Assembly: GCA_003724285.1 (NCBI GenBank)
Contig: RHFB01000039.1
Coordinates: 1 to 36,570 of the forward strand
Length of the DNA stretch: 36,570 nt
Reading direction: 5' to 3'
Source of the DNA: Nitrosopumilus sp. H13
GTDB lineage: Archaea; Thermoproteota; Nitrososphaeria; Nitrososphaerales; Nitrosopumilaceae
The notes below the pieces were generated by a model. It searched no databases, was not told the origin of the DNA, and saw nothing but the letters and a program-made list of their open reading frames with translations. This document shows positions 1-36,570 of the stretch, piece after piece (position 1 is the first letter of the stretch; the number at the start of each line of letters is the position of its first letter). The position numbers were made by a program, and so were the translations under genes.

Positions 1-10
1 CTATATGAAT

Positions 11-1297
11 TTAGAAAGACTGCGCCTTTTTGCGCCTGCGCTTCATATAGAACAATCCCCCCACCCCCACTACCAGCACCGGGATGATCAGTATGCCCAG
101 GTACGAATTGTCCGCCTCTTTTGGCGGGGGCTGACTCACGCTTATAGTCGCGTCATGGGTAAGGAATATCTCGTCGCGCACCCCGTCTTTGTATCTGACG
201 GTAATGGTGACGTCATGCTCGCCGTATCTGGGCTCGCCATCAAACTCTATCGGGACGTTAAACGGGACCGGGGCGTCTATCTCTATCTCGTCGATAAACT
301 GCTTGGTCTTTTTTATGTTCGAGCCGTCGCGCGCCTCTACTGTGACAAATCCGAACAGGCCGTTGACGTTTCCCTCGTTTATGACCTCGCCTATCAGTAC
401 CTGCGTGCCGGACAGATCTATCACATCCACATTAAAGACTCTCAGATCAATGAGCCCCTTTACGTAAAAGTCCACCACCTTTGAGATCTCCTGCCTGTCG
501 CCGTGCGAGTTATAGTATGATATGTTAATCGGGATTCTCAGCGTATCCCCCTGGAATGACGCCGGAACATACACGGTCGCCATAAGCTGCCTGACAGACT
601 TTGGGGCGATATGGCCCACGTCCCAGTTTGTCTCCAGTATTACGACGTTCTCTACGTTTGTGGTCTGCGCCGACATTGATCCAAGGTCTGCCTGCGTGTT
701 GGCGACAACCACGTCCACACCGGAGATGGGGGCCGTCCCATCATTTGATATCTCGATTACCACGTTGTTGGTCTTGAGCGACGTGAGGAACGGCTCGAGA
801 GCCCTAGTGTTTATGAGGCTGTCGCCAGTTACCTTGAAGTCAAACTCTGCAAAGGAGGTGCGCGTGCCCGATTCGCGGAGCCTCGAATAGTCCACCTTTA
901 CGCTTCCCGGATACTGCTTTACCTGGATCCCGTTGTCCAGGTTCACAAAGAACGTAAGGTAGAACGTCTCGCCTGCAAGGGAGTTGGAGTCGCTGTCTGC
1001 GCGTATCGTGGCGCCAGGACCGTCAGAGGCGGAGAACCCAAACGGCAGCGACAGCTGGCCCCGGATTCCCGTGATGTCCTGAGTCCCCACGTTTGCAAGC
1101 ACCACTGTAAACGGGACGTTGCTGTCTCCTGCATCGACTTCTATCTTTTGCTCAAACGTGCCAAAATACGCGTTTAGGAACTTTACGTCCCCAAAGTCCC
1201 TCTCAAAGATGAGCCCAGAGGTGGTCTGCGCGTACGAGTGTCCTGCCAGTGGAACCAATGCAACGGCCAGCAATGCAAGCAACAGCCCTGGATTCAT
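11..1297 (-). CDS. Secreted/membrane-anchored CARDB/S-layer-domain-like protein, probable ABC exporter partner
   Basis: 428 aa ORF with N-terminal signal peptide, repeated Ig-like segments and C-terminal TM plus KRRRKK tail; overlaps the ABC ATPase gene by 4 nt. Confidence 0.7.
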   Translation of the reverse strand: MNPGLLLALLAVALVPLAGHSYAQTTSGLIFERDFGDVKFLNAYFGTFEQKIEVDAGDSNVPFTVVLANVGTQDITGIRGQLSLPFGFSASDGPGATIRADSDSNSLAGETFYLTFFVNLDNGIQVKQYPGSVKVDYSRLRESGTRTSFAEFDFKVTGDSLINTRALEPFLTSLKTNNVVIEISNDGTAPISGVDVVVANTQADLGSMSAQTTNVENVVILETNWDVGHIAPKSVRQLMATVYVPASFQGDTLRIPINISYYNSHGDRQEISKVVDFYVKGLIDLRVFNVDVIDLSGTQVLIGEVINEGNVNGLFGFVTVEARDGSNIKKTKQFIDEIEIDAPVPFNVPIEFDGEPRYGEHDVTITVRYKDGVRDEIFLTHDATISVSQPPPKEADNSYLGILIIPVLVVGVGGLFYMKRRRKKAQSF

Positions 1298-1986
1298 GCC
1301 GGCACCTCCATCTGCTCGCCCTCAAAGGCCTGGCCGTCTTTTATCGTGATTATCTTGTCCACGTCCCCAAAGTGCCGCCTGTCGTGTGTGACGATTATAA
1401 ACGTCTGGTTGAGCTTTTTTGCCATCGACTTTATCAGCTGCACTATCTTCGCAGACGTGACAGAGTCAAGGTTTCCCGTGGGCTCGTCTGCAAGCACTAT
1501 CGAGGGCTTGTTTATTAGCCCCCTTGCAATCGCCACCCTCTGCGCCTGGCCGCCTGATATCTTGTTTGCGCGCTTTGATGCCTGGCTGTCAAGGCCGACT
1601 GCGCTCAAAAGCTTTCTTGCGTCATCTTCCGTGTGAGGTTCCCCGGATATCTGCAGGGGCAGCAGTATGTTTTCGAGCACCGAGAGATCCGTGAGCAGGT
1701 TGGAGAACTGGAAGATAAACCCGAGTTTTCTGTTTCTAAACGTGGACACCGCGCCGTCATTAAGAGTGGTGGTATCCACCCCGTCAATGAGGATGCTCCC
1801 CTCCGTGGGGCGGTCAAGCAGCCCGATCATGTTTAACAGCGTGGACTTGCCAGAGCCGGAGCTTCCTACAATCAGCACCATCTCGCCCTTCTCTATTGAA
1901 AACGACACCCTGTCAAGCGCCTTTACCAGGCTCTCCCCCTCTCCATACGTCTTTGTAAGGCCGCTTACCTCTAGTACCTTAGACAG
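1294..1986 (-). CDS. ABC transporter ATP-binding protein (MacB/LolD type); real N-terminus upstream of the ORF-track start
   Basis: Walker A GSSGSGKST, signature ISGGQAQRVAIARG, Walker B IVLADEPTGNLDS; the in-frame upstream codons 1909-1986 encode (L)SKVLEVSGLTKTYGEGESLVKALDR, typical of the ATPase N-terminus; start codon unclear (CTG at 1986?). Confidence 0.85.
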   Translation of the reverse strand: MSKVLEVSGLTKTYGEGESLVKALDRVSFSIEKGEMVLIVGSSGSGKSTLLNMIGLLDRPTEGSILIDGVDTTTLNDGAVSTFRNRKLGFIFQFSNLLTDLSVLENILLPLQISGEPHTEDDARKLLSAVGLDSQASKRANKISGGQAQRVAIARGLINKPSIVLADEPTGNLDSVTSAKIVQLIKSMAKKLNQTFIIVTHDRRHFGDVDKIITIKDGQAFEGEQMEVPA

Positions 1987-3229
1987 TTCTCATCGCCTCC
2001 ACCGGCAACAGCCTTGTAGCCCTGAATGACGGGTACAGCGACGCCGCTATTGCAAGTATGAACGACAGCAGGGCAGTCTGTGAGATCTTTTCCCAGTTGT
2101 AGGTCACCTCCAAGGCAAGGCTGCCATTAAATGACATCTTTGTCTCCTTTGCATAAAACGTGTACCCGAGTCCGGTGGCAGTGCCCACTCCTGCCCCTAT
2201 CGCCCCGATAATCATCCCCTGAAATATGAATATGATCAGTATGTCCTTTCTTCTTGCCCCGATGGATCTCATGACTCCTATCTCCCGGGTCTTTCCATTC
2301 ACTAGCATCATCTGGATGGTGACTATGGCAAACGCAGAGGACATCATTCCAAAGTAGCCTATCAGGTTTATCAGCGCAATGCCGGATCTAAAGCCAGACA
2401 GCTGCGCCTCTGACGCCTCCTCTACCGTCTCTGCCACAAAGTCGTCGTTTGGAAACGAGCGCAGGAAAAAGTCCCTTACCTCTTCCGCCTTTGTCGGGTC
2501 GTTGAGCTTTACCATGATAGAGTCCGAGTTGCCGTTCCTCTTTAGCAGGTCACGCAGCGTGTCTATGTGTATTACCGCCGAATAGTCAAACCCCTGTCCT
2601 CCCGGGGACCGTGCCAGCCCGGATACGGTAAACCACTTGGTCTGATCCTGGCCCCACCTGTCTACTATCGTCAGCTTGACGCTGTCTCCCACCCTTACGC
2701 CCCCGAGATCCGCGACAAGCGCGAATCCAAGGACTATCGAGTTTCTTGAAAAGACATACCTTCCGTCTGAAACGGTCTTGTACACGGTTGATGCCTGGAT
2801 GTCCCGTAGCGGATCCACTCCCACCACCGGCACCCTGGTCTCCTCTATCAGCCTGCCGTTGGTCATGACATCCAGCTCGCCCTGGGCCGAAAGGCGCGGC
2901 GCGGCCGCCTCCACATACGGAATTCTCTCAAGCCAGTGTATCAGCGACAGGTCGGATCTTTGGATATAGTCTGCCTCGTCAGTTATCAGGACATCACCGG
3001 TGGTATAGTCGCCAATGTCTCGGACTATTGCATCATAGAGCCCTTGAAATATTACAAAGTTGACGTGGATTACAAGTATCCCGATGGTTACCGCCAGAAT
3101 CGCCCCGATGAGGCTACCCTTTTTGTTAAACAGCATCTTCTTTGCAAGTCGAAGCCTATATTCCACAGGTGGTGGTAAAATAGTCTGATATTTAATGGAT
3201 CGGATCCATTTAGGTGTCAATAAAGACAT
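1979..3229 (-). CDS. ABC transporter permease, FtsX/MacB-like; start possibly GTG at 3166
   Basis: N-terminal TM, large extracellular domain, three C-terminal TMs, REIGVMRSIGARRKDILIIFIFQG motif. Confidence 0.85.
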   Translation of the reverse strand: MSLLTPKWIRSIKYQTILPPPVEYRLRLAKKMLFNKKGSLIGAILAVTIGILVIHVNFVIFQGLYDAIVRDIGDYTTGDVLITDEADYIQRSDLSLIHWLERIPYVEAAAPRLSAQGELDVMTNGRLIEETRVPVVGVDPLRDIQASTVYKTVSDGRYVFSRNSIVLGFALVADLGGVRVGDSVKLTIVDRWGQDQTKWFTVSGLARSPGGQGFDYSAVIHIDTLRDLLKRNGNSDSIMVKLNDPTKAEEVRDFFLRSFPNDDFVAETVEEASEAQLSGFRSGIALINLIGYFGMMSSAFAIVTIQMMLVNGKTREIGVMRSIGARRKDILIIFIFQGMIIGAIGAGVGTATGLGYTFYAKETKMSFNGSLALEVTYNWEKISQTALLSFILAIAASLYPSFRATRLLPVEAMRTV

Positions 3230-3283
3230 TTTTATGTCATATCAGCCGTCTTGATGTGCCATGAATGAGATGCAGGTGACAAA

Positions 3284-4186
3284 ATGGACAATTTAGACAT
3301 GAGAATCCTGAGCAGGCTGCTAAACAACTGCCGGGAGCCCGACAGGCAGATAGGCAAGGAGCTTGGGGTATCAGGCGGGGCAGTGCATGCCCGCATCCAA
3401 AAGATGGAGGAGGCAGGAGTGATAGAAAAATTCCTAGTCAAGATCGAGCCGCCCGTTCTTGGATACGGCATCTTGTATGTAGTAGTGTCAGACCAGAACA
3501 TAGATGAAATACTAGGACAGGTGCGGCTCATAGGCGAGCCGTTCTTTGTGGTGCCGTGCATCGGCGGCGTTACCGTGTGCAGCATTGTAGTAAAGGGGGA
3601 CCTGCAGCACAAAGTCGGGCTTGCAGGCAAGATGATGAAAGGTGCCAAGATACTCTCCATATTCGAGGCGGAGAACCCCGGATTCAGCTCGAATCTCACA
3701 AGGACTGATCTTGAGATCCTCGGGCATCTGGTGGCTGATCCCAGACAGAGGATTGAAAGTATTGCAAGGAGCACCGGGATGTCCACAAAGACCGTGACCA
3801 GATGCATTGAAAAGATGCATGAAAACGAGGGAATCCAGTTCACACTGGTGTACGAGCCCAAGAAGATAGACGGGTTCATCCCGCATGTGGTGCTAGCCTG
3901 GATCGACGGGGATCTAAAGCAGATGCTTGCCAAGCTCAACGCCGAGTTCTCGGGGTCATACCTGCAGATCCCGTTCATCTCAAAGAACCAGATAGTGCTG
4001 TTTCTGTACAGTGACAGCATCTTTGGGATGGACGAGCTTGCAGAGAGGGTGCGCGCAACACGGGGCGTTAAATCAGCAGACCTGTTCATTCCAAAAAAGA
4101 TCACGTTTTACAAAGAGTGGATAAAAAAGGCAGTCAAGAGTTCCAAAAAGTCCCCCAGACTCCACCTCAGCTATCAAGCAAATTAA
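3284..4186 (+). CDS. Lrp/AsnC-type regulator with two HTH segments
   Basis: HTH-like segments LDMRILSRLLNNCREPDRQIGKELGVSGGAVHARIQKMEEAGVI and TDLEILGHLVADPRQRIESIARSTGMSTKTVTRCIEKM. Confidence 0.8.
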   Translation: MDNLDMRILSRLLNNCREPDRQIGKELGVSGGAVHARIQKMEEAGVIEKFLVKIEPPVLGYGILYVVVSDQNIDEILGQVRLIGEPFFVVPCIGGVTVCSIVVKGDLQHKVGLAGKMMKGAKILSIFEAENPGFSSNLTRTDLEILGHLVADPRQRIESIARSTGMSTKTVTRCIEKMHENEGIQFTLVYEPKKIDGFIPHVVLAWIDGDLKQMLAKLNAEFSGSYLQIPFISKNQIVLFLYSDSIFGMDELAERVRATRGVKSADLFIPKKITFYKEWIKKAVKSSKKSPRLHLSYQAN

Positions 4187-4192
4187 ATAGCA

Positions 4193-4720
4193 ATGCCTCC
4201 CAGTCCCCGCATGAGAAAAAAGAGCATCTACAGGGGAAAGATACTGGGTCTTAGCGTCTATGAGGGAAAGATAGAGGGAAGAGCCGTCAGGCGCGAAGTC
4301 ATCGAGCACCGCGGGGCAGCCGCAATAGTGGCACTTGACGAGGACGGCAGGATTATCCTGGTCAGGCAGCACAGGTTCCCGCACGGGTACGTCCTCGAGA
4401 TACCTGCAGGCACGCTTGAGAGGGGCGAAGAGCCAGAGGCGTGCGCATTCCGGGAGCTCGAGGAGGAGACAGGATACAGGGCAAAAAAGATGACCCCCTT
4501 AATCACGTACTATCCGTCGATCGGGTACAACACGGAGGTGATTCACTGCTTTGTCGCATCCGGGACAAAAAAGGTATCAGACCTAAAGCTTGACGATGAC
4601 GAGATACTCTCAGTTACAAAGATGAGTCCGAGGCGGCTTGTCTCCATGATAAAGACAGGTAAGATTCAGGACTCAAAGACAATCTGCGCGGTTCTGACAT
4701 ATGTTGCAAAAAAGCTCTAG
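4193..4720 (+). CDS. Nudix hydrolase, ADP-ribose pyrophosphatase-like
   Basis: Nudix box [23 protein letters not shown]. Confidence 0.9.
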
Positions 4721-4777
4721 CTGTTCCCCTGGTAAAAACAGGTGATCTGAAAGCATGTCATTTACTTGCCGTCCGGA

Positions 4778-5773
4778 TCACAGGTATTTGCCAGAGCCCT
4801 GATTGTATATGGGCTTTACAAGATCAGCAACGTCTGCCCACGATCTAGTTATCTTCTCAAACATGTAGATCATATCAAGCAGGCCCATCGGAATCTGCTT
4901 TTTGTCACCAGACACGGCGCGCATCTTGCCCAGCTTGTCCTCGAATTTTTTGTGCAGGGATATTGCCTCGATTGCAAGCAGCCTGTCCGGCTTTGTAAAC
5001 GCGTCTATCGACTTTTCTGCAATCATCCCAAAGTCCATGGCAGCTCCGTGCAGCCTTTTAGAGTTCGCATCAGAGATCTGCGAGTTGATGATATATTCTG
5101 AGAGCTCGACTATATAGTCGCCTGCGTTCTCTAGAAGGTTTGCCGCCACCCTGTAGTCAAGCACGTCAATGTTCCCTAGATGGAACGTGTCTGCAAGCCT
5201 CTTGTCTACAAGCGCGCTCCGAATCAGCCGGACCAGCAAAAAGTATTGCCTGTTTACCTCTACGTCCCGGCTTGATATGGTCTCCAGGTTTGACCTGTCA
5301 TCAGATACCAGTCCGCGCAAGACGTCATCATACATGCCTAGCGCGATGGAGCTCATCCGCTTGAGGATCTTTTCGGGGTTGAGCGTGCTCGTATCAAGCA
5401 GAAACTGCATGTTTATGTGCGAGGCGCTCTCTTCTATGATCTCCATTCCCACGAGCCGCCTCATCGAGTTGCGGATCTTCTCCCTGTCTTTGGCAGGCAC
5501 CGTCGACTCGGAGCTGATCCCGATTACGTCATATCCGAGCAGGTACGCCCCCGTGATGTCTGCGACAATGTTCTCCTCCTTTGGCAGCGGGTACGAGATG
5601 GTCAGATTCCTAGTCGGGCGGGCCGTGTTTGCAGATATCGAGACGCTGTCAGGGCCGGTCTCTATCTCGACCTGGCTGCCCTTGTCCAGCTTGTTTGCAT
5701 CAACCCACTCCTTTGGAAGAGACACTAGGATGCTGCTCCCTATTCTTTGCAGGCGTCGAATGAATTTAGCCAA
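4778..5773 (-). CDS. PhoU-domain protein with N-terminal AbrB/SpoVT-like DNA-binding domain
   Basis: N-terminus RRLQRIGSSILVSLPKEWVDANKLDKGSQVEIE is AbrB-like; helical PhoU-like repeats follow. Confidence 0.8.
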   Translation of the reverse strand: MAKFIRRLQRIGSSILVSLPKEWVDANKLDKGSQVEIETGPDSVSISANTARPTRNLTISYPLPKEENIVADITGAYLLGYDVIGISSESTVPAKDREKIRNSMRRLVGMEIIEESASHINMQFLLDTSTLNPEKILKRMSSIALGMYDDVLRGLVSDDRSNLETISSRDVEVNRQYFLLVRLIRSALVDKRLADTFHLGNIDVLDYRVAANLLENAGDYIVELSEYIINSQISDANSKRLHGAAMDFGMIAEKSIDAFTKPDRLLAIEAISLHKKFEDKLGKMRAVSGDKKQIPMGLLDMIYMFEKITRSWADVADLVKPIYNQGSGKYL

Positions 5774-5838
5774 TTTATACCAATTTAACTAATTTAAGGC
5801 ATATTCTTATATTTTGTGTCAAATTTAAACTCAGATCA

Positions 5839-6738
5839 ATGGCAGCAACGGCATTCTGCCCCGCACACGTCACCGGATTCTTCAAGGCCCATCTCAAAGA
5901 CTCTGTCTCAGATACGGGCTCGATGGGCGCGGGATTTTCAATAAAGCAGGGAGTCACTACCAGGGTAAGGGTCTCTCCAAGGAACGGTCGATCCGGATAC
6001 AGGATCACCACGACCGGATACAGGCCTGACAAGACGGACGTTTCAGAGTTTGTCATCAGAGAGTTCCTCAAGCTGGGCGAGTTCTCTGGAAGCTTTCTTG
6101 ACATCAAACACGAGATAGGGGTGCCGGTCGGATACGGCCTGGGCTCTAGCGGCGCAGTCGCCCTGTCTCTTGCTTTTGCACTCGACTCTGCTCTGCATAC
6201 GGGCCTTGACAGAAACAAGATAGGCATGATTGCGCACAATGCAGAAGTCAGCTGCAAGACCGGACTCGGCGACGTCCTGGCCTCGTTTCACGGCGGCTTT
6301 GAGGTGCGCGTCAGGCCCGGCGCCCCGGGAGTCGGCAGCGTGGAGATGATTCCCGCAGACGACATGTCTGTAATCATGGTATGCTTTTCACCCATATCTA
6401 CAAACAAGTTCATCAAGGAGAACCTCTCCCGGATCAACGGGCTCGGTGGGAGGATGGTCGACATGCTGCTAGAGTCAAGGGACTGTGGACACTTTCAGGA
6501 CATGTCGCTAGAGTTTGCAAGATATGTAAACGTAATGACCCCCCGGATGCAGAGACTCGTAGATGATCTTGCAAGGAACGGGACAAAGTGCGGCGTGGCG
6601 CTGTTTGGTGAGACAGTCTTCTCAATGGTGCACAAAGAAGACGAGGCAGGAGTGCTAGAGATCCTGCAGAGGCATCCGGGAGGAACACTGATAAGATCCG
6701 AGCTTGACCATGTGGGAGCCAGGGTCCTTGACAACTAG
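5839..6738 (+). CDS. Pantoate kinase (archaeal PoK, GHMP family)
   Basis: GHMP motif VPVGYGLGSSGAVALSLAFALD; directly upstream of PPS, PanB and CoaBC. Confidence 0.85.
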   Translation: MAATAFCPAHVTGFFKAHLKDSVSDTGSMGAGFSIKQGVTTRVRVSPRNGRSGYRITTTGYRPDKTDVSEFVIREFLKLGEFSGSFLDIKHEIGVPVGYGLGSSGAVALSLAFALDSALHTGLDRNKIGMIAHNAEVSCKTGLGDVLASFHGGFEVRVRPGAPGVGSVEMIPADDMSVIMVCFSPISTNKFIKENLSRINGLGGRMVDMLLESRDCGHFQDMSLEFARYVNVMTPRMQRLVDDLARNGTKCGVALFGETVFSMVHKEDEAGVLEILQRHPGGTLIRSELDHVGARVLDN

Positions 6739-7501
6739 GCGCGCAGTTCCAAGGTCGCATCCCCGGGCCGAGTCGCTTTTGATCCGCAGCAGGCTCGTAG
6801 ACGGGTTTGATTCCGGACTGGTGGCAAGGGAGGGCCTGCTTGCGCAGGGAAGGGGCGAGGCCTTTGACTATCTGCTAGGCGAGAAGACAGGCAGGCCTGC
6901 AAGGCGCGCAATCAGGGCCGCAGCCGCCGCGCTCCTGCTTGCAAAATCCCCCATAGTATCGATTAATGGCAACGCGGCTGCCCTCTGTGCGGCCGAGCTC
7001 GTATCACTCTCGGTGCAGGCCGGGGCCAAACTAGAGGTAAACCTGTTTTATGCCAGCAAAAGGCGCGAGCAGGCCATCGCGCGGATGCTCAAAAAATGCG
7101 GGGCGCGGGAGGTGCTAGGCATCAACCCTGCGTCATCTGCAAGGCTGCATGGCACGGACTCTGCAAGAGGGCGGGTTGACAGGGACGGAATCCTTGCAGC
7201 AGACGTGGTAGTCGTGCCGCTAGAGGACGGCGACAGGACCGCCGCGCTCAGAAAGGCCGGCAAGACAGTCATCACGTTTGATCTCAACCCGCTCTCCCGG
7301 ACGTCACAGACTGCGCACATTACCATAGTCGACAACATTACCCGCGCGGCAGGCCTGCTTGCAGCAGACATTCAAAGAATGGCGGGAAAGGACAGGCGTG
7401 TCTTGCGCCAGACGGTTTCAGACTATAATAACAGGTCAAACCTTGCAGAGAGCATTGCCCAGATAAGGAACAACCTGGCAAGGAGGGCACGGCTTGCCTA
7501 G
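6704..7501 (+). CDS. 4-phosphopantoate--beta-alanine ligase (archaeal phosphopantothenate synthetase)
   Basis: SHPRAESLLIRSRLVDGF, SINGNAAALCAAELV, FDLNPLSRTSQTAHITIVDNITRA; start codon ambiguous in overlap with PoK. Confidence 0.88.
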   Translation: MTMWEPGSLTTRRAVPRSHPRAESLLIRSRLVDGFDSGLVAREGLLAQGRGEAFDYLLGEKTGRPARRAIRAAAAALLLAKSPIVSINGNAAALCAAELVSLSVQAGAKLEVNLFYASKRREQAIARMLKKCGAREVLGINPASSARLHGTDSARGRVDRDGILAADVVVVPLEDGDRTAALRKAGKTVITFDLNPLSRTSQTAHITIVDNITRAAGLLAADIQRMAGKDRRVLRQTVSDYNNRSNLAESIAQIRNNLARRARLA

Positions 7502-8318
7502 GACTGTGCGCGACATTGCATCCATGAAGGGCGCAAAAAAGATCACCGCCGTGACCAGCTATGACTATACGATGGCCTCGCTGTGCGACAAGGCTGGGAT
7601 CGACGTGCTGCTAGTGGGGGACAGCGCAGGCATGGTAATGCTCGGATACGAGAATACAATCCCCGTTACTATGGATCAGATGTGCATGTTTACAGGCGCG
7701 GTAAGCAGGGCAAGAAATGACTCGATGCTAGTTGCGGACCTGCCGTTCATGTCGTACCAGACCGGTCCGACAGATGCGATTGCCAACTCTGGCCGGCTCA
7801 TCAAGGCGGGAGCCGACGCCGTAAAGCTCGAGGGGGGCGCTACGGCATCTGCCATAGTCAGGAGCATAGTGGATGTGGGAATCCCCGTCATGGGGCACAT
7901 CGGGCTGCAGCCGCAGACTACAATGCTCTCAGAGGGGTACAGGGTGCAGGGAAGGACTGCAGAGGCAGCATCCAGGCTGCTCGAGGATGCAAAAGAGCTG
8001 GAGAACGCAGGGGCGTTTTGCATAGTGCTGGAGATGGTAAGCCACGAGACGGCAGGAATGATCTCTGATGCAGTCAGGATTCCCACCATAGGAATCGGAT
8101 CCGGGGCCGGATGCGACGGACAGGTGCTGGTGGTGCAGGACCTGCTGGGAATGTATGAAAAGATCAGGCCAAAGTTTGCAAAAAGATACATGAACCTCTC
8201 TGATTCGATCGTGGAATCGCTTCAGAGATACAGGGGGGACGTCGAGTCGGGCGCGTTTCCCGCAGAGGAGAACTGGTTCTCGATGGACCAAGGCGAGGCA
8301 GAAAAGATTGGCAGGTAG
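7494..8318 (+). CDS. panB: 3-methyl-2-oxobutanoate hydroxymethyltransferase
   Basis: TSYDYTMASLCDKAGIDVLLVGDSAGMVMLGYENTIPVTMDQM, VMGHIGLQPQ, PTIGIGSGAGCDGQVLV. Confidence 0.95.
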   Translation: MPRTVRDIASMKGAKKITAVTSYDYTMASLCDKAGIDVLLVGDSAGMVMLGYENTIPVTMDQMCMFTGAVSRARNDSMLVADLPFMSYQTGPTDAIANSGRLIKAGADAVKLEGGATASAIVRSIVDVGIPVMGHIGLQPQTTMLSEGYRVQGRTAEAASRLLEDAKELENAGAFCIVLEMVSHETAGMISDAVRIPTIGIGSGAGCDGQVLVVQDLLGMYEKIRPKFAKRYMNLSDSIVESLQRYRGDVESGAFPAEENWFSMDQGEAEKIGR

Positions 8319-9540
8319 GGGCCATCCATCACTGGATATCGTGGACTCGCACGGCACGGAGCTGGCGGGAAAAAAGATAGCGCTGTGTGTTGCAGGGAGC
8401 GTTGCCGCATACAAGGCAATCGAGCTTGCAAGGCTGCTCATGAGGCACGGGGCCGACGTGACGTGTGTCGCAAGCGGAGCGGCTGCAAGGCTGGTGCGGC
8501 CCGACTATTTCAAGTGGGCCACTGGAAACGACGTAATCACAAAGCTTACGGGGGACCTAGAGCACATCAAGCTTGCAGACTATGGCAGGTCGGATCTGAT
8601 CATAGTGTACCCCGCCACTGCAAACACGCTTGGCAAGCTTGCAAACGGCATTGATGACACGCCGGTCTCCACGGTGCTTACCGTCGGGTTTGGATCGGGG
8701 ATTCCCATACTCGTGTGCCTTGCAATGCACGAGTCAATGTATGAGAATTCGGCGGTAAAAAGAAACATGCGGTTTCTAAAGGACAAGATAGAGTTTCTCT
8801 CGCCCAGCATAGCAGAGGGCAAGGCAAAGGCTCCAGAGCCCGAGGACGTGCTAGAGCACGTGCTAGAAAGGTTCGGGCTCCTGCCTGCGCTAAGGGGCAA
8901 AAAGGTGCTAGTCACGGCAGGCTCTACTGCAGAGCGCGTGGATCCCGTGCGGATAATTACAAACCAGAGCTCCGGCAGGACGGGCGCAAGCCTGGCAGCA
9001 GAGCTTGTGTCTGCCGGCGCCAGGGTGACTCTTGTGTGGGGGACAGCACAGGTGCAGCCTCCGCGAGGGGCCAGAGTAGTCAGGGTGTCATCTGGCAGGC
9101 AGATGCATGATGCGGTGAGGACAGAGCTGAAGAAAAGATACGACATTGTGATAATGGCGGCGGCAGTATCAGACTATGTACCGGTCCAGAGCAGAACCAA
9201 GATCAAGAGCTCAAAGGACAGGCTGCAGATAACCCTGCGGCGCGCCCCAAAGATAATAGACAGCGTGAAAAAATACCAGAGCGGCGTGTTTCTTGTCGGC
9301 TTTAAGGCAGAAGCCGGCGTCACAAGGGACCGGCTCGTCAGGGCCGCGCGCAAAAAGATGGCAGAGTCGCGCGCAGACCTCATCGTGGCAAACGACATCG
9401 GCACTCCAAGGTACAAAAAAAACCCGCAAAACAACCAGGTGGTGATTGTGGATTCAGACAGGGCCGTGGCATCCGGATGGATGAAAAAGCAAAAGATCGC
9501 CAGATTCATCACCAGACACATCGGGCAGAGGCTGCCATGA
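8308..9540 (+). CDS. coaBC: Phosphopantothenoylcysteine decarboxylase / phosphopantothenate-cysteine ligase
   Basis: KIALCVAGSVAAYKAIELARLL, PATANTLGKLANGIDD, VLVTAGSTAERVDPVRIITNQSSGRTG. Confidence 0.94.
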   Translation: MAGRGHPSLDIVDSHGTELAGKKIALCVAGSVAAYKAIELARLLMRHGADVTCVASGAAARLVRPDYFKWATGNDVITKLTGDLEHIKLADYGRSDLIIVYPATANTLGKLANGIDDTPVSTVLTVGFGSGIPILVCLAMHESMYENSAVKRNMRFLKDKIEFLSPSIAEGKAKAPEPEDVLEHVLERFGLLPALRGKKVLVTAGSTAERVDPVRIITNQSSGRTGASLAAELVSAGARVTLVWGTAQVQPPRGARVVRVSSGRQMHDAVRTELKKRYDIVIMAAAVSDYVPVQSRTKIKSSKDRLQITLRRAPKIIDSVKKYQSGVFLVGFKAEAGVTRDRLVRAARKKMAESRADLIVANDIGTPRYKKNPQNNQVVIVDSDRAVASGWMKKQKIARFITRHIGQRLP

Positions 9541-9674
9541 AGAGATCAGAGATGCGGCAGTTTGCCAGATACAGGTAGGCGAAGGCAAGGCTGGAAAAGA
9601 CCGGCAAAAAAGAGCTGGAGATCGAGCAGAGATACCATCACGAGACCTGTACTGCGCTAAAGGGAATTACATAA
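9537..9674 (+). pseudogene. Short ORF coupled to coaBC stop (ATGA) with in-frame TAG at codon 14
   Basis: Translation MKRSEMRQFARYR*AKARLEKTGKKELEIEQRYHHETCTALKGIT*; same basic/charged composition continues in frame after the TAG at 9576-9578. Confidence 0.5.
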
Positions 9675-9699
9675 AATACGCCCCTGCCTGCCCGTATGC

Positions 9700-10530
9700 A
9701 TGGGATTTAGCCACTCCAGATACAAGCAGTCGGAGATGGATTCCTGGAACGAGGTGGCTCCGCGGTACCACAAAAGGTGGGCCGGCGCAAACAGGGGGCC
9801 CTTTGAGAGCACTGCAAAGCTGGTGCGGGAGACGGGCATTAAAAAAGGCGATGCGGTGCTAGATGTGGCGTGCGGCACCGGAGCAGTCACAAAAGAGATT
9901 GCAAGGAGGGTCGGCAGCTCTGGGCGCATAGTGGGAGTCGATACGTCATCTACTGCAATAAGGATAGCAAGGAGGGAGAACCGCGCCGCAAACATTGACT
10001 TTGTAAACGCAGACGCCGAGAGGTTTGGTTTCAGCATGGAGTTTGACGCGGTCACCTGCCAGTACGCGCTATTTTTCTTCCCGAGCGCCCAGAGGGCCCT
10101 CAAAAACATGAAAAGGAGCCTCAGAAGATCAGGCAGGCTGGGAATCACAGTCCACGGGAACAACACCCCGTTTTATACCAGCATCATCGAGCCAGTCTCA
10201 AAGTTCGTCCCCGACTATGTCCGGCCCGGCTCGCCGAGGCTTGACAGGTACGGGACAAAGTCGGCGCTTGCAGCAGAGGTCAAACGGGCCGGGTTTGGCA
10301 GGATAGTTGTAAAAGAGTTCGTATTCAGGTACAGTCCCGGGACCTTTGAGAGCTACTGGCGCAGATACACCAGGTATATCGCGGCGCCACTCAAGGAAAA
10401 GCTCGGCAGGCTGGAGCTTGGGCAGAAAAAAGAGCTAAAGAGGCAGGTAAGGGAGAGGACGCTCCGGTACTTGAGTAACGGCGTGATCGTGTTCCCATGG
10501 CAAGTTTTAATTCTGACTGCGAGGCGCTAG
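9700..10530 (+). CDS. SAM-dependent class I methyltransferase
   Basis: VLDVACGTGAVTKEIARRVGSSGRIVGVDTSSTAI, glycine-rich SAM motif. Confidence 0.88.
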   Translation: MGFSHSRYKQSEMDSWNEVAPRYHKRWAGANRGPFESTAKLVRETGIKKGDAVLDVACGTGAVTKEIARRVGSSGRIVGVDTSSTAIRIARRENRAANIDFVNADAERFGFSMEFDAVTCQYALFFFPSAQRALKNMKRSLRRSGRLGITVHGNNTPFYTSIIEPVSKFVPDYVRPGSPRLDRYGTKSALAAEVKRAGFGRIVVKEFVFRYSPGTFESYWRRYTRYIAAPLKEKLGRLELGQKKELKRQVRERTLRYLSNGVIVFPWQVLILTARR

Positions 10531-10534
10531 TCAT

Positions 10535-10993
10535 ATGGACAAAAAGCCAAGTAGCGGGCTGGTATCATTTCTCAAAAAGAGGGCGCCCTTTTACCTTGCA
10601 GGAATAGCCATCCTGGTGGTGTTTGTGGTTCCCGAGCTTACAAAGACCAACCTGGCAGGCAGCTTTCCGGAGCTTGATGCAGACAGGCAGCAGGCAGTTG
10701 ACATTCTGATGGGGTATAACGGCCCTGACGGGGACGGACTGACCGTAATGGATGCAGTCTCTGCAAAGATAGAAGACGAGTATCCAAACGAGCGGATATA
10801 CGACCACAGGAGCACGAGCGTGGAACTAGACGTGACAGGCGAGGATCCCGGGACATACAGGATCGTGCTTGACTTTGTATCGTACAAGGGCGGGCTGCAC
10901 TACGACTGGAGCGTCGATGCCGCATCCGGCGAGATCACGCCAAACGATCCCGCGTCAAGGCACATCATAGACGTGGTGGATTTTTACGACTAG
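10535..10993 (+). CDS. Hypothetical membrane-anchored protein
   Basis: 152 aa, single N-terminal TM (FYLAGIAILVVFVVPEL). Confidence 0.6.
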   Translation: MDKKPSSGLVSFLKKRAPFYLAGIAILVVFVVPELTKTNLAGSFPELDADRQQAVDILMGYNGPDGDGLTVMDAVSAKIEDEYPNERIYDHRSTSVELDVTGEDPGTYRIVLDFVSYKGGLHYDWSVDAASGEITPNDPASRHIIDVVDFYD

Positions 10994-12051
10994 ACGGCTA
11001 TCATGTCCTTTGTAAACTTGTGCATTACAAGGGGCCTGTCGCGCACAAGCACAGAGTCCTCTATGCGTATTCCAAACCTTTTGTTTATGTATATTCCCGG
11101 CTCTACCGTGACTGCCATGTTCTTGCGCAGCTTGGTGCTGCTTCCTGCAGACACGGCCGGCGGCTCGTGCACCTCGAGTCCTATCCCGTGCCCCGTAGAG
11201 TGCACAAAGTACTTTCCATAGCTGTTTTTCTCGATGTAGTTCCTGCATGCAGAGTCCACGTCGCTGCAGCGCGCCCCCGGACGGACAGCCCCGAGTCCCA
11301 GCCTCTGCGACTCTTTTACCACCTCGTATGCGTCTGATGCCTGCGCCGGCACCGCCCCTATTGCAAACGTCCGAGTCGCATCAGAGACATACCCCCTGTG
11401 CCGCAGGGTCAAGTCGACTACCACAAGGTCTCCCCTTTTGAACTTTCTTCCGGTTACCTGCGCGTGCGGAAGCGCGCCGTTCGGACCGCCTGCGATGATG
11501 AGCGGGTTGAGGGTGGATCTGTAGCCAGTGTCAAACATCTCCTGCTCCATTGCATGCCTCATCAGTATTGTCTGCAGCTCGGACTCTTTCTGGCCTGCGC
11601 GCATTTTTTTGGCGCACAGCTCAAACATCCCGTCTATTATCCTGGACGCCCTTTTGAGTATGCGCGCCTCTGACTCGTCTTTTACCATGCGGCAGCTGTA
11701 AAACGGCTCGGCAGACTGCCTTGCCTTTGGAATCAGCCTCTTTACTGACGTCATTGTGGTATAGTCGCGGCAGTCAGTGCAGATGCTGCCGCGTCCTGCT
11801 TCCCTTGCCAGCGTGGGAACCATGGCAGAGCCGCGCTGCGCCACGACCACGTCGCAGTCGACTGACTCGGCTTCTGCCCTGCCCGCCTCTAGTTCCGGGG
11901 CGATGATTACGGTCCTTCCGCCCGCAAGGAGGCCGATTGCCTCGCCCCAGAATCCGGTCATGTAAAACAAGTTCTCAGGCTCAAATGCCGCAAGCATGTC
12001 GCAGCCGACCTTTTGCGCATGCCTGAGAAGATTCCTCCTGCGCTGCCTCAC
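10990..12051 (-). CDS. M24 family aminopeptidase (Xaa-Pro peptidase-like)
   Basis: VVDLTLRHRGYVSDATRTF, HSTGHGIGLEVHEPP, VTVEPGIYI motifs. Confidence 0.9.
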   Translation of the reverse strand: MRQRRRNLLRHAQKVGCDMLAAFEPENLFYMTGFWGEAIGLLAGGRTVIIAPELEAGRAEAESVDCDVVVAQRGSAMVPTLAREAGRGSICTDCRDYTTMTSVKRLIPKARQSAEPFYSCRMVKDESEARILKRASRIIDGMFELCAKKMRAGQKESELQTILMRHAMEQEMFDTGYRSTLNPLIIAGGPNGALPHAQVTGRKFKRGDLVVVDLTLRHRGYVSDATRTFAIGAVPAQASDAYEVVKESQRLGLGAVRPGARCSDVDSACRNYIEKNSYGKYFVHSTGHGIGLEVHEPPAVSAGSSTKLRKNMAVTVEPGIYINKRFGIRIEDSVLVRDRPLVMHKFTKDMIAV

Positions 12052-12113
12052 ACAGAAGGGAGCCCGTCAGGCAATTTATACATGGTGCAAAGTTTGTATA
12101 TGGAGATCCGGGT

Positions 12114-13130
12114 TTGATCGGCATGACTGAAAAGAAAAAGGTCGTGGCGCTGCTATCTGGCGGCCTTGACAGCCAGCTTGCAGTCAGAATGATGCAGGAG
12201 CAGGGATTCGATGTCTCTGCAGTGGCGATAAAGACCCCGTTTTGTGACTTTGACTGCGGCAGGGGCTGCGGCTTTGAGATCAGGGAGAGGGCAGACGATC
12301 TCAACGTGAACCTAAAGACCGTATACCTTGGCGACGAGTACATCGAGATGCTAAAGCATCCAAAGCACGGCACCGGCGCCGGCTTTAACCCGTGCATAGA
12401 CTGCAGGGCCATGATGTTTGATGCCGCAAAAAAGCACATGAAGGAGATCGGGGCGGAGTTTGTGATATCAGGCGAGGTGCTAGGACAGCGCCCGATGAGC
12501 CAACACGGGCCTGCGCTCAGGACGATTGAAAAAGAGTCGGGGCTTGTCGGAAAGATAGTAAGGCCCCTGTCTGCGGCGCTGCTGCCAAGCACTGATCCGG
12601 AAAGGGACGGGCTGATAAAGAGGGAGAATCTCGGCATGATCCGGGGCAGAACCAGGAGAAACCAGCTGCGCATGGCAAAAGAGTACGGAATCGAGAACCC
12701 GCCAAACGCCGGCGGCGGCTGCCTGCTGACTGATCCCCAGTTTGGATCAAAGGCAAGGGATCTCTTCGAGCACACAGAGACGCCGACCATCAACGACATT
12801 GACCTGCTAAAGGTCGGCAGGCATTTCAGGCTGGACGGGCACACAAAGCTCATAGTGGGAAGAAACAAGGATGAAAACGAGATAATCGACGCGCTTGCGC
12901 TCAAAGACGACATACTTTTAGAGGCCCGGGATCACATGGGGCCGATATCCATACTGCGCGGCAAGACTGCAGGAGAGCACACAGACCTTGCGTCGTCTGT
13001 AACCCTGAGATACTCTGATGCTCCAGAGGGGCAAGAAGGCGTGGTAAAGGTCAGGGGCGCAGACCCGGGCGAGATCACTACAGAGCGCGCCGGAGAGCAG
13101 TCCTATGCGGGTCTGCGGATACAGGCGTGA
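12114..13130 (+). CDS. PP-loop ATPase, tRNA thiolation (MnmA/TrmU-like) family
   Basis: LLSGGLDSQLAVRMM PP-loop, CIDCRAMMF, GEVLGQRPMSQH; start TTG 12114 or ATG 12123. Confidence 0.8.
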   Translation: MIGMTEKKKVVALLSGGLDSQLAVRMMQEQGFDVSAVAIKTPFCDFDCGRGCGFEIRERADDLNVNLKTVYLGDEYIEMLKHPKHGTGAGFNPCIDCRAMMFDAAKKHMKEIGAEFVISGEVLGQRPMSQHGPALRTIEKESGLVGKIVRPLSAALLPSTDPERDGLIKRENLGMIRGRTRRNQLRMAKEYGIENPPNAGGGCLLTDPQFGSKARDLFEHTETPTINDIDLLKVGRHFRLDGHTKLIVGRNKDENEIIDALALKDDILLEARDHMGPISILRGKTAGEHTDLASSVTLRYSDAPEGQEGVVKVRGADPGEITTERAGEQSYAGLRIQA

Positions 13131-13175
13131 ATTTTTTTAAAAATTAGCTCGGACTAGGGAAGAGTATTTGAAGAG

Positions 13176-13475
13176 GTGGGGCGCATTTCCAGCAGGATGC
13201 AAAAGCAGGAAAACCCCACGTATCTAAAGGCAATAACCATACGGGACATCAGCGACGTCCATTCCATAAAGGAGGACATCAAAAAGGGAATGATCCTGAT
13301 ACTGAGGGTCACTCCGCTTGCCCAAAAGGACGTGGTGCAGCTGCGCAAGGTCGTAGAGGAGCTGTACTCGATTGCAAAGAACTCTGGCGCAGACATTGCA
13401 AGGCTCGGCGAGGAGAGGATCATAGTTGCGCCTACAAGCGTCAAGATATGGAAGCCAGAGTACGATCTAAAATAG
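13176..13475 (+). CDS. sepF: SepF-like cell division protein
   Basis: YLKAITIRDISDVHSIKEDIKKGMILILRVTPLAQKDVVQLRKVVEELYSIAKNSGADIARLGEERIIVAPTSVKIWK matches the archaeal SepF (DUF552) pattern. Confidence 0.8.
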   Translation: MGRISSRMQKQENPTYLKAITIRDISDVHSIKEDIKKGMILILRVTPLAQKDVVQLRKVVEELYSIAKNSGADIARLGEERIIVAPTSVKIWKPEYDLK

Positions 13476-16010
13476 CTTTATAGCTTCCTGAATCTGCGGA
13501 TAGTGTGCAGACAGCCTGTACATGCGCCGAATGTTCATTGCAAGGCTTTCTGACTTTTTGCGCTCCCCGTGGTTTACAAGCACCCTCCGGAGCTTGGGCC
13601 TGAGCCGCTGCACAAACGACATGAGCTGGTTGTAGTCGCTGTGGCCGCTAAAGCCGTCAAGCTTTTCTACCCCGCAGTTGATTGTGACTGCCTCCACCTT
13701 GCCGTCCTTGCCGACCATCGTGGCCTGCCTTGATCCGTCTAGTACCCTTCTTCCCAGGGTGCCGTTTACCTGGTATGACACAAACAGCACCTTGTTCTTT
13801 TTTTCTGGCGCCACGTTCTTAAAGTACTCGAGTACGGGGCCGCCCTCGAGCATCCCGGATGTTGCAAGAATTATGCACGGCGAGTCCTCCCTCATCGGCT
13901 CCTCCCTGCCGTCTGCATGCTCGATGTTGGTAAAGTACTCCGAGTCAAACGGGTTGTCGTCAGTCTCGAGTATCTTTTGCCGCAGCTCCCTTGCCAGATA
14001 CTCTGGGTATGACTCGTGGATTGCAGACGCCTCTGAGATCATCCCCTCTGTGAACACGGGCGCCTCTACTATCTTTCCCTCCTTCATGTAGTGGTCTATC
14101 ACCATCATGATCTCCTGCGCGCGCCCTACTGCAGGTATCGGTATGAGCACCTTGCCCCCCTCTGCAAGCGTCTTGTTCACTGCAACTATAAACGCAGACT
14201 CTACCTCCTGCCTGCTTGGCTGGATGTCCTCCTTTAGGCCGTACGTGCTCTCGATTAGCAGCGTCTCTGCCCTTGGAAAGTTCCAGCTTGCGGCCTCGAA
14301 GAGGATGCTTTTTCCGAACTTTATGTCCCCCGAGTACACAAAGTTGTGGTTCCCGTTACCTATGTGAAAGTGGCACAGCGCAGAGCCGAGTATGTGGCCG
14401 GCGTTTGCAAGCACCAGCTTTATGTCCGGCGAGATGTCCGTGACCGTCCCGTACGGCAGGGTGATCGTCTGCCTCATGATCTGCTTTACGTCGCGCTCAG
14501 AGTATATGGGGGTCCGGCCCTGGGCGGCTGCCACCTTTATCGCGTCAAGCTGGATCAGGTTCATCATGGGAAGGGTCGGCTCGGTACAGTAGACGGGGCC
14601 CTTGTAGCCGTACTTGCACAGCGCGGGCAGAAAGCCGGTGTGATCTAGGTGCGCGTGCCCTATTACTACGGCATCTAGCTCATCAAGCGTCAGGTTTACA
14701 AAGTCAAGCCTCGGAAACGCGTCCATTGCAGAGCGCGCCCCGGGGTTTATGCCGCAGTCAATTAGCACCTTGCTTTCCGGGGTTGCAAGAAGCAGCGACG
14801 ACCTGCCGACCTGCCCGAACCCGCCTAGCGTGTAAAGGGAGATCTCCGTGCGATCGGAGAGGCGCGGCCTGAAGATCTCGTCTCCCACCTGCTTGAGCTG
14901 CCTGCTCCGCTCAGAGGCGTGCTGCTTTAGCGTGGCGTTGATGGTCTGTATCGTGCGCGACGGTATGGTGGTGGCCTTGCGGATTCGTATTCTCCACCCG
15001 GTCTTTTCTGTCACGTCCGTATGGTTGAACATCTTTGCGTCGCGCTGCAGGAGCCACGGCCTCTTTGCCTCAATTGACACCTCGCCTGTGGCCGTGTCAA
15101 AGATGGTGCCCTGCAGGTCTGCGTCCTTTGGAACGCAGTCTGCAAGTATTTTTCTTACCTCGTCTTCTGGCTTGCGTATGGACTCGTCGGTCCTCACCAC
15201 GATCCTCTTTTTGATTACATTTACCAGGCTTGAGATCGTCTCGTTGTTCTCAAGGAGGTAGCGCGGCGTGGTCGTAAACAGGGCGATGCGCGGTCCCTCG
15301 TACTCGATCTTTGTGACATTCGCCTCTTTTGGTATACTTTGCAGTATGACTGCCATTATGTTCTGGCTAGAAGGTATTTCTTTTTGTTGTTTTCTTTGCA
15401 TTAAATCACTATAGATTGATGGGAACCCGTCCTTGTCCATTGTTGCAATGTTTATCCCGTCGCCTGTTCCAATGTTGCGCACGATTGCGGCCTTTACCGC
15501 AGTCAGCGCCAGTCCCTTTGCATCCTCGATTGACAGGCCGTCCTTGTATCCCTCCTCTAGGACGCCATAAGCCACGGGCGAGCCGCTGCCGGTCGTTACA
15601 AACGACTTTTCCTCCACCGAGCCGAACATGTCAATGTTGAAGAGCGCCGGCCCCTCAGAGTCGTATCCGCCTACGAGTATGTCTGCAATGAACGGATAGC
15701 CCCTGTTCTGGTGGAATATCAGCGAGCAGAGCCTTGCAAGGGAGTGGATTGGAATGGGAACCTGCTTTTCAACCCTGTGCAGGTTCGAGTGGTATCTGAG
15801 TATGTCAACGATGTTTTGCGCGTCTGCCACTCCGCCTGCAAGCGTCAGTCCGGCGTGGTGGTCTATCTTTTGGATCTTCATGGTGTTGTTATTGGCGATA
15901 AAGTAGCCTGCGCTGGCCCTCATGTCGGCGCACAAGACGATGCCGTCACGGGCTCTGATGCCCACCGTAGTGGTTCCGTGCAGAATCTTTTCTTCAACAT
16001 TGTTCGACAA
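13467..16010 (-). CDS. Single ORF: proteasome beta subunit (N-terminal 203 codons) plus aCPSF1 KH/metallo-beta-lactamase/beta-CASP nuclease (C-terminal 644 codons)
   Basis: N-part: propeptide then HGTTTVGIRARDGIVLCADMRASAG with catalytic Thr; C-part: TKIEYEGPRIALFTTTPRYL KH-like, IGHAHLDHTGFLP, YSGDIKF, GHSDYNQL; no stop between, junction ...PSIYSDL|MQRKQQ at 15401. Confidence 0.85.
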   Translation of the reverse strand: MSNNVEEKILHGTTTVGIRARDGIVLCADMRASAGYFIANNNTMKIQKIDHHAGLTLAGGVADAQNIVDILRYHSNLHRVEKQVPIPIHSLARLCSLIFHQNRGYPFIADILVGGYDSEGPALFNIDMFGSVEEKSFVTTGSGSPVAYGVLEEGYKDGLSIEDAKGLALTAVKAAIVRNIGTGDGINIATMDKDGFPSIYSDLMQRKQQKEIPSSQNIMAVILQSIPKEANVTKIEYEGPRIALFTTTPRYLLENNETISSLVNVIKKRIVVRTDESIRKPEDEVRKILADCVPKDADLQGTIFDTATGEVSIEAKRPWLLQRDAKMFNHTDVTEKTGWRIRIRKATTIPSRTIQTINATLKQHASERSRQLKQVGDEIFRPRLSDRTEISLYTLGGFGQVGRSSLLLATPESKVLIDCGINPGARSAMDAFPRLDFVNLTLDELDAVVIGHAHLDHTGFLPALCKYGYKGPVYCTEPTLPMMNLIQLDAIKVAAAQGRTPIYSERDVKQIMRQTITLPYGTVTDISPDIKLVLANAGHILGSALCHFHIGNGNHNFVYSGDIKFGKSILFEAASWNFPRAETLLIESTYGLKEDIQPSRQEVESAFIVAVNKTLAEGGKVLIPIPAVGRAQEIMMVIDHYMKEGKIVEAPVFTEGMISEASAIHESYPEYLARELRQKILETDDNPFDSEYFTNIEHADGREEPMREDSPCIILATSGMLEGGPVLEYFKNVAPEKKNKVLFVSYQVNGTLGRRVLDGSRQATMVGKDGKVEAVTINCGVEKLDGFSGHSDYNQLMSFVQRLRPKLRRVLVNHGERKKSESLAMNIRRMYRLSAHYPQIQEAIKLF

Positions 16011-16095
16011 ATGACACGCCTGTTAGGATAACAAGGGTCTTACAAGCCCATTTAAATAACTTTTTGATCGAAATAATAAATAGCCGCGCCGAGTC

Positions 16096-17148
16096 ATGAG
16101 CTCGATGCATTCCCACAAGATGGAGCTGCCCAGACTCATCGAGATCGGCGAGGGAAATATGGCCGATTTTGGAAGGTTTCTGGGCAGGCTGGGCAGGCCC
16201 GGAAAGGTCTCCCTGATATCAGGCAGCAATGTGCAAAAGGTCCTGAAGGCCAGGGTAGACAGATCGCTTCGATCAAAGAAGATCCGGTCCGTCTGGCACA
16301 CGTCAGGCGACAACCAGATGGGATCGCTAAGCCGGATTCAGAGGGACGTAAAGGCAGACGGCTCGGAGATGGTCGTGGGAATCGGCGGGGGGCGTTCTGT
16401 GGATACGGCAAAGCTGATCTCGTACAATCTTGGCAGGCCGTTTGTAAGCCTGCCTACTGCGGCCTCGCACGACGGGATGGCAAGCCCGTTTGTATCTGTA
16501 AAGAGCGACAAGCCGCACTCGATAGTAGCATCCGCCCCGATGGGCGTCTTTGTGGATATCGGGGTGATCAGGAGGGCGCCTGCAAGACTGCTTGCAAGCG
16601 GCTGCGGGGATCTGGTTGCAAACATCATAGCCGTGAGGGACTGGCAGCTGGGCCACAGAAAAAAGGCCGAGTATTACGGCAGGTATGCCGCAGATCTGGC
16701 CATGATGAGCGCCAAGATAGTCATGGAGAACTCGGCAAGGTTTGCAAGGGAGGGGCCTGATGCAAGGGTGATAGTAGAGGGCCTTATCAGCGCGGGGGTC
16801 GCCTCGTGCATAGCCGGAAGCAGCAGGCCGTGCTCTGGCGCAGAGCATCTCTTCTCGCATGCGCTCGACAGGATTGCGCCCGAGACAGGACTGCACGGGG
16901 AAAAGTGCGGGATCGGCTCGATAATGATGGCAAGGTTGCAGGGACAGGACTGGAAGATGATCAAAAAGACGCTGCAGAACGTGGGCGCGCCGACTACTGC
17001 AAGGCAGATAGGCCTAGAGCCGGAAATGGTAATCGAGGCGCTCGTAATGGCGCAGGATCTGCGGCCGGAGAGATACACCATACTGGCGGAGAAAAAGATG
17101 AACGAAAAAAAGGCCTCAAACCTTGCAGCTGGTACCGGTGTGATCTAG
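16096..17148 (+). CDS. egsA: Glycerol-1-phosphate dehydrogenase (archaeal lipid)
   Basis: VVGIGGGRSVDTAKLISYNLGRPFVSLPTAASHDGMASPFVS, SGAEHLFSHALD, GLHGEKCGIGS. Confidence 0.92.
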   Translation: MSSMHSHKMELPRLIEIGEGNMADFGRFLGRLGRPGKVSLISGSNVQKVLKARVDRSLRSKKIRSVWHTSGDNQMGSLSRIQRDVKADGSEMVVGIGGGRSVDTAKLISYNLGRPFVSLPTAASHDGMASPFVSVKSDKPHSIVASAPMGVFVDIGVIRRAPARLLASGCGDLVANIIAVRDWQLGHRKKAEYYGRYAADLAMMSAKIVMENSARFAREGPDARVIVEGLISAGVASCIAGSSRPCSGAEHLFSHALDRIAPETGLHGEKCGIGSIMMARLQGQDWKMIKKTLQNVGAPTTARQIGLEPEMVIEALVMAQDLRPERYTILAEKKMNEKKASNLAAGTGVI

Positions 17149-17882
17149 GACGCCTTTTGTTCTAGCGGGGCCGGTTCCTCGGGCTTTTTTTGCGCCTTGT
17201 TGGCGTGAATCTCTACAAAGCTGATCTTTTCAAGCGTGGGGGCGAACTTGAACACGTCGGCCTGTATAAAGTGCTTTATTATCTGCAGGCCCTCTGCGCG
17301 CAGTATCGCTGCCGGGACTATGACGCTTACCTCGCCGCCCTTTACGTCAAAGGCGATCTCCTCGTCAGTTGTAGGGAACCTGTTTTTTAGTATCCCGTCT
17401 ATCTTGTCTTCAGGCGAGTCAAGCAGCTTTGTCACGTTTGCATCAAAGAGCATGGTCTTTCCGGCGTACCTGTGGTTGTAGTCTATCTGAACTCTTCCGG
17501 AACCGATGAAGCGGATTATTCCCTTTTTGTCGCCTATCTCGATGGTATCTCCGACTGTGACCTTTTCTGCGTCATCGCCGAGCTTTCTGATGGGAATCAT
17601 GCGGACCTGTTTTGGATCCCTCTGGCCAAACCCCTTGTCCGGCGTGACTTCGATCGTAATCTTTTCACCGACTGTCGCGCCTGCGAGCGCCTCGTCGAAT
17701 CCCCGCAGTACAGGATACGCCACTTCTCCTACGGAGACGAGCTTTGGCTGGTACCTTGTATCCGGATCGTGAATCGAGTGTTTTTTTGCATCCTCCTCTA
17801 TGGTGGTGTCAAACACCTCGCCTGTATCCTTTATCCGCGCCGTGTAATCAACTAGGATCAGCGAACCCTTCTCGAAAGTCAA
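17145..17882 (-). CDS. FKBP-type peptidyl-prolyl isomerase (SlyD-like)
   Basis: GSLILVDYTARIKDTGEVFDTT, VLRGFDEALAGATVGEKITIEVTPDKGFGQRDP. Confidence 0.9.
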   Translation of the reverse strand: MTFEKGSLILVDYTARIKDTGEVFDTTIEEDAKKHSIHDPDTRYQPKLVSVGEVAYPVLRGFDEALAGATVGEKITIEVTPDKGFGQRDPKQVRMIPIRKLGDDAEKVTVGDTIEIGDKKGIIRFIGSGRVQIDYNHRYAGKTMLFDANVTKLLDSPEDKIDGILKNRFPTTDEEIAFDVKGGEVSVIVPAAILRAEGLQIIKHFIQADVFKFAPTLEKISFVEIHANKAQKKPEEPAPLEQKAS

Positions 17883-17937
17883 TGTAATCGGTCTCGAATT
17901 TCCTTATATTAAGTTAGGGCATTTTGAGGCGTCGGCA

Positions 17938-19083
17938 CTAGAGCGCCTTTAGCTTTTCCTCTGCGGTTTGCAGTCCGGCCCGGGCATCCGTGTCATATCC
18001 CATCATTGCCAGAGTCGACGAGATTGCAGAGATGGTTCTCATTACATGGTACGGGCTTACCTCGCCCATGCATCCCACGCGGAACACCTTTCCCTTTAGG
18101 TTGCCAAACCCTCCCGCAACTAGCACCTTGAATTTTTTTGCAAGCGTGTTGCGGAACGTCTTGTCCTCCAGCCCGTCAAGATAGTTGAGCGCCACGATTG
18201 ATATCGAGCGGTCCTCTTCTTTTGCAAACGGCGTCAGTCCTATGGCGCTAAGCCCGGAGTAGAGCGCATCAGAGCAGGTCTTGTGGCGCCTGAACACGTT
18301 CTCAAGTCCCTCCTCCAGCAGGATTGAGAGAGCTTCCCTGTATGCGTACAGGAGCGGCAGCGCGGGGGTAAAGGGCGTGTGTTTTGACTCTTCATAGTAT
18401 TTGAAGTACCTTGCCAGGTTAAAGTACATCGTGGCAGGCGGGTTCTCCATCATGTACTTTTTGGCCTTTGGGCTTACTGATATGGGGGAGATTCCGGGGG
18501 GTGCCGCAATGGCCTTTTGCGCGCCAGTCATGCATACGTCCACGTTCCACTTGTCTACCGGAAGCCGGGCGCCGCCAAGAAGCGACACAGAGTCGACTAT
18601 GTAAAACGCGTCGTTTCTAGACGTCAGATCAGATACCTTGTCAAGATAGTTTACCATCGTGCCAGTTGATGTCTCGTTGTGCACCACATAAAACGCCTTT
18701 ACGTCCTTGTTGTTGTCAAAGGCCTCCTTTACCTGATCAAAGGTGGCGTTCTGTCCGGGAGGGGTCTCGAGCTTGACTACGTTTGCCCCCTGTCCCTCGA
18801 TTAGCTGCGCGAGTCTGCTGCTGAACTCGCCGTTTACCGGAATTATTATCTTGTCGCCCTTTTTGACCAGGTTTATTACGCCTGCCTCGACTGCGCCGGT
18901 TCCTGATGCAGAGAGCGCTACAATGTCGTTTTGCGTCTCAAATACCTGCTGCGTTTTTGCTACCACGTCGGTGTACAGCTCTACAAAGTCGTCGCTGCGG
19001 TGGTTGATTATCGGGGCAAGCATGGCCCGCATCACCCTGTTGGGCACGTTTGTGGGGCCTGGAAGCATGGAGAGATATTCCAT
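17938..19083 (-). CDS. Class V aminotransferase (alanine/serine--glyoxylate type)
   Basis: LPGPTNVPNRVMRAM, SASGTGAVEAGVINLVKKGDKI, VDSVSLLGGARL, MTGAQKAIAAPPGISP. Confidence 0.9.
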   Translation of the reverse strand: MEYLSMLPGPTNVPNRVMRAMLAPIINHRSDDFVELYTDVVAKTQQVFETQNDIVALSASGTGAVEAGVINLVKKGDKIIIPVNGEFSSRLAQLIEGQGANVVKLETPPGQNATFDQVKEAFDNNKDVKAFYVVHNETSTGTMVNYLDKVSDLTSRNDAFYIVDSVSLLGGARLPVDKWNVDVCMTGAQKAIAAPPGISPISVSPKAKKYMMENPPATMYFNLARYFKYYEESKHTPFTPALPLLYAYREALSILLEEGLENVFRRHKTCSDALYSGLSAIGLTPFAKEEDRSISIVALNYLDGLEDKTFRNTLAKKFKVLVAGGFGNLKGKVFRVGCMGEVSPYHVMRTISAISSTLAMMGYDTDARAGLQTAEEKLKAL

Positions 19084-19105
19084 GCTTGTAGATGTAAGGC
19101 TGGGT

Positions 19106-19606
19106 TTATTTATAGAGATCCTTCAGGCGCTTGCTGGCACCAGCTTGGGACAGAAAATTTTTTGTCCCTTCTGGCACCAGGTCTTCCCACCTGCCTCCTG
19201 TCCTGATGAGATTGCGTATGTTGGTTCCAGAGAGATCGTCTCTTTGCAGGAACGAGATCGGAACCACCCGGACAGAGCGCCTCGAGTAGAGGTGGCCTGT
19301 CATCTCGTCATTTGAAAAGACAATGCCAAACTCCGGCACTATGGAATCTATCTTTTTGATCCACTCTTCATGGCTGCCCGTGTCCGGAATGTTATAGATT
19401 GAGATTCTCCTGCTTGTATGGTCGTCAACTGATGACGTGATCATCTGTCTGCGCTCGTCTGCAGAAAACGGGTTGTCTGCGTTTGCAGGCATGTTGGAGC
19501 TCCCAAGTCCCACCCACAGCTTTTCAGACTGCAAGAGCGCAAGGCGGAGTGCCTCCAGGTGCCCCAGATGGAATGGCTGGAATCTTCCCACTAGCAGGCC
19601 GTTCAT
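19106..19606 (-). CDS. nadM: Nicotinamide-nucleotide adenylyltransferase
   Basis: GLLVGRFQPFHLGHLEALRLAL; NPFSADERRQMI; SGTNIRNLI. Confidence 0.9.
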   Translation of the reverse strand: MNGLLVGRFQPFHLGHLEALRLALLQSEKLWVGLGSSNMPANADNPFSADERRQMITSSVDDHTSRRISIYNIPDTGSHEEWIKKIDSIVPEFGIVFSNDEMTGHLYSRRSVRVVPISFLQRDDLSGTNIRNLIRTGGRWEDLVPEGTKNFLSQAGASKRLKDLYK

Positions 19607-19667
19607 GCAGAGTCTCTGTAATCCTTTTTTAAAAAACTATCATAAAGAGCCAGAGGCAGGACTGGTC

Positions 19668-20684
19668 ATGTATCTGGAGATTGACGGTGGATACGGGGAG
19701 GGGGGAGGTCAGATGGTACGATCCGGGCTTGCGCTCTCGTGCATTACGGGACGGCCTGTACGCATCTTCAACATAAGGAAAAACAGGAGGATTCCAGGAC
19801 TCGGGGCGCAACATGTCACGACTGCAAGAATCCTGCAAAAGATGTCAGGCGCCCGGGTTGAAGGGGCAGAGAAGGGATCTACTGAGATCAGGTTTGCCCC
19901 CGGAGACGTGACGGATCTAGAGACGAGCGAGGAGATTGGAACCGCCGGTAGCATCTCGCTTGTGCTGCAGGTGGCGATTCTGGCAGCTGCCGCGTCCAAA
20001 AGGAGGCTCAAGTGTACAATCAGTGGAGGCACGGACGTACCGTGGAGTCCGACCATCAACTATACCAGGTACGTGCTGGGCGCCGCATATGCCAGAATGG
20101 GAATGCATTTTTCAGTCGATGTACACAGGCGCGGCTACTATCCAAAAGGAGGGGGAAGCGCCACCCTGAGTGTGAATCCGTCAAGTCTGAGACCTGCATC
20201 GTTTTCCAAGAGAGACAGCAACGTCAGGCTGGTCTGTACGTATTCCAAGATGCAAGCAGACGAGATCGAGGCGCAGGTGGGAAGGATTCAAGACGAGCTG
20301 TCAGGTGGTGGCGTCACTGTTGATTCTGAGATACGGCGCCAGGACGCGGCAGACCCGGGGGCGTCATTGCTGGCGTATGGAGCGGGGAAGGACTCTGTCA
20401 TCGGGGCAGATGCGCTCTTTGACAAGAAGATGCGCTCGTTTGATCTTGACACGGACTGTCTTGTGTGTTCGCCGGGCGTGGATGCAAATCTGGCAGACAT
20501 GTTGGTGGTTCCTGCAAGTCTGTGCGGGGCAAAGACGACGTTCCGTATCCGGGAGATCACAAGGCACCTTGAGACAAACCTGTATGTCGCATCCAAGATC
20601 ACAGGCTGCAGATACGGGATAGGTAAAATAGATGACGGCTTTGAGGTTATAGTGGAGGGTGTCTCACACGCCGGCATCAAGTAA
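19668..20684 (+). CDS. rtcA: RNA 3'-terminal phosphate cyclase
   Basis: MYLEIDGGYGEGGGQMVRSGLALSCITGRPVRIFNIRKNRRIPGLGAQHV; start trimmed from the ORF-track start 19437, which overlaps nadM. Confidence 0.92.
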   Translation: MYLEIDGGYGEGGGQMVRSGLALSCITGRPVRIFNIRKNRRIPGLGAQHVTTARILQKMSGARVEGAEKGSTEIRFAPGDVTDLETSEEIGTAGSISLVLQVAILAAAASKRRLKCTISGGTDVPWSPTINYTRYVLGAAYARMGMHFSVDVHRRGYYPKGGGSATLSVNPSSLRPASFSKRDSNVRLVCTYSKMQADEIEAQVGRIQDELSGGGVTVDSEIRRQDAADPGASLLAYGAGKDSVIGADALFDKKMRSFDLDTDCLVCSPGVDANLADMLVVPASLCGAKTTFRIREITRHLETNLYVASKITGCRYGIGKIDDGFEVIVEGVSHAGIK

Positions 20685-21161
20685 CGCGGCAAAGAACAGT
20701 ATTGTTATGGATAGAACCACGGTCGTCTCTCCCAGAATTATGATCTTTTTTCGCAGTCTCTGAAGCTGGGCCTCGGGCATCTGCCCGGACATGATCTGCT
20801 CTTCCACATCCCTGCGGATTACCCTCACATGTATGGCATACGTGACTGCAAGCGCCGCCACCAGCACCACCTTGACTAGCAGGAACGTCCCGTAGCTTGT
20901 AGCTATGAGAAGCTCCGGCCTGCCAAGCAGCATGTGCGAGTTGTAAAGCCCGGTCGCCATCAGTATTACGAGTGACGGGACTGCGATCATGTTAAAGCGC
21001 CTTCCGACGCGGATCATCATCTGCATTCTTTGTGCCACAGAGTCCGTCATCGTCTTTAGGAGCGGGGAGAAGACGATTCCGATGAATATCGAGCCGCCGA
21101 CCCAGATCGCCGCCGAGATCAGATGAATCCAGGTGAGTATCGCCTGTTCAATAGCCGTCAT
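20664..21161 (-). CDS. CopD-like integral membrane protein
   Basis: 4 TM segments, LTWIHLISAAIWVGGSIFIGIVFSPLL; start trimmed to MTAIEQ. Confidence 0.7.
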   Translation of the reverse strand: MTAIEQAILTWIHLISAAIWVGGSIFIGIVFSPLLKTMTDSVAQRMQMMIRVGRRFNMIAVPSLVILMATGLYNSHMLLGRPELLIATSYGTFLLVKVVLVAALAVTYAIHVRVIRRDVEEQIMSGQMPEAQLQRLRKKIIILGETTVVLSITILFFAALLDAGV

Positions 21162-21241
21162 GATATGATGACGGGGATCAAATATTATGTATTTGTATCC
21201 TGACAACCTTTTTTAGTTGTGCCTGATCCGATAGCGTTGAA

Positions 21242-21736
21242 GTGCCTCTTCAAAGCAAGACTACCGTGTATGCAGCTCTGGCAGGGACTCTTGCCCTGAT
21301 GGGAGGGATTGTGTACTATGCCAGCCTTGACAACGTGGATCTCGAGCAGGTGGAGATCGAGCTGGCAGGCGTGGAGCTTGGGGACGTCAACACGATAAGC
21401 GGGCAGGCAAAGTTTGACATTACGTTTCTAGTAAGGAACCCAAGCGACAAGACGTTTACCGTCTCGCTGATCACATACCAGCTGTACGGGGACGGCGAGC
21501 TGCTCGGCTCCGGGCAGTACTCGACGGCAGACATTGCGCTTCCGGGGCGGGCCGTGTTCTACTCTGGCGCCGAGGTGCCTCTCAAGAACATGTTCGTGCT
21601 AGACAAGACAGAGGCCAATGCTAGGATATACGAGGATGCCATAGAGGGCAGGATTGGCAGCTTTTCAGCAGAGGGCATAATCACAGCAGAGTCGTCGTGG
21701 AGCGTCATTGAAAAGGAGTTCGGCAGTGGTATTTGA
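21242..21736 (+). CDS. LEA14-like secreted/membrane-anchored protein (GTG start)
   Basis: N-terminal TM, VELAGVELGDV...ISGQAKFDITFLVRNPSDKTFTVSLITYQLYGDGELLGSG pattern. Confidence 0.65.
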   Translation: MPLQSKTTVYAALAGTLALMGGIVYYASLDNVDLEQVEIELAGVELGDVNTISGQAKFDITFLVRNPSDKTFTVSLITYQLYGDGELLGSGQYSTADIALPGRAVFYSGAEVPLKNMFVLDKTEANARIYEDAIEGRIGSFSAEGIITAESSWSVIEKEFGSGI

Positions 21737-21741
21737 AATGG

Positions 21742-21815
21742 TGGGCCGAGAGAGATTCGAACTCACGATCACCGCCGTGTCGAGGCGGTATCCTAACCAG
21801 CTAGACTACCGGCCC
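21742..21815 (-). tRNA. tRNA-Val (GAC)
   Basis: Reverse complement GGGCCGGTAGTCTAGCTGGTTAGGATACCGCCTCGACACGGCGGTGATCGTGAGTTCGAATCTCTCTCGGCCCA folds as a cloverleaf; anticodon loop TCGACAC. Confidence 0.88.
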
Positions 21816-21868
21816 ATTAAAGGGCAGACAGCCAGCGGGATTATTAACGTTTAACAGGAGAGACGGGC

Positions 21869-22576
21869 ATGACGGACTTTACAGACGGGGAAAAGAGGGG
21901 TTTCTACAAGGCGATCTATTCCAGGCGGGATGTAAGAAGCAGGTTTGCCTCCAGGCCCATAAAAGAGGAGACCCTTGTCAGGATTCTGCATGCGGCACAC
22001 CATGCCCCGTCGGTGGGTTTTTCCCAGCCGTGGAACTTTGTCCTGATAAAGGATGCAGGTACAAGAAGGAGGATAAAGGAGTCGTTTGAGGAGGAGAGGC
22101 TTGTCTCCTCAAGGCTGGTAGAGGAGCCGAGGAGATCAAAGTATCTGTCACTAAAGCTTGAGGGAATACAGGAATCTGCGGTAAATATCTGCGTGACGTA
22201 TGATCCTACAAAGTTCGGCCCGTTTGTGATCGGCAGGACGAGCATTCCCGATGCCGGACTGTACAGTGTGTGCTGTGCTATACAGAACATGTGGCTGGCC
22301 GCAAGGACAGAAGGGATAGGGCTTGGCTGGGTCAGCATACTCTCAAACAAGGTCCTAAGGGAGACTCTGGGGCTGCCAGAGCACGTTGTGCCTGTAGCGT
22401 ACCTGTGTCTGGGACACGTAGACGAGTTTGCCGAAAAGCCGGATCTGGAGGCTGCCGGCTGGTTGCAGAGGCTTGATCTTGCAGATGTCGTGTATTTTGA
22501 GAGATGGGACGGCAGAAATGACGGGAGCTGGGGCGTGACTGAGGAGATGCTCAGGGAAGGGCTTGATTACGCTTAA
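21869..22576 (+). CDS. bluB: 5,6-dimethylbenzimidazole synthase (BluB, nitroreductase fold)
   Basis: FYKAIYSRRDVRSRF, APSVGFSQPWNFVLI, TEGIGLGWVSIL, YLCLGHVDEF. Confidence 0.88.
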   Translation: MTDFTDGEKRGFYKAIYSRRDVRSRFASRPIKEETLVRILHAAHHAPSVGFSQPWNFVLIKDAGTRRRIKESFEEERLVSSRLVEEPRRSKYLSLKLEGIQESAVNICVTYDPTKFGPFVIGRTSIPDAGLYSVCCAIQNMWLAARTEGIGLGWVSILSNKVLRETLGLPEHVVPVAYLCLGHVDEFAEKPDLEAAGWLQRLDLADVVYFERWDGRNDGSWGVTEEMLREGLDYA

Positions 22577-22601
22577 ATAATTAGCAATAATTTTTTTCGC
22601 T

Positions 22602-22693
22602 GGGCTTGTGGCGCAGAGTCATTTGACGCGAAATATGGATAGCGTGGTAGCCTCCTAAGTTACAGGTCGAGGGATCGAAGCCCTCCAAGCCCG
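22602..22693 (+). tRNA. tRNA-Arg (CCT) with predicted 17-nt D-loop intron at 22620..22636
   Basis: Acceptor GGGCTTG/CAAGCCC, anticodon arm GTAGC-CTCCTAA-GTTAC, T arm GAGGG-ATCGAAG-CCCTC; D-arm needs removal of CATTTGACGCGAAATAT. Confidence 0.88.
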
Positions 22694-22848
22694 CTTGTGC
22701 CGAAAAATGGCAAGTCCAAACTGCCTGAGATCCCGGCTTGACATGATCTTGTCTCCTGCCAGAACACGGCCCCAAGCGCCACAGACCCGCCGGTACGGAC
22801 AGCGGCAACTGCACAACGCTAAAAACACGGCGCATGCAGACACTATGC

Positions 22849-23346
22849 ATGAGCAAGCCCGGAAACGCCTGGAGAAAGGTCCATGGCAGGATTACCAAAA
22901 GACCGACAAACTTTTCATGGCTCATTGACAAAAGACTCGCAGGATCCGGGATGCCCACGAGTCCTGACGAGCTTGACTGGGTCGTGTCTCAGGGGGTAAA
23001 GTCCATTGTTACCATGACCGAGGATCCGCTTCCTGCCAGCTGGACAAGGGATATCGGTTACCTGCACGTGCCAACCCAGGATCTTACGGCGCCAGACATG
23101 GATAAGATAGACTCTGCAGTCGACTTTGTCCACGGACAAATTGAGGACGGCAGGGCAGTCATGGTGCACTGTGCCGCGGGAATGGGGCGGGCAGGTACGA
23201 TTCTTGCATGCTATTTTGTGAAATACAAAAAACTCTCCGCAGATGACGCAATCAAAAAAATCCGCGACGAGCGGCCCGGCTCGATACAGTCACAAGTGCA
23301 GGAGATGGCAGTCGGGTTCTATGAAAAGCACCTAGGACATCTCTGA
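22849..23346 (+). CDS. Dual-specificity/tyrosine phosphatase family protein
   Basis: HCAAGMGRAGT (HCX5R) motif; start likely MSKPGNAWRKV within the longer track ORF 22834..23346. Confidence 0.85.
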   Translation: MSKPGNAWRKVHGRITKRPTNFSWLIDKRLAGSGMPTSPDELDWVVSQGVKSIVTMTEDPLPASWTRDIGYLHVPTQDLTAPDMDKIDSAVDFVHGQIEDGRAVMVHCAAGMGRAGTILACYFVKYKKLSADDAIKKIRDERPGSIQSQVQEMAVGFYEKHLGHL

Positions 23347-23478
23347 TACAAGCTTGCCGTCTACCAGTCTTATCTTCAGAGTCTTGTTCTCCTGGAAGAA
23401 CAGGGTCAGTCCTCCCTCCGAGTCCGGATCCTCCACCTTTACGAGCTCTGACATCTTGATTGAATCAAACTTTCCCAT
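23332..23478 (-). CDS. 48-aa small protein B of tandem homologous pair
   Basis: MGKFDSIKMSELVKVEDPDSEGGLTLFFQENKTLKIRLVDGKLVSEMS*; homologous to the adjacent ORF. Confidence 0.75.
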   Translation of the reverse strand: MGKFDSIKMSELVKVEDPDSEGGLTLFFQENKTLKIRLVDGKLVSEMS

Positions 23479-23484
23479 CCCTGC

Positions 23485-23637
23485 TCACTCCGGAATGGAC
23501 ACCGTCTCAATCTTGCCATCCACTGCCTTGACGAACATGAATCTGTTGTCCTTGAAGATAAAGGTGATTCCTCCCTCCTTGTCCGGCTCTTCCACCTCTA
23601 GTATCGGCTGTCCCAGCAGGCCATCGTATTTTGCCAT
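23485..23637 (-). CDS. 50-aa small protein A of tandem homologous pair
   Basis: MAKYDGLLGQPILEVEEPDKEGGITFIFKDNRFMFVKAVDGKIETVSIPE*; TATA-like ggatataagg just upstream on the minus strand. Confidence 0.78.
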   Translation of the reverse strand: MAKYDGLLGQPILEVEEPDKEGGITFIFKDNRFMFVKAVDGKIETVSIPE

Positions 23638-23667
23638 GATAGTTCCACCAAAAAGTTCCTTATATCC

Positions 23668-24204
23668 CTAATTGACTGTGATTTCTAGCTCGCCAGAACC
23701 GTTCTTGACGCTTCCAGCCTCCGTATAGTCGTGTTTTTGCCATGATGCAAACGTCTCTGCCACTACCTTGTGCCTGCCACTCCCAAGATCCGACGCGCCA
23801 AATACAAACCGCTCATCAAAGTCAAACAGCTCCTGCCTTACCTCCTCCTCTGAGAGCCTGATGAACGGTTCAAAGTTCTTTGCCACCTGGACCCATACCC
23901 TCTTCTCTTTCATCGGGTTGACCAGCTTGGGATTCCTAGTCCAAAATATCGATGCCTTTCTGTACGTGTCGACGGTCCTGCCCATCTCTTTTTTTCTAAA
24001 GCCGCCAGATGTCAGCTTTACGCCGTACTTTATCTTGAAGGATACGTCATTGGAGCCGTACGCCTTTGTCCAGTTCTCCTCGGTGAATGCATCCCTGAGA
24101 CCGCCCTCTATGGCGAACCTGACGTTTACCTCTACGTTCTCATCCGGGGCGTATTCAGGCTTGGAGCTTGCAAGCCTGATCTCTGAAATTCTGCTCTCAG
24201 CCAT
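23668..24204 (-). CDS. Hypothetical protein
   Basis: 178 aa ORF filling the intergenic space, convergent/divergent context consistent with a gene. Confidence 0.6.
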   Translation of the reverse strand: MAESRISEIRLASSKPEYAPDENVEVNVRFAIEGGLRDAFTEENWTKAYGSNDVSFKIKYGVKLTSGGFRKKEMGRTVDTYRKASIFWTRNPKLVNPMKEKRVWVQVAKNFEPFIRLSEEEVRQELFDFDERFVFGASDLGSGRHKVVAETFASWQKHDYTEAGSVKNGSGELEITVN

Positions 24205-24252
24205 GATTGTTCATAATGATTTATATCTACAATATGTGCTTTTACCGAATAC

Positions 24253-24531
24253 ATGCAAGCCAAAGTGATTACCTCCGGGACAAAGGAGATCAGCCTCTCA
24301 ATCAAAGAGACCGACATTGGAATCTTGTACATCATCCAGCACGAGCTCCTAAAGGAGTCAAATATTGATTTTGCAGGTGTCATCATAAAGCACCCGCTTA
24401 CCAACGAGTGCTGGATGAGAATCAACTCGAGCACAAAGCCGATTGCAGCAATCAAAAAGTCGACTGATTCGGCCATAAAGATAGCAGAGGATTTTAAAAA
24501 GCTATTCCACTCAAAAATCAAGGTAGACTAG
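24253..24531 (+). CDS. rpoL: DNA-directed RNA polymerase subunit L (Rpb11-like)
   Basis: DIGILYIIQHELLKESNIDFAGVIIKHPLTNECWMRI. Confidence 0.85.
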   Translation: MQAKVITSGTKEISLSIKETDIGILYIIQHELLKESNIDFAGVIIKHPLTNECWMRINSSTKPIAAIKKSTDSAIKIAEDFKKLFHSKIKVD

Positions 24532-24532
24532 A

Positions 24533-24850
24533 TTGAAGTTCTGCCCAAAGTGCGACATCAAGCTGAAAAAAGAGGGCTCTGGTCTCCAGTGTCCAAAATG
24601 CGGCCATGCAGAAGGCAAGGAAGCCAGACAGCCAAAAAAACCCAAGCAAGAACAGGCGCCAAGCAACGAGTTTAACGTCTTTGAGGGAAACGAGGGAAAC
24701 GAGACGCTCTCGACCATCAAGATTGACTGTGAAAAATGCGGCAGTAAAGAAGCAGTCTGGTGGATGCTTCAGACAAGGAGCGCAGACGAACCCACCACGC
24801 AGTTTTACCGGTGTATCAAATGCAGCTACACATGGCGAAATTATGCATAA
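24533..24850 (+). CDS. Transcription factor S (TFIIS/RPB9-like)
   Basis: FCPKCDIKLKKEG...LQCPKCGH and CEKCGSKEAVWWMLQTRSADEPTTQFYRCIKCSYTWRNY. Confidence 0.93.
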   Translation: MKFCPKCDIKLKKEGSGLQCPKCGHAEGKEARQPKKPKQEQAPSNEFNVFEGNEGNETLSTIKIDCEKCGSKEAVWWMLQTRSADEPTTQFYRCIKCSYTWRNYA

Positions 24851-24900
24851 AGCCACTGCAGATAAAGACTTTAAAATGGACTAGCGGGAGGTAGGTTGAT

Positions 24901-25644
24901 TTGACCTTTGAGGCAAAGACAAGCGGTTCTGATGACCTAAAGGCCGTAATATCTGCCATCTCCACCCTGGTTGAAGAGGCCACCTTTGAGGCGACACCTG
25001 AGGGAATCACGTTCCGGGGGATGGATCCCTCACACGTGGCCCTGATCGACATATCCTGGCCCAACTCTGCGTTTGAAAAGTACGAGTGCGACAGCGACAT
25101 AAAGTTCGGGGTGCGAATAGACGAGTTTTCAAAGCTCATCAAGAGGGCAGACAAAAAGGACAACATTGAGATCAGCATTGCAGAGAGCATGCTTCTTGTG
25201 ACCGTGGGAAAGAACAAGAAATACAAGATGCGCCTGATTGAAAGCTCGGCAACAGACACCCCGCTGCCAAAGATCCCGTACGATGCAAAGATCGTCCTCT
25301 CGTCCTCAAAATTTGACAAGACCCTCGGGGACGTGGGGGTCGTATCTGACTATCTGACAATACACATGTCCGGCTCAAAGGCCGACTTTTCAGGCAAGGG
25401 CGACTCTGGCGAGGTCACCATAGATCTCGACAAGAACGACGAGAGCACAAAGGAGATCTCCTCAAAGGTAGAATGCTCTGGGACATACAGCCTCGAATAC
25501 CTCAATCCCGTGATAAAGGCAGTAGGCAGTACCGCAGGCGAGGTCACGTGCGAGTTTTCAAGCTCAAAGCCGCTCAGAATCGAGTTCAAGGTGGCAAACA
25601 TAGGGCGGATTCACTTCTATCTGGCCCCGCGCGTAGAAAGCTAA
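24901..25644 (+). CDS. pcn: DNA polymerase sliding clamp (PCNA)
   Basis: GITFRGMDPSHVALIDISWPNSAFEKYECDSDIKFGVRIDEFSKLIKRA; C-terminal GRIHFYLAPRVE. Confidence 0.95.
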   Translation: MTFEAKTSGSDDLKAVISAISTLVEEATFEATPEGITFRGMDPSHVALIDISWPNSAFEKYECDSDIKFGVRIDEFSKLIKRADKKDNIEISIAESMLLVTVGKNKKYKMRLIESSATDTPLPKIPYDAKIVLSSSKFDKTLGDVGVVSDYLTIHMSGSKADFSGKGDSGEVTIDLDKNDESTKEISSKVECSGTYSLEYLNPVIKAVGSTAGEVTCEFSSSKPLRIEFKVANIGRIHFYLAPRVES

Positions 25645-25677
25645 AAAGCATTTAAGGACTGGCTGGCTGGCTATCTC

Positions 25678-27081
25678 ATGAAACTCGTAATAAAATATGG
25701 GGGAACGTCGATCTCAGAGGCGGGGCGCATCCGGGCCGTGGCAGAACACATCAGCTCGCTCTCAAGACACCACCAGATAATCGTGGTGTGCTCTGCAACA
25801 AGCGAGACGACTGACGATCTCATAGGAATATCAGAGTCGATAAAAAAGGAGAACAAGCCAAGGGCAGAACAGCTCGTATCAAAGATCACGGACAGACACA
25901 GGCAGCTTGCAAGACAGACGGTCAAAAAATCCGACGTGCGCAAGAAACTGCTTGCAAGGCTCGACGAGGACTTTGCAGAGCTTGTCGCGCTAATCGACGG
26001 GATGATACTGCTCGGTGAAGTGACCCAGAGATCCATGGACTATCTCATCTCGTTTGGAGAGCGGCTGTCCATAAGCCTCGTCTCGTCTGCAATCAATGAC
26101 TCGGGCAAAAAGTCCGTCCCGCTTACCGGCAAGGATGCGGGAATCGTAACTGACTCGAACTTTGGCCAGTCCATGCCGCTGATGGACACGACGAGACTAA
26201 AGGTCTCAAAGACCGTGGGCGCTCTGCTCTCTACTAAGACCATCCCCGTGGTGGGCGGGTTTGCGGGCGCCGACCAGCACGGGCACGTCACCACGTTTGG
26301 CAGGGGAGGCTCTGACTATTCTGCGACCATAATCGGCTCGTGCATAAAGGCAGACGAGATCTGGCTGATGAGCGACGTGGACGGACTCATGACTGCGGAT
26401 CCAAAGATCGTGAAAAACGCCAAGCTGCTCCGGGAGGTGTCATACGTGGAGGCAGTAGAGATGGCGCTGTTCGGGGCAAAGCAGATTCATCCGCGCACAT
26501 TCGAGCCCCTCCTGACAAAAAAGATCCCGATGAAGATAAAAAACTCCTTTAACACGGAAAACGAGGGGACGCTGGTGACTGCATCCGTCTCCCAGTCCTC
26601 CAAGAACACGGTAAAGTGCGTCAGCAGCGTCAAGAACAACGGGCTTATCGACATACAGGGGGGCAGCATGGTGGGCACCCCGGGCACGGCAGGCAGGATA
26701 TTTGCAACCCTGGCAAGGGCAGGAATCAACGTGATGATGATATCGCAAAACCCCTCTGAATCAAGCATTACGATCGTGGTAAAGAACGCCGATCTTGACA
26801 GGGCGGTAAGCGCGCTAGAGATGGAGCTGCTCGGAAAGATAATCAAAAAGCTAGACATTACCACAAACGTGGCCATAATAGCCCTGATAGGCTCGGGGAT
26901 GCGGGGCACGGTCGGGGTGGCCTCGAGGGTGTTTGGAGCAGTCGAAAAGCACGGGGTCAACGTATCGATGATCACCCAGGGATCCTCCGAGCTCAATCTG
27001 GCGTTTGTCGTGAAAAATTCCGACACCGGCGCGGCAGTCAGGGCGCTGCATGATGCCTTTGAGCTTGACAAGATAAACTAA
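25678..27081 (+). CDS. Aspartate kinase
   Basis: VIKYGGTSISEAGRIRAVAEHI, FGRGGSDYSATIIGSCIKADEIWLMSDVDGLMTADPKIV, two ACT-like domains. Confidence 0.94.
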   Translation: MKLVIKYGGTSISEAGRIRAVAEHISSLSRHHQIIVVCSATSETTDDLIGISESIKKENKPRAEQLVSKITDRHRQLARQTVKKSDVRKKLLARLDEDFAELVALIDGMILLGEVTQRSMDYLISFGERLSISLVSSAINDSGKKSVPLTGKDAGIVTDSNFGQSMPLMDTTRLKVSKTVGALLSTKTIPVVGGFAGADQHGHVTTFGRGGSDYSATIIGSCIKADEIWLMSDVDGLMTADPKIVKNAKLLREVSYVEAVEMALFGAKQIHPRTFEPLLTKKIPMKIKNSFNTENEGTLVTASVSQSSKNTVKCVSSVKNNGLIDIQGGSMVGTPGTAGRIFATLARAGINVMMISQNPSESSITIVVKNADLDRAVSALEMELLGKIIKKLDITTNVAIIALIGSGMRGTVGVASRVFGAVEKHGVNVSMITQGSSELNLAFVVKNSDTGAAVRALHDAFELDKIN

Positions 27082-27113
27082 AGTCATTTAAGGGTACGCG
27101 ACAAACCAAGCCT

Positions 27114-28553
27114 GTGAGAAATCTCATCACAGTCCTGATCATTATAGTTGTCGCGGTAGGATTGGGAGCTGCGTCCGTGTCAGACCAGTTTGCAGACGCG
27201 GGATCCAGAAAAAAGATTCACTTTACACAGACCATAACATCCTCCCAGGATCCGGGGCGGAGCGGGGGGCAGATGGCGCTGATCCTCCCCCCAAACGAGG
27301 GGGCTCTCTATGACGGCTCTATTACGTATGCCGCAAGCGGGCCGGTCCAGCTTGTCGTGCTGCACGAGCTAGGCGACAGTGATGCGGGCGGCCAGCCAGT
27401 CTGGACAGCTGATGGCAAAAAACGCTATGCGATATCGCTGTTTGGCGCAGCAGCATCCGGCTCCCTCGAGTTTACGGGAGCCGCCCTTGCGCTGAGCTCA
27501 GACGCGGGGGAATTCACTACTACTGTGAGCGTCGACGCATGGACCCGGGGGCAGCCGGCCAGGATACTGGTGCAAGAGACGGAACCAGTCGAGCCGGTAT
27601 CACTTTTGGCGCGTGCAAACGTGCCTGCAACCATTCCGATGCACCGGGGAATCCACGAGGGCGGCGAGGTACTGTATGTAATCACTGACGGCAGCAATGA
27701 AGAGTACGCCCAGGATCTCTCGTGGAGGCAGGAATGGAACGTCGAGCTTGCAGAGGTGCTTGCAGATGCGCCAGCTGATGCTGTGCAAAAGCTGTTCCTG
27801 TTCAAAAACGGAATAGAGGGGGACGGAGTCTACGGGTTCCAAGACGACTTGTTCTCTGTCAAGCCCGGACAGGACCGGTACAGCGCGCTCAGCAGCGTAA
27901 CAGAGGTGACATGGAAGACCGGTCAGAAGGAGATCGTCTTCGAGTCTGCAGCAGACGTGATTGCCGCAGAGAAGGGGGGCAGGGTCAGCTTTGAGGAGAC
28001 GGGAGTGGTGCTCAACGCGCCGCAGATCGTCTGGCCGGGAGGGCAGATGCAGGTGCGCCCGGATATGAACATCACAGACGACATGCCGTACGACGGGGGA
28101 CAGGTAACAGAGATCGACTCTGATGGGATGACCGTGACGTTTGTAGCCCACAGGGGATGGGGGCCGGACGGGCGAACCATATACTATATCGTTACCGATG
28201 CAACGCCCCCAAGGACTGCAGAGACTATGGGAGTGGCCGCATCCCCTGCATCTGCCGGACTTGTAGCTCACCAGGCAGCAGTCGATCTCTTCCAGTTCAA
28301 GAACGGAATCCGTGGGCCGGGCCCGCTCGGATTCCAGGCGGGCATTGCCGCAGCAGCGCTAGGCGATAAAAACTACAGCCCGATGTGGCGGATACACATA
28401 GTGGAATGGGACGATCCCGGGTCGGCGCGGATACTTGAGACGCGGGCAGACATTGACGCGTTTCAAGCAGATGACGCCGTATCAGTCAGCATTGCGCGGC
28501 CTACAAACGCCGACCACATTGTCAACTGCCCGTTCATAGATCCGTTCCAATAG
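27114..28553 (+). CDS. Secreted protein with two repeated domains (uncharacterised)
   Basis: Signal peptide; internal repeat VLYVITDGS...LFLFKNGIEGDGVYGFQDDLF and IYYIVTDAT...LFQFKNGIRGPGPLGFQAGIA. Confidence 0.7.
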   Translation: MRNLITVLIIIVVAVGLGAASVSDQFADAGSRKKIHFTQTITSSQDPGRSGGQMALILPPNEGALYDGSITYAASGPVQLVVLHELGDSDAGGQPVWTADGKKRYAISLFGAAASGSLEFTGAALALSSDAGEFTTTVSVDAWTRGQPARILVQETEPVEPVSLLARANVPATIPMHRGIHEGGEVLYVITDGSNEEYAQDLSWRQEWNVELAEVLADAPADAVQKLFLFKNGIEGDGVYGFQDDLFSVKPGQDRYSALSSVTEVTWKTGQKEIVFESAADVIAAEKGGRVSFEETGVVLNAPQIVWPGGQMQVRPDMNITDDMPYDGGQVTEIDSDGMTVTFVAHRGWGPDGRTIYYIVTDATPPRTAETMGVAASPASAGLVAHQAAVDLFQFKNGIRGPGPLGFQAGIAAAALGDKNYSPMWRIHIVEWDDPGSARILETRADIDAFQADDAVSVSIARPTNADHIVNCPFIDPFQ

Positions 28554-28560
28554 TAAGAAA

Positions 28561-28595
28561 TCAGGCGTGGGTCAACATTTAATGATCAGCCGGAT
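28561..28595 (+). repeat. Left arm of ~35 bp imperfect inverted repeat
   Basis: TCAGGCGTGGGTCAACATTTAATGATCAGCCGGATC matches reverse complement of 29086-29120 at about 30 of 36 positions. Confidence 0.8.
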
Positions 28596-28643
28596 CGCCC
28601 GTGGCTACAAAACGCTTAAATGCTAATACTCCATATTAGACGT

Positions 28644-28784
28644 ATGAGACTGCGAAACCTAGCAATCGTTGCCATAGTGGCCGCATCTGTCGCTGTAGTA
28701 CTCGGACTCAGTCAAGCGTCCGCTTTGTACTGCATCATACCGGCAGGTGGAGAGATCGATTTCTCAAGATGCTCAACCCCATGA
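28644..28784 (+). CDS. 46-aa predicted secreted two-cysteine peptide
   Basis: MRLRNLAIVAIVAASVAVVLGLSQASALYCIIPAGGEIDFSRCSTP*; clear signal peptide with ASA-type cleavage site; TATA-like cttaaatgc upstream suits a leaderless start. Confidence 0.6.
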   Translation: MRLRNLAIVAIVAASVAVVLGLSQASALYCIIPAGGEIDFSRCSTP

Positions 28785-28837
28785 TTCTTTCTTAAGGATC
28801 ATGTCTTGAGATCTTTAGACGTTTCCCTAGAATTTTT

Positions 28838-29095
28838 CTATTTTTTTAAACAGCACATCCGTGCGCCTGATCTTGCACAAGTTTTTGGCAGAGGATGTAA
28901 TGTTTGAGCTGTTTTAGCGTCTCGTTCTCCAACTGCAATTATCCCGTCCTTGTTGCCTAGCAATTGCATCTCCAACATGGTGGCCTGCTGTTTTTTATTC
29001 TCGGATATGATCTTGTCTACCTTGTCACGCAGGATCTTTACTTCCGGGTAGGTCGATGCGAGGCCTTTTGGATCATTATTTTTGGATCCTGATGA
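28838..29095 (-). pseudogene. Decayed/frameshifted coiled-coil-like ORF without start codon
   Basis: Open frame SSGSKNNDPKGLASTYPEVKILRDKVDKIISENKKQQATMLEMQLLGNKDGII..., continuing after an apparent frameshift as LQLENETLKQLKHYILCQKLVQDQAHGCAV*. Confidence 0.45.
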
Positions 29096-29120
29096 TCATC
29101 AGATGTTGACCCATGCCTGA
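29086..29120 (-). repeat. Right arm of ~35 bp imperfect inverted repeat
   Basis: Reverse complement TCAGGCATGGGTCAACATCTGATGATCATCAGGATC; see 28561-28595. Confidence 0.8.
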
Positions 29121-29175
29121 CCCGACCCCTATTTCCAAGTGCTAAACGGATAAATTACTTGGCACGGTATCCGTT

Positions 29176-29961
29176 TTGAAATTGGCAGGCAAGCTCTACA
29201 TAGTCGGCGTCGGGCCGGGACACCATGACCACATGACGTTCCGGGCAAAGGAGGTCATAGCAGAAAGCGACACGATAGTGGGGTATGAGACCTATGTCAA
29301 CCTGGTGCGGGACCTCATCGGGGAAAAGACCGTGTATCGCTATGCGATGACGCAGGAGGTGGAGAGGGCGCGGCAGTGCATCGAGCTTGCAGAGTCCGGA
29401 AAGACCGTCTCGCTGGTATCAAGCGGGGATCCCGGGATATACGGGATGGCAGGACTCATCTATGAGACGCTTGCAGAGGGGGGATGGAATCCAAAGGACG
29501 GCCTTCCAGTGGAGATAGTCCCGGGAGTGTCTGCGCTAAACTCATGCGCCTCGATAATCGGCTCGCCCCTGATGACGGACTTTGCGGTACTCAGCATGAG
29601 CGACCTGCTTGTGCCGTGGGAGATAATCGAAAAGAGGGTCGAGGCGGCGGCAAGCGGCGACTTTGTCATGGTGATCTACAATCCTGCCAGCAAGAAGAGG
29701 GTGCGCCAGCTGCAGGATGCAAGGAAGATACTTCTGAAATACAGGCGGCCCGGCACGCCGGTCGCGATAATAAAGGGGGCGTTCCGGGAGTCTGAGACCG
29801 TAGTGATGACGGATCTAGAGCACCTGCCTGACCACTCTGAGAAGCTCGGCATGATAAGCACCGTGATAATAGGCAACTCTTCTACATACACCTACAAGGA
29901 TCTGATGATAAACCCGCGCGGCTACAAGTCAAAGTACAACCTCGAGGCGGCTGAGAGCTAG
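29176..29961 (+). CDS. cobJ/cbiH: Precorrin-3B C17-methyltransferase (TTG start)
   Basis: LYIVGVGPGHHDHMTFRAKEVIAESDTIVGYETYVNLV, VSSGDPGIYGMAGLIYE, VPGVSALNSCASIIG. Confidence 0.93.
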   Translation: MKLAGKLYIVGVGPGHHDHMTFRAKEVIAESDTIVGYETYVNLVRDLIGEKTVYRYAMTQEVERARQCIELAESGKTVSLVSSGDPGIYGMAGLIYETLAEGGWNPKDGLPVEIVPGVSALNSCASIIGSPLMTDFAVLSMSDLLVPWEIIEKRVEAAASGDFVMVIYNPASKKRVRQLQDARKILLKYRRPGTPVAIIKGAFRESETVVMTDLEHLPDHSEKLGMISTVIIGNSSTYTYKDLMINPRGYKSKYNLEAAES

Positions 29962-30995
29962 CAGCTCTTCTTTATTGCCGCATCAATATCCCCGTCAAGC
30001 CTCAGCTTGTCGCGTATCGGGGCGATGACATCCACAAGGCACTCGCCCACGGCCTGCTTTAGATCCCCCGGATGCAGCCTTTTTTGCGCATAGTCCTTCT
30101 CTAGGCGCGCATACTCAGAGTACGATATGTTCCCCCCGAACTTTTCAGGCCTTTCCACGTTCATCCCGCCGGATCCGCGGAATATCATGGTCCTCGCAAT
30201 CTCTAGCACCGGGTTGTCCTGGACTGCCCCCTCCTCGCACCACGCCTTGCCTATCTTTTTGCGTATCGCGTCATCCGTATCGTGCATAAAGATGCCAGAG
30301 TTTGAATCCGACTTGCTCATCTTTCCCGGCTGCGAGTCAGCAGCAGGCCTTGAGAGGCCTGGAAGCAGCTTGTGATGTATAGCTACTGGGACCTTCCACT
30401 TTACCTTTGGAAACACCTCCCTTGCCAGCATGTGTATCTTTCTCTGATCCATCCCGGCATGGACTATGTCTACGTCCAGGGCGTGAATGTCTGCTGCCTG
30501 CATGGGGGGGTACAGCAGCTTTGCCAGCCCTATCTTCTTGTCGTCTTCAGAGCGCCCCATGATTGTAAGCGTGCGCATTGTCCTTGCAAGGGACATGTGC
30601 CTTGTAATCTCCACAAACTCGGACCAGTATCCGGGATTCTCCCGGTACAGATCCGATCCCATGACTATGCGTGCCTCAGGGCACACGAGCCTGAATGCGT
30701 CCCGATAGTACTCTGACACCTTTGAGATCACGTCCGGGTTCCCGCCAAGCTTGTCGTTGATCAGCGTGTGCCAGTCTGCAAGAAATATGGTACAGTCGAT
30801 CCCGGCGCTTGCAAAGTCGTTTATCTTGAATCCCGTGCTTATCAGGCTGCCAAGGTGCAAAAAACCAGAGATCTCAAGGCCGATATAGTGCTTTGGCGAC
30901 TGGTTTGTCTTGAACAGCTCCACGAGCTCGTCGCGCGTGACAACCTCCTGCGTGGGAGACCTCTCTACCAGATCCACCTTTTCTAGCACGTCCAA
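29958..30995 (-). CDS. tyrS: Tyrosyl-tRNA synthetase (archaeal)
   Basis: KHYIGLEISGFLHLGSL, AGMDQRKIHMLAREVFPKV, GKMSKSDSNSGI (KMSKS). Confidence 0.92.
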   Translation of the reverse strand: MDVLEKVDLVERSPTQEVVTRDELVELFKTNQSPKHYIGLEISGFLHLGSLISTGFKINDFASAGIDCTIFLADWHTLINDKLGGNPDVISKVSEYYRDAFRLVCPEARIVMGSDLYRENPGYWSEFVEITRHMSLARTMRTLTIMGRSEDDKKIGLAKLLYPPMQAADIHALDVDIVHAGMDQRKIHMLAREVFPKVKWKVPVAIHHKLLPGLSRPAADSQPGKMSKSDSNSGIFMHDTDDAIRKKIGKAWCEEGAVQDNPVLEIARTMIFRGSGGMNVERPEKFGGNISYSEYARLEKDYAQKRLHPGDLKQAVGECLVDVIAPIRDKLRLDGDIDAAIKKSC

Positions 30996-31028
30996 ATCAA
31001 AACACCGTCTGCATGAACGCCTATAAAG

Positions 31029-31610
31029 TTATTCTGCGCGCTCATTCTGCCTGTCCAGACTCTTTCTCGGCTTTACACTCAGGTAAAACGCGTGACTGCT
31101 GATGATAAATGCCGCCAGAAACATCTTTGTTGCAAAGATCAGGTTCCACGGCCTGTCCGGATCCGGGTATGCGACATACAGCATGTCGATATCTGGCACC
31201 ATCCCGTCGACTGTCCCCGCGACTATCTGGGCGTGCAGTACGACGAAATTATATATCACCTCGTACATCGTGATGACTGCAAACCCCAGCAGCATCAGCT
31301 GGAGCAGGGCCATCCGCGTTCCGACCACCTTGTTTCCCGCAGTCCTCTTCCAGCCGATCCGGGTGACGCAGTACCAGCCGATTATGCTGGAGAAAAATAT
31401 CCAGGTGGAGACCCTTGCAAAGTTCTCAAACGGTATGACGGTGTTGTGTATTGCCTCGCCCATCACGTAAAAGCCGTTCTCAAGCCATTCTGCCATGGAG
31501 ACGTACACGCCAAATATCAGCGAGGCCACCATGATGAATCCGCAGAGATAAAAGATGTACAGGTACACCCTGTAGATTGCATCCGTCTTCTCAAGGTGCC
31601 GAGGCCTCAT
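31029..31610 (-). CDS. Hypothetical multi-TM membrane protein
   Basis: 193 aa with several hydrophobic helices (IFYLCGFIMVASLIFGVYV, ALLQLMLLGFAVITMYEVIYNFVV). Confidence 0.65.
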   Translation of the reverse strand: MRPRHLEKTDAIYRVYLYIFYLCGFIMVASLIFGVYVSMAEWLENGFYVMGEAIHNTVIPFENFARVSTWIFFSSIIGWYCVTRIGWKRTAGNKVVGTRMALLQLMLLGFAVITMYEVIYNFVVLHAQIVAGTVDGMVPDIDMLYVAYPDPDRPWNLIFATKMFLAAFIISSHAFYLSVKPRKSLDRQNERAE

Positions 31611-31678
31611 TATGCCGATTGCCAGATCCTGAAATATAAAAATTCACGCATTGGGATTTATAGACTGGCTTCCAAGCA

Positions 31679-31837
31679 ATGGCGTTGAAAATTGCAATAA
31701 ACGGGCCCCAGACAGGCAGAGAGGAGATCTCCGCCTCCTCTGTGCTGCGGGACGGCGTGCTTTCGCTGCCGGTTCATCCCGGAGTGACTGCCAGCGGCAT
31801 AAGATACATTGCTAGGGCGGTGCGTGGCTCGCTGTGA
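31679..31837 (+). CDS. 52-aa small protein upstream of and coupled to MtrA-like gene
   Basis: MALKIAINGPQTGREEISASSVLRDGVLSLPVHPGVTASGIRYIARAVRGSL*; TATA-like tttatag ~20-25 nt upstream; stop overlaps the next GTG start (GTGA). Confidence 0.55.
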   Translation: MALKIAINGPQTGREEISASSVLRDGVLSLPVHPGVTASGIRYIARAVRGSL

Positions 31838-32322
31838 ATGCGCTAGGAGAGGCACTAGGGGAGATATGCGCGGCAGTCCTACCCGTGCCTGAAAAGCTCT
31901 ACCATGGGAACCAGGGCTCGCACGTGGCAGTGTGCACGCTATCTAGCATGAAGCTGCTTGGGATGATCGGCTGCTCGAAGATAATGGACAATGTCTGCGT
32001 TGCAGGCAGGCTGCTCTCTGAGAACAAGGGAATTGACTCTATCATCGAGTATGTGAGCACGGGCAGCGTCAACACCATAGTGGTGTGCGGCATGGATGTC
32101 ATGGGGCACAGGGCCGGTCACTCGCTATTCAAGCTTTACAAAAACGGCACGGACGAGGACGGCAGGATTGCCGGCTCTGAATCCCCGGATCCGTACCTTG
32201 CCTCCCCCGCGCACAAGATAGATTACTTTAGGTTAAATGTCACGCTAGTCGACATGATGGGTGAGACGGACCTTGGGAAGATCCACAAAGTCAGTAGCCG
32301 TCTGTCTGCCTCTTGCAGTTGA
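31834..32322 (+). CDS. MtrA-like (tetrahydromethanopterin S-methyltransferase subunit A family) cobamide-binding protein
   Basis: HVAVCTLSS, VAGRLLSENKGIDSIIEYV, VVCGMDVMGHRAGHSLFKLYKNGTDEDGRIAGSESPDP, VTLVDMMGETD. Confidence 0.82.
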   Translation: MNALGEALGEICAAVLPVPEKLYHGNQGSHVAVCTLSSMKLLGMIGCSKIMDNVCVAGRLLSENKGIDSIIEYVSTGSVNTIVVCGMDVMGHRAGHSLFKLYKNGTDEDGRIAGSESPDPYLASPAHKIDYFRLNVTLVDMMGETDLGKIHKVSSRLSASCS

Positions 32323-32644
32323 TCTCATTTTTGCGCCTGTACTCTTTTATTATGTCCTCTGGCGCAAGATCCAGCTCTATTGACGCCTGAATTACAAAGT
32401 GCCATATGTCTATCAGCTCCTCCCTTGCCTCTTTTTTGTCAAACTCTGTGGGGGTCTTCCACCACTTCCAGTTCGTAGTTCTCTGCAGCTCGACTGCCTC
32501 GTGCACTATCGCAGTGGCGAGCGCAGAGACTCTCTCCTCTGCTCCTCCGGGATACCTGTTTGAATCCACCATGCCTGCCAGCTTTTTTTGCAGCTCAAAC
32601 ATCGCCTCCAGCCTGTCTTCTGGCGCCTTTTGTGACAACGACAC
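32291..32644 (-). CDS. All-alpha NTP pyrophosphohydrolase (dUTPase/MazG-like)
   Basis: LATAIVHEAVELQRTTNWKWWKTPTEFDKKEAREELIDIWHFVIQASIELDL (EXXE and EXXD pattern). Confidence 0.8.
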   Translation of the reverse strand: MSLSQKAPEDRLEAMFELQKKLAGMVDSNRYPGGAEERVSALATAIVHEAVELQRTTNWKWWKTPTEFDKKEAREELIDIWHFVIQASIELDLAPEDIIKEYRRKNEINCKRQTDGY

Positions 32645-32674
32645 AAATTCAAGATCTTTACTTTAAATTTCTTT

Positions 32675-33568
32675 TCAGAATCTGATCATCTTCTCATACG
32701 TCCTGAGCCGGCCTGCAATGTCCCGCCTGCGTACATCAAACAGCCTGTCAAGCCCGTATCCCTCGACTGCAAACGATCCCAGTATGTTGCCGTATGCCAC
32801 CGCCTTTTTGATCACGGGCATGCTGGTGGATCTCTTGCTTGCCATGTACCCGATCATCGCGCCTGCAAACGAGTCGCCTGCCCCGGTGGGATCCACCACA
32901 TCCTCAAGGGAGAACCCCGGCGACGGAAATATCATGTCATCATAAAACAAGAGCGAGCCGTGCTCGGCCTTTTTAATCACCACGAACCTTGCACCCCACC
33001 CCATTATCTTTTTTGCACACTTTATCAGATTGAACTCTTTTGTGAGCAGTCTTGCCTCCTCGTCGTTTATCACCACCGCATCTACTGATTTTATCATCTT
33101 TATAACGGACTGCCGCTTTGTAGAGATCCAAAAGTCTATCGTATCGCACATGGAGAACTTTATCCTGTCAAACTCTTTGAGCAGCCTGATGTTCTGATCC
33201 GGATCGTTGTTTGCAAGGTATACGAATTCGGCCCTTCGATAGTCGTCTGGCACGGCCGGCTTGAAGTCTGCCAATACGTTGAGCTCCACCTTTACAGTCG
33301 ACCTGCTGTCCAGAGTCCTGCTGTATCTTCCATCGTACCGGAACGTCCTGCCGTCCTTGACTGTCAGCCCGCGCAGGTCCACCTTTTTAGAGAGCATGTC
33401 CAGGTATTTTTTTGGAAAGTCCCTGCCAGTCACTGCTATCAGCCCTGTTTCCACAAAGTTGCTTGCTGCAATGGATGCAAAGATTGCCGCGCCTCCGAGC
33501 ACGTTTCTTACCGTCTTTTTCGGAGTTCTAATCGTATCAAGCGAGGCGGAGCCAAACACAGCCAGCAT
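32675..33568 (-). CDS. PfkB-family sugar kinase
   Basis: NVLGGAAIFASIAASNF, VVDPTGAGDSFAGAMIGYM signature. Confidence 0.88.
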   Translation of the reverse strand: MLAVFGSASLDTIRTPKKTVRNVLGGAAIFASIAASNFVETGLIAVTGRDFPKKYLDMLSKKVDLRGLTVKDGRTFRYDGRYSRTLDSRSTVKVELNVLADFKPAVPDDYRRAEFVYLANNDPDQNIRLLKEFDRIKFSMCDTIDFWISTKRQSVIKMIKSVDAVVINDEEARLLTKEFNLIKCAKKIMGWGARFVVIKKAEHGSLLFYDDMIFPSPGFSLEDVVDPTGAGDSFAGAMIGYMASKRSTSMPVIKKAVAYGNILGSFAVEGYGLDRLFDVRRRDIAGRLRTYEKMIRF

Positions 33569-33579
33569 TCAACAGGTGG

Positions 33580-34029
33580 TCAGTTCTGATGTATAAATTC
33601 CCTCGCCTGCTCTTCTGTGGGCTGGTGTACAAACGGAACCTTGATGGTTGCAAAAAGAATGTCGTACTCCGTAGTCCCCGAGATCTTGACATTCCTGGAC
33701 TCCCCCGAATCCGAATCCGTCTCAAACGTGCCGCTGGCATGAACGCTTCCCAGCGGAGGCAGCGTAAATGGCTCAAGATGGCCGCTTCCCACAGTCCGTC
33801 CGTCTGCGATGATCTCAAACTTGGTCTGGCCGGCAGTCAGTAATAGCAGCGAGGGATTCTCAAACTCTAGCACAATGTCGTATCTTGAGCGTTCCCCGTA
33901 CTCGTCTAGCAGCTCGCTCTGGGCTATGTTTACCTGAATCTGGGTTGCAGAGGCATACTGGGTATACCCAAAGGCTACCATGCCTGCCACAAAGAGGGCC
34001 ACGAGACCCACCTTTCTGGAGCGTTCCAT
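33580..34029 (-). CDS. LEA14-like membrane-anchored protein
   Basis: N-terminal TM; RSRYDIVLEFENPSLLLLTAGQTKFEIIADGRTVGSGHLEPFTLPPLGS; start trimmed from 34131. Confidence 0.65.
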   Translation of the reverse strand: MERSRKVGLVALFVAGMVAFGYTQYASATQIQVNIAQSELLDEYGERSRYDIVLEFENPSLLLLTAGQTKFEIIADGRTVGSGHLEPFTLPPLGSVHASGTFETDSDSGESRNVKISGTTEYDILFATIKVPFVHQPTEEQAREFIHQN

Positions 34030-34150
34030 GAATGCCTGTCTACAAAACGCCATTTTAACCCCGGAGGGAAAAAATCCGAATAAATTGTGTAAAAGTTTTA
34101 ATCTAATCTCTAACCTCATTAGAGCTAACAAAATAAATCAAAACCGGGAG

Positions 34151-34573
34151 GTGGATTCAAGGGACTTTTACGTTGATAACCAGACCATAGGCGAGGTAAT
34201 AGAGGGCATCTCCGGCCACCTGCCTGAAGGCAGCGCCAGGATGGTATACGGGTCAAAATCTGCAAAAGTCGCAGGCGATGCATACGGTCTGGGAGGCCTG
34301 GATGATGCAGAGGCATTCGAGCCAGAGTTTGCCGACCCAAAGCATATCGACCCCAGCGAGTTGAGATCAAAGCTGCGGATTCTGGAGACGAGCAGTTTTT
34401 TTGACAGGCCGCATACGGTCACAGAGACCGTCGAGCAGCTCCGGGAGTATGGCTGGGCTGCAAGCCCGCTAGATGTATCAAAGGAGCTGGCAAGGATGGC
34501 ATCAAACAGGGAGATTGTGAGAAATTCAGCAGAGAATCTGACCCACTATGTCCGGCAGCCTCTAGCTAGCTAG
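34151..34573 (+). CDS. Hypothetical protein (GTG start)
   Basis: DSRDFYVDNQTIGEVIEGISGHLPEGSARMVYGSKSAKVAGDAYGLGG...; longer track start at 33980 would overlap the divergent gene. Confidence 0.6.
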   Translation: MDSRDFYVDNQTIGEVIEGISGHLPEGSARMVYGSKSAKVAGDAYGLGGLDDAEAFEPEFADPKHIDPSELRSKLRILETSSFFDRPHTVTETVEQLREYGWAASPLDVSKELARMASNREIVRNSAENLTHYVRQPLAS

Positions 34574-34754
34574 CATGGCCGCATTTTTCACAGTCAGAAA
34601 ACGTCTCCCCCTCTAGATGATCAAAGTGCGTGTTGCAGTCATTGCAGGTGTGGTGCATGTCAAAGTATCCGTCCTCCTCGGTCCTGCCAGTCCTGTGGGA
34701 CTCTAGGTCGGCGCTCTTGCAGTTTATGCAGCGGCATCCACATTCGATCTTCAT
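34566..34754 (-). CDS. Small Zn-ribbon-like protein
   Basis: MKIECGCRCINCKSADLESHRTGRTEEDGYFDMHHTCNDCNTHFDHLEGETFSDCEKCGHAS, multiple CxxC. Confidence 0.7.
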   Translation of the reverse strand: MKIECGCRCINCKSADLESHRTGRTEEDGYFDMHHTCNDCNTHFDHLEGETFSDCEKCGHAS

Positions 34755-34795
34755 TGCCCGACAGCGTATTATAGCGGCGCCGCATATACAAACCA

Positions 34796-34948
34796 TTGGA
34801 AGAAAGTGACGTGCCGCCGGAGATTGACGAGCACCTCAAGCTGTTTGGAAAGGAGCCGTGGGAGGTGGACTATGGGGAAAAATGCCCCTTATGCGAGACC
34901 CGGATTGACGAGTACGGCCTTTGCTCGTGCGGCTCTAGTGGAAGCTGA
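34796..34948 (+). CDS. 50-aa Cys-rich Zn-ribbon-like protein (TTG start)
   Basis: MEESDVPPEIDEHLKLFGKEPWEVDYGEKCPLCETRIDEYGLCSCGSSGS*; TATA-like catataca upstream; not in the ORF track. Confidence 0.65.
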   Translation: MEESDVPPEIDEHLKLFGKEPWEVDYGEKCPLCETRIDEYGLCSCGSSGS

Positions 34949-35816
34949 GCCTTCTCAAAAGCGGGTACGCAAGCACCGCCATGAATCCTGCTATCAGCGG
35001 GGCAAAGACTGAAAATTCCGGGATTACCGTGGTTCCTATGATCGTGACCCTTCCGGGCGCATCGGGTTTTGCGGTGATTCCCACACGCGTCTCGCTGATG
35101 TCGTATCCGCTAAACACCACCTTGCTGCCGTTGTGCAGCATTATGTACGGCTTGCCTAGCAGCTCAGTATCAAAGACTGCGATGACATACGTGTCCGCGT
35201 CATCTACATCAAAGCTGATGCTCCTTTCGGGCTGGTTGAACTCGAAATTTTCCACCCCTGCAAGCGTCCTGATCTCCACCGGAAACTCCCTGTTCTCCCA
35301 GCTTGCAACATGCATACTTTTTGGAGCATCGACCATGTATTCCAGAACCATCTGGCATCCGTGGCATGCAAACCTCTTGTCGGTCTTTGTGTACAGCGGC
35401 TTTCCGTTGATAAATGCAAGCTCTGCATCATCTGGTACCGTAAATACCACCGTGTCCGTATACAAAAAGTCCAGAGTCCAGACACCATCTACAAGCCTTG
35501 CATAGTCTTGCAGCTCGTACTCGACTAGTACCACCCCCCTGTCTGCAGGGATCACCGCGCCCGTGGCATCCATGCTGACTATCTCGCCTCCAAGACCGTC
35601 TGTGATCCGCAGATTATGCGCTGGCGCCCCCACAAACTCCAAGCCCGTCGGCTCTGTAGAGCTCGTGATGCGGTGCTTTACGCTTGCGTCTCCCTCCGAG
35701 TCAATCACTACCTCGATGCGCTCCTGCTCTGCACCTGGCAGCTCTTGCGCCGCCCCCTGTGGAATGACTGCCACAAGGCAGCCTATGGCAAGTATGGCAA
35801 AAATTTCCGGTCTCAT
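34935..35816 (-). CDS. Secreted protein with C-terminal PEF-type sorting-like tail
   Basis: Signal peptide MRPEIFAILAIGCLVAVIPQGAAQ; C-terminus VIPEFSVFAPLIAGFMAVLAYPLLRRLSFH (PEF, TM, basic). Confidence 0.7.
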   Translation of the reverse strand: MRPEIFAILAIGCLVAVIPQGAAQELPGAEQERIEVVIDSEGDASVKHRITSSTEPTGLEFVGAPAHNLRITDGLGGEIVSMDATGAVIPADRGVVLVEYELQDYARLVDGVWTLDFLYTDTVVFTVPDDAELAFINGKPLYTKTDKRFACHGCQMVLEYMVDAPKSMHVASWENREFPVEIRTLAGVENFEFNQPERSISFDVDDADTYVIAVFDTELLGKPYIMLHNGSKVVFSGYDISETRVGITAKPDAPGRVTIIGTTVIPEFSVFAPLIAGFMAVLAYPLLRRLSFH

Positions 35817-36266
35817 TTATTCCACTGTTACACGAACCATCTGGGTCTTTTCCAGGGGGCAGTCGTTCCCATCCCTTTTGAGACTGACAATCTTGTCTGC
35901 CACGTCCATGCCCTCTGTCACCTCGCCAAACACGGTATATTCCCTGTCTAGGAACGTGCTGTCGCTAGTCACTATGAAAAACTGCGAGCCTGCACTGTCC
36001 GGATCCTGGGATCTGGCCATGGAAACCATGCCTCTCAGGTGGGATTTTGAGCTAAATTCGGCCTTTATGGTGTATCCGGGACCCCCCATTCCCCAGGTGT
36101 CCTTGCTGCCTGCCTTTGTGTTGGGGTCGCCCCCCTGAATCATGAATCCGGGAATGACCCTGTGAAACAGGGTTCCGTCATAGAATCCCTCCCTGGCCAG
36201 CTTTTCAAAGTTTCGTACGGTCTCTGGTGCCAGTTCGGGCGCAAGTTTAAAAGTAATACTGCCCAG
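35817..36266 (-). CDS. Cyclophilin-type peptidyl-prolyl isomerase; start codon unclear (CTG at 36266?)
   Basis: GSITFKLAPELAPETVRNFEKLAREGFYDGTLFHRVIPGFMIQGGDP...SQFFIVTSDSTFLDREYTVFGEV. Confidence 0.9.
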   Translation of the reverse strand: MGSITFKLAPELAPETVRNFEKLAREGFYDGTLFHRVIPGFMIQGGDPNTKAGSKDTWGMGGPGYTIKAEFSSKSHLRGMVSMARSQDPDSAGSQFFIVTSDSTFLDREYTVFGEVTEGMDVADKIVSLKRDGNDCPLEKTQMVRVTVE

Positions 36267-36484
36267 TCTGACATATCAGCATAAGAGTCTTTTGTGAACG
36301 GCATCTTTAAAATTTTTATAGTTGTTCTGCCATTTTGAAAAATTTACAACCGGCGTTGCGTTTTTCGCTGATAAATTTATGATTGAATACTGCTCTATGA
36401 TCTTTACACTTATGAACTTTTTTCACAGCCCTGATCCGGGATCCTGCAAGTTATAGTGTTATATAGAACTGATAAAGTGTAACC

Positions 36485-36570
36485 TTGTTGAATCGCACAA
36501 ACCAGAGCTCGGTGATCAAAGAAGCGATTAATTCTTATCTAGACAAGGGGATTACTGACAAGCAGGACAT
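36485..36570 (+). CDS. 5' end of an unidentified CDS running off the window
   Basis: TTG-start frame (M)LNRTNQSSVIKEAINSYLDKGITDKQD open to the end; TATA-like gttatatag ~25 nt upstream. Confidence 0.5.
   Translation, partial: MLNRTNQSSVIKEAINSYLDKGITDKQD

Follow-up and report, generated by a model that had tools for sequence, protein, structure and literature searches.

The window analysed here, a 36,570-nt stretch of the Nitrosopumilus sp. H13 draft genome, contains an open reading frame (ORF) in which a proteasome beta subunit (PsmB) runs directly into the ribonuclease aCPSF1. This raises the question of whether the organism makes one protein from the two, or whether two separate genes have been joined in the sequence. 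The frame is real as sequence, as the first-pass annotation had reported: in translation it is a single uninterrupted ORF of 847 codons (13467-16010, minus strand) with a TTG start and no stop at the junction. The features that bear on its origin are listed in Table 1.

Table 1 Features of the psmB-aCPSF1 reading frame and of a second short loss in the window.
Feature	Position	Strand	Basis
psmB reading frame, codons 1-196 (propeptide, catalytic residues)	15423..16010	-	PF00227; identity to relatives
Blunt junction, 31 nt missing	15421..15422	-	Alignment with G025 (L115) and four further relatives; blastn gap at 15422
Out-of-frame segment encoding PSIYSDL	15402..15422	-	Translation; comparison with L115
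Native psmB stop TAG, now in the +1 frame; TGA next at 15406-15408	15409..15411	-	TAGTGATTTAATGCA junction motif same in relatives
aCPSF1/FttA reading frame, 644 codons, own ATG and upstream GTGAT	13467..15401	-	TIGR03675; identity to G025
Second blunt loss, 53 nt, 5' end of a conserved gene	34147..34148	+	blastn gap; start of matches in relatives

The PsmB part has the propeptide, the Thr/Asp/Lys catalytic residues and the domain of the catalytic beta subunit of the archaeal 20S proteasome. The Pfam domain Proteasome (PF00227) was found at ORF residues 11-190 (1.1e-49), and Thr13, Asp29 and Lys45, read from the translation, are the equivalents of Thr1/Asp17/Lys33 behind a short propeptide; the annotation had pointed out the propeptide and the catalytic Thr, and the other two residues are there too. 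Residues 1-196 are 86-90% identical to the psmB product of most close relatives. Beyond Phe196, however, the C-terminus (which is 14 aa long in almost every relative and reads RLLTGEQKKSVINL in the nearest) is swapped for seven out-of-frame residues, PSIYSDL, and the subunit is thus not complete as had been claimed. The TIGR03634 equivalog score of 215.8 bits is just under the cut-off of 224, and the complete C-terminus is lacking. The 14 residues are present in an intact relative; in alignments with archaeal beta subunits of known structure they fall at the C-terminus, which holds the last helix. Compared with the nearest relative, dN/dS was ~0.04 for psmB and likewise ~0.04 for aCPSF1; psmB is as strongly constrained as its neighbor and is therefore not decaying. 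An old fusion with relaxed selection on psmB was rejected, given this strong purifying selection. The same genome encodes two further proteasome-like subunits (L084, G000:C45:46-486, and L083, G000:C7:5642-6208), with 27% and 30% identity to PsmB.

The aCPSF1 part is full length, in agreement with the annotation. TIGR03675 matched ORF residues 216-846 end to end with 798.3 bits against a cut-off of 580.2 bits, and Pfam placed KH_TffA, Lactamase_B, Beta-Casp and RMMBL in residues 216-838. With these KH, metallo-beta-lactamase, beta-CASP and RMMBL domains, its own ATG and 95-96% identity to the protein of G025, it is internally no different from the aCPSF1/FttA transcription termination ribonuclease, and its apparent N-terminal extension is the only departure. 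The internal Met noted earlier at 15401 is present, and the start region GTGATTTAATG is intact and unchanged from relatives. The GTGAT ahead of this ATG could pair with the 3' end of archaeal 16S rRNA.

A scan of public genomes revealed how the two genes are normally arranged: psmB and aCPSF1 adjoin in the same order and on the same strand, as separate genes, in 80/80 loci. The gene neighborhood itself is already known, having been described across archaea by the comparative genomics of Koonin et al. 2001, as discussed for MTH1203 in PMC3095777; a functional link between the proteasome and RNA decay was proposed from that gene context (Koonin et al. 2001 as cited in PMC3095777). The window shares genes, order, strand and adjacency with all 80 loci, but the relatives have a separating stop codon, whereas a 31-nt loss removes the separation in the window. 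Within the genus, the junction usually reads GAACTT-TAG-TGATTTA-ATG, with a psmB of 210 residues ending in TAG and the aCPSF1 ATG 7 nt on, and the stop-TGATWTAATGCA string was found in 69 of the 80 loci. In the window the native TAG(TGA) persists at 15411-15406 and lies in the +1 frame. A TAATG had earlier been pointed out as a motif from which a single upstream indel would restore a stop/start overlap; the motif does occur in the other shifted frame, but it was rejected as the native junction, because psmB of the relatives mostly ends in TAG 7 nt ahead of the ATG. In five loci (L001, L025, L027, L039 and L047) the spacer is 40-43 nt, not 7, and the start GTGATTTAATG was kept in 3/3 of those inspected (L001, L025 and L047).

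Comparison with the nearest relative, G025 (94/95% protein identity in PsmB/aCPSF1), located the loss exactly. G025 is co-linear with the window and has 31 extra bases ahead of the junction; over the junction region the alignment of the two DNAs has one gap, TTCC[GCCTCTTGACAGGCGAGCAAAAGAAATCAGT]CATCAATCTATAGTGATTTAATG, in which the 31 bracketed bases are absent from the window. Most of the genus has a segment of the same length here, and both flanks of the gap and the native TAGTGATTTAATG are retained in the window. Since 31 is 1 modulo 3, the psmB frame bypasses its TAG and continues in that of aCPSF1, reading Pro-Ser-Ile-Tyr-Ser-Asp-Leu past the old TAG (15411-15409) to the aCPSF1 Met at 15401. 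The alignment of psmB C-termini and gene boundaries that had been proposed as a check thus yielded separate genes elsewhere and a window without 31 nt. A single upstream indel had also been suspected; there is one, as a clean loss of 31 nt and not of a single base.

A genuine fusion of the Rosetta-stone type would be expected to recur, and the window's genome (G000) stood alone among the matches listed in 95 genus genomes and 300 genomes across the phylum. No unbroken PsmB-aCPSF1 match over residues 1-847 was among the matches listed in the 95 genus genomes except the window's own, and the other matches listed across the phylum cover essentially one gene or hold at least one stop. Long reported frames were rejected as further fusions, as the psmB frames close separately in the eight genomes checked; G017 was dismissed as a second fusion after separate frames were confirmed in its DNA. 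The broken psmB of L023 is not another deletion: it contains a run of N, and its junction sequence is the same as in G017. The junction and the intact allele were also looked for in viral contigs, and neither was found there. We conclude that the ORF, as judged from these genome comparisons, is not a conserved fusion, and the earlier suggestion of a true fusion linking protein and RNA decay finds no support, the frame being the product of a 31-nt frame-shifting loss with no other listed case.

Other genes of this assembly that ought to be intact have similar losses. A survey covered ~361 kb over which the window's genome and G025 align, with gaps in repeats, shadow ORFs or intergenic DNA excluded from the count. 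In it, an sdhB-like gene (succinate dehydrogenase iron-sulphur type by Pfam; L142 ~8969, G000:C27) had an out-of-frame loss of 37 nt and nadA (L202 ~7587, G000:C47) one of 40 nt. The 53-nt loss within the window is probably of the same kind. It removes the start codon and first residues of the ORF at 33937-34570 (plus strand), for whose G025 copy no Pfam match was found; the G000 match starts at query residue 10, and those of six other relatives at residue 1. The sdhB-like gene, nadA and this gene are whole in six other relatives. The sister draft G025 in turn lacks 35 nt of pheT (L187 ~5730), 40 nt of a corA-like gene (L161 ~1877) and 38 nt of a cofH-like gene (L250 ~1378), the corA and cofH names having been read from the sequences with no database result behind them. 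The two drafts may share an assembly pipeline. The deletion excess consists of seven events picked by inspection with one sister draft as the reference, and all seven joins have 0-1 nt of microhomology, the pattern that plain abutting of sequence ends would give; deletions by slippage tend to leave several bases. A control of eight neighborhood genes from 80 other genomes, with 187,223 aa aligned, gave no comparable losses, its one frame break being a run of N; the control loci had been selected for matching the window ORF well, so that psmB and aCPSF1 are biased towards intact copies and the flanking genes are unbiased. The window also differs from G025 by 36 nt missing at 36264 and 82 nt extra at 4721.

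Taken together, we consider it probable that two ordinary neighboring genes were joined by an assembly-type deletion. A stretch of 31 nt near the 3' end of psmB would have been dropped in assembly, and the resulting frame shift would carry psmB past its TAG into aCPSF1; most probably the organism itself has two separate genes, for a 210-aa PsmB and a 644-aa aCPSF1. That the loss arose in the assembly rather than in the cell is what we infer, and an assembly error is favored over a new protein because similar short stretches are missing from other core genes of the assembly. The annotation's alternative of a recent indel or sequencing error is thereby supported; the indel has an exact position, and sibling deletions accompany it elsewhere in this assembly. 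Assembly errors account for many of the frameshifted genes in draft genomes (PMC11017572), and the present case resembles such assembly-induced false pseudogenes and frameshifts in its frame-breaking indels in conserved genes of a fragmented draft; it differs in that the indel fuses two genes rather than truncating one, and the losses are 31-53 nt long.

A real and recent 31-nt deletion in the strain is the less likely origin, though one that deserves some weight. It would leave psmB without its stop and C-terminus and yield a read-through fusion together with free aCPSF1 started at the native site; internal re-initiation is possible in that case because the start region is intact, and a separate aCPSF1 could still be made in this way. 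The sequence is clean and free of N, the ORF is fully open across the junction and the aCPSF1 start region is the same as in relatives, all of which are consistent with such an event. However, both this draft and its sister have blunt out-of-frame losses in further core genes, the joins have next to no microhomology, and selection on psmB is not relaxed, although a very recent loss would leave no such trace. In a lineage with a reduced genome, the losses in sdhB, nadA and psmB might in principle be genuine. PheT is expected to be essential, and no living cell would be expected to have its single copy of pheT broken, so a biological origin of the losses in these drafts is unlikely. That aCPSF1 is tethered to the 20S proteasome in a functional fusion coupling protein and RNA decay is more doubtful by far, and we regard it as the least probable reading. 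The conserved neighborhood and the link proposed from it (Koonin et al. 2001 as cited in PMC3095777) speak for it, as does the nearly complete coding of both proteins, but there is no second case among the genus and phylum matches listed and the join does not keep the frame of the C-terminus in relatives. It would also cost the beta subunit its C-terminal residues, and it is unlikely because these correspond in alignment to the C-terminal end of archaeal beta subunits of known structure.

Core genes that look fused or broken in the window's draft or in its sister draft should not be taken as biology until the reads have been checked. It is very improbable that the 31-nt deletion is real in a living archaeon of the Nitrosopumilus type and that this organism makes a fusion protein that physically links proteolysis to transcription termination and RNA decay; if true, this would be direct physical evidence for the long-suspected archaeal link between the proteasome and RNA processing.
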